Source of the DNA: Xanthomonas sp. NCPPB 1128
GTDB lineage: Bacteria; Pseudomonadota; Gammaproteobacteria; Xanthomonadales; Xanthomonadaceae
Reading direction: 5' to 3'
Assembly (NCBI RefSeq): GCF_001043115.1
Contig: NZ_LFME01000035.1
Coordinates: forward strand, 1 to 50,701
DNA: 50,701 nucleotides
Below, piece after piece: positions 1 to 50,701 of this stretch. The translations under genes were made by a program, and so were the position numbers. The stretch's first letter is position 1. Each line of letters begins with the position of its first letter. The notes beneath the pieces were generated by a model. The model worked only from the letters and a program-made list of their open reading frames with translations, ran no database searches and was not told where the DNA came from.

Positions 1-216
1 GGTGAGGGGCGGCGCGAAGCGTCTCGTGGTGTTTGGGTTGACGTAGCTGCGCCCGTACCCTCATCCGCCCCTTCGGGGCACCTTCTCCCGAGGGGAGAAG
101 GGAACAGCGGTGGTGCGCATGCCCCTCTCCCGTCGGGAGAGGGGTTGGGGTGAGGGTCGGGGCGAAGCGTCTCGCGGAGCTGGGTGCGCGAGATTTTCGC
201 CCCTACCGCCGCACGC
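1..216. repeat. Intergenic repeats, families C and others
   Basis: No gene is seen. Positions 57-102 hold a family C element: a GGGGCGGATGAGGGT-type segment (read on the minus strand) joined to a CTTCTCCC/GGGAGAAGG hairpin. Positions 121-160 hold a second, partial copy with CCTCTCCC and GGGAGAGGGG. The sequence around GGCGAAGCGTCTCG occurs twice, near 12 and near 162, so the region looks like a tandemly duplicated intergenic repeat at the 3' end of the epimerase gene. The same family returns at 49198-49250. Confidence 0.7.
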
Positions 217-1134
217 TTACTCGCGCGCGGCCTCGCCGTCGGCGGGCGGCAGGATCTCCGGGACGTGCTGGTCGTACTGCGCCAGCACCTCCTCGAAACC
301 GTAGCGAGGTCGCCAGTCCAGTCCCTGCATCGCTTGCTGCGCCGAGTAGACGCGGTCGATCCGGTCCGGCAGTGCCCAGCCGCGTTGCTTGAATGCATCC
401 ACCAACTCGGGTGCGCGTCGTCGTAGGACCGCCGGCGCCGCACTGTGCAGGTCGGCGCAATCCTCGCGCAGGAACGGTGTGGCGCCGGAAATCACGAACG
501 TCGCGGCCGCCGGCCCGGCATGCCGCAACGCCGCGGCATGGGCCTCGGCGACGTCGCGCGCGTCGATGCCGCGATGCAGGCGAAGCGCCGCCATCACGTT
601 GATCGGCTCGGGGAAGCAGCGCGACATGCGCAGGATGCGCACGCTCGGCCCGCCCTGGTCGGCGGCGGCGCGCAGCAGCACCTCGGCCTCCAGCTTGGTG
701 TGGTGGTAGATGGTCTGCGGCTGTGGCGTCAGCGTCTCGTCGACCCAGCCGGCGCTGCCGTCGGGCGTGGCGGCGCTGCCGTACAACGCGGTGGTGCTGG
801 TGAACACGATGCGGCGCACGCCGGCCGCCGCCGCGGCATCCAGGACGCGGCGCGTGCCGTCGACATTGACCTGGCGGAAGCGCGCCGCCGGCACATGCGC
901 GACGTGCGGGGCGTGCAGCGCGGCGGTGTGGATCACCGCGTCCGCGCCCTGCAGCGCCCGCGCCAGCAGCGCGGCATCGTCGAGATCGCCAACCCAGTCG
1001 GCGGTGGAGCAGGGCGTGCGGTCTAAGCCGCTGACGCGGTGCTCGCGCGCGAGCCGGATGTGGATCGCGCGGCCGACCCGGCCGGCACTGCCGGTGACCA
1101 CGATCTTCAGTGGGGGCGGGGTGGGCATGGGCAT
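217..1134 (-). CDS. NAD-dependent epimerase/dehydratase family protein
   Basis: A 305-residue short-chain dehydrogenase of the extended type. The N-terminus has a Rossmann nucleotide-binding loop (VTGSAGRVGR, about residues 13-22). The catalytic Tyr-xxx-Lys is in TIYHHTK (Y143, K147), preceded by a FTSTTALYG serine/threonine segment. This architecture fits sugar-nucleotide epimerases and related NAD(P)-dependent reductases; the substrate cannot be read from the sequence. ATG codons at 1134 and 1128 are both possible; the longer open frame upstream lacks family sequence. It lies 73 bases behind metH on the same strand and may be the last gene of the methionine operon, but no functional link is evident. 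Confidence 0.85.
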   Translation of the reverse strand: MPMPTPPPLKIVVTGSAGRVGRAIHIRLAREHRVSGLDRTPCSTADWVGDLDDAALLARALQGADAVIHTAALHAPHVAHVPAARFRQVNVDGTRRVLDAAAAAGVRRIVFTSTTALYGSAATPDGSAGWVDETLTPQPQTIYHHTKLEAEVLLRAAADQGGPSVRILRMSRCFPEPINVMAALRLHRGIDARDVAEAHAAALRHAGPAAATFVISGATPFLREDCADLHSAAPAVLRRRAPELVDAFKQRGWALPDRIDRVYSAQQAMQGLDWRPRYGFEEVLAQYDQHVPEILPPADGEAARE

Positions 1135-1207
1135 CGGCGATGGGCTCGAAGGCGGGTGGGGAGTGCCGATGCAGGCGATGGTGCGCGCACCGGCGGCCGG
1201 CCCCGGC

Positions 1208-3973
<2,766 letters not shown>

Positions 3974-4076
3974 GGTCAGCGTTCCGGAAACGGGGAGGTG
4001 CAGGCGCGCACGCAGGCGGCGCCGTACCGACGCGGGAATGCGCAGGCGGGGACGGCGGGCGTGCGCGCGGCGGACA

Positions 4077-5222
4077 TCAGGCGGCCTGCGCCTGGGCCGC
4101 CAGCGGCAGGCGCGGCGGCAGACCGCGCACCGCCTCGGCGATGGCGCGGATGTGCGCCGGGGTGGTGCCGCAGCAGCCGCCGACCAGGTTCAGCAGCCCG
4201 GACTCGGCGAACTCGCGCAGTGTCGCCGCCATTTCCTCGGGCGTCTCGTCGTACTCGCCGAAGGCGTTGGGCAGGCCGGCGTTGGGATGCGCGCTGACAT
4301 AGCCGTCGGCGATCCGTGCCAGCGTCTCCACGTGCGGCCGCAGGTCCTTGGCGCCGAGCGCGCAGTTCAGCCCGACCGACAGCGGCCGCCCGTGCGCGAC
4401 CGAGGCGTAGAACGCTTCGGCGGTCTGCCCGGACAGGGTACGGCCGGAGGCATCGGTGATGGTGCCGGAGATCATCACCGGCAGGCGCCCGCCGCGCGCG
4501 TCGAACACCTCTTCGATCGCATACAGCGCGGCCTTGGCGTTGAGCGTGTCGAAGATGGTCTCGACCATCAGCGTGTCGGCGCCGCCGTCGATCAGGCCGT
4601 CGATCGCCTCGCGGTAGGTGGCGCGCAGTTCGTCGAAGCTGGTGTTGCGGAAGCCGGGGTCGTTGACGTCCGGGCTGATCGAGGCGGTGCGGCTGGTCGG
4701 GCCGAGCACACCGATCACGAAGCGCGGTTTGTCGGGAGTGAGCGCCTCGACCGCGTCGCAGCAGGCGCGCGCGACCTGCGCACCGGCCTTGTTGAGTTCG
4801 TAGACCAGGTGCTCCAGGTGGTAGTCGGCCTGGCTGATCGACGTCGCGTTGAAGGTGTTGGTTTCGAGCAGGTCGGCGCCGGCGTCGAGATAGGCCCGGT
4901 GGATCTCGGCGATCACCTCCGGCCGGGTCAGCAGCAACAGGTCGTTGTTGCCCTTCAGGTCGTGGCCCTGCGGCGCGTGGTCGCAGCCGGGGCCGTGCAC
5001 GTGCCCGGCCTGCGCGTCGTAGCCCTCGGCGAAGCGCTCGCCGCGGTAATCGGCCTCCTGCAGCCCATGACGCTGGATCATCGTGCCCATCGCCCCATCG
5101 ATGATCAGGATGCGTTCGGACAGGGCCTGCAGCAGTTTCTGCGTGCGCTCCGGGTTTAGCCAGGGCAGGCCCGGGAGTGGGGATTGGGCATTGGGGATTG
5201 GGGAAACAACGCCGCCACTCAT
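4077..5222 (-). CDS. Methionine synthase, homocysteine-binding half
   Basis: A 381-residue homocysteine S-methyltransferase domain, matching the first 350 or so residues of MetH ([33 protein letters not shown]). The zinc ligands are visible: C287 in GLNCALG and C350-C351 in GGCCGTTP. It ends at the usual domain boundary, so MetH here is two polypeptides. ATG at 5222 overlaps the TGA of the regulator by four bases (ATGA), implying translational coupling. The first 21 or so residues ([11 protein letters not shown]...) come from a family A repeat, not from the family. Residues 67-87 form an extra His/Cys-rich loop (H74, H76, C80, H82, H87) before DLKGNN that I do not recall from E. coli MetH. 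Confidence 0.93.
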
Positions 5223-5284
5223 GCTTCGACTCCCGCTTTGGCCTTTGCCTTCTCCACTCCCGAATCCCCATTCCCCAATCCCGG
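5170..5284. repeat. Family A inverted repeat over the sahR/metH junction
   Basis: The left arm at 5170-5203 and right arm at 5254-5284 are inverted copies of the family A sequence (GGGAGTGGGGATTGGG against CCCCATTCCCCAATCCC). The loop between them holds the overlapping TGA of the regulator (5219-5221) and ATG of the metH first half (5220-5222). The right arm encodes the last 20 or so residues of the regulator and the left arm the first 20 or so of the enzyme. Confidence 0.88.
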
Positions 5285-6208
5285 CTTCCCAGCAATCAAC
5301 GAGATCACTTCGAAGTGCGGCGGGCGCTTCTCGCGGGTCACGGTTTCCAGGCTGGAGACCTCGAGCCCGGCCTTGCCGACGAACTTGCGCAGTTCCTTGG
5401 CGGCGAAGCCGAGGTTGACGTGGCCGTAGGCCTGGACCGCGGCCTTGTGTTCGTGGCGCGCCAGGCTGCACAGCAGCAGGCGCCCACCCGGGCGCAGCAC
5501 CCGCGCCGATTCGCACACCGCCTGCGCCGGCTTGGTCGCATAGGTCAGCGCATGCATCATCACCACCAGGTCGAAGCTGGCGTCCGGGAAGGGCAGGGCA
5601 TGCATGTCGCCCTCGCGCACTTCCACGTTGCCGAGCCGGCGCAGGCGCTCGCTGGCCGCGGCCACCACCCGTGCGCTGGTGTCGATGCAGACATAGCGGC
5701 GCGCGTGCGGCGCCACCAGTTCGGCCAGCACGCCGTCGCCGGAGGCGATGTCGAGCACGTCGCCGGTCTCCAGCAGCGGCAGGGCGGTGCGCGCCAGCGC
5801 TTCCCAGGTGCGGCCGGGCGAATAGTGGCGTTCCATGTCGCCGGCCACCGAGTCGGCCCAGTTCTGGTCGGCGGCGCGGTTGGCCAGCACCGCGGCCACG
5901 CGCTCGGCGTCCTGGCGCAGCAGCGGGTCGTCGCTGCCGGTGCTCAGCGCCAGCCACAGCGCACGCTGGGCCGGGTCCAGCAGGGTCTCGTCGAAGCGAT
6001 AATAGGCCGAGACGCCGGCACGGCGGTCGCGCACCAGCCCGGCCTCCTTGAGCTTGGCCAGGTGGGTCGAGACCCGCGGCTGCGCCAGGCGGGTGATCGC
6101 CGACAGCTCGGCCACGGTCAGTTCCTCCTGTTCCAGCAGCGCCAGCAGGCGCACGCGGGTGGCGTCGGCGAAGACCTTCAGCCGGGACGACCAGTCCTCC
6201 AGATCCAT
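5219..6208 (-). CDS. sahR: ArsR-type regulator fused to SAM methyltransferase fold (SahR-like)
   Basis: A 329-residue protein. Residues 1-90 are an ArsR-type winged helix ([39 protein letters not shown]). Residues 110-307 are a class I methyltransferase fold with motif [10 protein letters not shown] (151-159). This is the architecture of SahR, a repressor of S-adenosylmethionine cycle genes that senses S-adenosylhomocysteine through its methyltransferase-like domain. Its position as first gene before both metH halves, with a long palindrome against its start, supports that role and autoregulation. I chose ATG 6208 because AGGAAG lies six bases upstream and the helix-turn-helix begins right after. 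The last 20 or so residues come from a family A repeat. Whether the domain retains methyltransferase activity is unknown. Confidence 0.88.
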
Positions 6209-6240
6209 AAATATCTTCCTATCGCGATATAGAGATATTT
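6209..6240. promoter_or_regulatory. Palindromic operator, probable SahR site
   Basis: A 32-bp palindrome centred at 6224/6225. The outer half-sites AAATATCT (6209-6216) and AGATATTT (6233-6240) match perfectly, as does the inner TATCGCGATA; 26 of 32 positions are symmetric. It is very AT-rich in a GC-rich genome. It ends one base before the sahR start and covers the ribosome binding site, so a bound protein would block transcription of sahR and metH. The nearby plus-strand acyl-CoA dehydrogenase starts 94 bases away and might share control. Confidence 0.85.
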
Positions 6241-6334
6241 TGGTCCGCGCGGCGGTTGCGGTCAAGTTGCACACGCCGCCGTATGGTCGGCACGGCTACA
6301 ATGGCCGGACCAATACGCCCGGGAGGGGTTCGAC

Positions 6335-7483
6335 GTGGATTTCAGCTTTACCGAAGAGCAATTGATGATCCAGGACGTGGCGCGGCGCATCGCCCAGGAG
6401 CGGATCGCCCCCAGCGCCGAGCACCACGACCGTGCCGGCGAATTCCCGCTGGAGAACATCCGCCTGCTGGGCGAGAACGGGCTGATGGGCATCGAGGTAC
6501 CGGCCGAATACGGCGGCGCCGGCATGGACCCGGTCGCCTACGTGCTGGCGATGGTCGAGATCGCCGCCGGCGATGCGGCGCATTCCACCATCATGTCGGT
6601 CAACAACTCGCTGTTCTGCGCCGGCATCCTCAAGAACGGCAACGAGGAGCAGAAGCAGAAGTACGTGCGCGCCATCGCCGAAGGCCGCGAGATCGGCGCC
6701 TTCGCGCTGACCGAGCCGCAGTCCGGTTCCGACGCCACCGCGATGCGGTGCCGGGCGGTGCGCCAGGACGACGGCAGCTTCGTCATCAACGGCAAGAAGA
6801 GCTGGATCACCTCCGGCCCGGTCGCCAAGTACATCGTGCTGTTCGCGATGAGCGAGCCGGACAAGGGCGCGCGCGGCATCACCGCCTTCGTCGTCGATAC
6901 CGACAAGCCCGGCTTCCACCGCGGCAAGACCGAGCCCAAGCTGGGCATCCGCGCCTCGGCCACCTGCGAGATCGAGTTCCAGGACTACGTGGCCAGCGCC
7001 GACGAGGTGCTGGGCACGCCGGGCGAAGGCTTCAAGATCGCGATGAGCGTGCTCGACGCCGGCCGCATCGGCATCGCCTCGCAGGCGATCGGCCTGGCCC
7101 GCGCCGCCTACGAGGCGACCCTGGAGTACGTGAAGGAGCGCAAGGCGTTCGGCTCGCCGATCGGCGCGTTCCAGATGACCCAGGCCAAGATCGCCGACAT
7201 GAAGTGCAAGCTGGACGCGGCGCTGCTGCTGACCTTGCGCGCGGCCTGGCTGAAGGGGCAGGGCCAGCGCTTCACCACCGAGGCCTCGGTGGCCAAGCTC
7301 ACCGCTTCCGAGGCGGCGATGTGGATCACCCATCAGGCGGTGCAGATCCACGGCGGCATGGGCTACTCCAAGGAGATGCCGCTGGAGCGCTACTTCCGCG
7401 ATGCGAAGATCACCGAGATCTATGAGGGCACCTCGGAGATCCAGCGGCTGGTGATCGCGCGCAACGAGACGGGCATTCGCTGA
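6335..7483 (+). CDS. Acyl-CoA dehydrogenase
   Basis: A 382-residue FAD enzyme that introduces the first double bond in acyl-CoA breakdown. The order is that of the family: N-terminal helical domain, middle beta domain (FALTEPQSGSDATA, SWITSGP), and C-terminal helical domain ending in ITEIYEGTSEIQRLVIARN, where the glutamate of YEG is the usual catalytic base of short/medium-chain members. The QIHGGMGY segment is also conserved. The start is GTG at 6335, preceded by GGGAGGGG. A TACAAT at 6297-6302 may be the -10 element. It is divergent from the methionine operon and stands alone, followed by a terminator. Chain-length or branched-chain preference cannot be fixed; similarity to butyryl/isobutyryl-type enzymes is an impression. 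Confidence 0.93.
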   Translation: MDFSFTEEQLMIQDVARRIAQERIAPSAEHHDRAGEFPLENIRLLGENGLMGIEVPAEYGGAGMDPVAYVLAMVEIAAGDAAHSTIMSVNNSLFCAGILKNGNEEQKQKYVRAIAEGREIGAFALTEPQSGSDATAMRCRAVRQDDGSFVINGKKSWITSGPVAKYIVLFAMSEPDKGARGITAFVVDTDKPGFHRGKTEPKLGIRASATCEIEFQDYVASADEVLGTPGEGFKIAMSVLDAGRIGIASQAIGLARAAYEATLEYVKERKAFGSPIGAFQMTQAKIADMKCKLDAALLLTLRAAWLKGQGQRFTTEASVAKLTASEAAMWITHQAVQIHGGMGYSKEMPLERYFRDAKITEIYEGTSEIQRLVIARNETGIR

Positions 7484-7539
7484 GGCCGGGAGTCGGGATT
7501 GGAGATTCGCGGTTCCCGAAGTCGGCTGAGGATCTAGGG

Positions 7540-7566
7540 AAAAGCGGCCGCAAGGCCGCTTTTTCT
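7540..7566 (+). terminator. Terminator after acyl-CoA dehydrogenase
   Basis: A perfect 10-bp stem AAAAGCGGCC/GGCCGCTTTT with a GCAA loop (7550-7553), followed by TTC. The A-run on one side and T-run on the other would allow function in both directions. Confidence 0.85.
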
Positions 7567-7840
7567 TTGTGTGGGAAAAGAGATGTGCGGCTGCTAGCCG
7601 AAGCGCTTCGGGACTGAAGTCCCCCTGATGCCGGGATTCGGGATTCGGGATTGGCCGGTTCCCGAGTCGCTTGAGGAATCGGGGAGAAGCGGCCGCGGGG
7701 CCTTTTTTCTTCGCCGGGGAAAAGGGATGCGCGGCGGCTGGCCGAAGTGCGTCGGGACTGAAGTCCCTCCCACAAGGAGCGCTCAGCTTTGTTCTGGGCG
7801 TCGGGCCGGCGCTTCCTGCCTGACGAGATTCCCAGACAAC

Positions 7841-7866
7841 AAAAAGCGGCCTTGCGGCCGCTTTTT
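7841..7866 (-). terminator. Terminator after the RND pump operon
   Basis: A perfect 11-bp stem AAAAAGCGGCC (7841-7851)/GGCCGCTTTTT (7856-7866) with loop TTGC. It is the 7540-7566 hairpin in the opposite orientation, placed about 80 bases beyond the pump stop codon. It can end minus-strand transcription and could also act on the plus strand. Confidence 0.85.
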
Positions 7867-7948
7867 GTTTGTTTCTACACGGAAGGATCAAGGCGGGGAG
7901 CGAGACTCGGCTTACGAATCCCAACTCCCGAATCCCCAATCCCGGCCC

Positions 7949-10900
7949 TCAGCGATCCGGCTGATGCCGCGCCAGTCCGGCTTCCTGCATCTGCGTGAAC
8001 TCCTTCGACGGCTCGTCCAGCTTGTCGCCGAGCATGCGCCGCACCATCACGAAGAACAGCGGGATGAACAGCACGCCCAGCACGGTGGCGAACAGCATGC
8101 CGCCGATCACGCCGGTACCGATGGCGTGGCGGGCGTTGGCGCCGGCGCCGGTGGAGATCGCCATCGGCAGCACGCCGAGGATGAACGCGAACGAGGTCAT
8201 CAGGATCGGGCGGAAGCGCAGGTGCGCCGCCTCGGCCGCGGCCTCGCGCAGGGTCTTGCCCATCGCCCGCTGCTCCACTGCGAACTCGACGATCAGGATC
8301 GCGTTCTTGGCGGCCAGGCCGATCACCGTGATCAGGCCGATCTTGAAGTAGATGTCGTTGGGCAGGCCGCGCAGCAGCGAGAACGCCACCGCGCCGAGCA
8401 CGCCGATCGGCACCACCAGCAGCACCGACACCGGGATCGACCAGCTCTCGTACAACGCCGCCAAGCACAGGAACACCACCACGATCGACAGCACCAACAG
8501 CAGCGTGGCGGTGTTGCCGGCGATGATTTCCTGGTACGACATGCCGCTCCAGTCGAAACCGAAGCCCGGCGGCAGATCGTTGTTGACGATGTCCTCCATC
8601 GCGCTCATCGCCTGGCCGGAGCTGCCGCCCGGCGCCGGGTTGCCGACGATGTTGACCGCCGAGTAGCCGTTGTAGCGGCTCAGCGACGGCGAGCTGTAGA
8701 TCCAGTCCGAGCTCACCACTGTGCTCAGCGGGATCATCTGCGGCAGGCCGCTGCTGTCGGTGGCGGTGCTGCTGGGCACGTAGAAGTTGCGCAGCGACTC
8801 CGGACCGGTGCGGAACGGCGCATCGGCCTGCATGTTGACGCGCTTGATGCGGCCTTCGTAGAAGAAGTCGTTGACGTACACCGGCGCCAGCATCAGCTGG
8901 ATCGACTGGTAGATGTCGCTGACCGACAGGCCCATCGACTGCGCCTGCACGCGGTCCACCTTCAACTGCAGTTGCGGCGAGTTCTCCAGGCCGTTCGGGC
9001 GCACGCCGGCCAGGGCGTCCTGGCGCTGCGCGGCCTTGCCGAGCACGATGTTGCGCGCCTGCAGCAGGGCTTCCTCGCCCTGGCCGCTGCGGTCCTGCAG
9101 CCACATGTCGAAGCCGCCGAACTGGCCCAGGCCGTTCACCGTGGGCAGGTTGACCACGAAGATCTGCGCATCCTTGATCCCGTAGAACATCCCGTTCAAC
9201 TGCTGGATCAGGTCGCCTGCGGCGATGTCGCGCTCGTCCCAGGGCTTGAGCCGGATGAAGCCCATGCCCACGTTCTCGCCGCGGCCCAGGAAGCTGAAGC
9301 CGGCCACCTGCAGCATGCCTTCGACCGCCTTCTGCTGCTGCAGCACGCCACGCATCTGCGCGAACACCTCGTTGGTGCGGGCCTTGGTCGCACCCGGCGG
9401 CAGCTGCACGATCGCCAGCGCGAAGCCCTGGTCCTCTTCCGGCAGGAAGCTGCCCGGCATGCGCGTGAACAGGAAGCCGCACAGCACCACCAGCAGCGCG
9501 AACACCGCCATCCAGCGCGGCGCGCGGCGGATGGTGTTGCCCACCGCGCCGACGTAGCGGTGCGACAGCTTGTCGTAGTACTTGTTGAAGGTGCGGTAGA
9601 CCCAGTTCGGGTTGTCGTTGTGGGTGGGCTTGAGGAACGCCGCACACAGCGCCGGGGTGAAGCTCAGCGCAAGGAACGCCGAGAACGCCATCGACATGGC
9701 GATGGTGATCGCGAACTGCTTGTAGATCGCGCCGGCCGCGCCGGGCTGCATCGCCGACGGGATGAACACCGCCGCCAGCACCACGGTGATCGCCACCACC
9801 GCGCCGGTGATCTGGGTCATCGCCTTGTGCGTGGCCGCCTTCGGCGCCAGGTGCTCCTCGGACATGATGCGTTCGACGTTCTCGATCACCACGATCGCGT
9901 CGTCGACCACGATGCCGATCGCCAGCACCATCGCGAACAGGGTCAGCTGGTTGATGGTGAAGCCGATCGCCCACATGCCCAGGAAGGTGCCCAGCAACGC
10001 CACCGGGATGACCAGGGTGGGGATGATGGTGGCGCGGAAGTTCTGCAGGAACACCAGCATCACCAGGAACACCAGCACGATCGCCTCGGCCAGGGTCTTG
10101 ACCACTTCCTCGATCGAGATCTTGACGAAGGTGGTGCTCTCGTACGGCGTGAACCAGGTGACGCCCTGCGGGAAGCTGGGCTGCAGCTCGTCCATCTTGG
10201 CCTTGACCGCCGCGGACACGTTCAGCGCATTGGCGCCCGGCAGCAGCTGGATGGCGAAGGCACCGGTCGGCTTGCCGTTGTACTGGGTGTCGAAGCCGAA
10301 GTTGGTCGGGCCGAACGCGACCCGGGCCACGTCCTTCAGCCGCACCACGGTGCCGTTGCCGTCGGCGCGCAGGATGATGTTCTCGAACTGCTCGGGCGAG
10401 GTGAAGCGGCCCTCGGCGCTGACCGTGGCGGTGAACGACTGGCCCTGCGGCGCCGGATCCGAACCCAGCGAACCGGCGGCGAACTGCACGTTCTGCGCGC
10501 GGATCGCGGTGTACACGTCGTTGGCGGACATGTGGTAACCCTGCAGCTTCTCCGGGTTGAGCCAGATGTCCATGGCGTACTCGGCGCCGAACTGCTGGGT
10601 GCTGCCGACGCCGGGCACGCGCGAGATCTGCTCCAGCACGCGCGAACCGACGATGTCGTTGAGCGCGTCGCGGTCGATCGACGGGTTGTCCGAACGCAGC
10701 GCGATCACGCTGAGGAAGCCGGCGTTGGCCTTGGCCACCACCACGCCCTGCGCGGTCACTTCCGAGGGCAGGCGCGGCGTGGCCAGCGACACCTTGTTCT
10801 GCACCTGCACCTGGGCGATGTCCGCGTCGGTGCCGGTCTCGAAGGTCAGGGTGATGGTGGCGCTGCCGCTGGAGGACGACGAGGAGCTGAAGTACAGCAG

Positions 10901-11122
10901 GTGGTCGATGCCGGTCAGCTGCTGCTCGATCACCTGGGTGACCGAACGTTCGGTGGTGCTGGCGCTGGCGCCGGGATAGGTGGCGGTGACGGTGACCTGG
11001 GGCGGGGCGATCGAGGGATACGACTCGACGCCGAGATTGAGGATGGCGATCACGCCGCTGAGCGAGATCAGGATCGCCACCACCCAGGCGAAGACCGGGT
11101 GTTCGATGAAGAACTTAGGCAT
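7949..11122 (-). CDS. RND multidrug efflux pump, inner-membrane subunit (AcrB/MexB family)
   Basis: A 1057-residue hydrophobe/amphiphile-efflux pump, the usual size for AcrB/MexB. It begins MPKFFIEHPVFAWVVAILI, the first transmembrane helix. The two repeated halves each have six helices and a large periplasmic loop. The proton-relay aspartate pair is in IGIVVDDAIVVIENVERIM (about residues 407-408), and the Walker-like LALSFTPALCA segment is present. It expels drugs from the inner membrane and periplasm using the proton gradient, in a tripartite complex with the adaptor encoded 12 bases upstream. No outer-membrane channel gene follows; the operon ends at a terminator, so a TolC/OprM-type channel must come from elsewhere. 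Substrates cannot be told from the sequence. Confidence 0.96.
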   Translation of the reverse strand: MPKFFIEHPVFAWVVAILISLSGVIAILNLGVESYPSIAPPQVTVTATYPGASASTTERSVTQVIEQQLTGIDHLLYFSSSSSSSGSATITLTFETGTDADIAQVQVQNKVSLATPRLPSEVTAQGVVVAKANAGFLSVIALRSDNPSIDRDALNDIVGSRVLEQISRVPGVGSTQQFGAEYAMDIWLNPEKLQGYHMSANDVYTAIRAQNVQFAAGSLGSDPAPQGQSFTATVSAEGRFTSPEQFENIILRADGNGTVVRLKDVARVAFGPTNFGFDTQYNGKPTGAFAIQLLPGANALNVSAAVKAKMDELQPSFPQGVTWFTPYESTTFVKISIEEVVKTLAEAIVLVFLVMLVFLQNFRATIIPTLVIPVALLGTFLGMWAIGFTINQLTLFAMVLAIGIVVDDAIVVIENVERIMSEEHLAPKAATHKAMTQITGAVVAITVVLAAVFIPSAMQPGAAGAIYKQFAITIAMSMAFSAFLALSFTPALCAAFLKPTHNDNPNWVYRTFNKYYDKLSHRYVGAVGNTIRRAPRWMAVFALLVVLCGFLFTRMPGSFLPEEDQGFALAIVQLPPGATKARTNEVFAQMRGVLQQQKAVEGMLQVAGFSFLGRGENVGMGFIRLKPWDERDIAAGDLIQQLNGMFYGIKDAQIFVVNLPTVNGLGQFGGFDMWLQDRSGQGEEALLQARNIVLGKAAQRQDALAGVRPNGLENSPQLQLKVDRVQAQSMGLSVSDIYQSIQLMLAPVYVNDFFYEGRIKRVNMQADAPFRTGPESLRNFYVPSSTATDSSGLPQMIPLSTVVSSDWIYSSPSLSRYNGYSAVNIVGNPAPGGSSGQAMSAMEDIVNNDLPPGFGFDWSGMSYQEIIAGNTATLLLVLSIVVVFLCLAALYESWSIPVSVLLVVPIGVLGAVAFSLLRGLPNDIYFKIGLITVIGLAAKNAILIVEFAVEQRAMGKTLREAAAEAAHLRFRPILMTSFAFILGVLPMAISTGAGANARHAIGTGVIGGMLFATVLGVLFIPLFFVMVRRMLGDKLDEPSKEFTQMQEAGLARHQPDR

Positions 11123-11134
11123 GGGGGGAGTCCG

Positions 11135-12418
11135 TTACTGCTTCGGCTGGTCGGAATGCGAGGCGGCGTCCGGCGAATCGCCGTGCGCTGCGCCCTGCGC
11201 CGGGGCGGCACCCTTGGCCGGCGCCGCGGCGCCCTGCGCGCCCTGGCTGGGCGCCGCGCCGGCACCCGGACCCTGGCCCTGGGCGGCGGCGTTCGGATCC
11301 CACGGCTTGGCCACGGCCGGTGCGCCTTCCTTGACCTTGGGCAGGCCGCTGACCACGACCTGGTCGCCGTTCTGCAGGCCGCTGCTGACGATCCACTTGT
11401 CGCCCTGCTGGCCGACCGTAGTCAGATCCTTGCGCACCACCTTGCTGTCCTTGCCGACGACCAGCGCATAGGCGCCCTTGGCGTCGCGCAGCACGGCCGC
11501 CTGCGGGATCAGGTACACGTCCTTGCGCTGGCCCAGGTTGGCCGAGAAGCTGACGAAGGCGCCGGGCAGCAGCACCCGGTCCGGATTGGGCAGCAGCGCG
11601 CGCAGGGTCACCGAGCCGGTGCTCGGGTCGACCGCCGCGCCGGAGAAGTCCAGGGTGCCGGCATGCGCATAGGTGCTGCCGTCGCCGAGCTTGATCTGCA
11701 CGGTGGACTTGTCCTCGGCGTTGAGGGCGACGTTGCCTTCGGTCTGCGCCTGGCGCAGCTGCGCCAGTTCGTCGGAACTCATCGAGAAGTTGACGTACAG
11801 CGGGTCCAACTGGTCGATCGTGGTCAGCAGCGTGCTGTCGCCCTGGCCGACCAGCGCGCCCTCGGTGACCTGCTGCTTGCCGGCGCGGCCGGCGATCGGC
11901 GCGGTGACGGTGGCGTAGCCGAGGTTGATGCGTGCGGTTTCGACTGCCGCACGGGCCTGCTGCACCGACGCAGCGGAGCTGCGTTCGGTGGCCTCGGCGT
12001 TGTCCAGGTCGGACTTGGACACGTAGGCCTGCGGCGCCAGGCTGCGCGCGCGGGCGGCGGCGGCCTTGGCGTTGGCGTAGGTGGCTTCGGCCGCGGCCAG
12101 CTGGCCCTGCGCCGAGGCCAGGGTCGCACGCAGCGGCGCCGGGTCGATCTGGAACAGCGGCTGGCCTTCCTTGACGTCGGTGCCTTCGGTGTACAGGCGC
12201 TTTTCCAGCACGCCGGGGACGCGGGCGCGCACATCGGCGCTGCGGAACGCGGACAGGCGGCCGACCAGTTCGCGCTCAAGCGGCACGGTCTGCGGCTGCG
12301 CCTGCAGCACGCCGACTTCCGGCGGCGGCATGGCCTGCTGCTGCTCCTGTTTCTTGCAGGACGCCAACACCACCACGACGGCGCAGGCCAGGGCGAGAGA
12401 ACGCAACGGGGAGGTCAT
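11135..12418 (-). CDS. RND efflux periplasmic adaptor lipoprotein (AcrA/MexA family)
   Basis: A 427-residue membrane-fusion protein. The N-terminus is a lipoprotein signal with lipobox LASC (C21), so it should be acylated and anchored in the inner membrane facing the periplasm. It has the family layout: split lipoyl domain, alpha-helical hairpin (about residues 95-165, rich in Ala, Arg and Gln), beta-barrel and membrane-proximal domains. The last 60 or so residues are a Gly/Ala/Pro/Gln-rich low-complexity tail (GQGPGAGAAPSQGAQGAAAP) ending HSDQPKQ. It links the pump to an outer-membrane channel. Its ATG overlaps the TGA of the TetR gene (ATGA, 12415-12418), so all three genes are one operon. 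Confidence 0.95.
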   Translation of the reverse strand: MTSPLRSLALACAVVVVLASCKKQEQQQAMPPPEVGVLQAQPQTVPLERELVGRLSAFRSADVRARVPGVLEKRLYTEGTDVKEGQPLFQIDPAPLRATLASAQGQLAAAEATYANAKAAAARARSLAPQAYVSKSDLDNAEATERSSAASVQQARAAVETARINLGYATVTAPIAGRAGKQQVTEGALVGQGDSTLLTTIDQLDPLYVNFSMSSDELAQLRQAQTEGNVALNAEDKSTVQIKLGDGSTYAHAGTLDFSGAAVDPSTGSVTLRALLPNPDRVLLPGAFVSFSANLGQRKDVYLIPQAAVLRDAKGAYALVVGKDSKVVRKDLTTVGQQGDKWIVSSGLQNGDQVVVSGLPKVKEGAPAVAKPWDPNAAAQGQGPGAGAAPSQGAQGAAAPAKGAAPAQGAAHGDSPDAASHSDQPKQ

Positions 12419-13068
12419 CGGGTGGTACTCCGGTCTGGTTTTGTAAAAGGAAGGGAAGGGGCGGCGGCGAACGCGCGCAAAAAGCCGTCCACGGCGAACT
12501 CGGCCCAGGCGCGCTGCGCGGCAGCGTCGCCGCGGTGCGCGCTGTGGAAGCGCTGACGCTCGAAATCCATGCCGACGATCATGCTCAACAGCAACTCAGC
12601 CATGAAGTGCGGATCGTCATGCCGGAGCTGGCCGCGCGCCGTGGCCCCGCGTAGGCGCTCGCTCAGGCGTTGCATCAACGCACCGGCGCTGTCGCGGAAC
12701 AGGGCGCGCGCTTCTTCGGGGAAATGCCGCGACTCGGCGGCGATCAGCTGGCAACTCTGCAGCACGCGCGGTTCCGACAGCTGTTCCAGGTACTCGCAGG
12801 CGAAACGCAGCAGGCCGCCGCGCAGGTCGTCCTGGACCGGCTCCAGCTGTGCGGTGGCCAGATCGAGGTGATCCTGCATCGCCCGCTGCAACAAGCCCTG
12901 CTTGCTGCGGTAGCGGCTGTACAGGGTCTGCTTGGAACAGCCGGCACGGGCCGCCACGGCGTCCATGCTCAGGCCCATGCCTTCCTCCGCCAGCAGTTCG
13001 CGCACGGCAGCGTACACGCGCTGGTCGCGCGCCTGGCGCTGTGCGGCAGAGGCGAGGGGGGTGCTCAT
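12415..13068 (-). CDS. TetR-family repressor of the RND operon
   Basis: A 217-residue TetR-type protein with an N-terminal helix-turn-helix (VYAAVRELLAEEGMGLSMDA, then ARAGCSKQTLYSRYRSKQGL, about residues 18-60) and a helical ligand domain of the AcrR-C type. As first gene of the operon and translationally overlapping the adaptor, it most likely represses its own promoter and so the pump, being released by drug binding. The operator candidate is a few bases upstream of its start. Unlike acrR or smeT, which are divergent from their pump genes, it is co-transcribed with them. Confidence 0.92.
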   Translation of the reverse strand: MSTPLASAAQRQARDQRVYAAVRELLAEEGMGLSMDAVAARAGCSKQTLYSRYRSKQGLLQRAMQDHLDLATAQLEPVQDDLRGGLLRFACEYLEQLSEPRVLQSCQLIAAESRHFPEEARALFRDSAGALMQRLSERLRGATARGQLRHDDPHFMAELLLSMIVGMDFERQRFHSAHRGDAAAQRAWAEFAVDGFLRAFAAAPSLPFTKPDRSTTR

Positions 13069-13074
13069 TGATTG

Positions 13075-13090
13075 TGGACTATACCGTCCA
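13075..13090. promoter_or_regulatory. TetR operator candidate overlapping a -10 element
   Basis: The inverted repeat TGGAC-(6)-GTCCA lies 7-22 bases before the tetR start. On the minus strand it reads TGGACGGTATAGTCCA, and the TATAGT inside resembles a -10 box, so bound repressor would cover the promoter. The -35 region is not clear. The transcript leader would be very short. Confidence 0.6.
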
Positions 13091-13309
13091 GTTTAGAATT
13101 AGAACAGCCTTGACACCGCGGTGTTCTTGCTGACAACAACGTGCCCGGCAAAGCATGGTGACCGCTGCGTGATGATGGTGTTGCGGCCGCTTTGCGCGAT
13201 CTGGCGTGTCGTCTCCGCCACGCCGTCGGTTTGCGATGCAGCAAGGTAGTTGAACGGAGCACCGGTACAATTCCGCCTTTCCCATCGAGCATCGTTGCTG
13301 CTCTCCGTC

Positions 13310-16300
13310 ATGAAACCCAAACACGCCGCTTCCCGTTCCAAATCTTCGGCCGCCACCACCAAGTCCGCGACCGCGTCCGCCGCCAAGTCGGCCAAGGCAC
13401 CTGCGAAGGCGCCTGCCAAGGCCAAGACGCCGGCCAAGCCGGCCGCCCCGCGCAAGGCCGCGCCGCCGCCCAAGCTGGCTGCGACCGTTCCGGCGACCGC
13501 CAAGGTGATCGATGCGGCGCCTGCCGCCAGCGGTTTCAGCCTGGCATCGGTGTTCGCGGCGCTGCGCAAGCGCTACCCGGCCGCGCGCCAGGAGGAGGCG
13601 CAGACCTTCGCCGAGGAGTTCTACAAGCGCATGGAGGAGGACGAGTTCCCCCACCACAGCGCGCAGGAATGGGCGGCGCTGGCCGCGTCGATGCTGGAGT
13701 TCGCGCGCAAGCGCAAGCCGGGCACGGTCAACGTGCGGGTCTTCAACCCGAACCTGAAGGACGACGGCTGGGAGTCGTCGCACACGGTGCTGCAGATCGT
13801 CAACGACGACATGCCGTTCCTGGTCGATTCGGTAAGCATGGCGCTGGCGGAACTGGGCATCGGCGTGCACGTGCTGGGCCATCCGGTGCTGCGCATGCAG
13901 CGCGACAAGAGCGGCACGCTGGAGCACGTGGGCGAGGGCAAGGCGGAATCGCTAATGGCGCTGGAGATCGACCGCCAGCCGCCGGAAGACATGGCGCAGG
14001 TGGAAGCGGCGATCCGGCGCATCCTCGGCGAAGTGCGCAACATCGTGCGCGACTGGGGCGGCATGCGCGAGAAGATGCTGGCGCTGGCCGACGACCTGAC
14101 CACGCGGCGCCTGCCCGTGGACGACAAGGGCCGGCGCGAGGCGCAGGAATTCCTGCGCTGGGCCGCCGCCGACCACTTCACCTTCTTCGGCTACCGCGAA
14201 TACCGCGTCGAGAAGCAGGGCGGCGAAGACGTGCTGGCGCCGCTGGAGGACAGCGGCCTGGGCCTGCTGCGCGGGCAGGACAAGTCGCCGGCGCGGCCGG
14301 TGCGCACGCTGGCCGCACACGGCCTCAGCGAGTCCGGCACCAAGGAAGCGCTGATCCTGACCAAGACCAATGCGCGCTCGCGGGTGCACCGCAGCGGCTA
14401 CATGGACTACATCGGCGTGCTGGAGTTTGACGCCAAGGGCCGCATCATCGCCGAGCAGCGCTTCCTTGGCCTGTTCACCTCCAGCGCCTACAACCGCCGC
14501 CCGTGGGAGATCCCGCTGGTGCGCGAGCGCTTCGACTCGGTCATGCGCAAGTCCGAGCTGACCCCGAGCAGCCACAGCGGCAAGGCGTTGCGCCACATCC
14601 TGGAGACGCTGCCGCGCGAGGAACTGTTCCAGTCCAACGAGGAAGAGCTGTACCGCACCGCGATGGGCATCCTCGGCCTGCAGGAGCGGGTGCGCAGCCG
14701 CCTGTTCCTGCGCCGCGACAAGTACGGCCGGTTCATTTCCGCGCTGGTGTACATCCCGCGCGAGCGCTTCAACACCGACGTGCGCCTGCGCATCGAGGCG
14801 TTGCTGAAGGACGCGCTGCACGGCGAGTACATCGATTCCAACGTGGTCCTGGGCGAATCGCCGCTGGCGCAGTTGCACATGATCGTGCGGCCGAAGCCGG
14901 GCGAGGCGCTGGAGTTCGACACCACCGAGCTGGAATCGCGCCTGGCGCACCTGCTGCGCAACTGGCACGACGACCTGCGCGAGGCGCTGGTGGCCAGCTG
15001 CGGCGAGCGCGATGGCCTGCGCCTGGCCGCCGGCTACGGCCGCGCGCTGCCGGCCGGCTACATCGAGGAGTCGACCGCGCAGATCGCCGCGCGCGACGTC
15101 GAGCGCCTGGCCGCGCTGCGCGGCCCGGAAGACCTGCACCTGAGCCTGCAGGCGCTGCGCCGTGACGGCACCGACAGCCTGCGCCTGAAGCTGTACCGCC
15201 AGCACGACGACCTGCCGCTCTCCGACGTGCTGCCGATGATGGAGAACCTGGGCCTGCGGGTGATCTCCGAGCGCCCGTACCGGCTGGTGGTCGACGGCAC
15301 CGCGCTGTCGATCCAGGACTTCGAGGTCGAGCCGCTGGCCGGCAGCATCGACGTGGAAGCCGCCGACGCGCCGCTGTGCGAGGCGTTCGTGCGGATCTGG
15401 CGCGGCGATGCCGAGAATGACGGCTTCAACCGCCTGATCGTCGGCGCCAGCCTGAGCTGGCGCCAGGTCGCGGTGCTGCGCGGCTACTGCAAGTACCTGC
15501 TGCAGACCGGCGTGCCGTTCTCGCAGGCCTACGTGGAAGAGACCTGCAACCGCTATCCGTTGCTGGCGCGCTTGCTGGTGGAACTGTTCGAGGCGCGCTT
15601 CGATCCGGCCACCGGCAGCGAGAGCAAGGCGCAGATCGCCGAGGGCCAGGCCGCGCTATCCGCGCAGCTGCGCCTGCTGGCCAGCGGCGACGAGGCCGCG
15701 CTGAAGGCGCTGCAGCCGGTGATCGACGCGCGCAGCGGCAATCGAGAGGCACAGCTGGAGGCGGTCTCGGCCGCGCTGCTGAAGCTGTTCGACCAGGTGG
15801 CGAGCCTGGACGAGGACCGCATCCTGCGCAGCTTCAAGGGCGTGATCGAGGCGACCCTGCGCACCAGTCACTACCAGCGCAACGCCGATGGCGGGCTGGG
15901 CCACTGCATCAGCTTCAAGCTGGATTCGGCCAAGGTGCCGGACCTGCCCAAGCCGCGTCCGTACCGCGAGATCTTCGTGTACGGCCCGCGCGTGGAGGGC
16001 GTGCACCTGCGCTTCGGCGCGGTGGCGCGCGGCGGCCTGCGCTGGTCCGACCGGCGCGAGGACTTCCGCACCGAGGTGCTGGGCCTGGTCAAGGCGCAGA
16101 TGGTCAAGAACACGGTGATCGTGCCGGTCGGCGCCAAGGGCGGCTTCTTCTGCAAGCGCCCGCCGGTCGGTGGCGACCGCGATGCGGTGCTGGCCGAAGG
16201 CATCGCCTGCTACAAGCTGTTCATCCAGGGCCTGCTGGACATCACCGACAATATCGTCGGCGGCAAGATCGTGCCGCCGCCGCAGGTGGTGCGCCACGAT

Positions 16301-18427
16301 CAGGACGATCCGTACCTGGTGGTCGCCGCCGACAAGGGCACCGCCACCTTCTCCGACATCGCCAATGGTCTGGCGCTGGACCACGGCTTCTGGCTGGGCG
16401 ATGCGTTCGCCTCCGGCGGCTCGGTCGGCTACGACCACAAGGGCATGGGCATCACCGCGCGCGGCGCCTGGGAGTCGGTCAAGCGCCACTTCCGCGCGCT
16501 GGGCCGCGACTGCCAGAGCGAGGACTTCACCTGCGTGGGCATCGGCGACATGTCCGGCGACGTGTTCGGCAACGGCATGCTGCTGTCGCGCCACATCCGC
16601 CTGCTGGCCGCGTTCGACCACCGCCACATCTTCCTCGACCCGAACCCGGATGCGGCGGCGTCCTTCGCCGAGCGCGAGCGCCTGTTCAAGCTGCCGCGCT
16701 CCAGCTGGGCCGACTACGACGCCAAGCTGATCAGCGCCGGCGGCGGCATCTACCCGCGCACGCTCAAGTCGATCGAGATCAGCGCGCCGGTACGCGACGC
16801 GCTGGGCCTGGAGCCGGGCGTCAAGCAGCTCTCGCCGAACGACCTGATGAACGCCATCCTCAAGGCGCCGGTGGACCTGTTCTGGAACGGCGGCATCGGC
16901 ACCTACGTCAAGGCCGCCAGCGAGACCCATGGCGACGTGGGCGATCGCGCCAACAACGGCGTGCGCGTCAACGGCGGCGAGCTGCGCTGCAAGGTCGTGG
17001 GCGAGGGCGGCAACCTCGGCCTGACCCAGCTCGGCCGCATTGAGGCCGCGCAGGTCGGCGTGCTGCTCAACACCGACTTCATCGACAACTCGGCCGGCGT
17101 GGATACGTCCGACCACGAGGTCAACATCAAGATCCTGCTCAACGACGTCGTGCAGGCCAAGAAGCTGACCCTGGAGGCGCGCAACAAGCTGCTGGCGTCG
17201 ATGACCGACGAAGTGGCCGAGCTGGTGCTGTGGGACAACATCCGCCAGAACCAGGCGCTGAGCCTGATGGAGCGGATGAGCGTCAAGCGCCTGGGCTCCA
17301 AGCAGCACTTCATCCGCACCCTGGAAGCGCAGGGCCTGCTCGACCGGCAGATCGAATACCTGCCCTCGGACGCGGAGATCTCCGCGCGCAAGGCGCGTGG
17401 CCAGGGCCTGACCCGGCCGGAGCTGGCGGTGCTGCTGTCCTACTCCAAGCTGGTGGCGTTCCAGCAACTGCTGGAATCGGACATCCCCGAGGACCCGTAC
17501 CTGTCCAAGGAGCTGCAGCGCTACTTCCCGCAGCCGCTGCAGAAGAAATACGCCGATGCGATGGAGCGGCACCGCCTCAAGCGCGAGATCATCGCCACCG
17601 CGGTGACCAACACCACCATCAACCGCATGGGCGCCACCTTCCTGATGCGCATGCAGGAGGACACCGGTCGCAGCATCGCCGAGGTCGCCAAGGCCTACAC
17701 CATCAGCCGCGAGACGCTGGACGCGCGCGCGCTGTGGACGCAGATCGACGCGCTGGACGGCAAGGTGCCCGAGTCGGTGCAGATCGACGCGCTGGAGGTG
17801 ATCTGGACGCTGCAGCGCGCCTTCGTGCGCTGGCTGCTGTTCCGCCCGGGCCCGATGCCGGGCATCACCGCGGCGGTGGAGCGCTACTACGAGCCGTTCA
17901 ACGACATCCGCGTCGCCTCCGGCGTGCTGCCCGACTCGCAGCGTCCGCGCTATGAAGCGCTGGTGCAGGAGTGGCAGGACAAGGGCCTGCCGCCGGCGCT
18001 CGCCCAGCAGCTGTCGGAACTGCGCTTCCTGGAGCCGGCGTTCGACATCATCGAAATGGCGCGCACCCGCAAGCTCAAGCCGGTGGAGGTGTCGAAGGTG
18101 CACTTCCGCCTCGGCGAGGCGCTGCAGTTGCCGTGGCTGTTCGAGCAGATCGACGCGCTGGAGGTCAACGGCCGCTGGCATGCGGTGGCCCGCGGCGTGC
18201 TGCGCGATGAACTGGCCAAGCACCACGGTGTGTTGGCCGGCCAGGCGCTGAGCCTGCCGGGCGGCACCGCCGAGGCCAAGGTGCAGCACTGGCTGCAGCG
18301 CGACGACAGCAGCCTGCGCTTCACCCTGAGCATGCTGCAGGAACTGGCGGCACAGAAGACGCTGGACTACCCGACCGTGTCGGTGGCGGTGCAGCGGCTT
18401 GGCCAGTTGGCGGCGCACGGCGTCTGA
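13310..18427 (+). CDS. gdhB: NAD-specific glutamate dehydrogenase, large (about 180 kDa) type
   Basis: A protein of about 1705 residues that oxidatively deaminates glutamate to 2-oxoglutarate and ammonia with NAD. Length and order match the bacterial L-180 class: a long N-terminal regulatory region with ACT-like folds (DDMPFLVDSVSMALAE), then the dehydrogenase core at about residues 890-1300 (RGGLRWSDRREDFRTEVLGL, KNTVIVPVGAKGGFFCK, GDMSGDVFGNGML), then a helical C-terminal region. I chose ATG 13310 because the longer frame from 13250 adds unrelated sequence. Residues 5-65 are a Lys/Ala/Pro-rich, histone-like tail, presumably disordered. The gene is single, followed by a strong hairpin. In this class regulation is often allosteric, which the N-terminal domains would suit. 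Confidence 0.95.
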   Translation: MKPKHAASRSKSSAATTKSATASAAKSAKAPAKAPAKAKTPAKPAAPRKAAPPPKLAATVPATAKVIDAAPAASGFSLASVFAALRKRYPAARQEEAQTFAEEFYKRMEEDEFPHHSAQEWAALAASMLEFARKRKPGTVNVRVFNPNLKDDGWESSHTVLQIVNDDMPFLVDSVSMALAELGIGVHVLGHPVLRMQRDKSGTLEHVGEGKAESLMALEIDRQPPEDMAQVEAAIRRILGEVRNIVRDWGGMREKMLALADDLTTRRLPVDDKGRREAQEFLRWAAADHFTFFGYREYRVEKQGGEDVLAPLEDSGLGLLRGQDKSPARPVRTLAAHGLSESGTKEALILTKTNARSRVHRSGYMDYIGVLEFDAKGRIIAEQRFLGLFTSSAYNRRPWEIPLVRERFDSVMRKSELTPSSHSGKALRHILETLPREELFQSNEEELYRTAMGILGLQERVRSRLFLRRDKYGRFISALVYIPRERFNTDVRLRIEALLKDALHGEYIDSNVVLGESPLAQLHMIVRPKPGEALEFDTTELESRLAHLLRNWHDDLREALVASCGERDGLRLAAGYGRALPAGYIEESTAQIAARDVERLAALRGPEDLHLSLQALRRDGTDSLRLKLYRQHDDLPLSDVLPMMENLGLRVISERPYRLVVDGTALSIQDFEVEPLAGSIDVEAADAPLCEAFVRIWRGDAENDGFNRLIVGASLSWRQVAVLRGYCKYLLQTGVPFSQAYVEETCNRYPLLARLLVELFEARFDPATGSESKAQIAEGQAALSAQLRLLASGDEAALKALQPVIDARSGNREAQLEAVSAALLKLFDQVASLDEDRILRSFKGVIEATLRTSHYQRNADGGLGHCISFKLDSAKVPDLPKPRPYREIFVYGPRVEGVHLRFGAVARGGLRWSDRREDFRTEVLGLVKAQMVKNTVIVPVGAKGGFFCKRPPVGGDRDAVLAEGIACYKLFIQGLLDITDNIVGGKIVPPPQVVRHDQDDPYLVVAADKGTATFSDIANGLALDHGFWLGDAFASGGSVGYDHKGMGITARGAWESVKRHFRALGRDCQSEDFTCVGIGDMSGDVFGNGMLLSRHIRLLAAFDHRHIFLDPNPDAAASFAERERLFKLPRSSWADYDAKLISAGGGIYPRTLKSIEISAPVRDALGLEPGVKQLSPNDLMNAILKAPVDLFWNGGIGTYVKAASETHGDVGDRANNGVRVNGGELRCKVVGEGGNLGLTQLGRIEAAQVGVLLNTDFIDNSAGVDTSDHEVNIKILLNDVVQAKKLTLEARNKLLASMTDEVAELVLWDNIRQNQALSLMERMSVKRLGSKQHFIRTLEAQGLLDRQIEYLPSDAEISARKARGQGLTRPELAVLLSYSKLVAFQQLLESDIPEDPYLSKELQRYFPQPLQKKYADAMERHRLKREIIATAVTNTTINRMGATFLMRMQEDTGRSIAEVAKAYTISRETLDARALWTQIDALDGKVPESVQIDALEVIWTLQRAFVRWLLFRPGPMPGITAAVERYYEPFNDIRVASGVLPDSQRPRYEALVQEWQDKGLPPALAQQLSELRFLEPAFDIIEMARTRKLKPVEVSKVHFRLGEALQLPWLFEQIDALEVNGRWHAVARGVLRDELAKHHGVLAGQALSLPGGTAEAKVQHWLQRDDSSLRFTLSMLQELAAQKTLDYPTVSVAVQRLGQLAAHGV

Positions 18428-18441
18428 GGTCTCGCGCCGAT

Positions 18442-18469
18442 GGCCAGGCCCGCGCTTGCGGGCCTGGCC
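18442..18469 (+). terminator. Hairpin terminator after glutamate dehydrogenase
   Basis: A perfect 12-bp stem GGCCAGGCCCGC/GCGGGCCTGGCC with loop GCTT, 14 bases after the stop codon. It lacks a T-run, so termination efficiency is uncertain. Confidence 0.65.
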
Positions 18470-18473
18470 CATA

Positions 18474-18533
18474 GCAGTACCGCGTCAACCCGTGGTACTG
18501 CCTGGCGCGTTGCAGCGATCGCTGCAACGCGCC
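18474..18533. repeat. Two further inverted repeats
   Basis: First, GCAGTACC (18474-18481) pairs with GGTACTGC (18494-18501) across a 12-base loop. Second, 18504-18533 is a perfect 30-bp palindrome with half GGCGCGTTGCAGCGA, followed by TTT. With the 18442 stem this makes three consecutive palindromes in 92 bases. The rest of the gap to 18697 shows nothing recognisable. Confidence 0.75.
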
Positions 18534-18697
18534 TTTGGCTGGATTGGCGCTTGGCTGTCCGCCCGCATTGTCAGGTCGGTGGCGCGCCGCTGCAGCTGTC
18601 GACCGCGCCGTGCAAGCCCCTGGGATTCTGCACGCCCTCGCCGATCCGATCCGTGCCGTCCGTGCACGCGCCTGCAGCCTTCATCTCGAGACGCACC

Positions 18698-19324
18698 ATG
18701 CTGTACCTGGCCATCCCCGCGGTGATCCTGTTGCTGATCGTCATCCAGGCACGGCAGCCCCCACTGGAGGTGCGGCTGGTGCTGGCAGTGCAGCAGGCGC
18801 GGCAGGGCGACCTGCGACGCTTGCGCGCACTCTCCAGGAAATCGATTGGCGATGCCGCCTATGCGCTGTTTCTGCAGCTGGACGCCAATGGCGAGCAGGC
18901 CGCGGCGCTGGTGGCACTGAAGCGTGCGGTCCATGCCCGCACCTGGCTGGACATCCGTGGCTGCAGCGTGGCGATGCGCGAGTACGGCCGCCGTCGCTTT
19001 CTGGGTGTGGGCGCCACGCCGGACCATGCCGCGCTGCTGGCGGAGTGGAGCCGTCCCGGCTGGTGCTCGGGCGCTGGCTGGGAGCCCAAACTGGCCTGGA
19101 TCCAGGGTTGCGGCCCGGAGGGGTGCAGGGATGTGGCGCGCGCCTGGTACTGGCTGTACCTGGCCGATGCGCGCAAGCAGGAGGGCATGGGCGAGATCAG
19201 GTCGGTGGAACTGGCGCAGCAGGTGCGCGAGTATCTGCGTCCTCTGGTGCCGGCCTCGGTGCGTCAGGCGATGCAGGAGCAGGCGGCGCAGACTGCGCAC
19301 GACGATTACCTGTCCGGCAGATAA
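18698..19324 (+). CDS. Membrane-anchored protein of unknown function
   Basis: A 208-residue protein I do not recognise. ATG 18698 is chosen because it begins MLYLAIPAVILLLIVIQA, a single N-terminal membrane anchor or uncleaved signal; the earlier part of the frame is unlike protein. The remainder is helical, rich in Ala, Arg and Leu, with five Cys (DIRGCSVAM, RPGWCSGAGW, IQGCGPEGCRD). Its arrangement of helices (AWYWLYLADARKQEGM) faintly recalls Sel1/TPR-like repeats, but I cannot establish this. The next gene is nadK, 219 bases on, with no evident link. Confidence 0.65.
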   Translation: MLYLAIPAVILLLIVIQARQPPLEVRLVLAVQQARQGDLRRLRALSRKSIGDAAYALFLQLDANGEQAAALVALKRAVHARTWLDIRGCSVAMREYGRRRFLGVGATPDHAALLAEWSRPGWCSGAGWEPKLAWIQGCGPEGCRDVARAWYWLYLADARKQEGMGEIRSVELAQQVREYLRPLVPASVRQAMQEQAAQTAHDDYLSGR

Positions 19325-19543
19325 GGCGGTCGGTGCGATACGGCCCAGCCACCGGGCGCTGTGCCGGCAATCACGGGAGCGCCGAAACTGTTCTGGGACA
19401 AGCCTTGAACGCCATCGCATCGCATTGCATGTGCTGCACGTGGCGACTGCAACGGCCACCGCCGTGTCTGAAATTCTTCGTGTATGGGCGTCGCTGGTTC
19501 ATCACCGCGCGCCGGTCATGGCGCCCCGGGTATGATCGGGGCC

Positions 19544-20329
19544 ATGAATGCTTCCGTCCTGCCGTCCTCGCCCCGCATCTGTTTCCTCGCCAGCGTCGCG
19601 CCGGAGGCGCAGCGGGCGCGCGACCACCTGGTGACGCGCTACGGCGATTGCGAGCCGGCCGACGCCGACGTGCTGTGCGCGCTCGGTGGCGACGGCTTCA
19701 TGCTGCAGACCCTGCATCGCCACGGCAGTCTGGGCAAGCCGGTGTTCGGCATGAAGCTGGGCACGGTCGGCTTCCTGATGAACCAGTTCCGCGACGACGA
19801 CCTGGTCGCGCGGCTGGCCCTGGCCGAGCCGGCCAAGCTGCGTCCGCTGGAAATGCTGGCGCAGACCGAATCCGGCGCCACCACCGGTTCGCTGGCCTAC
19901 AACGAGGTCTCGCTGCTGCGGCAGACCCGCCAGGCCGCGCACGTGAGCATCGATCTCAACGGCCAGACCCGCGTCGACGAACTGATCTGCGACGGCGTGC
20001 TGGTGTCCACCCCGGCCGGCAGTACCGCCTACAACTCCTCCGCGCACGGCCCGATCCTGCCGCTGGGGTCGCACACCCTGGCGCTGACCCCGATCGCGCC
20101 GTACCGGCCGCGGCGCTGGCGCGGCGCGATCCTCAAGGCCGACATCGAGGTGCGCTTCCGCGTGCTGGACCCGTACAAGCGCCCGGTCAGCGTCACCGCC
20201 GACTCGCACGAGACCCGCGACGTGGTCGAAGTCACCATCCGCGAATCCCGCGACCGCCTGGTCACCCTGCTGTTCGATCCCGAGCACAACCTGGAGGAGC
20301 GGATCCTGAGCGAGCAATTTATGGTGTAG
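19544..20329 (+). CDS. nadK: NAD kinase
   Basis: A 261-residue cytosolic enzyme that phosphorylates NAD to NADP using ATP or polyphosphate. The diacylglycerol-kinase-like signature GGDGF (residues 48-52, catalytic D50) and the nucleotide-binding NE motif (AYNE, N120-E121) are present. The glycine-rich [10 protein letters not shown] segment follows. Length fits the short bacterial form. ATG 19544 is preferred over 19532 because family members start close to the first beta-strand (RICFLAS). Together with the kynurenine genes on the other strand it adds to the NAD(P) theme of the region. Confidence 0.95.
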
Positions 20330-20330
20330 G

Positions 20331-20460
20331 GGCGGGGATTCGGGAGTGGGGATTAGGGATTCGTAACAGCGCATCTGCTTTGTCCGCCAATTCCCGACCT
20401 ACGTTCCGACACCTTTGCCTGCTTCTGCAAATCTCCAATCCCCACTGCCGAATCCCCGCC
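20331..20460. repeat. Family A inverted repeat between nadK and the 5'-nucleotidase
   Basis: The left arm at 20331-20363 (GGCGGGGATTCGGGAGTGGG and on) pairs with the right arm at 20430-20460 (CCAATCCCCACTGCCGAATC and on) across a loop of 66 bases. The element fills the whole intergenic space and ends two bases before the next start codon, so it must be part of that gene's leader or ribosome binding region. Confidence 0.85.
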
Positions 20461-20462
20461 CA

Positions 20463-21428
20463 ATGTCCGACAACTCCCCCCGTCTGCTCACCGTCGCGGT
20501 CACCTCGCGCGCCTTGTTCGATCTGGAAGAGGGCCATGCCCTGTTCGAGCGGGACGGGGTGGAGGCGTACAGCGCGTACCAGCGCGAGCGCGAGGACGAC
20601 GTGCTGGCGCCCGGGGTGGCGTTCCCGGTGGTGCGCAAGCTGCTGGCGCTGAACCAGGGCACGCCGCCGGAGACGCCGCCGGTGGAGGTGATCCTGCTGT
20701 CGCGCAATTCCGCCGACACCGGCCTGCGCATCTTCAATTCGATCCAGCACTACGGCCTGGGCATCGTCCGTGCCACCTTCACCTCCGGCGAGGCGACCTG
20801 GCCCTACGTCAAGCCGTTCGGCACCGACCTGTTCCTCTCCGCCAACCCGGAGTCGGTGCGGCGTGCGCTCAGCCACGGCATCGCCGCGGCGACCATCCTG
20901 CCCAAGCCGCCCGGCGAGCACGCGCAGGAGGCGGCCGCGGCGGCCGCGGCGATCGATGCCGATCGTCTGTCCACGCAGCTGCGCATCGCCTTCGACGGCG
21001 ATGCGGTGATCTTCGGCGACGAGGGCGAGCGCTTCTCGCGCGAGCAGGGCGTGGAAGCGTTCGGCCGCTACGAGCGCGAGAACGCACGCGAGCCGCTGAC
21101 CGGCGGGCCGTTCCGCAACTTCTTGTCGGCGCTGCACGCGCTGCAGTCCGCGTTCCCGGCGGGCGAGGCCTCGCCGATCCGCACCGCGCTGGTCACCGCG
21201 CGCTCGGCGCCTGCCCATGAGCGGGTGATCCGCACGCTGCGCGAATGGGGCGTGCGCCTGGACGAGGCGCTGTTCCTCGGCGGTCGCCACAAGGGACCGT
21301 TCCTGCAGGCCTTCGGCGCGGACATCTTCTTCGACGATTCGCAGCACAACATCGACAGCGCCGCCCGCGAGCGCGTCGCCGCGGGGCATGTGCCGCACGG
21401 GGTCGCCAACGACATCGCCCCGCCGTGA
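20463..21428 (+). CDS. Cytosolic 5'-nucleotidase family protein
   Basis: A 321-residue protein resembling the cytosolic 5'-nucleotidase I family, known mainly from eukaryotes and some proteobacteria, which releases phosphate from nucleoside monophosphates, typically AMP. Recognisable features are the start LLTVAVTSRALFDLEEGHAL, the DTGLRIFNSIQHYGL region, TDLFLSANPESVR, LRIAFDGDAVIF (a haloacid-dehalogenase-like DxD, here DGDAV), and the end GGRHKGPFLQAFGADIFFDD. No signal peptide, so it is cytosolic. It follows nadK and is followed immediately by the spermidine-synthase-fold gene; all three may be co-transcribed. The native substrate is inferred only from the family. Confidence 0.85.
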   Translation: MSDNSPRLLTVAVTSRALFDLEEGHALFERDGVEAYSAYQREREDDVLAPGVAFPVVRKLLALNQGTPPETPPVEVILLSRNSADTGLRIFNSIQHYGLGIVRATFTSGEATWPYVKPFGTDLFLSANPESVRRALSHGIAAATILPKPPGEHAQEAAAAAAAIDADRLSTQLRIAFDGDAVIFGDEGERFSREQGVEAFGRYERENAREPLTGGPFRNFLSALHALQSAFPAGEASPIRTALVTARSAPAHERVIRTLREWGVRLDEALFLGGRHKGPFLQAFGADIFFDDSQHNIDSAARERVAAGHVPHGVANDIAPP

Positions 21429-21430
21429 GC

Positions 21431-22237
21431 ATGGCGCCCGGCGGCGGCCGCTGGGCTGCGCTGCGCCGCCTGTTGCGGCAGGGAGCGGACGCGCCCGCCG
21501 ACCTGCGTCCCGGGCGGCCTTACGTGCGCCATGGCTGGCGCTACACCAGCCTGCAGTTCAAGGGCGAGGTGACCCAGAGCCGCATGTTCACCTGGTGGCC
21601 GGACGTGCTGCAGGTCGGCTACACGCGCAGCATGCTCGGCGCGCTGCTGCTGCGCCCGGACCCGCGGCGGATCGGGATCGTCGGGCTCGGCGGCGGCTCC
21701 CAGGCCAAGTTCTGCTACCGGCACTTGCCGCAGGCGCGGATCGAGGCGATCGAGGCCGACGCCGACGTGCTGGCCCTGCGCGCGGCCTTCCGCATTCCGG
21801 ACGATGACGCGCGCTTCGAGGCCGTGCACGGCGACGGTGCGCGGTTGCTGCCGCAGCGGCGCGACCGCTACGACCTGCTGCTGCTCGACGCCTACGACGC
21901 CGAGGGCATCCCGGCGGCGCTGCTCAGCCGCGGCTTCTACGAGGACTGCCATGCCGCGCTGGTGCCGGGCGGGGTGCTGGCGGTGAACCTGTACGACACC
22001 GACACCCGCCGCCACCTGGCGCATCTGCGCGCGCTATTCGGCGGCCGCGTGCTGCGCCTGGACGAACCGGCCATGGACAACCACGTGGTGTTCGCCTGGA
22101 CCGGCGCGCTGCCGGCGCTGGACGCGCATGCAGCGCTGGCGCGTCTGCCGTGGTCGGCGCGCTGGCAACTGCGCACGCCGTTCCGGCGCCTGCAACAGGC
22201 GATGGCGGGCAGAACCGGACGGGACGCGCCGCGCTAG
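21431..22237 (+). CDS. Spermidine/spermine synthase-fold methyltransferase-like protein
   Basis: A 268-residue protein with the spermidine-synthase Rossmann fold. IGIVGLGGGSQAKF (about residues 77-90) is the nucleoside-binding glycine loop, IEAIEADADV the acidic residue after strand 2, and HGDGARLL with YDLLLLDAYDAEGIP the active-site strand 4 region. Many such proteins are not polyamine synthases but unassigned aminopropyl- or methyltransferases, so substrate is open. ATG 21431 lies three bases after the preceding stop; a GTG at 21425 overlapping that stop is an alternative. Close packing suggests co-transcription with the 5'-nucleotidase gene. Confidence 0.82.
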   Translation: MAPGGGRWAALRRLLRQGADAPADLRPGRPYVRHGWRYTSLQFKGEVTQSRMFTWWPDVLQVGYTRSMLGALLLRPDPRRIGIVGLGGGSQAKFCYRHLPQARIEAIEADADVLALRAAFRIPDDDARFEAVHGDGARLLPQRRDRYDLLLLDAYDAEGIPAALLSRGFYEDCHAALVPGGVLAVNLYDTDTRRHLAHLRALFGGRVLRLDEPAMDNHVVFAWTGALPALDAHAALARLPWSARWQLRTPFRRLQQAMAGRTGRDAPR

Positions 22238-22706
22238 GCGGGCTTTGCGTCGTCGTGCCGCAGGCCGGCACCCGCTGGCTGCGCTTTCCGAGGAGCCGCA
22301 GTGGACGCGCCGTTAGGCCGAGAGCACCAGCCGCGCCAGAACCGAGTTCCTCTGGCGCAGCAGCCAGGAACGGCACGCGTCTTTCAGAACCATCGGGATG
22401 GATGCGCGGTGCGCCGGCACGATGTGCTGCGCGCGTGCTCTCCCTCGTGCCGTCCCACGCGCTATCGCGCCTTGACCCACGGTCGCTGTGGTCCGCGCTG
22501 CGCTTCGTTGCAAGCGAATGCGCGGTTGCGAGTCGCGCGCCTGATGCGCGTGCCAGCTCGCGCGCGTCCACAGGTCCTCGCGCAGCATCTGCATCGAACG
22601 GCGCGCGGCGATGGTCCGGCCGTCGTCCGCCATCGTTGGCAACATGTCGCGCTCAGCTGCGATCTGCAAGAATTCCCGCTCGTTTGATCGAAGAGGCCGC
22701 ACATCG
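22238..22706. other. Gene-free stretch, no recognisable content
   Basis: A 469-base stretch. Open frames exist on both strands, but none resembles a known family or has a good ribosome binding site. Codon use looks unlike the neighbours. It may hold decayed sequence; I see no repeat of families A-D. Confidence 0.5.
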
Positions 22707-23735
22707 ATGCGTCCGCAACATGATTCAGCCGCATCCCCGCCTGCGCACGCGAGCGCACATCCCCAGCCTGCGACGATTCTTTGGCGGACCACCGTTCCGG
22801 GCGTGGCCGCCCACCGGCTCTGGCTGGACGACCAGGCCGAGCGGGTGCTGGTCGCGGATGGATGGGGCGTCAGCTTCGGCGCGTTGCGGGTGCGCGCGTT
22901 GGCCATGGCGACGGGCGCCGAACTGGCATCCGTCGCCCTCGGCAACCAGGCTCGGGCGTTCGCCGGCGACGGCGAGGGCGGCGTGCTGGTAGCCACCGAT
23001 ACCAAGCTGTTCCGGCTCGAGGCCGGCACACTGCGCGTCCTGGAAAAATGGACCTCACGCATTCCGCGTTATATCGATCGCCTGCTGCCGCTGGGCGGCC
23101 ATGTGCATGCGGTCAATGCGCGCTCTGCACAGCTCAGCGCCATTGCGCTGGCGGACGGCGCCGTGCGGCGCAGAACGCTGGCGGAGGAATTGCAGCTGCA
23201 CGCCACGCCCGATGGAAAGATCCTGGCGGTGGCGGCCGAAGGCAGCCTCTGGCTCGCGGAGCTGGGCCTGGCGCAGCCGCCCAAACGCATCGCGCGGACG
23301 CCGCCGATCTGCCAATCGGCGATGGACGCACAGGGCCGCTTATGGCTCTCGCTGGGACCCGGTCGCATCGTCGACGGCAACCGCGTGTCCTGGGCGGCGC
23401 CGACCGCGGCTGCCGGCTTCATGGACCCGCCGTACGTGTCGGTGACGGAGATCGATCTCGGCACAGACTTCTGGAACATCGCGGCCACCCGGGACGGTCG
23501 CATGCTGTCGGTGGCCGCCACCACGATGACGACGGGCGAGCAGCCGCGGCATGTTCAGACCAGTGTTGCGTCCTTTCGCACCGACGAGTGCGAACCACAC
23601 CGTTGGGTGCAGGCGCCGCCGGAGTTCGAGATCGTCCTGATGTGCCCGGACGCCGGGTGCGCGTTCGCCACCCGAAACCTGTGGCGCAGCGCAGGGGATC
23701 CGGAAGTGTCCGAACTGATCTGCCTGCAGCTGTAG
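22707..23735 (+). CDS. Protein of unknown function, possibly beta-propeller
   Basis: A 342-residue protein I do not recognise. It has no signal peptide or membrane segment. Recurring beta-strand patterns such as GKILAVAAEGSLWLAEL, MDAQGRLWLSLG and AATRDGRMLSVAATTM resemble the blades of a beta-propeller (SMP-30/NHL-like), but no motif secures this. Several Cys stand near the end (SFRTDECEPH, MCPDAGCAF). ATG 22707 follows GAAGAGG and begins MRPQHDS; upstream codons are unlike protein. It is isolated, with a gene-free stretch on one side and family B repeats on the other, so it may be an accessory gene. Confidence 0.65.
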   Translation: MRPQHDSAASPPAHASAHPQPATILWRTTVPGVAAHRLWLDDQAERVLVADGWGVSFGALRVRALAMATGAELASVALGNQARAFAGDGEGGVLVATDTKLFRLEAGTLRVLEKWTSRIPRYIDRLLPLGGHVHAVNARSAQLSAIALADGAVRRRTLAEELQLHATPDGKILAVAAEGSLWLAELGLAQPPKRIARTPPICQSAMDAQGRLWLSLGPGRIVDGNRVSWAAPTAAAGFMDPPYVSVTEIDLGTDFWNIAATRDGRMLSVAATTMTTGEQPRHVQTSVASFRTDECEPHRWVQAPPEFEIVLMCPDAGCAFATRNLWRSAGDPEVSELICLQL

Positions 23736-23770
23736 CGACTCTCCCGTGCCGAACACGGAAAGGCACACCC

Positions 23771-23836
23771 GTAGGAGCGGCTTCAGCCGCGACAGCTTTC
23801 CCGGCAAGGCCTCGTCGCGGCTGAAGCCGCTCCTAC
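23771..23836. repeat. Family B hairpin element
   Basis: Inverted copies of a 23-base arm beginning GTAGGAGCGGCTTCAGCC stand at 23771-23793 and 23814-23836, separated by 20 bases. Each arm also contains its own small palindrome (GCGGCTTCAGCCGC). It lies between convergent genes. The rest of the gap up to 23971 shows nothing else. Confidence 0.9.
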
Positions 23837-23971
23837 GAGACAGGGCGATGCTTGGCAGAAACGGGGGGTTGGAGGTGCTCTGAATGTTGTTTCTAAAGGA
23901 GGCGTCGCCTGCTCGCAACCTGACGTGACCTTGGGTGCTCAGCCGAGACGCCTTGCCCCGCGCACCATCGC

Positions 23972-24508
23972 CTACAACGGCAGCAGAATGTTGCTGAGCT
24001 TCCAGTGCAGGCCGTCGCGGGTGAACACGAAGGGCACCGCGGTGCCGTCGGCGGTGTGCACCGTGGCGACGAAGCGCGTGGTCGATTCGAAGCGGTGTTC
24101 GGCCTGGCGCAGCGGTTGTGGCGGACGCGGTGCGGCATAGGTGTCGCCACCGATGGTGTCGCCGCTGGCGCGTTTCCACAACGCATCGCCCTGCATCAGC
24201 GCGCCGATGCCGGCCGGGGTGACCATCGCATCCACGCTCATCCCGCCGAGGCCGCCGGCCAGCGACAGCAGTGCGCCGCCGAACAGGCTGGATTGCAGGT
24301 CGGGGCCGGCGCGGCGCACCAGTGCATCGTCCACCTGGGCCTTGAGGTTGACCCGCAGGGTGGGGAAGTCGACGTAGCGTTCCAGCGCCGCGGCATCGCG
24401 CTCGCGCAGCGCCTGGTCGATGCCGCGGATCGCCAGGTACGGCCCGGCGACGACATAGCCGCCGAGGGCGAGCAAGGCGAGGAACAGCAAGGCCAGCCAT
24501 TTCTTCAT
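23972..24508 (-). CDS. DUF2939 domain protein
   Basis: A 178-residue protein with an N-terminal signal or anchor (MKKWLALLFLALLALGGYVV) and a DUF2939-type domain. The conserved YLAIRGIDQALRERDAA and VDFPTLRVNLKAQ segments mark the family, whose function is unknown. It probably faces the periplasm. The C-terminal half (FESTTRFVATV, VPFVFTRDGLHWKL) looks like a nuclear-transport-factor-2-like or cystatin-like fold, as in many small domains with this kind of ending; that is only an impression. It is flanked on both sides by family B elements and lies downstream of the DUF2461 gene. Confidence 0.8.
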   Translation of the reverse strand: MKKWLALLFLALLALGGYVVAGPYLAIRGIDQALRERDAAALERYVDFPTLRVNLKAQVDDALVRRAGPDLQSSLFGGALLSLAGGLGGMSVDAMVTPAGIGALMQGDALWKRASGDTIGGDTYAAPRPPQPLRQAEHRFESTTRFVATVHTADGTAVPFVFTRDGLHWKLSNILLPL

Positions 24509-24526
24509 GGGATGTTCTCGGGTTGC

Positions 24527-24592
24527 GTAAGAGCGGCTTCAGCCGCGACGGGCGTCAACGGGAATGCCGGTCGCGGCTGAAGCCGCTCCTAC
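24527..24592. repeat. Family B hairpin element
   Basis: Arms at 24527-24549 (one base different: GTAAGAGCGG) and 24570-24592 are inverted copies, separated by 20 bases. It fills the space between the DUF2939 and DUF2461 genes. Confidence 0.88.
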
Positions 24593-24609
24593 GGAAAACC
24601 ACCGCCTTT

Positions 24610-25296
24610 CTAGAATTCCAGGTCCAGCGCCGCGCACAGATAGTCCACGAACGGACCGAGCGTCTGCAGGTCCGCGGCGACCTGCGTGCGCAGCCGCGGG
24701 CCGGTCATGGTCGCGTCGTCGAGCTGGCGCCAGAACACCCAGTTCTTGTGCTTGAGGTCGTCGATGTAGTCGAAATCGGCCGGGAAGCCGCGCGGCGGCC
24801 GCACCAGCATCTCGCTTTCCTCGAAGTCGAAGCGGCGACGCAGCGCCGGCGCGTGCGCCGCGGCCTTCCAGCTGCCGGGGTTGTCGAAGATGAACTGGCG
24901 CACCTTGCGCTGGGTGTCCGGTTCCGGATGCCACAGCCCGGCGCCGACGAAGCTCTCGCCTGGCTGCAGGTGGATGTAGAACGAGGGCGCCGGCACCTGC
25001 TTGCGCCGTTCATGGAACAGGCGTGCCCCCTGCCAAGTCTTGTACGGCGATTTGTCGTGGGAGAAGCGCGCGTCGCGATGGATGCGGAACAGCGAGCCGC
25101 CGACGCCACGCGGATCGGCGCGGAAGTGCTCGCTGACCTGGGCCAGGTCCGGCTGCAGATCGGTGATCAGGCGCAGAAACGGCTGGCGCACATGTTCTTC
25201 GTACTTGTGCCGGTTGTCGTTGAACCAGGCCTTGTCGTTGTGCCGCGCCAGGGCACGCAGGAACTTGAAGCTGGCGTCGCTGAAATAGCTGGTCAT
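24610..25296 (-). CDS. DUF2461 domain protein
   Basis: A 228-residue member of the DUF2461 family (TIGR02453-like), whose function is unknown. Diagnostic segments are FLRALARHNDKAWFNDNRHKY near the start, FRIHRDARFSHDKSPYKTW in the middle (about residues 70-90), and FYIHLQPGESFVGAGLW. The protein has neither signal nor membrane segment and should be cytosolic. ATG 25296 overlaps the stop of sbcB (ATGA), so the two are coupled. Physical linkage to exonuclease I suggests nothing definite. Confidence 0.88.
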   Translation of the reverse strand: MTSYFSDASFKFLRALARHNDKAWFNDNRHKYEEHVRQPFLRLITDLQPDLAQVSEHFRADPRGVGGSLFRIHRDARFSHDKSPYKTWQGARLFHERRKQVPAPSFYIHLQPGESFVGAGLWHPEPDTQRKVRQFIFDNPGSWKAAAHAPALRRRFDFEESEMLVRPPRGFPADFDYIDDLKHKNWVFWRQLDDATMTGPRLRTQVAADLQTLGPFVDYLCAALDLEF

Positions 25297-26732
25297 AGGC
25301 TGCGTTGCAGGTCGTGGCCCCAGGCGGCCAACTGGTCGAGCAGGGCTTGCTTGGTAGCATCCTGCGGGTGAGCCAGGCGTAAACCGGCCAACTCCGCATG
25401 GAAGCCGTCGAAGTTCAGCTCGGACAGGCCGCTGTCCTGCTGCAGACGTTGCCGCCGGTAGTCGTCCCAGCGCGCCTGCTCGGCGATGGACAGACTCTGC
25501 GGCCAATTGCGCGCACGGTAGCGGAACAGCAGCTCGGGCAGGCGCGGGTCGCGGAACTGGCTCTCCAGTGCGGCCAGCTGCGTCGGCGGGGTGGCGCGGA
25601 CCTGCGCCATCGCGCGCTTGTCGCCATCGGCGAGGAAGCCGTCGTAGAGCGAGGCGTCGACATCGGCCGGTACCGCGGCGCGCTCGCTGGCGAACACCCG
25701 CCGCACTTTCTCCGCCAGCGCCGGGCCGGCCTCGCGCAGGCGTGCGGCCTTGGCCAGGAGCTGCGCCGGGTCCAGCCGCAGCCGGGCGAAATCCGCCTCG
25801 CGCAGGTGCGCCCAGGCGACCAGCGCCGGCGCCTTGTTCAGATGCACTTCCTTGAGCGGAATGCGCTGTTCGCCCTCGGGCAGGTCGGCCTGCGGGGTGT
25901 ACAGGCGGTCGGCGATCTGTTCCGGCGAATAGCGCAGCAGCGGCTCGATGTCGCCTTCCAGGTCGAACACCAGCACCCGGCTGTCGATGCGCGGATGCCG
26001 CGCCAGCGGCAGCACCGGCGCCGCGCACAGGCGCGCGGCCGGATAGCGCATCGACACGTGCAGCACCGGCTGCATCGCCACTGCGTCGAGCAGGCCGCCG
26101 CAGAAGCGCTTGTCGCGCAGTTTCAGCGCGTACTCCCACAGCCGCGGTTGGCTGCGGCGGAAGTGCCGGGCCATGCCGATGGTGGCGTAGACGTCCGACA
26201 GCGCCTCGTGCGCATCGCCGTCGCGCACGCCGTTGGCCAGAGCCAGTTGCTCCAGCTTGAACGAGGTGGCGCCGTCCTCGCGCTGCGGCCAGACGATGCC
26301 CTCCGGGCGCAGCGCGTGCATCAGCCGCAGCATGTCCAGCAGGTCCCAGCGCGAGTTGCCATTGCGCCACTCGCGTTCGTAGGGGTCGTAGAAGTTGCGG
26401 AACAGGCCGTGGCGTACGAACTCGTCGTCGAAGCGCAGCGAGTTGTAGCCCAGCGTGCAGGTCTGCGGCCGCGCCATCTGCTCGGCGATGCGCGCGAACG
26501 CCTCGGCTTCGCTGATGCCCTCGCGCAAGGCCTGCTGCGGAGTGATGCCGGTGATCAGGGTGGCGACCGGCGAGGGCAGCAGGTCGTCGGCCGGCTTGAC
26601 GAAGAAACTGATCGGCTCCTCGATCACGTTCAGTTCGGCATCGGTGCGCACCGCGGCGAACTGGGCGATGCGCGTGCGCCGCGGATCGGCGCCGAAGGTT
26701 TCCAGGTCGTAGAAGAGGAAGCTGTCGGGCAT
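25293..26732 (-). CDS. sbcB: Exodeoxyribonuclease I
   Basis: A 479-residue single-strand 3'-5' exonuclease of the DEDD superfamily, acting in recombination and mismatch repair. The first acidic motif is FYDLETFGADP (D9, E11), the second lies in LGYNSLRFDDEF, and the third includes HEALSDVYATIGMA. The C-terminal SH3-like and helical domains follow, with PELLFRYRARNWP. Length matches E. coli SbcB (475). ATG 26732. The upstream family B element separates it from kmo, so it could have its own promoter. Confidence 0.96.
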   Translation of the reverse strand: MPDSFLFYDLETFGADPRRTRIAQFAAVRTDAELNVIEEPISFFVKPADDLLPSPVATLITGITPQQALREGISEAEAFARIAEQMARPQTCTLGYNSLRFDDEFVRHGLFRNFYDPYEREWRNGNSRWDLLDMLRLMHALRPEGIVWPQREDGATSFKLEQLALANGVRDGDAHEALSDVYATIGMARHFRRSQPRLWEYALKLRDKRFCGGLLDAVAMQPVLHVSMRYPAARLCAAPVLPLARHPRIDSRVLVFDLEGDIEPLLRYSPEQIADRLYTPQADLPEGEQRIPLKEVHLNKAPALVAWAHLREADFARLRLDPAQLLAKAARLREAGPALAEKVRRVFASERAAVPADVDASLYDGFLADGDKRAMAQVRATPPTQLAALESQFRDPRLPELLFRYRARNWPQSLSIAEQARWDDYRRQRLQQDSGLSELNFDGFHAELAGLRLAHPQDATKQALLDQLAAWGHDLQRSL

Positions 26733-26772
26733 GTGGGTCGAATGGCGCGGGGCGCGGAGCGTGGGAATGCTT

Positions 26773-26855
26773 GTAGGAGCGGCTTCAGCCGCGACGGGCG
26801 TTACCGGTAATGCTGTCGCGGCTGATGGCCCTAGGCCACGTAGAGCCGCTCCTAC
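26773..26855. repeat. Family B element with an interrupted arm
   Basis: The left arm at 26773-26795 is intact. The right arm starts at 26815 but is split: after GTCGCGGCTGA comes an 18-base insert (TGGCCCTAGGCCACGTAG) before AGCCGCTCCTAC, ending at 26855. The insert itself contains a TGGCC/GGCCA palindrome. Confidence 0.85.
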
Positions 26856-26888
26856 GACAATGCAGACACCGTGACAGGGTACGCCGGT

Positions 26889-28253
26889 TCAATGCGCCCC
26901 CTCCAGCGGCGCCAGCCGTGCGTGCACGATGCGCTCCAGCCAGTTCCAGTCGATCCGCGACAGATCGCTGTGGCCCTGCGTGGCCTGGACCAGGATGTCG
27001 CGCTGCACCTCGCTGCGTTCCAGCGCCTGCGCGTATGGCGTGCGCAGGAAGGTGACCATGGTGTAGTGCGGCACGAAGCGGGTGGGGTGCCGCGCCTGCA
27101 GGGCCTGGCCGAGTTCGCGTTGCAGCAGGAAGCCGGCGTCGCCGACGCGGTCGCGCATTTCCACGTAGTTCTCCAGCGCCATCTGCTGGATCGCGCCGGC
27201 GTTGGGCTTGCGCTCGGCCTCGAAGGCGGCATAGGCGCGCGCCAGGTCCGGCTCGCGCTGCAGGTGCGCGGCCAGCGCCGCGCAATCCTCGAACGCGCAG
27301 TTCATGCCTTGCCCGTGGAACGGCACCATCGCGTGCGCGGCGTCGCCCAGCAGCACCGCGCGGCCGTCCAGGTGCCAGCGCTCCAGGCGCAGCGTGCCGA
27401 GCAGGCCCGGCGGGTGCTGCTCCCAATGCTCGGCCAGTTGCGGCATCAGCGGCAGCGCATCGGCGAAATCGCGCGCGAACAGCGCCAGCGCCTCTTCGCC
27501 GCTGCGCACGGTGGCGAAACTGGGCTCGCCCTTGTTGGGCAGGAACAGGGTGACGGTGAAGGTGCCTTCGTGGTTGGGCAGGGCGATGCACATGTAGTGC
27601 CCGCGCGGCCAGATGTGCAGCGCGTTGGCTTCGATGCGGAAGCCGCCGTTGGCGCCGGGCGGGATCTCCAGCTCCTTGTAGGAATGGTCGAGGAACTCGA
27701 TGTGCTCGGCCATCGGCGCCTTGCGCTGCATCGCCGCGCGCAGCGCCGAGCCGGCGCCGTCGGCGCCGATCATGCTGTCGAAGCGGATGTCGTGCGGCTG
27801 GTCGTCGCGGTCGTCGATGAAGCGCGCGTAGCCGGCGTCGAAATCCACGGTGTGCAGGCGCCGGTAGAAGTGGATGCGCGCGCCGGCCTGCTCGGCCAGC
27901 TGCAGCAGGGTGATGTTGAGGTCGTTGCGGTGTACCGACCAGATCACCTCGCTGTCGTCGCGTCCATAGCGCTGCAACTGCTGGTGGCCGTCGGCGAAAT
28001 GCACCATGCGCCCGCGCATCATCACCGCCTTGGCCATCACCGCGGCATCGGCGCCGGCCTGGCGCAGCACGTGCAGGGCGCGTTCGGCCAGGGCCAGGTT
28101 GATCGAGCGGCCGCGCTCGTAATCGTGCACGCGCGGGTCGCCACGACGCTCGTAGACGGTGACCTCCCAGCCCTGGCGCGAGAGCAGGATGGCGAGCAGG
28201 GAGCCGGCCAGGCCGGCGCCGATCAGGGTGATGCTGCGGGGGGATGCGTTCAA
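26889..28253 (-). CDS. kmo: Kynurenine 3-monooxygenase
   Basis: A 454-residue FAD monooxygenase that hydroxylates L-kynurenine with NADPH and oxygen to 3-hydroxykynurenine. The dinucleotide-binding GxGxxG is ITLIGAGLAGSLLAI (about residues 8-22), the second FAD motif is DSMIGADGAGSALR, and the third is LLGDAAHAMVPFHGQGMNCAFED, all typical of the family. The start codon is TTG (28253), since no ATG stands near the first beta-strand. It is followed 46 bases upstream by kynU on the same strand, the next enzyme of the pathway. Bacterial homologues supply quinolinate for NAD. Confidence 0.95.
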   Translation of the reverse strand: MNASPRSITLIGAGLAGSLLAILLSRQGWEVTVYERRGDPRVHDYERGRSINLALAERALHVLRQAGADAAVMAKAVMMRGRMVHFADGHQQLQRYGRDDSEVIWSVHRNDLNITLLQLAEQAGARIHFYRRLHTVDFDAGYARFIDDRDDQPHDIRFDSMIGADGAGSALRAAMQRKAPMAEHIEFLDHSYKELEIPPGANGGFRIEANALHIWPRGHYMCIALPNHEGTFTVTLFLPNKGEPSFATVRSGEEALALFARDFADALPLMPQLAEHWEQHPPGLLGTLRLERWHLDGRAVLLGDAAHAMVPFHGQGMNCAFEDCAALAAHLQREPDLARAYAAFEAERKPNAGAIQQMALENYVEMRDRVGDAGFLLQRELGQALQARHPTRFVPHYTMVTFLRTPYAQALERSEVQRDILVQATQGHSDLSRIDWNWLERIVHARLAPLEGAH

Positions 28254-28299
28254 TGCGGTGTCCGGAAAGCGCGGCGGGCCGCCACGCGAAAAAGGCGGG

Positions 28300-29571
28300 T
28301 CAGACCCCTGCCCAGGTTTCCACTTCCTCGACGAAGCGGTAGACGTCGCGGTAGCGGTTGTACAGCGGCACCGGGCTGATCCGGATCACGTCCGGCTCGC
28401 GCCAGTCGCCGAGCACGCCGACCGATTGCAGGTACTCGAACAGGGCGCGACCGCGCTCCCGCCCGCCGGCCACGCGCAGCGACAGCTGGCAGCCGCGTTG
28501 CGCCGGGTCGGACGGGGTGATGATCTGCAGGGTGTCGGCCAGGCGAGCGCGGATCAGCGTCTCCAGGTAGCCGGTGAGCTGCTGCGATTTCTGCCGCAGC
28601 GCATCCAGCCCCGCCCGCTCGAACAGGTCCAGTGAGGCGCGCAGCGGGGCCATGCTCAGGATCGGCGGATTGCTCAGCTGCCAGCCGTCGGCGCCGGGCG
28701 CGGCGACGAACTCGGGCGCCATGCGGAAACGGGTGCGCTTGTCGTGGCCCCACCAGCCGGCGAAGCGCGGGGTGTCGCCGTGGCCGTGGCGCTCGTGCAC
28801 GAAGGCGCCTGCGACCGCGCCGGGGCCGGCGTTGAGGTACTTGTAGTGGCACCACACCGCGAAGTCCGGGGCGGCATCGTGCAGGTGCAGTGGCACGTTG
28901 CCGATGGCATGGGCCAGGTCGAAGCCGACCGCGGCGCCGGCCGCGCGCGCCAGCCGTGCTACGGCGGCCAGGTCGAAGGCCTGGCCGGTGCGGTACTGCA
29001 CGCCCGGCCACAGCACCAGCGCCAGGCGCGGGCCGTGTTCGGCGATGGCGCGCTCGATCGCCGCCAGCGACACGGTGCCATCGACGCCATCGGGCTGCAC
29101 TTCGATCAGGTCGGTGGCCGGGTCGAAACCGTGGAAGCGGATCTGCGAGGCCACCGCGTGCTGGTCGGAGGGGAACGCGCCGGCCTCGATCAGGATCGCC
29201 GGGCGCTCGCGGGTGGGCCGGTAGAAGCTGACCATGAGCAGGTGCAGGTTCACCGTCAGCGTGTTCATCGCCACCACTTCGTGCGGATGCGCGCCGACCA
29301 GCCGCGCCAGCGGCGCGGCCAGCAGCTCGTGGTAGGTCATCCACTGGGTGTCGCCGTTGAAATGGCCTTCCACCGCCAGCGACGACCACTTGTCCAGTAC
29401 CTCCTGCACCGCGGCGCGCGCGCCGCGCGGCTGCAGGCCCAGCGAGTTGCCGACGAAGTAGGCTTGGTCGGCGCCCTGGTGCTGCGGGAACAGGAACTCC
29501 TGGCGCAGGGCGCGCAGCGGATCGGCGGCGTCGAGGGCGATGGCGTGCTGGCGGGACAGGATCTCGTTCAT
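28300..29571 (-). CDS. kynU: Kynureninase
   Basis: A 423-residue PLP enzyme that splits 3-hydroxykynurenine or kynurenine into (3-hydroxy)anthranilate and alanine. Typical features are YFVGNSLGLQPRGA near residue 38, AMNTLTVNLHLLM, GFDLAHAIGNVPL and the PLP lysine in WCHYKYLNAGPGAVAGAF (K244). ATG 29571. It lies between kmo and the FUSC gene. A hairpin stands 84-119 bases upstream of its start. Confidence 0.96.
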   Translation of the reverse strand: MNEILSRQHAIALDAADPLRALRQEFLFPQHQGADQAYFVGNSLGLQPRGARAAVQEVLDKWSSLAVEGHFNGDTQWMTYHELLAAPLARLVGAHPHEVVAMNTLTVNLHLLMVSFYRPTRERPAILIEAGAFPSDQHAVASQIRFHGFDPATDLIEVQPDGVDGTVSLAAIERAIAEHGPRLALVLWPGVQYRTGQAFDLAAVARLARAAGAAVGFDLAHAIGNVPLHLHDAAPDFAVWCHYKYLNAGPGAVAGAFVHERHGHGDTPRFAGWWGHDKRTRFRMAPEFVAAPGADGWQLSNPPILSMAPLRASLDLFERAGLDALRQKSQQLTGYLETLIRARLADTLQIITPSDPAQRGCQLSLRVAGGRERGRALFEYLQSVGVLGDWREPDVIRISPVPLYNRYRDVYRFVEEVETWAGV

Positions 29572-29654
29572 CGGCGTGGGTTCCTGAAAGCAGGGCGAGA
29601 GTCTAGAGGGTGTGGGACGACGTGAGGTGACTGTGCGGCGGCGTGGCGCTGGCG

Positions 29655-29690
29655 TGTACTGCCGGCGCTTCCGGTGCCGCGGGCAGTACA
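29655..29690 (-). terminator. Hairpin between FUSC and kynU genes
   Basis: TGTACTGCC (29655-29663) pairs with GGCAGTACA (29682-29690), and the inner GGCGC/GTGCC extends the stem. It stands 11 bases beyond the FUSC stop codon, so it may end or attenuate transcription before kynU. It has no T-run. Confidence 0.5.
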
Positions 29691-29701
29691 TGCTTGCGCC
29701 T

Positions 29702-31846
29702 TCACCCGCTGCGCTGCACGCCCACCGGCGGCTGTTCCTTCGCGGCGGCCGCAGCCGGCACCAGTGCACTACGGATCAGGTGGGCAAGGGTGCCGATGCT
29801 GTCGGCGACACGGTCGCTGGTGTCGGCCAGCGCGGCCAGGGCGCCGCCGTCGCTGCCCTCCTGCGGCTGTGCGGCCAACGCCTCGGCCAGGCGCCGCTCG
29901 TCCGCGCGCAGGCTGGCCTGCGGGGGCGCCGTGCCGGTGCGCAGGCTCTCGGCCAGTTCGGTCAGCGCGGCATGCGCCTGCTCCCGGAACTGCTGCAGTT
30001 CCGGCAGTGGCGGCAGCGGCGGCGCATCGCGCAGCACCGCCTCCAGTGCCAGCGAGGCGCGGATCAGCCGGTTGCCGTTGGCCAGCACCGATTCGGCCAG
30101 GGTCAGTTCGCGCAGGTTGCGCTTGCGCCGCGGCTCGCCACGCAGGCGTTCGATCGAGGCCTGCGCGTTGGTGCGGGCGGTACGCGAGGCCGCGCGGGTC
30201 TCCGGCAGCGTCTGCAGGCGCCCGGCCAGGACCGCATCCAGATGGTCGCGGTGGGCGAGCAGCAACTGCGCCAGGATGGCGCGGATGTGCTTGCGTTCCC
30301 AGGTCGGCCACAGCGCGTAGGCGGCCAGTGCCAGTGCGCTGCCGAGCAGGGTGGCCTGGATGCGCTCGCCGATCGCCTCGCCCGGCGCCATGCCCTCGAA
30401 CGACAGCAACAGCACCAGCATGCCGGTCAGGCAGGCCACGCCGAGCCCGTAGTTGACCTGGGTCAGCAGGCGGAAACCCAGGCAGAACACGGTCAGCAAC
30501 AGCAGCCGCACCACCGCCCCGTCCATCACGAAGTGCGCCAGCACGGTGGCCAGCAGCAGCCCGGCCAAGGTGCCGGCCACGCGCAGCGCGCCGAAGCTGA
30601 GGGTGCCGCCGAAATCCGGCTTGAGCACGATCGCGGTGGTCATCGGGATCCAGTAGCCGTGCGGGATCGCCTGCCAGCGGGCGAACAGCACCGCCAGCGC
30701 CAGGCACACGCCGCAGCGCAAGGCGTGGCGGAACGCGACCGAAGACAGGTTCAGGTTCGCCCGCAAGGTCTGCAGCGGGGCCAGGGGGCGCAGTGCCGCC
30801 GGCAGCCGCGCTTCGGCCAGTTCGGCCTGGATCTCGCCGCGGCTGCTGGCCCAGCGGCCGTTGCGCACCAGCGCACGCAGCTGGCCGCCCAGGCCCTGCG
30901 CGCGCGCCACGGCGATGCGCAGCAGGCGACGTTCGCGGGTGTCCTCGGCCTGCGCCTGCACCTGCGCCAGGGCGTCGATGAGATCGTCGAACCCGGTCAT
31001 CGAGGCATTGGCGGCATCGGGGTCCTCGGCGCTGTCCAGCGCATGCGCGAGCTGGTCCAGCACCACCGCGCTGCGTTCGAGCACGCGTTCGATCGGCAGC
31101 CGCGCGGGCGATGCGGCCTCCAGGCGCCCGTGCAGGTCGGCCAGGGTCAGCAATTCCAGCCGCGCGCGTTCGCACAGTTCGGCGATGACCCGGAACGCCT
31201 GCACCGCACGCCCGCGCGAGCGGTGTTCGCCGTGCAGCATCACCATGGCCTCCAGCACCGCCTCGGTGGCCGGCGGCGCCGCGGTCGCGCTTGGCCGCTG
31301 CCGGGCGAGGCCGGCCAGTTGCCGCATCAGGTCGGCCAGGGCGAAGCGCTCCGGGCGGTAACGCTGCAGCGGCCACGCTGCCAGCGCCATCAGCATCTGC
31401 AGCACGCCGCCGGCGAAGATCAGCGCGGCGACGCCCACGCTCTGCAGCGGCGGCAGGCCCACGTCGGCGCTGACCACCAGCAGGATCATGCTGGTCAGCC
31501 CGACCCGCGCCGCCACCGGGCCCAGCGCCACCAGCAGGCCGCCGCCCAGGCCAAGCAGCAGCGCACACAGCGCCAGCGCCACGGTATGCGCGCCGATCAG
31601 CATGCCGAGCAGCGCGGCGACGCCGGCCGCCAGCGCCGCCATCAGCATGCGCTGCATCCGCGCCCGGTACGGGCCGGGCTGGTCGGAGAACATGGTGTTG
31701 AGCGCGCCGGTGGACACCGCCAGGCCCAGTTCGGCATGGCCGGTGGCCACGCCCAGCGCCAGCGGCGCGACCACCGCGGCGGTGTTGCGCAGGGCCACGC
31801 GCACCGGCACGTCGCGCGGTTTGAGCGCGATCAGGCTGCGCAGCAT
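29702..31846 (-). CDS. FUSC-family inner-membrane protein (YccS/aromatic acid exporter-like)
   Basis: A 714-residue membrane protein with the FUSC double arrangement: two clusters of about six transmembrane helices (about residues 15-165 and 385-520), each followed by a soluble helical domain. FGALRVAGTLAGLLLATVLA is the conserved FUSC segment. E. coli relatives are YccS and the AaeB aromatic-acid exporter. Placed between haaO and kynU, it might export an aromatic intermediate such as anthranilate, or a surplus of one; this is inference from context only. The start is ATG 31846, 31 bases after haaO. Confidence 0.88.
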   Translation of the reverse strand: MLRSLIALKPRDVPVRVALRNTAAVVAPLALGVATGHAELGLAVSTGALNTMFSDQPGPYRARMQRMLMAALAAGVAALLGMLIGAHTVALALCALLLGLGGGLLVALGPVAARVGLTSMILLVVSADVGLPPLQSVGVAALIFAGGVLQMLMALAAWPLQRYRPERFALADLMRQLAGLARQRPSATAAPPATEAVLEAMVMLHGEHRSRGRAVQAFRVIAELCERARLELLTLADLHGRLEAASPARLPIERVLERSAVVLDQLAHALDSAEDPDAANASMTGFDDLIDALAQVQAQAEDTRERRLLRIAVARAQGLGGQLRALVRNGRWASSRGEIQAELAEARLPAALRPLAPLQTLRANLNLSSVAFRHALRCGVCLALAVLFARWQAIPHGYWIPMTTAIVLKPDFGGTLSFGALRVAGTLAGLLLATVLAHFVMDGAVVRLLLLTVFCLGFRLLTQVNYGLGVACLTGMLVLLLSFEGMAPGEAIGERIQATLLGSALALAAYALWPTWERKHIRAILAQLLLAHRDHLDAVLAGRLQTLPETRAASRTARTNAQASIERLRGEPRRKRNLRELTLAESVLANGNRLIRASLALEAVLRDAPPLPPLPELQQFREQAHAALTELAESLRTGTAPPQASLRADERRLAEALAAQPQEGSDGGALAALADTSDRVADSIGTLAHLIRSALVPAAAAAKEQPPVGVQRSG

Positions 31847-31877
31847 CGCGATGGGGAACGGCGCGGGCGCAGGGCGG

Positions 31878-32402
31878 TCACGGCGCGGCGGCAGCCGCCG
31901 GTAACGGATGCACGTGGCCGCAGCGCGCGCAGGTGCGCAGCGATTCGGACGCGTAGAAGTGCGCGAACACTGGCGGGAAGTCGGTCTCGATGTTCTGCAG
32001 CGGGAAGTAGGCTTCGTACAGCAGATGGTTGCAGCGTTCGCAGAACCACAGCAGGCCGTCCTGTTCGTGCGGCAGGCGGCGCCGCTCGATCACCAGGCCC
32101 ACCGAGTCGGCACCGCGCTGCGGCGAGTGCGGCACCTTGGGCGGCAGCAGGAAGGTCTCGCCGGCGCGGATCGGGATCTCGCGCACCGCGCCGTCCTCCT
32201 GGATCTTCAGCACCATCTCGCCTTCGAGCTGGTAGAACCACTCCGGGCCTTCGTCGTAGTGGTAGTCACTGCGCGCGTTTGGCCCGCCGACCACCATCAC
32301 GATGAAGTCGCCGGCGTGGATGCACTTGTTGCCCACCGGCGGCTTCAGCAGGTGCCGGTGGGCGTCGATCCAGGCGTGCAGGTTGAGCGGGCCGGGGAGC
32401 AT
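31878..32402 (-). CDS. haaO: 3-Hydroxyanthranilate 3,4-dioxygenase
   Basis: A 174-residue cupin-type iron dioxygenase that opens 3-hydroxyanthranilate to the precursor of quinolinate, hence NAD. The likely iron ligands are H48, E54 ([16 protein letters not shown]) and H92 ([10 protein letters not shown]). A second, rubredoxin-like metal site typical of bacterial forms is also present (FCERC and CARCGH near the C-terminus). ATG 32402. The gene order can-haaO-FUSC-kynU-kmo makes this a kynurenine branch, although kynA/kynB, nadC and nadA are not in the window. Confidence 0.95.
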
Positions 32403-32440
32403 GCGCGATCCTTGACGGAGAGGGCTGGGCGGCGCGCCGC

Positions 32441-33103
32441 TCAGCGGTCCTCGCGGTCCTGGCTGATGCGCGCCAGGGCCGCATCGTAGCGCGGCGCCAG
32501 GTCGTCGATGCGGTCCAGTTCCATGCCCAGGTCGTGCACGCGGCCGTCGCGCAGGCTGTAGACCCAGCCGTGCACGGTCAGTTCCTGGCCGCGCGCCCAG
32601 GCGTCGAGCACGATCGAAGTGCGGCTGACGTTGACCACCTGCTCGAGGACGTTGAGCTCGCACAGGCGCGCATGCTGCACGTTGAGCTCGCCGGCCTGCT
32701 GCAGGCAGTGCTCGTGCTTCTCGGCCACGTCGGTGACGTGGCGGATCCAGTTGTCGACCAGACCCAGCCGCGCGCGGGTCAGGCCGGCGTGCACGCCGCC
32801 GCAGCCGTAGTGGCCGACCACCAGGATGTGCCGCACCTTCAGCACCTCGACCGCGAACTGGATCACCGACAGGCAGTTGAGGTCGGTGTGCACGACCACG
32901 TTGGCGATGTTGCGGTGGACGAACACCTCGCCCGGCGCCATGTCGATGATCTGGTTCGCCGGCACCCGCGAATCGGAACACCCGATCCATAGGTATTCGG
33001 GGGTCTGTTGCGTGGACAGGCGGCTGAAGAACTCGGGATCCTCGCGATTGATGCGTTCGGACCAGGAGCGGTTGTTGTCCAGGAGTTGCGCGATTTTGCT
33101 CAT
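32441..33103 (-). CDS. can: Beta-class carbonic anhydrase
   Basis: A 220-residue cytosolic zinc enzyme that hydrates CO2 to bicarbonate. Zinc and active-site residues match E. coli Can exactly in position: C42, D44 and R46 in CSDSR, H98 and C101 in GHYGCGG. The length (220) equals that of E. coli Can. ATG 33103; an AATAAT about 11 bases before the start may be a -10 element, giving a very short leader. It is the first gene of the minus-strand run that includes haaO, but need not share its function. Confidence 0.97.
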
Positions 33104-33271
33104 AGCCCGGCATTATTCCAGAACCCCGCCGCCCGCGCGCAGCCGGCGCTCACGACGACCGCGGCGGCTCAGTGCGCAGGCGCCGCTGGATCGGGCTTTT
33201 GCCGATCCCGCCGGTGCGGCCCGCTGCGCAGACTTCCTCCACGCCCACCACGGGCACCAGCGGAGGATCCC

Positions 33272-33811
33272 ATGGCCGACTTCAACGCATTCTTTCCGAC
33301 CCTGCTCAAGCACGAGGGCGGCTTCGTCAACGATCCGGTGGACCCGGGCGGCGCCACCAACAAGGGCATCACCCTGGCGACGTTCCGCATTTACGCCAAG
33401 AGCCTGCTGCAACTGGAGCCGACCCTGGACAACCTGCGTGCGCTCACCGACGCGCAGGCGGTGGTGATCTACAAGACCTGCTACTGGAATGCGGTGCACG
33501 GCGACGAGATCGCGCTGCAGCCGCTGGCCAACATCCTGTTCGACTTCCAGGTCAATGCCGGCAACAACGCCATCAAGCTGCTGCAGCGCGTGCTCAACGC
33601 GCAGACCGCGACGCTGAAGCTGCCGGAGGAGGGCAAGCTCGGCCCGGCCACCCTGGCCGCGCTGAAGGCGGCGGACCAGCGCGATCTGTACGCGCGCTAC
33701 AAGCAGGGCCGGCGCGATTACTACCAGCGCCTGGTCGCGGCCAGGCCGCCGCTGGCCAAGTTCCTCAAGGGCTGGCTGGCGCGCACCGATTCCTTTCCCG
33801 ACCTGAGCTGA
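33272..33811 (+). CDS. GH108-type N-acetylmuramidase with peptidoglycan-binding domain
   Basis: A 179-residue lysozyme-like protein. The catalytic Glu is in LLKHEGGFVNDP (E15), followed by GGATNKGIT, the GH108 signature. The second half (LFDFQVNAGNNAIKLLQRVL) is a PG-binding-3 domain. Such enzymes are phage endolysins or cell-wall hydrolases (ZliS-like) that cut the glycan strand. No signal peptide is seen, so it needs a holin-like route, a secretion system or lysis to reach the wall. The start has a strong GGAGGA. It heads a set of unusual genes on the same strand, but a hairpin at 33840-33860 could separate it from them. Confidence 0.88.
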   Translation: MADFNAFFPTLLKHEGGFVNDPVDPGGATNKGITLATFRIYAKSLLQLEPTLDNLRALTDAQAVVIYKTCYWNAVHGDEIALQPLANILFDFQVNAGNNAIKLLQRVLNAQTATLKLPEEGKLGPATLAALKAADQRDLYARYKQGRRDYYQRLVAARPPLAKFLKGWLARTDSFPDLS

Positions 33812-33839
33812 GCGCGCGTGCGGCGCATGCCGCCGATCC

Positions 33840-33860
33840 GCCGCCGTCGCCGACGGCGGC
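33840..33860 (+). terminator. Hairpin after the muramidase gene
   Basis: A 9-bp stem GCCGCCGTC/GACGGCGGC with loop GCC, followed by CTTCTTTCC. It lies 28 bases beyond the muramidase stop and 21 bases before the next start, so it could act as an attenuator between the two. Confidence 0.6.
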
Positions 33861-33881
33861 CTTCTTTCCCCAGGAGCGACC

Positions 33882-34460
33882 ATGGCTGGACCGACCGCAT
33901 TGAACGACCTGATCGAGGCGCTGGCCGGCGCGGTGATCGAGGCGCAGGACCGCATCGAGCAGCACCAGATGGCCAACCTCGGCGACTACTTCGACGAGTT
34001 CCACCGGCCCAAGAGCGTGATCATCCGCCTGCCGTCGCAGCATCCGCAGGCCGCCGAAGGCGACGAGGACTACTACCGCGCGCCGCTGTTGCCGCTGGTC
34101 TCGACCAACGTGCTGCGGATCAAGGATGTGGAGATCAGCTTCGATGCGCAGCTCGGCGACCTCGGCGGCCTGCAGTCGGCCGACGGCTTCTTCGCGCCGG
34201 AGCCGCCCGGCCCGAAAGCGGCCTGGCAGGCCAAGCGCACCGCCACCCGTTCCAGCGTGCGTGTGGATACCAGCGCCAGCGCGCGGAGCCAGCGCCAGAG
34301 TGCCGTCCACGTCGTGCTGCGCGTGGAGGGGACCGAACCGACTGACGGAGCGGCCAGATTGCTCAACCATCTGGCGCAGACGCAGGGCGTGTTCAAGACG
34401 GTCACGGCCGACAAGCCGGACGTCGCGGGCACGGACGATGTAACCAATCCCACCAACTAA
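33882..34460 (+). CDS. DUF2589-like protein, first copy
   Basis: A 192-residue protein of unknown function. The N-terminal helix (LNDLIEALAGAVIEAQDRIE) is followed by a beta region. APLLPLVSTNVLRIKDVEISFDAQLG here aligns with VPLLAIVNVPSLSIQTVDITFDMEV of the next gene, and RLLNHLAQTQG with RVMDILQSSV, so the two are paralogues. The middle (residues 95-125) is Pro/Ala-rich. Neither signal peptide nor membrane segment. It has CAGGAG before ATG 33882 and lies 12 bases before the second copy. Confidence 0.8.
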   Translation: MAGPTALNDLIEALAGAVIEAQDRIEQHQMANLGDYFDEFHRPKSVIIRLPSQHPQAAEGDEDYYRAPLLPLVSTNVLRIKDVEISFDAQLGDLGGLQSADGFFAPEPPGPKAAWQAKRTATRSSVRVDTSASARSQRQSAVHVVLRVEGTEPTDGAARLLNHLAQTQGVFKTVTADKPDVAGTDDVTNPTN

Positions 34461-34472
34461 GGAGTCACTGCA

Positions 34473-35102
34473 ATGGCTGACGAACTCGTCAACATGTCAA
34501 GTCAATTCAAGGGTCTGCCGATGGGCGACCTGATCGGCGGCCCGCTGGATGCGGCCTGCGACGCGCAGGTCAAGCTGGCCCGCGCCACCGCCGATTTCAT
34601 CCGCGTCATCGGCTTCCTGCCGCCCGATGCCGGCGGCAACGATCCGCAGGCGACCGGCGCCACCCGCACCGCCAGCTTCCGCTTCAAGCGGCCGGTCGAC
34701 GACCCGACCACCGCCGGCGGCATCGCCGAGGAGGAGGTCGAACTGGAAGTGCCGCTGCTGGCCATCGTCAACGTGCCCAGCCTGAGCATCCAGACCGTGG
34801 ACATCACCTTCGACATGGAAGTGAAGTCGTCCTTCTCCGAGAAGTCCTCCACCGATGCCTCGGCGTCGCTGTCGGCGGACATGGAATTCGGCTGGGGCAT
34901 GTTCAAGGCCAAGGTGCACATCCAGGGTTCGGTCGCCACGCACAAGGAAAACACGCGCAGCTCCGACAACTCGGCCAAGTACCACGTCGCCGTGCACGCC
35001 GCCGACAAGGGCATGCCGGAAGGGCTGGCGCGGGTGATGGACATCCTGCAGAGCTCGGTGGCGCCGCGCAAGGTCGGCGCGCCGGTGCCGGTCGCCGCGT
35101 AA
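34473..35102 (+). CDS. DUF2589 domain protein, second copy
   Basis: A 209-residue protein matching the DUF2589 family: MGDLIGGPLDAACDAQVKLA and TADFIRVIGF near the start, then VPLLAIVNVPSLSIQTVDIT, FDMEV, and a C-terminal MFKAKVHIQGSVA strand. The family is described in bacteria and archaea without a function. The pattern of one amphipathic helix followed by about eight beta-strands suggests a beta-sandwich that may assemble into larger structures; this is inference. Typical strong ribosome binding site (AAGGAG). It belongs to a compact set of genes with the first copy and those downstream. Confidence 0.9.
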   Translation: MADELVNMSSQFKGLPMGDLIGGPLDAACDAQVKLARATADFIRVIGFLPPDAGGNDPQATGATRTASFRFKRPVDDPTTAGGIAEEEVELEVPLLAIVNVPSLSIQTVDITFDMEVKSSFSEKSSTDASASLSADMEFGWGMFKAKVHIQGSVATHKENTRSSDNSAKYHVAVHAADKGMPEGLARVMDILQSSVAPRKVGAPVPVAA

Positions 35103-35148
35103 GTCCGTAGCGGCCTGTTGAACCATCTCGTCGGGGGACTCGTCAACG

Positions 35149-35409
35149 ATGTTCGACCTTACCGAAGTCAAGTTCGTCAAGCGGGTCGTGGTCGGTAGCG
35201 ACAACCCGACGCAGATGCAGTCGCCCGAGCAGATCGAGGCGGCACGGGCCTTGCTCAACCGCTGCCTGAGCGATTCGCCGAAGGGCGCGATCATCGGCAC
35301 CGAAAAGAATTTCGCCGTGCTGCAGATCGGCGAGCACCAGGTGGTGATGCAGTGGCTGTGCTACCACGTGGGCTTCCCGCGCAAGCCCGGCTGGCTGAAG
35401 GACGACTGA
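35149..35409 (+). CDS. Small protein of unknown function
   Basis: An 86-residue protein I do not recognise. It has a predicted alpha/beta pattern (FVKRVVVGSDN, AARALLNRCLS, AIIGTEKNFAVLQIGEHQVVMQWLCYHVGF). The mixed helix and strands with two Cys suggest a small compact domain without membrane segments. The stop overlaps the next gene's start by one base (TGATG at 35407-35411), so the two are translated together. Position 46 bases after the DUF2589 gene ties it to the cluster. Confidence 0.8.
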   Translation: MFDLTEVKFVKRVVVGSDNPTQMQSPEQIEAARALLNRCLSDSPKGAIIGTEKNFAVLQIGEHQVVMQWLCYHVGFPRKPGWLKDD

Positions 35410-35867
35410 TGGCCAGGCTGCGTTGCGAGTTCGACCTGTTCCTGCAGGGGCTGTCGGCGGCCTTGCTGGATGCGCAGCGGCGCTGCCGCGCGCGTCACGC
35501 ACAGGCATTGCGCGCGTGTTTCGGCGCGGGCGAGACGTTGCAGGTGGAGACGGACGCGGCCGAGCCGCCGTCGCTGCAAATCCCGTTGTGGGAGCTGCGT
35601 GCATGGCAGTTGCCGCAGATCGGCGAACTGGCCCTGGCCTTCGACGTCGAACTGGACGTGGTGGACGCACCGAACGAGGCGCCGCGCCTGCTGCTGCAGG
35701 TGCAGCCGCGCCGGCCACGGCGGCCCGGCCACCGCTTGCAGATCCTGTTCCGCGGCACCCACACCCCGGTCGGCGAGGTGCTGTTCGATGGCCAGCGGCT
35801 GAAGCTGTGGCACCTGTCCGATGCGCCCGCTCCGCACGATCCCGCCGAGGAGACCGCACATGCGTAG
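35409..35867 (+). CDS. Divergent DUF2589-like protein
   Basis: A 152-residue protein. It begins with a helix (FDLFLQGLSAALLDAQRRCR) followed by LQIPLWELRAWQLPQIGELA and FDVELD. This matches the order helix, PLxxI...L.I...I.FD.E of the two genes upstream, so I read it as a third, diverged member; overall identity is low and no family assignment is claimed. The C-terminal half ends HRLQILFRGTHTPVGEVLFD. The ATG at 35409 overlaps the preceding stop, and its own end overlaps the next gene by 8 bases. Confidence 0.7.
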   Translation: MARLRCEFDLFLQGLSAALLDAQRRCRARHAQALRACFGAGETLQVETDAAEPPSLQIPLWELRAWQLPQIGELALAFDVELDVVDAPNEAPRLLLQVQPRRPRRPGHRLQILFRGTHTPVGEVLFDGQRLKLWHLSDAPAPHDPAEETAHA

Positions 35868-36048
35868 ACACGGCTTCATCCTGTCCCGGCACGACACCGA
35901 CCTGTGGTGCCGAGAACTGCACATCGACCTGCGCTCGCTGGCCCGCGCGCAACGGCTGCGCCGGCGTCGACGCCGGGCGCTGTGGCTGCTTGCCGTACTG
36001 TGCCTGGTGGCGGCCGTCCTGGCGCTGATCCGGTTCGGTCTGTCCTGA
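35860..36048 (+). CDS. Small single-pass membrane protein
   Basis: A 62-residue protein. It has an Arg-rich cytosolic face ([14 protein letters not shown]) followed by one transmembrane helix (LWLLAVLCLVAAVLALIRF) and a short tail. With the positive charge before the helix, the N-terminus should remain in the cytoplasm. It overlaps the end of the preceding gene by 8 bases. I know no relative. In the cluster it might anchor a complex at the inner membrane. Confidence 0.7.
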   Translation: MRRHGFILSRHDTDLWCRELHIDLRSLARAQRLRRRRRRALWLLAVLCLVAAVLALIRFGLS

Positions 36049-36089
36049 CCGTGCACATCGTTTTCCTTCGTATCCAACAGGAGAGTCGC

Positions 36090-36872
36090 ATGCGTATCCG
36101 TTCGCGTGGTGTTGCGCGTTTCCCGTTCTGGCTGGCGCTGTGCCTGGCCACGCCGTTCGCCGCCGGTGCCGCACCGCAGGCGCCGACGCCTGCTGCACCG
36201 GCCGCAGCGGCCAACGCAGACGCGTTGCCGCCCGGCGAATGGAGCGGCACCCTGGCGCTGGATGCGCAGCGCCTGGCCGCCGTGCGCCTGGTCCAGCGCG
36301 ACGGCAAGGCCAGGCTGATGTTCGGCTCGCCGTTGAACTGCGCCTTGCTGGTCAAGCCGCAACCGGGTGCCGGTTTCGCACTGGAGTCGATCAATGGCGG
36401 CGCCTACTGCGACAAGCTGATGGGCAAGCCGCTGCGCGTGCAGCGCAGCGGCGACGACCTGCGCTTGAACGTCGACGGCAAGGATTTGCCGGTGGTGCTG
36501 CACAGCGATCCGGGCCAGCCTAGCCCGCTGCAGGGCACGTGGCGCGGGGTGACGCGTCCCGACTACAGCAATAGGGGCGTCGCTGTGCAACTGAGTGTCG
36601 CGGCGACCCCTCAGGCCCCCGGTAGCGCCACGGTGCAGCTGCGCTACGGCGCGCCGCGCGAGTGCAGGGTGCAGGGTCGCTACCTCGGCATGCGCGAAGG
36701 AGACGCGCTGTACGCGTTGGACATGAACGATCAGGGTGTCTGCACGCGTTTGAGCGACGGCCAGCTGACACTGCGCGCAAGGCCGGACGGCGAGCTCGAA
36801 CTGCAGACCGTTGACGGCGGCGGGAAGGGGCGGGAAAGCGCGCTGTTGGAACGCGTCCCCGCCAGCCCGTAA
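36090..36872 (+). CDS. Secreted protein of unknown function
   Basis: A 260-residue protein with a cleavable signal peptide: MRIRSRGVARFPFWLALCLA, with likely cleavage after PFAAGA. The next 30 residues are Pro/Ala-rich. A domain of about 200 residues follows, strongly beta (GEWSGTLALDAQRLAAVRLV, GTWRGVTRPDYSNRGVAV), in two similar halves each beginning with G.W.G. Each half has a pair of Cys (LNCALLV, GGAYCDK; PRECRV, DQGVCTR), suggesting disulphides in the periplasm. I know no family. ATG 36090 with CAGGAG. It could be the periplasmic part of the cluster. Confidence 0.75.
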   Translation: MRIRSRGVARFPFWLALCLATPFAAGAAPQAPTPAAPAAAANADALPPGEWSGTLALDAQRLAAVRLVQRDGKARLMFGSPLNCALLVKPQPGAGFALESINGGAYCDKLMGKPLRVQRSGDDLRLNVDGKDLPVVLHSDPGQPSPLQGTWRGVTRPDYSNRGVAVQLSVAATPQAPGSATVQLRYGAPRECRVQGRYLGMREGDALYALDMNDQGVCTRLSDGQLTLRARPDGELELQTVDGGGKGRESALLERVPASP

Positions 36873-36920
36873 TCCGCCGCGCGGACGCGCCGGCCCTCGT
36901 TTCCATCCAGGAGTCGTGCG

Positions 36921-37967
36921 ATGAACTTCGTCTGGATCAAGACGCTGGCCGGCGCCGCGTGGCGCCGGCTGATCGCGGCCCGCCGGGCCGGGCCGCGGCT
37001 GCCGCCGCCGCCCATCCTGCCGCAGTTGCGCGCCGAGTGCGAAGCGATGGCGCGCTATGCGCTGGAACACGGCATGGCAGTGCCGCCGGAGTTGATCGCC
37101 CGCCTGTCGGCGCTGTTGGGCGCCCGCGTGCCGGACGCCGATGGCGGCGAGATCGAGGTGCACTCGCACGAACTGGCGGTCACCCACCGGCGACTGGCGC
37201 AACTGATCCGCCCGGCGACGCCGCAGGCGGTGTTCCTGCTCGATGCCGAACGTCGCCGCCCGCACTGGGCGACACTGCTCGGCCCGCTGCCGCTGGTGCG
37301 CGCACTGACCACGACCTCGCTGCTGTTCTTGTTCGCGGTGGTGGCGACGGCCCTGTCCAGCAAGGTCAGCGCGGACAACGTGCGCCTGGGGTTCCTGGAT
37401 TCCTCGGGCAGCGTGCTGCTGTGGAACGCGCTGTTCCTGCTGTTCTGCGCCGGCCTGGGGGCCTCGTTCTCCTCGCTGTTCCAGGTGCACCGCTATGTCG
37501 CCGACGCCAGCTACGACCCCAAGTACGACGCGTCCTACGGCGCGCGCATGATCCTGGGCCTGATCGCCGGGCTGATCCTGGTCGAAGTGCTGCCGCCGGA
37601 TCTGTTCGAAAGCGGCAGCATGCGCAGTTTCGGCAAGCCGACCCTGGCGATGCTGGGGGGCTTCTCGGCCACCGCGGTGTACCGTCTGCTGCAACGCCTG
37701 GTCGATTTGATGGAGACACTGGTGCGTGGCGACACCTCGGCGCAGGCGCAGGCATCGCTGGAAGTGCAGCGCGCCAGCAACGACACCGAGCGCATGCGCT
37801 GGCAGGGCGAACTGGCCGCGCAGTTGATGACCTTGCAACAGTCCATCGAGGCCGGCACGCCGCCGGCCGCGATCCAGCAGCGGCTCGCCGAGTTCGCCCG
37901 CGCGATGCTGCAGGTGGAGGCCGCCCGGTTGCCACCACCACCGCCGCCAACCGCTGCTGCGGAATGA
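36921..37967 (+). CDS. Multi-pass membrane protein of unknown function
   Basis: A 348-residue protein. The N-terminal 125 residues are soluble and helical (LPQLRAECEAMARYALEHGM). Then come three hydrophobic segments at about 126-147 (ALTTTSLLFLFAVVATALS), 165-184 (LLWNALFLLFCAGLGASF) and 208-225 (MILGLIAGLILVEVLPPD). A hydrophobic stretch near 240-255 is weaker. The last 90 residues are a coiled-coil-like helix (LEVQRASNDTERMRWQGELA) ending in a poly-proline tail. It has the look of a scaffold or channel protein, but no family is recognisable. It closes the plus-strand cluster. Confidence 0.78.
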   Translation: MNFVWIKTLAGAAWRRLIAARRAGPRLPPPPILPQLRAECEAMARYALEHGMAVPPELIARLSALLGARVPDADGGEIEVHSHELAVTHRRLAQLIRPATPQAVFLLDAERRRPHWATLLGPLPLVRALTTTSLLFLFAVVATALSSKVSADNVRLGFLDSSGSVLLWNALFLLFCAGLGASFSSLFQVHRYVADASYDPKYDASYGARMILGLIAGLILVEVLPPDLFESGSMRSFGKPTLAMLGGFSATAVYRLLQRLVDLMETLVRGDTSAQAQASLEVQRASNDTERMRWQGELAAQLMTLQQSIEAGTPPAAIQQRLAEFARAMLQVEAARLPPPPPPTAAAE

Positions 37968-38289
37968 GCATGCCGGCGCAACGCCGGCGTCCCACCATCG
38001 TTCGTCGGCGCAGGACTTCGTTCTGCGTCACAGCGTGTGCGCCCTAGCACGGGATTCTGTCTACAAACCGAGACTAATGCGGCAATCCGCACAAGTTCAG
38101 CCGTCGTCGCCATCCATATCAGCCTGAAGCCGATGGCCGCCATGGCACGGCGTGACAAGCTGAGGACGTAACGCAAGCGCAGGTTCAGCGCTGTCGTATC
38201 GGTTGAAAAAAGGGGCGCGTCGCACTGCAGCGGACGCGGGTTGCCGCGCGGTCGCGCGTTGGGAGTTCCATTGCCAACACAGGTAGAGA
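37968..38289. other. Gene-free stretch with a hairpin
   Basis: A 322-base gap. GCCGGCG (37972-37978) pairs with CGCCGGC (37982-37988) across CAA right after the preceding stop, a weak terminator candidate. The remainder has no repeat of the four families. The part near 38060-38100 is AT-richer than its surroundings and could contain the promoter of the response-regulator gene; no box is convincing. Confidence 0.5.
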
Positions 38290-39000
38290 ATGAACACACG
38301 TATCGTGATTGCCGCCGAACGCAGCATCGTGCTGGAGGGCATGGTGGCCCTGTTGAACAACACGCCGGACATCGACGTGGTCGGCCATGCGGTCGATGGA
38401 CTGGAGTGCGTGCAACTGGTGACCCGACGGCAGCCGGACGTCGTGCTGATGGACGTGATGCTGCCTGGCCTCAACGGCATCGAGGCCACCCGCCGGCTGC
38501 TGCAGCGCAGCCCGCGCAGTAAGGCGATCTGCATCGCCGCGTCCGATGCCGCGGCCAATGTGCGCGCGGCCATCGACGCCGGCGCCAAGGGCTACCTGGC
38601 GCGCAACAGCACCTTCCATGAATTGCTGCGCGCGATCCAGCAGGTCGGCAACGACCAGCTGTACATCAGCCCGCAACTGTCGCAGTCCCTGGTCAGCGAG
38701 TACCGCTGTCCGCCCGGCGACGCCGTCTCCGCCTACACCCTGCTGACCTCGCGTGAACGTGAGATCGTGCAGTTGCTGTCCGAGGGGTTGTCGACCAAGG
38801 AGATCGCCGCGCGCCTGCACATCAGCGTCAAGACCATCGGCACCCATCGCGAGCACATCATGCTCAAGCTGGGCATGCAGAGCATCGCGCAATTGACCCG
38901 CTATGCGATCCGAGAAGGCCTGTCGCCGCTGGAAGGGGGACGAGCCAGTGCGCGCCGTGCCGAGCACGACCGGCAGGGACCGGCCAGCCGTTGCGGGTGA
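38290..39000 (+). CDS. NarL/FixJ-type response regulator with degenerate receiver
   Basis: A 236-residue two-domain regulator. The receiver domain (1-120) keeps the phospho-acceptor D55 (VVLMDVMLPGLNG). The first acidic pocket is AE (residues 9-10) where most have DD, and the conserved Lys near the end is R105 (GYLAR). The C-terminal LuxR-type helix-turn-helix is complete (LTSREREIVQLLSEGLSTKE, IAARLHISVKTIGTHREHIM). It should bind DNA, but phosphorylation may be weak or unneeded. No histidine kinase is nearby. The last 25 residues are Arg/Ala-rich and unlike the family. AGGTAG precedes ATG 38290. Confidence 0.9.
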   Translation: MNTRIVIAAERSIVLEGMVALLNNTPDIDVVGHAVDGLECVQLVTRRQPDVVLMDVMLPGLNGIEATRRLLQRSPRSKAICIAASDAAANVRAAIDAGAKGYLARNSTFHELLRAIQQVGNDQLYISPQLSQSLVSEYRCPPGDAVSAYTLLTSREREIVQLLSEGLSTKEIAARLHISVKTIGTHREHIMLKLGMQSIAQLTRYAIREGLSPLEGGRASARRAEHDRQGPASRCG

Positions 39001-39073
39001 GGCGGCGGGACGCCGCGTGCAGTCGTGTGACCACGCACGACATCGCATCAGCCGTGTTGCGTGGCGGCGTGCT

Positions 39074-39694
39074 TCAGTCCGGACGTCGGGCGCGCATCAG
39101 CGCCGCGACGGCCTGCGCGCCTGCGTCGGCCTGGGCCTGCAGCGCTTCGCGCACCGCGGCCTGGTTCGCCGGCGGATGGTTCTGGCTGAGCTTGAACTTC
39201 AGCTCGATCCGCTCGACCTGGAAGCGGAAACCGACGATGCCGCGCAACTGGCGCCGGTGCGCGTCGTTGTCCGGCTCGTAGCGCCAGTCGCTGCCCAATG
39301 CGCGCTCGTGGCGTTCGCTCAGCCGCGCCACCACATCGGCCAGCATGGCCTCGTCGTCGCTGGGCTGCAGCTGCCCGTGCAGATGCGCGGTGGCGTAGTT
39401 CCAGGTCGGCACCCGCGCCATCGCTTCCTTGTCCGGATACCAGCCCGGCGAGACGTAGGCGTGCGGGCCGTGCACGATCAGCAAGGCCGGCCCGGCATGC
39501 CGCGCCTGCGGGTTGGCCCGCGACCAATGGCCTTCGACCAGGATGCGTTCACCGTCGCGCCGGTACAGCACCGGCAACGGCGTGGCGCAGGGCAGGCCGT
39601 CGGCGACGGTGACCAGGGTGGCGAACGGGTTGTCTGCGATCAGTACGTCGAGCGCGCCCAGGTCGTGTTCGGCGAAGGCGGGCGGAACATGCAT
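39074..39694 (-). CDS. FMN-binding PaiB-type protein
   Basis: A 206-residue protein of the PaiB family (FMN-binding split barrel). Hallmarks are LIADNPFATLVTVADG near residue 18, ILVEGHWSRANPQ (about 51-63), YVSPGWYPDKEAMARVPTWN (about 79-98) and the C-terminal VGFRFQVERIELKFKLSQN. In Bacillus, PaiB was described as a negative regulator of sporulation and protease genes, but the fold suggests an FMN- or haem-binding oxidoreductase, and the cellular role here is unknown. ATG 39694. It is convergent with the response-regulator gene and may share a transcript with the small gene upstream. Confidence 0.9.
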   Translation of the reverse strand: MHVPPAFAEHDLGALDVLIADNPFATLVTVADGLPCATPLPVLYRRDGERILVEGHWSRANPQARHAGPALLIVHGPHAYVSPGWYPDKEAMARVPTWNYATAHLHGQLQPSDDEAMLADVVARLSERHERALGSDWRYEPDNDAHRRQLRGIVGFRFQVERIELKFKLSQNHPPANQAAVREALQAQADAGAQAVAALMRARRPD

Positions 39695-39704
39695 CGCAGC
39701 AGGA

Positions 39705-40019
39705 TCAGGCGCGCGCGCCCAGGGTCTGGGTCATGCGCCCGCGCAGGCCGGCGTCGTCGTCGGCCTGCGGCGGCGACACCTCGCCCAACGCGAAGCCGCG
39801 CGCCCGCGCATCGTCCTCGTCCAGGCCATCGAAGGCGACGAACTCGGCATCGAACAGCGCCGCGCGGGCGGTGTCCTCGCTGTCGTAGCTGAGGGTGTTG
39901 CCGTCGCTGTCCAGCACCTCGGCGGTGCCGGCGGCGCGCACGCGCAGGCGCGCCCACACCAGCAGGCGGCCGAGACTGGCCAGGTACCACTGATCGTGGG
40001 CGGGAGAATCTGAAGTCAT
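39705..40019 (-). CDS. Small acidic protein of unknown function
   Basis: A 104-residue protein I do not recognise. It is acidic, with WYLASLGRLLVWARLRV near the start followed by TAEVLDSDGNTLSYDSEDTA, a strand-turn-strand, and a charged C-terminus. Neither signal nor membrane segment. The ATG at 40019 overlaps the stop of the gene upstream (ATGA), and PaiB starts ten bases after its end, so three genes may be co-transcribed. Confidence 0.72.
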   Translation of the reverse strand: MTSDSPAHDQWYLASLGRLLVWARLRVRAAGTAEVLDSDGNTLSYDSEDTARAALFDAEFVAFDGLDEDDARARGFALGEVSPPQADDDAGLRGRMTQTLGARA

Positions 40020-40321
40020 GGAATCACCAGGGAAAGCAGCCAGAGCAGGGCGGCCATGCCCAGGCCGAAGAAGATGGTCAGCAGCGACAGCCAGGCCGGC
40101 GTCGCCAACCCGGAGAGCCCGCGGTCGCCCAGCGGGCGGTAGCGCCGCGCCAGCAGCCAGCCGAGCGCGACCGGCTTGAGGAAGGCGCCCGGCCCGAACG
40201 CCGCCACCAGCGGCGGATGGCGGTCGCGGATGTGCACCAGGGTCAGCGGCCAGAAGATCAGGAACGCGCTGGCCCCGGCGATCGCCACGCCGACGAAGCA
40301 CAGCGCGAAGAACAGGATCAT
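40016..40321 (-). CDS. Small membrane protein of unknown function
   Basis: A 101-residue protein with two or three hydrophobic helices: MILFFALCFVGVAIAGASAF at the start, and LSLLTIFFGLGMAALLWLLS at the end, joined by a basic loop (LLARRYRPLGDRG). It is translationally overlapping with the next gene (39705-40019), suggesting that they act together. It begins 22 bases after the asnS stop codon and so probably belongs to the asnS transcript. Confidence 0.75.
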   Translation of the reverse strand: MILFFALCFVGVAIAGASAFLIFWPLTLVHIRDRHPPLVAAFGPGAFLKPVALGWLLARRYRPLGDRGLSGLATPAWLSLLTIFFGLGMAALLWLLSLVIP

Positions 40322-40343
40322 GGCGCGCGCTCCCTGACCATGC

Positions 40344-41738
40344 TCAGAACTCGGCGCTGCCTGGCGCGCGCGGGTAGGGGATGGCGTCGCGGATGTTGCT
40401 CAGCCCGCACACGTACACCACCAGCCGCTCGAAGCCCAGGCCGAAGCCGGCGTGCGGCACCGTGCCGTAGCGGCGGAAATCGCGGTACCAGCCGTAGTGC
40501 TGCGGATCCAGGCCGAACTGCTGCATGCGCGCGTCGAGCACGTCCAGGCGCTCCTCGCGCTGACTGCCGCCGATGATCTCGCCAATGCCGGGGGCCAGCA
40601 CGTCCATGGCCGCCACGGTCTTGCCGTCGTCGTTCAGGCGCATGTAGAAGGCCTTGATGTGCTCGGGGTAGTTGGTCACCACCACCGGGCGGCCCACGTG
40701 CTGCTCGGTCAGCCAGCGCTCGTGCTCGGTCTGCAGGTCCAGGCCCCATTCCACCGGGAACTCGAACTTCTGCCCCGACTTCTGCAGCAGGCCGATCGCG
40801 TCGCTGTACTCGATGCGCTCGAACGGCGAGTTGATGAAGGTCTCCAGCTTGCTGATCGCGGTCTTGTCCACGCGCTCGGCGATGAACGCCAGGTCGTCGG
40901 CACGCTCGTCCAGCACCGCACGAAACAGATACTTGAGGAAGTCCTCGGCCACGCGCGCATCCTCGGCCAGGTCGGCGAAGGCGATCTCCGGCTCGATCAT
41001 CCAGAACTCGGCCAGGTGGCGGGTGGTGTGGCTGTTCTCGGCGCGGAAGGTGGGGCCGAAGGTGTAGACCTTGCTCAGCGCCAGGCAGTAGGCCTCGACG
41101 TTGAGCTGGCCGGACACGGTCAGGAAGGTCTCCTTGCCGAAGAAGTCGCGGCCGAAGTCGACCTGGCCCTGCGCGTCGCGCGGCAGGTTGGCCATGTCCA
41201 GGGTGGAGACGCGGAACATCTGTCCGGCGCCTTCGGCGTCGGAGGTGGTGATGATCGGCGTGCTGATCCAGTTGTAGCCGTTCTGGTGGAAGTAGCGGTG
41301 CACCGCCTGCGCCAGGCAGTTGCGGATGCGCGTCACCGCGCCGAACAGGTTGGTGCGCGGGCGCAGGTGCGCGACCTCGCGCAGGAATTCCGGCGACATC
41401 GGCTTGGGCTGGATCGGGTAGGTCAGCGGATCCTCGACCCAGCCCACCACCTCGACCGCGCTGGCCTGGATCTCGTACGACTGGCCCTTGCCCTGCGATT
41501 TCACCAGCACGCCCTTGGCGATCAGCGAGCAACTGCCGGTGAGCCGCTTGACCTCGTCGAAGTTGGGCAGTGCCTCGGTGGCCACCACCTGGATCGGGGC
41601 GAAGCAGGAGCCGTCGCTCACATTGATGAAAGCCAGTCCGGCAGATCCGCGCAGCGTGCGCACCCATCCCCGCACCGTGACTTCGCCGCCTTCCGGGATC
41701 TTCCCCGCCAGCGCATGTGCAACGCTCACCACCGTCAT
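40344..41738 (-). CDS. asnS: Asparagine--tRNA ligase
   Basis: A 464-residue class IIb aminoacyl-tRNA synthetase (E. coli has 466) that charges tRNA(Asn) with asparagine. The N-terminal OB-fold anticodon domain starts [20 protein letters not shown]. Motif 2 is [20 protein letters not shown] (about residues 220-240), and motif 3 is [20 protein letters not shown] near the C-terminus. ATG 41738 fits the family start; the upstream part of the frame is not protein-like. It is divergent from the IscA-type gene with 136 bases between. Confidence 0.97.
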
Positions 41739-41838
41739 GACTTGAATCCTCGCCGCAGCGACTCGATATGGAAGGGGCAAGTGTACTGGCTGGAGCGCAG
41801 CGCTTGCGAGGCATGCGGCGATCGGTCGCCGTCCTTCC

Positions 41839-41844
41839 TATAAT
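41839..41844 (+). promoter_or_regulatory. -10 element of the IscA-type gene
   Basis: A consensus TATAAT, 30 bases before the start codon. No good -35 box is seen at the usual distance; GCGGCG/GCGATC near 41815-41822 are the nearest candidates. Confidence 0.55.
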
Positions 41845-41874
41845 GTCCGCTCGCAGTCGCCGGAGTCGTTCGTC

Positions 41875-42222
41875 ATGACCATCCGTCTCACCCCCGTCGC
41901 CCACGCCCGCGTGCAGCGCTTCGTCGCGCAGACTCCCGGCGCGCTGGGCTTGCGTTTCGGCGTCGAGCGCACCGGCTGTTCGGGTTGGGGCCACGTCACC
42001 GACCTGGCGCGCGAGGCGCGTCCGGACGACGCGGTGTTCGAGCAGGACGGCGTGCGCATCTATGTCGATGCGACCAGCCTGCCGCTGGTGGACGGCACCG
42101 AGATCGACTTCGCCAAGCAGGGCCTGGGCGAGACCTTCGTGTTCCGCAACCCGAATGCCACCGCCGAGTGCGGCTGCGGCGAGAGCTTCACCACCGACGC
42201 CGCGCACGCCGGCGCGCCCTGA
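41875..42222 (+). CDS. IscA/ErpA-type iron-sulfur assembly protein
   Basis: A 115-residue A-type carrier of the HesB/IscA family, which holds an Fe-S cluster or iron during cluster assembly and passes it to target enzymes. The three conserved Cys are present: C35 (RTGCSGWG), C99 and C101 (ECGCGESF). The core length is normal, with a short Ala-rich tail. It stands alone without isc or suf genes, so it may be an ErpA-like or auxiliary carrier. Which clients it serves cannot be said. Confidence 0.9.
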   Translation: MTIRLTPVAHARVQRFVAQTPGALGLRFGVERTGCSGWGHVTDLAREARPDDAVFEQDGVRIYVDATSLPLVDGTEIDFAKQGLGETFVFRNPNATAECGCGESFTTDAAHAGAP

Positions 42223-42285
42223 GCGTCGCCGCTCCGCCCGGCGGCGCCTTCCTCGAGGGCGCAGGGCAGCGTGGCATCGGTTTCC

Positions 42286-42831
42286 ATGCAGCTGCCTCAG
42301 TTCCTTCATCACCCCAACGCCTATGCGCTGTGCTTCGCGCAGGAAGACGGCGTGTGCGACTGCTGCGGCGAAACCCGTGCATGGCGCTACCGGGGGCCGT
42401 TCTACTGCGCTGGCGATGGCCCGCAGTTCCTGTGTCCCTGGTGCATCGCCGATGGCCGCGCCGCGGCCCGCTTCGAGGGCGAGTTCACCGGCTGGACCGA
42501 GATCGAGGGCGTCTCGTCCGATCCGGGCGACCCACCGCCGGCGATCAATGCAGCGCTGCTGCAGGAGATCTGCACGCGCACCCCGGGCTATTCGGCCTGG
42601 CAGCAGCCGGTGTGGCTGAGCCATTGCGACCGGCCCTGCGCCTTCCTGGGCTATGCCGGGCGTGACGATCTGGACCCGATCCTGGACGAGGTCATGCCCG
42701 ACATCGCCGAGGTCACCCCGCGCGACACGGACTGGCTGCTGGCGCGCCTGTCCCGCGACGGCATGCTGGTCGGCTGTCTGTTCCGTTGCCTGCAGTGCGG
42801 TCAGCATCGGCTGCATGTCGATATGGGGTGA
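42286..42831 (+). CDS. CbrC-like (UPF0167) protein
   Basis: A 181-residue protein of the CbrC family, named after an E. coli gene under CreBC control and implicated in colicin E2 tolerance. The hallmarks are [15 protein letters not shown] at the start and the metal-binding Cys pairs [12 protein letters not shown] and [10 protein letters not shown], followed by near the end [15 protein letters not shown]. Four CxxC/CxC-like pairs suggest zinc. ATG 42286 fits the family start better than the GTG at 42271. It follows the IscA-type gene by 63 bases. Its biochemical function is unknown. Confidence 0.88.
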
Positions 42832-42857
42832 GAAGCCGGGACGCGGGACCCGGCTTC
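42832..42857 (+). terminator. Hairpin after the CbrC-like gene
   Basis: GAAGCCGGG (42832-42840) pairs perfectly with CCCGGCTTC (42849-42857) across 8 bases, starting directly after the stop codon. No T-run follows. Confidence 0.6.
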
Positions 42858-42896
42858 ATCGAGTCAGGACATCACCCGGCCGGCCGCCCCGGCAGC

Positions 42897-43025
42897 TTGT
42901 CTGCGGCGGCCCTTCTGCGCCATAATGTGCGGCTTCCTGCCTTCCCGGCAGGAGTCCTTGCCCCACCGCCGTCACCACCGCGGGGGGCTGTCCGGCCGCA
43001 AGGCCACATCCGAAAGGTAAACACC
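42897..43025 (+). promoter_or_regulatory. Promoter and leader of rpsF-rpsR
   Basis: TTGTCT (42897-42902) and CATAAT (42921-42926), 18 bases apart, look like a housekeeping promoter. The leader of about 90 bases has small hairpins (CTGCC/GGCAG at 42938-42952; GGCC-GCAA-GGCC near 42992-43003) and a CCG-rich segment facing a run of G near 42962-42988. Bacterial rpsF leaders often bind the S6:S18 complex through a CCG-containing bulge; this leader could be of that kind, but I cannot confirm the fold. Confidence 0.5.
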
Positions 43026-43460
43026 ATGAGTCGTCATTACGAAATCGTGTTCCTGGTCCACCCGGACCAGAGCGAGCAGGTCCCGGCCATGATCGAGCGC
43101 TACAAGTCGCTGGTCGAGAACGGCAAGGGCACCATCCACCGTCTGGAAGACTGGGGCCGCCGCCAGCTGGCGTATCCGATCCAGAACCTGGTGAAGGCCC
43201 ACTACGTCATGCTGAACATCGAAGTGGACCAGGCCGTGCTGAGCGAGCTGGTCGAGAGCTTCCGCTTCAACGACGCGGTGCTGCGCCACCTGGTGATCAA
43301 GCGCGACGGCGCCGACACCGAGCAGTCGCTGATCATGAAGAGCAAGGACGAGAAGGCCGACAAGCCCGAGCGCGGTGAGCGCCGTCGTCGCGACGACGAA
43401 GAGGGCGATGCGCCCGCCGCCGCCACCGAAACCGACGGCGACGCCGCCGAAGCCGCCTAA
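43026..43460 (+). CDS. rpsF: 30S ribosomal protein S6
   Basis: A 144-residue S6: [20 protein letters not shown], then the ferredoxin-like core with [14 protein letters not shown] and [15 protein letters not shown]. The C-terminal tail (about residues 100-144) is charged and Ala-rich, longer than in E. coli before modification, with [11 protein letters not shown]; some species extend it by glutamate addition. It pairs with S18 in the small subunit. rpsR follows after 11 bases, without priB between as in E. coli. Confidence 0.97.
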
Positions 43461-43471
43461 GGAGCACGCTC

Positions 43472-43702
43472 ATGTCCAAGTTCTTCCGTCGTCGCAAGTT
43501 CTGCAAGTTCACCGCCGAGGGCGTCAAGGAGATCGACTACAAGGATCTCAACACCCTGCGCCAGTACCTCACCGAGAACGGCAAGATCGTGCCGAGCCGC
43601 GTGACCGGCACCAAGTCCAAGTACCAGCGCCAGCTGGCCACGGCGGTCAAGCGCGCGCGTTTCCTGGCGCTGATCCCGTACACGGATAACCACGACGTTT
43701 GA
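43472..43702 (+). CDS. rpsR: 30S ribosomal protein S18
   Basis: A 76-residue S18 of normal length: [20 protein letters not shown], then [20 protein letters not shown] and [15 protein letters not shown], all family hallmarks. It binds S6 and the platform of 16S rRNA. It has AAGGAG before its start at 43472. The next gene, rplI, lies 194 bases on, beyond a hairpin and a family A arm, so it may be partly uncoupled. Confidence 0.98.
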
Positions 43703-43728
43703 TTCCGGGTTTCCCGGAACGCAACACC

Positions 43729-43750
43729 GCCCGCACCTCCCGGTGCGGGC
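43729..43750 (+). terminator. Hairpin between rpsR and rplI
   Basis: A perfect 9-bp stem GCCCGCACC/GGTGCGGGC with loop TCCC, without a T-run. It may be a processing or attenuation site inside the operon. Confidence 0.55.
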
Positions 43751-43799
43751 ATTCAACCGAAGTCTGGCGATCAAAGAATGCGGTGCCGATCGGGACACA

Positions 43800-43832
43800 T
43801 CCCGATTCCCCATCCCCAATCCCGGCTTCTCC
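43800..43832. repeat. Family A arm between rpsR and rplI
   Basis: CCCGATTCCCCATCCCCAAT followed by CCCGG, a single unpaired arm of family A, in a ribosomal protein operon. Its position 65 bases before rplI adds to the leader of that gene. Confidence 0.8.
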
Positions 43833-43896
43833 TATTCGGACAGCAAGCGTTGCGGGCGCCTTCGGGGCGTGCGCTAACGAATAACGGAGCAAGACC

Positions 43897-44346
43897 ATGC
43901 AACTGATTCTTCTGCAGAAAGTGACCAACCTGGGCGGCCTCGGCGACAAGGTCGACGTCAAGCCGGGCTACGGCCGCAACTACCTGGTGCCGCAGGGCAA
44001 GGCCGTGCCGGCCACCGCCGCCAACATCGCCGAGTTCGAAGCCAAGCGCGCCGAGTACGAAGCCAAGGCCAAGTCGATCCATGACGACGCCGAAGCCCGT
44101 GCCGCCAAGCTGGAAGGCGCCAGCGTGACCGTCAAGGCCAACGCGTCGACCGAAGGCAAGCTGTACGGCTCGGTCGGCCCGCGCGACATCGCCGAGGCCT
44201 TCACCGCCGCCGGCCTGCCGCTGGAGAAGGGCGAAGTGGTGCTGGGCGAGGGCGCGTTCCGCAACATCGGCGAGTACGAGGTGCTGGTGCGCCTGCACGC
44301 CGACGTGGAAACCACGGTCAAGGTCGTGGTCGAAGCCGACGCCTGA
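43897..44346 (+). CDS. rplI: 50S ribosomal protein L9
   Basis: A 149-residue L9, equal in length to the E. coli protein. It begins [20 protein letters not shown] with the N-terminal rRNA-binding domain ([19 protein letters not shown]), followed by the long central helix (about 40-75) and the C-terminal domain ([19 protein letters not shown]). GGAG stands before ATG 43897. A strong terminator follows. Confidence 0.98.
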
Positions 44347-44366
44347 TCCCTGCGTCATCGCTGTAC

Positions 44367-44400
44367 CGACACGGGCACCGCAAGGTGCCCGTGTCGTTTT
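44367..44400 (+). terminator. Rho-independent terminator of rpsF-rpsR-rplI
   Basis: A perfect 13-bp stem CGACACGGGCACC (44367-44379)/GGTGCCCGTGTCG (44384-44396) with a GCAA loop, followed by TTTT. It is 20 bases after the L9 stop codon. Confidence 0.92.
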
Positions 44401-44674
44401 CGCCGACCGGCGCCGCCATCGGCGGGTCGTGCGGCCCTGGCTGGCATGGCGGGCGGGGGCGGTCGCCTGCATGTGCGACCGCCGTCGCATCGCCGCCGCC
44501 CGGCGCAGGCAGCCCCGGCGCCACTCGGGGGCCGCTATACTCAGCGACTCGTGTCCGATGTCGACCCGGTGGTGTAGCCGCATCAATGGGTTGGAAGCAG
44601 GACCTCACCTGGATCTTCATTAGCGGCAGCGCAGCTCGGAATGCCGGCGGCGCCTGCCATGGATTGCCCGCACC
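44401..44674. other. Upstream region of smc
   Basis: A 274-base stretch with no gene. TATACT at 44536-44541 is a possible -10 element, though no -35 box is clear. None of the repeat families is present. Confidence 0.45.
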
Positions 44675-47600
44675 ATGCGCCTGTCGACCATCAAGCTGTC
44701 CGGCTTCAAGTCCTTCGTCGATCCGACCACGCTGCACCTGCCGACCAACATGACCGGCATCGTCGGTCCGAACGGCTGCGGCAAGTCGAACATCATCGAC
44801 GCGGTGCGCTGGGTGATGGGCGAAAGTTCGGCCAGCCGGCTGCGCGGCGATTCGCTGACCGACGTGATCTTCTCCGGCTCCTCGGCGCGCAAGCCGGTGT
44901 CGCAGGCCACGGTGGAACTGATCTTCGACAACTCCGATCACACCATCGCCGGCGAGTACGCCTCGTTCAACGAGATCTCGGTCAAGCGCCAGGTCAGCCG
45001 CGACGGCAGCAGCAGCTACTACCTCAACGGCACCAAGTGCCGGCGCCGCGACATCACCGACCTGTTCCTGGGCACCGGCCTGGGCCCGCGCAGCTACTCG
45101 ATCATCGAGCAGGGCATGATCAGCCAGATCATCGAAGCGCGCCCGGAGGACCTGCGCGTGTACCTGGAGGAGGCCGCCGGCATCTCCAAGTACAAGGAGC
45201 GGCGCAAGGAGACCGAGACCCGCATCCGCCACACCCGCGAGAACCTGGAGCGTCTGGGCGACCTGCGCGAGGAGATCGGCAAGCAGCTCGAGCACCTCAA
45301 GCGGCAGGCGCGCCAGGCCGAGCAGTACCAGGCGCTGCAGGAAGAGCGGCGGATCAAGGACGCGCAGTGGAAGGCGCTGGAGTACCGCGGCCTGGACGGG
45401 CGCCTGCAGGGCCTGCGCGAGGCGCTGGGCCAGGAAGAGACGCGCCTGCAGCAGCTGATCGCCGAGCAGCGCGATGCCGAGGCGCGCATCGAGACCGGCC
45501 GCGTGCGCCGCGAGGAGGCCGCCGAGGCGCTGAGCACCGCGCAGGCCGAGGTCTACAAGGTCGGCAGCACCCTGGCCCGGATCGAACAGCAGATCCAGCA
45601 CCAGCGCGATCTGTCGCAGCGCCTGCACAAGGCGCGCGACGAGGCGCAGCTGGCACTGGCCGAGCTCGGGCAGCATATCGGCACCGACGAGGCCAAGCTG
45701 GCGCTGTTGCGCGAATCGGTCGACGTGGCCGGCCCGCAGCTGGAGCAGTTGCAGGAAGACAACGAATACAAGCAGGAAGCGCTGCGCGAGGCCGAGGCCC
45801 GCCTGGCCGACTGGCAGCAGCGCTGGGAATCGCATCAGCGCAACACTGCCGAAGCCTCGCGCGCCGGCGAAGTGGAGCGGACCCGCGTCGATTACCTGGA
45901 CCGGCAGTCGCTGGAAGCCGAGCGCCGCCGCGAGGCGCTGGTCGCCGAGCGCGCCGGGCTGGACCTGGACGCGCTGGCCGAGGCGTTCGCGCAACTGGAA
46001 CTGCAGCACGAGACCCAGCGCGCCGCGCTGGATGGACTGACCGAGCAGGTCGAGGCGCGCAAGCAGGCGGTGGCGGCGCTGCAGGACCAGCAGCGCAGCG
46101 CGCAGGCCGAACTGGCCGACGTGCGCAAGCAGGCGCAGGCCGCGCGCGGCCGGCTGTCGTCGCTGGAAACCCTGCAGCAGGCCGCGCTCGGCCAGGAGCA
46201 GGGTGCGGCGGTGGCCTGGCTGCAGGCGCGCGGGCTGGACTCGGCGGCGCGCGTCGGCGAGCGGCTCAGCGTGGAGAGCGGCTGGGAGAACGCGGTCGAA
46301 GGTGCGCTCGGGCAGTTGATCGAAGGTGTGCTGGTGGAGGCGCCGGAAACCCTGGTCGACGCCCTTGGCGAACTCGGCGAAGGCCGCATCGCTCTGGTCA
46401 GCGGCGCCGAGGCGGCCGAGACCTTCGCGCCGACCTCGCTCGCGGCCAAGGTGCAGGGCCCGATTGCGATTCGCCGGCTGCTGGCGCGACTGCACGCGGC
46501 CGAGGATTTGAGCGCAGCGCGGGCGCTGCTGCCGCAGTTGGGCGAGGGCGATTCCATCGTCACCCGCGATGGCGCGCGCCTGGGCCAGGGCTGGCTGCGG
46601 GTGTCGCGCTCGGGCGCGGCCAAGCAGGGCGCGCTGCTGCGCGAGCGCGAGATCCAGAGCCTGCGCGGCCAGATCGAGACGCTGCAGGAACGCGAGGCCG
46701 ACCTCGAACACCGCTTGGGCGAGCTGCGCGCGCAGTTGCTGGCCGGCGAACAGCAGCGCGAGGACGCGCAACGCCAGTTGTACCAGGCGCACCGCAGCGC
46801 CTCCGAACTGGCCGGGCAGTTGCAGAGCCAGCAGGGCAAGGTCGACGCCGCGCGCAGCCGCATCGAGCGCATCGAGCTGGAGGTCGCGCAGCTGCTGGAA
46901 ACCCTGGACAGCAGCCGCGAGCAGGCGCGCGAGGCACGCTCCAAGCTGGAGGACGCGGTCACCAGCATGGGCGACCTGGAGTCGGTGCGGCATGCGCTGG
47001 AAAGCGAGCGCCGCCAGCTCACCGAGGCCCGCGACCTGGCCCGCGACGCCGCACGGCGGGTGCGCGAGGCCTCGCACGCATTGGCCCTGACCCTGGAGTC
47101 GCAGCGCACCCAGATCGCCTCGCTGAGCCAGGCGCTGGAGCGCATGGGCAACCAGCGCGGGCAACTGGATGCGCGCCTGGGCGAACTCAGCGCGCAGTTG
47201 AACGAGGGCGACTCGCCGGTGCTGGCCCTGGAGGCCGAGCACCAGGCCGCGCTGAGCGAGCGCGTGCGCACCGACCGCGCGCTCGGCGAGGCGCGCGCGC
47301 TGCTGGACGGCATCGACAACGAACTGCGCGCGCTGGAGCAGACCCGTCAGCAGCGCGACGAACAGGCGCTGGCGCAGCGCGAGCGCATCGCCCAGCGCCG
47401 GCTCGACCAGCAGGCGCTGGTGCTCAGCGCCGAGCAGCTGTCGGCGGCGGTGGTCAAGGCCGGCTTCGTGCTCGAGGACGTGATCAACAGCCTGCCCGAG
47501 CACGCCGATCCGGCGGAGTGGGAGCAGGCGGTACAGCAGATCGATGCGCGCATGCGCCGGCTGGAGCCGGTCAACCTGGCGGCGATCAGCGAGTACGGCG

Positions 47601-48178
47601 AGGCCGCGCAGCGCGCCGAGTACCTGGAAGCGCAGGACGTCGACCTGAACACCGCGCTGGAAACCCTGGAAGACGCCATCCGCAAGATCGACCGCGAGAC
47701 CCGCGGCCGCTTCAAGGACACCTTCGACCGGGTCAACTCCGGCGTGCAGGCGCTGTATCCGCGCCTGTTCGGCGGCGGCCACGCCTACCTGGAGCTGACC
47801 GGCGAGGACCTGCTGGACACTGGCGTGGCGATCATGGCGCGGCCCCCGGGCAAGCGCGTGTCCAGCATCTCGCTGCTGTCCGGCGGCGAGAAGGCGATGA
47901 CCGCGGTGGCGCTGGTGTTCGCGATCTTCCAGCTCAACCCGGCGCCGTTCTGCCTGCTCGACGAGGTGGACGCGCCGCTGGACGAAGCCAACGTCGGCCG
48001 CCTGGCGGCGATGGTCAAGGAAATGAGCGAGAAAGTGCAGTTCCTGTTCGTCAGCCACAACAAGGCGACGATGGAGGCGGCGCACCAGCTCAGCGGCGTC
48101 ACCATGCGCGAGCCCGGCGTCAGCCGTCTGGTCAGCGTGGATCTCGAGGAGGCCGCGCGTTTGGCGGGCGCGGCCTGA
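44675..48178 (+). CDS. smc: Chromosome segregation protein SMC
   Basis: A 1167-residue SMC ATPase that organises and compacts the chromosome with ScpA/ScpB. The N-terminal Walker A is GIVGPNGCGKSNIID (about residues 29-43). Two long coiled coils (about 170-500 and 660-1000) surround a hinge at about 505-640 (WENAVEGALGQLIEGVLVEA). The C-terminal ABC signature is LSGGEKAMTAVALVFAIFQL (about 1067) with Walker B PFCLLDEVDAPLDEANVGRL. Gammaproteobacteria such as E. coli have MukBEF instead, but Xanthomonadaceae keep SMC. It is followed by zipA. Confidence 0.98.
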   Translation: MRLSTIKLSGFKSFVDPTTLHLPTNMTGIVGPNGCGKSNIIDAVRWVMGESSASRLRGDSLTDVIFSGSSARKPVSQATVELIFDNSDHTIAGEYASFNEISVKRQVSRDGSSSYYLNGTKCRRRDITDLFLGTGLGPRSYSIIEQGMISQIIEARPEDLRVYLEEAAGISKYKERRKETETRIRHTRENLERLGDLREEIGKQLEHLKRQARQAEQYQALQEERRIKDAQWKALEYRGLDGRLQGLREALGQEETRLQQLIAEQRDAEARIETGRVRREEAAEALSTAQAEVYKVGSTLARIEQQIQHQRDLSQRLHKARDEAQLALAELGQHIGTDEAKLALLRESVDVAGPQLEQLQEDNEYKQEALREAEARLADWQQRWESHQRNTAEASRAGEVERTRVDYLDRQSLEAERRREALVAERAGLDLDALAEAFAQLELQHETQRAALDGLTEQVEARKQAVAALQDQQRSAQAELADVRKQAQAARGRLSSLETLQQAALGQEQGAAVAWLQARGLDSAARVGERLSVESGWENAVEGALGQLIEGVLVEAPETLVDALGELGEGRIALVSGAEAAETFAPTSLAAKVQGPIAIRRLLARLHAAEDLSAARALLPQLGEGDSIVTRDGARLGQGWLRVSRSGAAKQGALLREREIQSLRGQIETLQEREADLEHRLGELRAQLLAGEQQREDAQRQLYQAHRSASELAGQLQSQQGKVDAARSRIERIELEVAQLLETLDSSREQAREARSKLEDAVTSMGDLESVRHALESERRQLTEARDLARDAARRVREASHALALTLESQRTQIASLSQALERMGNQRGQLDARLGELSAQLNEGDSPVLALEAEHQAALSERVRTDRALGEARALLDGIDNELRALEQTRQQRDEQALAQRERIAQRRLDQQALVLSAEQLSAAVVKAGFVLEDVINSLPEHADPAEWEQAVQQIDARMRRLEPVNLAAISEYGEAAQRAEYLEAQDVDLNTALETLEDAIRKIDRETRGRFKDTFDRVNSGVQALYPRLFGGGHAYLELTGEDLLDTGVAIMARPPGKRVSSISLLSGGEKAMTAVALVFAIFQLNPAPFCLLDEVDAPLDEANVGRLAAMVKEMSEKVQFLFVSHNKATMEAAHQLSGVTMREPGVSRLVSVDLEEAARLAGAA

Positions 48179-48292
48179 CGTGACATGCTAAAGGACGTGA
48201 TGCGCGTCGAGGCCGGGTTTCCGTGTTGGCGGACCCGATGCGCACCCAGCAGTTGTTTTCCCCCTGTGTACCCTTGCCGGAGTAACCCCTGA

Positions 48293-49030
48293 ATGTCCGA
48301 CATGGCAATGCTACGCATCGGCATCCTCGCCGCCGGCTTGCTGTTGATTGCGGCGATCTTCCTGTTCGGCCGCCCCAAGAAACCGAGCCAGGGCCGGCGC
48401 GTGGAGGCGGCCGATCCGGCCGCGCCGCGCCGCGAACCCTCGCTGGGCGACGCCGCCGCGGCCGCCGGCGATGACGCGCTGGTTGCGTCCGGCGCGGACG
48501 GCGAAGCGCACCAGCCCGACCTGGGCCTGCCCACGGCGGAGGCACCGGGCGCCGACCTCGGCAAGCGGCCGAGCCAGGATTTCGACAAGATCGTCTCGCT
48601 GTACGTCGCCGCCCGCGCCGGGCAGGTGCTGCGCGGCGAGGACATCGTGGTGGCCGCGGAGAAGACCGGCCTGACCTTCGGCCACATGAACGTGTTCCAC
48701 CGCCTGGTGGAAGGGCATCCCGAACGCGGCCCGATCTTCAGCATGGCCAGCATCATGAAGCCGGGCAGCTTCGACATGGCGCACATCCGCGAGATGGAGA
48801 CCCCGGCGATCGCCTTCTTCCTGACCCTGCCGGCGCCGCTGACCGCGCTCGACGCCTGGGAGAAGATGCTGCCGACCGTGCAGCGCATGGGCGAACTGCT
48901 CGACGGCGTAGTCCTGGACGACAGCCGCAACGCCCTGGGTCGCCAGCGCATCGCCCACATCCGCGACGACCTGCGCGCCTACGACCGCCAACACCAGGCC
49001 CCGCCGTTGACGAAGGCCCCGCGCTGGTGA
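48293..49030 (+). CDS. zipA: Cell division protein ZipA
   Basis: A 245-residue ZipA that fixes FtsZ filaments to the membrane at the division site. The N-terminal transmembrane segment (MLRIGILAAGLLLIAAIFLF) is followed by a basic patch (GRPKKPSQGRR), an Ala/Pro-rich linker of about 60 residues and the FtsZ-binding domain (about 105-235: KIVSLYVAARAGQVLRGEDI, FHRLVEGHPERGPIFSMASI). ATG codons at 48293, 48302 and 48308 are all possible; GGAG at about 48280 favours the first. Shorter linker than in E. coli. ligA, often next to zipA, is not visible. Confidence 0.94.
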   Translation: MSDMAMLRIGILAAGLLLIAAIFLFGRPKKPSQGRRVEAADPAAPRREPSLGDAAAAAGDDALVASGADGEAHQPDLGLPTAEAPGADLGKRPSQDFDKIVSLYVAARAGQVLRGEDIVVAAEKTGLTFGHMNVFHRLVEGHPERGPIFSMASIMKPGSFDMAHIREMETPAIAFFLTLPAPLTALDAWEKMLPTVQRMGELLDGVVLDDSRNALGRQRIAHIRDDLRAYDRQHQAPPLTKAPRW

Positions 49031-49053
49031 GCGCCGCGCCGTCGGCGCGGCGC
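49031..49053 (+). terminator. Hairpin after zipA
   Basis: A perfect 10-bp stem GCGCCGCGCC (49031-49040)/GGCGCGGCGC (49044-49053) with loop GTC, starting right after the stop codon. No T-run. Confidence 0.6.
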
Positions 49054-49172
49054 AGGGATTGGGGAGTCGGGATTGGGGATTCGCTTAAGGGCCGGGATTG
49101 GGGAATCGGGAATGGGGATTCGCTTAAGGGCAGGGATTGGGGAGTCGGGATTGGGGATTCGTAAAAGCGGGT
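49053..49172. repeat. Three tandem 39-base family A units
   Basis: Units at 49053-49091, 49092-49130 and 49131-49166 or so, each beginning CAGGGATTGGGGAGTCGGG or a variant and ending GGGGATTCG(CTTAAGGG). The first and third are nearly identical over 31 bases; the second has four changes. This is the only tandem array of family A in the window. Confidence 0.9.
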
Positions 49173-49197
49173 CCCTAGTGCTGATCGCCCGACGCGC

Positions 49198-49460
49198 TCT
49201 TCCCTTCTCCCATCGGGAGAAGGTGCCCCAAAGGGGCGGATGAGGGTGCGACCGCCGCCGAGGCCAGAAGCCCTGGCTTTGGTTCTCGCGAATCCCTGAT
49301 CCCCACTCCCGAATCGGCTCGCCATCCTGGCGCGGGCGCCCGGACTAGCGAATCGTGCCTCGGGAACAGGAAGCGCTGGAGCAAAACCAGCCATGCCTCA
49401 GCAACGCCGCAGCCCCGCTTTTACGAATCCCCAATCCCCAATCCCCAATCCCGAGGCGCG
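49198..49460. repeat. Family C element and more family A arms
   Basis: 49198-49250 is a family C element (CTTCTCCC/GGGAGAAGG hairpin, then GGGGCGGATGAGGGT), like the one at 57-102. Family A arms follow at 49285-49315 and 49423-49453. No gene is seen in the 430 bases between zipA and the aminotransferase gene. Confidence 0.8.
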
Positions 49461-50591
49461 CTATTTGCGCGCCTTCATAAACGCCTCCCGAAACCGCAGC
49501 ATCTCCGCCTCGGTGCCGACGGTGACGCGCACCAGCTTCGGCCAGATCGGCCAGCTGCGCCCGACGATCACGCCCTGCTTGGCCATCGCCGCGGCGAAGG
49601 CGGCGCCGTCGCGCTTGACGTCGACCATGAAGCAGTTGGCCTGCGACGGCAGGCACTTGTAGCCCTTGCTCTGCAGCCAGGCGATGGTGTCGTTGCGGAT
49701 GCGCGCGTTCTCGGCGCGACGGGTCGGGACCAGTTGCAGGTCCTGCAGGCTGGCGATGCCGGCGGCCAGGGCGGGCACCGACACCGGATTCTGGCCGAAC
49801 GCGGCGAGCTTGGTCTGCAGCCCCGGCGCGGCCACCGCCAGGCCCAGGCGCAGCCCGGCCATGCCGTACAGCTTGGAGAAGGTGCGCAGCACCAGCAGGT
49901 CCTGGCGCTGGCCGATCAGGTCGATCACCGACGGCTCCTCGCTGTAGTGCAGGTAGGCCTCGTCGACCAGCAGCACGCTGGAGGCGGGCTTGTTGGCCAG
50001 CAGCCATTCGATGTCGGCGCGCTTGGTGACCGACCCGGTCGGGTTGTTCGGATTGCACAGGTAGATCAGGCCGGCATTCGGATCGGCGCTGGCCATGGCC
50101 TTGACGTCGTGCGCGCCGTCGGCGCGCAGCGGCACCCGTCGCACCGGCGCGCCATGCGCGGCGGCCACATCGGCCACCGCCTCGAAGGTCGGATCGGCTA
50201 CCACCACGCTGGCGCGCGCCGAGGTGAAGGCGCGCGCCGCGCGGGCCAGCGGCTCGCTGGAGCCGGGATACACGGCGACATGGTCGGCCGGCAGGCGCTG
50301 CTGGCCGACGAAGGCGGCGATCAGCTCGTCCGACAACTCGAACAGATAGCGGCCGCTGCGCGGCAGGATCGCCTGCGCTGCCGCCAATGCCGCAGGCGCA
50401 GGACCCAGCGGGCATTCGTTGAAGTTCAGGTACACGGTGCCGGCCGCAGGCGCCACGCTGGGTGTCGCGGTTGCGGCGGTGGCCGCCTTGCGCCGCGCCG
50501 CCTCGGCGACGGGCGCCAGGCCCACGGCGCCGAGCGCCAGACCGGAGGTGGCCAGGGACAGGAAGGAACGGCGCGAGACCGGTAGCGACAC
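49461..50591 (-). CDS. PLP-dependent aminotransferase with Tat signal (HisC-like)
   Basis: A 376-residue class I/II aminotransferase. It begins with a twin-arginine signal (VSRRSFLSLATSGLALGAVG), so it should be exported folded with its cofactor to the periplasm. The catalytic core is of the histidinol-phosphate aminotransferase type: LNFNECPLGPAPAAL, YPGSSEPLARA, LIYLCNPNNPTGSVTKR, VLLVDEAYLHYSEEPS, and the PLP lysine in VLRTFSKLYGMAGLRLG. I chose GTG 50591 (behind GGAGAG) over the TTG at 50621, because the signal then starts at once. An exported aminotransferase is not part of histidine synthesis; substrate unknown. Confidence 0.88.
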   Translation of the reverse strand: MSLPVSRRSFLSLATSGLALGAVGLAPVAEAARRKAATAATATPSVAPAAGTVYLNFNECPLGPAPAALAAAQAILPRSGRYLFELSDELIAAFVGQQRLPADHVAVYPGSSEPLARAARAFTSARASVVVADPTFEAVADVAAAHGAPVRRVPLRADGAHDVKAMASADPNAGLIYLCNPNNPTGSVTKRADIEWLLANKPASSVLLVDEAYLHYSEEPSVIDLIGQRQDLLVLRTFSKLYGMAGLRLGLAVAAPGLQTKLAAFGQNPVSVPALAAGIASLQDLQLVPTRRAENARIRNDTIAWLQSKGYKCLPSQANCFMVDVKRDGAAFAAAMAKQGVIVGRSWPIWPKLVRVTVGTEAEMLRFREAFMKARK

Positions 50592-50701
50592 GGAGCTCTC
50601 CAGAGCGGGCGGGGATCGCAACGTTAACGAGGTGTTAATGGCGGGGCAAGGGAGCGAGGGGGGCGGGATTCGGAATTTGGGATTTGGGGTTGGCTTGAGG
50701 G
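50592..50701. repeat. Upstream region of the aminotransferase with family A arm
   Basis: 50622-50701 includes GCGGGATTCGGAATTTGGGATTT, a diverged family A arm. The GTTAAC-(5)-GTTAATG sequence near 50623-50640 is AT-rich and may include the promoter of the aminotransferase gene. No other gene is seen up to the end of the window. Confidence 0.6.

Follow-up and report, generated by a model that had tools for sequence, protein, structure and literature searches.

A regulator-linked DUF2589 gene unit of Xanthomonas with a phage-type muramidase: a possible release module resembling type 10 secretion

The window, by which we mean the whole 50,701-nucleotide stretch of DNA analysed, comes from Xanthomonas sp. 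NCPPB 1128. Its forward strand carries a run of eight genes and a response regulator gene, bordered by two genes of the reverse strand that lie outside the unit:

33272..33811, + strand, gene 1: GH108 muramidase, 179 aa (Pfam Glyco_hydro_108 and PG_binding_3; TtsA/Sen1395 relative of phage-endolysin type; no signal peptide seen)
33882..34460, + strand, gene 2: DUF2589-B, 192 aa (PF11655, E 2.6e-27; no hydrophobic segment)
34473..35102, + strand, gene 3: DUF2589-A, 209 aa (PF11655, E 3.2e-50)
35149..35409, + strand, gene 4: p86, the 86-residue core partner (co-occurrence with A; predicted fold)
35409..35867, + strand, gene 5: p152, third DUF2589-like protein, 152 aa (hhalign to the B family; below Pfam detection)
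35860..36048, + strand, gene 6: small single-TM protein, 62 aa, with an Arg run ahead of the TM (hydrophobic segment 43-61)
36090..36872, + strand, gene 7: 260-aa secreted protein built of two copies, in tandem, of a single-domain family that has a conserved Cys pair (domain profile)
36921..37967, + strand, gene 8: membrane protein, 348 aa, with three hydrophobic segments; candidate holin-slot protein
38290..39000, + strand, ninth gene: LuxR/NarL-type response regulator (Response_reg 1.3e-19, GerE 1.4e-18)
32441..33103, - strand, left flank: carbonic-anhydrase-like, named by eye (match in 20/20 same-genus genomes)
39074..39694, - strand, right flank: FMN-binding/PaiB-like, named by eye (flank comparison across Xanthomonas)

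The eight reading frames of the initial annotation were all found at its coordinates, on one strand, and the p86, p152 and 62-residue genes overlap as it claimed, by 1 and 8 bases. Most of its descriptions of the individual genes also hold. Gene 1 encodes a GH108-type muramidase, and genes 2 and 3 encode two DUF2589 paralogues (96.5 and 170.9 bits against a PF11655 cut-off of 23). Gene 6 encodes a small Arg-rich protein with a single hydrophobic segment following the Arg run, gene 7 a protein with a signal-peptide-like start and gene 8 a multi-pass membrane protein with a putative coiled-coil tail. On the scale used for genes 6 to 8, no hydrophobic segment was found in the products of genes 1 to 5, the highest value being 1.45 (gene 3). 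None of the products of genes 4 to 8 matches a family above the Pfam cut-offs. The GC content of the unit is 0.686, that of the window 0.691.

The initial annotation had treated the eight genes as a coherent set and had named their scattering in relatives as one observation that would speak against it. In fact they are kept together across Xanthomonas, and a core of three travels beyond the genus. All eight are present in the same order in the 9/9 same-genus relatives that have two PF11655 matches, with identities of 49-100%. In nine other congeners the unit is absent, and the flanking genes have been brought together at all nine emptied sites, the right flank adjoining the left one; the losses left remnants in two genomes. 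The 348-residue protein occurs in exactly those genomes whose unit is intact (10/20). Six further Xanthomonas loci keep the unit together with proteins only about 35-76% identical to those of the window, gene 6 not being detected in these six, and even at that distance the site between the same two flank genes is maintained. The response regulator follows the same pattern: among the nine congeners devoid of the unit it is missing from eight and reduced to a remnant in one. In the wider sample of loci described below, its relatives are found within 5 kb of DUF2589-A in 39/105 cases (40 matches), 22 of the 39 outside Xanthomonas, with a single match at 5-10 kb. The regulator thus belongs to the unit as its ninth gene, and it may control it. 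In Xanthomonas, the nine genes are kept and lost as one unit.

For the survey beyond the genus, we collected 105 DUF2589-A loci, consisting of the best 80 of 256 genome relatives, one viral contig, four plasmid loci and 20 genome stretches; a phage-labelled 4-kb record (L030) was left out. Counts over these loci are uncorrected for tree shape, related genera are over-represented (Xanthomonas alone contributes 18 loci), and the sample includes at least four duplicate pairs in which the same contig appears twice (L026/L140, L046/L105, L055/L122 and L059/L067). Contig ends truncate some of the loci, part of L082 is masked, and the gene calls in high-GC loci come from a home-made caller and are rough. 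In this sample, p86 is present at 95 loci, on the same strand as A in all 95 and with its centre at most 1.3 kb from that of A. A separate B gene lies on the strand of A, within 3.5 kb, in 97 of the 105. Beyond the genus, the core is therefore DUF2589-B, DUF2589-A and p86. These three genes occur together in other proteobacterial classes, in Verrucomicrobia and in Bacillota, the genera being placed where we presume them to belong. Relatives of A are also encoded in one viral contig, one unannotated phage-labelled metagenome record and three plasmid records.

Around this core, p152-like, small-TM and secreted proteins recur. Pfam misses p152, which the initial annotation had called DUF2589-like; profile comparison places it with the B family (hhalign 97.1%, E 6e-11) and not with the A family of gene 3 (0.7%). 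The other pairs compared, p86-A, p86-B, secreted-p86, GH108-B and 348-residue-B, all gave 0.5% or less. Small TM proteins, whose likeness was judged by eye, occupy the same place in Luteibacter, Rhodanobacter, Luteimonas, Pseudomonas and Rhodospirillales. As for the secreted protein, it arose by tandem duplication of a one-domain family (residues about 17-123, E 3.9e-17, and 145-239, E 7.7e-13), relatives of which are found at E 1e-3 or better in 56/105 loci and 21 genus-level groups. In several Deltaproteobacteria, members of this family have lipoprotein-like starts, as judged by eye.

The predicted fold of p86 is strand-helix-strand-strand and is modelled confidently (pLDDT 92.7). No Pfam family was matched with its own sequence, the best match among 76 relatives having an E-value of 0.032, and no confident structural match was found for it; a likeness to dodecin is weak in Foldseek (3onr, E 0.26, TM 0.36-0.37) and reaches 0.3% in profile comparison. 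The AlphaFold2 model of DUF2589-A comprises a long helix, six strands and a C-terminal helix, at a low mean pLDDT of 61.6. DUF2589 itself (PF11655) is a family of unknown function in Pfam; genes 2 and 3 belong to it far above the cut-off, and the homology of gene 5 to B shows only in profile comparison. The single mention of DUF2589 in the literature searched, in the text available from one report, concerns related genes of Archaeoglobus fulgidus that are up-regulated on lactate (PMC3949148).

The first gene is a GH108 muramidase with a predicted catalytic Glu. It matches Pfam Glyco_hydro_108 (4.6e-26) and PG_binding_3 (5.3e-13) as well as a PHROG endolysin (2e-42). The NCBIfam profile 'holin-associated N-acetylmuramidase' also matches (1.4e-29), but at 103 bits against a cut-off of 240. 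Its structural relatives include 2nr7 (3.8e-21), 6v40 (3.4e-11), which we take to be TtsA, and 6v3z, Sen1395 (7.3e-11). Glu15, in an EGG motif, and Thr29 align with the Glu and Thr of 6v40; by our reading of the alignment, the third catalytic place is Asp in 6v40 and Asn20 in the window protein. Neither a signal-like start, looked for by eye, nor a hydrophobic segment was seen in the muramidase.

What lies in this position differs between lineages: five enzyme families and a wall-binding-domain protein are found there, all on the same strand as the core. A wall hydrolase or wall-binding protein was detected on that strand within 4 kb in 76/105 loci, in 73/101 without the four duplicates, and in 34/55 when genus-level groups are counted; eight of the proteins counted are known only by their wall-binding domain. 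The opposite strand and the more distant flanks served as controls. The same profiles gave no match at 4-10 kb on the same strand (1131 kb) and one match on the opposite strand. The enrichment is partly one of choice, since the profiles were seeded from the same loci. All seven slot proteins tested match PHROG endolysins or amidases. With these profiles, no hydrolase was found within 4 kb on the same strand in 29/105 loci, including those of Vibrio, Brevundimonas and Caulobacter, and the core may therefore work without one; at one of the 29, a pesticin-type gene lies on the other strand.

The membrane position also changes occupant. In Luteibacter, Rhodanobacter and Luteimonas, the place of the 348-residue protein is taken by a holin-like protein, recognised in PHROGs and not in Pfam or NCBIfam; the four Luteibacter/Luteimonas copies tested all match PHROG holin 2359 (E 4.8e-13 to 5.5e-12). 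By profile, the holin-like protein is present at 12 loci. The 348-residue protein is present at 23, including those of Burkholderia, Rugamonas, Azospirillum, Methylotenera and Roseateles, and at none of the 12 with the holin-like pair, so that the two never occur together. One or the other is found in 30/34 GH108 loci. Homology between them is not detectable (3.3%), and neither gene 6 nor gene 8 has a holin match in Pfam, NCBIfam or PHROGs. Among 398 genomes, the 348-residue family was found in two, the genome studied here and one without DUF2589.

The closest known systems are type 10 secretion systems (T10SS), which the portions of the literature at hand define as a holin and a signal-less peptidoglycan hydrolase under tight regulation (PMC13284979). 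The examples given there are Salmonella TtsA and ChiH/ChiP, Serratia ChiWXYZ and Yersinia entomophaga YenLC (PMC13284979, PMC6996933, PMC10847048), and T10SS are reported in Salmonella, Serratia, Yersinia and Clostridioides. The initial annotation had stated that no known secretion genes are present. That needs correcting, given that the muramidase is related to Sen1395 and to the TtsA-type muramidases which the excerpted text assigns to type 10 secretion (PMC6996933). Like these systems, the unit has a signal-less phage-type hydrolase, a GH108 relative of Sen1395/TtsA, and a linked regulator, and in sister families a holin-like protein lies in the same gene run. Unlike them, it is built around the DUF2589-B/A/p86 core, absent from the T10SS descriptions in those portions of the sources, and the hydrolase family of DUF2589 loci varies by lineage. 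In addition, the window has no recognised holin, and none of the eight genes matches a spanin in PHROGs. Since no holin is recognised, we say that the unit would work like a T10SS and not that it is one. It also resembles phage lysis cassettes, with endolysin-type proteins of several families in one slot and an exchangeable membrane partner, but differs from them in having no phage structural genes among the eight, in its fixed chromosomal site in Xanthomonas and in the added regulator and DUF2589 core.

The recurrent pairing of the core with a phage-type wall-cutting enzyme suggests a built-in route for a protein complex through the cell wall. The initial annotation had proposed a multi-part envelope machine for assembly, export or lysis. 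Such a machine is plausible, and of the three options lysis or export is favoured, because the enzyme slot holds unrelated families of phage-endolysin type and the membrane slot a holin-like protein in sister families. The way in which the unit works would resemble type 10 secretion or a domesticated lysis cassette. We tentatively propose, at somewhat less than an even chance, that it is a conserved, regulator-linked endolysin module through which a DUF2589 complex is released in the manner of type 10 secretion. Following a signal sensed by the response regulator, the cell would produce A, B, p152 and p86, and these would form an oligomer in the cytosol. The occupant of the membrane slot (a holin-like protein in Luteibacter, the 348-residue protein here) would let the muramidase pass the inner membrane, and the enzyme would then open the peptidoglycan. 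The DUF2589 assembly would be released, or pushed, through the envelope, with the small TM protein tethering it to the membrane and the secreted protein acting in the periplasm. As the DUF2589-A model is of low confidence, the assembly of the DUF2589 proteins is a guess. Wall-enzyme logic of this kind would not apply in an archaeon, and the occurrence of DUF2589 in one counts against release for this reason.

Alternatively, the DUF2589/p86 complex might itself be a membrane device, forming or gating an inner-membrane lesion for the endolysin in programmed lysis or a stress response, with no cargo. The core stays constant while the hydrolase and the membrane partner are swapped, as expected of a machine. 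The DUF2589-A model has a long helix and a strand region of very low confidence that may take shape only within an oligomer. Under a permissive cut-off, one hydrophobic segment is called in the A relatives of many loci; a B protein (L089) and a relative of p152 (L114) were flagged as well. Yet B, p86 and p152 of the window have no hydrophobic segment, the best value of A is the 1.45 mentioned above, holin-like proteins already adjoin the core in 12 loci, and no PADLOC defence model was matched (no family at E 0.01 for any of the eight proteins). We regard this explanation as fairly unlikely.

It is also conceivable that the hydrolases are toxins for other bacteria, with the DUF2589 proteins as their carrier and the secreted protein shielding the periplasm of the maker. 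Signal-less wall hydrolases of changing family are typical of delivered toxins, and a few loci encode other candidate effectors: a patatin phospholipase at L131 (1.8e-16), a pesticin-type lysozyme at L065 (6.7e-46, opposite strand) and, more weakly and below the Pfam cut-offs, nuclease-like genes at L128 (8.7e-4) and L141 (0.028) and a metallopeptidase at L089 (5.7e-5). Nevertheless, the profiles used identified slot proteins only as wall hydrolases or wall-binding proteins. Since the secreted family accompanies lineages with GH108, with GH19 and with PG-binding proteins alike, it is not a dedicated inhibitor of one enzyme. The type VI sheath protein VipB (PF05943) was not found in 14/22 carriers tested, among them the genome studied here (0 matches), and a holin-like neighbour fits self-opening better than delivery. 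Toxin delivery is thus unlikely.

An origin as the lysis region of a prophage in decay, or as another kind of mobile element, would account for the phage-type hydrolase and holin-like protein and for the A relatives on viral, phage-labelled and plasmid records, but it is very improbable given that only GH108 among the eight genes matches PHROGs at E 0.1 or better, that the site is fixed between the same two genes across Xanthomonas, that the GC content is 0.686 against 0.691 for the window and that losses left remnants in two genomes. Equally improbable are ordinary wall-remodelling genes that are neighbours by chance: several of the genes have no known function and separate roles are conceivable one by one, but joint presence and loss, kept order and recurrence across phyla speak against it.

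Returning to the release module, it is tempting to extend it to all carriers of the core. The A/B, p152 and p86 proteins might form a new kind of export assembly that is paired, from Proteobacteria to Bacillota, with whichever phage endolysin and membrane partner the lineage holds, and that moves itself or a payload across the whole envelope; this generalisation is doubtful. If release is what the unit does, a widespread system for release or export would be centred on DUF2589, a family without a described function, and type 10 secretion would be just one instance of a more general tendency to domesticate phage endolysins. That unrelated endolysins replace one another while the core stays the same offers a direct experimental handle, and the B, A and p86 genes together provide a search key for such systems without the enzyme having to be known.

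All eight genes of the cluster proposed in the initial annotation are confirmed, on the + strand and with the coordinates below, and the finding is not only real but larger than claimed. We describe a unit of nine genes, built on a three-gene core that crosses phyla and on exchangeable partners of phage type.

33272-33811, +: gene 1, GH108 muramidase with a PG_binding_3 half, without a signal-like start
33882-34460, +: gene 2 (B), DUF2589 protein
34473-35102, +: gene 3 (A), DUF2589 protein
35149-35409, +: gene 4 (p86), without family
35409-35867, +: gene 5 (p152), without family above cut-off
35860-36048, +: gene 6, 62 residues, an Arg run followed by one hydrophobic segment
36090-36872, +: gene 7, secreted-protein-like start
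36921-37967, +: gene 8, 348 residues, three hydrophobic segments
38290-39000: ninth gene, response regulator

PF11655, the DUF2589 family, has no match in this genome beyond genes 2 and 3. According to hhalign comparisons, both A (97.8%, E 7.2e-13) and p152 (97.1%, E 6e-11) are homologues of B, the p152 profile having been built from 28 seed sequences, none of them a B. No homology was detectable between p152 and A (0.7%), and five other protein pairs gave at most 0.5%. A sequence search found no solved structure matching A or p86, and none of the eight proteins matched a PADLOC defence model.

DUF2589 was found in nine of 398 sampled genomes of the window's phylum, own genome included (seven with a clear pair, one with a single match and one with two matches in a single frame), and in two of 299 sampled Bacillota. 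Whole-genome searches of five distant genomes (Lachnospiraceae, Phascolarctobacterium, Prosthecobacter, Helicobacter and Nannocystis) gave exactly two PF11655 matches each. The genome scan yielded 256 relatives of A, of which the best 80 were retained, and the same alignment found one relative among viral contigs; searches with the A protein matched one of 50,697 phage-labelled and three of 72,556 plasmid records. Of the 105 loci assembled around A relatives, whose counts are uncorrected for kinship, 97 have a separate B no more than 3.5 kb from A on its strand, and 95 have p86, always on the strand of A and with no more than 1.3 kb between its centre and that of A. As for the ten loci without p86, one is a remnant (L049), one ends at a contig end (L086) and one has a masked stretch (L082); the other seven carry a more distant DUF2589 (L029, L056-L058, L063-L065), which in L029, L064 and L065 is paired with its own B-like protein. 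Among other neighbours, TcdA/TcdB-domain annotations occur some 5-8 kb off the core in two Vibrio plasmids (L027, 20852-24576; L028, 4415-5938), which may be coincidence; L028 also harbours a YcaO and ABC-transporter cluster. A patatin-like protein is seen by eye upstream of the core in Geotalea (L104, 8272-9126).

The muramidase position is occupied by different wall hydrolases or wall-binding proteins. Beside the core, Pfam identifies GH108 in the window, a PF11860 muramidase in Desulfovibrio, GH19 in Pseudoduganella and Pseudomonas (just below cut-off in Helicobacter), Amidase_2 in Lachnospiraceae and Phascolarctobacterium, Amidase_3 in one genome and a PG_binding_1 protein in Desulfocurvus; in one other genome, a pesticin-type lysozyme lies near the core on the opposite strand. 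With eight-seed profiles, 75 of the 105 loci have a same-strand protein of this kind at up to 6 kb (34 GH108, 28 GH19, eight PG-binding, three PF11860, one Amidase_3 and one Amidase_2), leaving 30 with none. A second Amidase_2 seed, from L131, raises this to 76, all within 4 kb, or to 73/101 without four duplicate contigs and 34/55 genus-level groups. Farther out, at 4-10 kb (1131 kb of flank), these profiles had no same-strand match; one match lay on the opposite strand. All seven slot proteins compared with PHROGs have matches among phage endolysin or amidase families (the window's GH108, the GH19 of L071, L109 and L141, the PF11860 of L133, the Amidase_2 of L146 and the PG-binding protein of L106, the last via its wall-binding part). 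In Phascolarctobacterium, a patatin phospholipase is also encoded beside the core, as is a metallo-beta-lactamase-fold protein; weak matches beside other cores are to nuclease-like proteins in Prosthecobacter and Helicobacter and to a metallopeptidase in Sphingomonas. The window's muramidase is related to Sen1395 (6v3z) and to 6v40, taken here to be the typhoid-toxin-release muramidase TtsA. As we read the alignment, it keeps the catalytic Glu and Thr positions and has Asn for Asp, as does NMB1012.

The secreted family of gene 7, doubled in the window, is found at 56 of the 105 loci and in 21 genus-level groups (E 1e-3 or better), and by eye its relatives are lipoprotein-like in several Deltaproteobacteria. 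Luteibacter, Rhodanobacter, Luteimonas, Pseudomonas and Rhodospirillales have a gene for a small transmembrane protein between those of p152 and of the secreted protein; in a Rhodocyclaceae locus (L144), the two appear by eye to be fused as a single protein. Directly after the secreted-protein gene, Luteibacter, Rhodanobacter and Luteimonas encode another small membrane protein. All four copies tested (three from Luteibacter, one from Luteimonas) hit the PHROG 'holin' family 2359 (E 4.8e-13 to 5.5e-12), with no holin match in Pfam or NCBIfam. The corresponding profile hits 12 loci, and in the same 12 a second small membrane protein adjoins, two copies of which matched no family above cut-off (best LPD30, 0.0075). 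In Xanthomonas, the 348-residue protein occupies the position of the holin-like protein; it also occurs in Burkholderia, where its family is seen near a more distant DUF2589, and in Rugamonas, Azospirillum, Methylotenera and Roseateles, and its family was found once without DUF2589. The two membrane partners show no homology by profile comparison (3.3%) and never co-occur within the 105 loci. One or the other is present in 30 of the 34 GH108 loci; two of the remaining four, L086 and L147, end shortly after A. A bestrophin-like membrane protein (7.2e-43) immediately follows the 348-residue protein in Rugamonas (L110, 13027-13824).

At 39 of the 105 loci, A has a relative of the window's regulator within 5 kb (40 matches; Xanthomonas 17, Luteibacter 10, Luteimonas 3, Rhodanobacter 2 and seven other groups one each); a comparable length of sequence at 5-10 kb had one match. 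The regulator was present in 19 of 20 loci examined individually. Its place is 3' of the unit in Xanthomonas and 5' in most Luteibacter relatives; Roseateles and Methylotenera have it on the opposite strand. In other lineages, the neighbouring regulator is of AraC type (Pseudomonas), a Mor protein (Vibrio) or a receiver-PAS protein (a proteobacterial MAG). In Vibrio sonorensis, the Mor-family activator (L134, 11289-11672; Pfam 4.5e-9) is encoded immediately 3' of the core, on the opposite strand, and other Vibrionaceae have genes close to the core that look Mor-like by eye. Receiver domains usually have an acidic pair near their start; by eye, Ala-Glu replaces it in the window's regulator (38290-39000), so that its phosphorylation may be unusual.

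Two PF11655 matches were found in nine of 19 relatives of the same genus, and a fragment in a tenth, G010. Each of the nine has all eight genes, in unchanged order; what G010 holds is a remnant, made up of gene 6, gene 7, fragments of A and p152 and the regulator tail. Gene 8 is present in exactly ten of the 20 genomes, namely those with an intact unit (the window's genome and the nine relatives), and the left-flank gene is matched in all 20. In the nine unit-less genomes, the left flank adjoins the right flank with a gap of 0.15 to 1.2 kb, genes 2-8 all being undetected in between (E 1e-3). One of the nine (G016, locus L180) still has a C-terminal fragment of gene 1 and a portion of the regulator. 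The regulator is absent from the other eight, and it is therefore a member of the unit. In six further Xanthomonas loci, diverged copies, including that of the regulator, are arranged identically and have the same flanking genes, with identities of about 35-76% for the genes detected and 81% for one piece of B. Gene 6 escaped detection in these six loci and, at E 1e-8, also in L105; B in L094 and the regulator in L097 matched in two pieces, and B and A are 1.3 kb apart in L097. The conserved arrangement and flanks of the diverged loci, together with a GC content of 0.686 for the unit and 0.691 for the window, point to long-standing vertical inheritance and repeated loss rather than to a recent mobile element.

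We found no description of the unit, nor any work linking Xanthomonas with type 10 secretion and holin, in a literature search whose coverage excluded most subscription papers and all preprints. For DUF2589/PF11655, it returned nothing beyond one sentence, in PMC3949148, on the reported up-regulation on lactate of the DUF2589-related genes AF0414-AF0417 of Archaeoglobus fulgidus. Given these archaeal genes, as mentioned there, the family extends past peptidoglycan-bearing bacteria.

How might the unit work? PMC13284979 and PMC10847048 describe type 10 secretion as a derivative of phage lysis cassettes under tight regulation, consisting of a holin and a signal-less peptidoglycan hydrolase, spanins being optional; it is lytic in some reports and non-lytic in others. 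The unit would work like type 10 secretion; as no holin is recognised in the window, we do not claim membership. That the hydrolases are delivered toxins also fits, as their families are exchanged, but four observations weigh against it: the slot holds a run of wall hydrolases, one secreted partner is common to different enzyme families, holin-like proteins are neighbours, and no T6SS sheath was matched in 14 of 22 carriers tested. Considering the descriptions of type 10 secretion and the kinship of the window's muramidase with Sen1395 and 6v40 (PMC6996933), controlled wall opening for release is the best-supported reading: the unit would open the wall under control and let out something made in the cytosol. 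The DUF2589/p86 set, which is the constant part and by eye has no signal peptide, would be a natural candidate for the released material or for the export machine itself.
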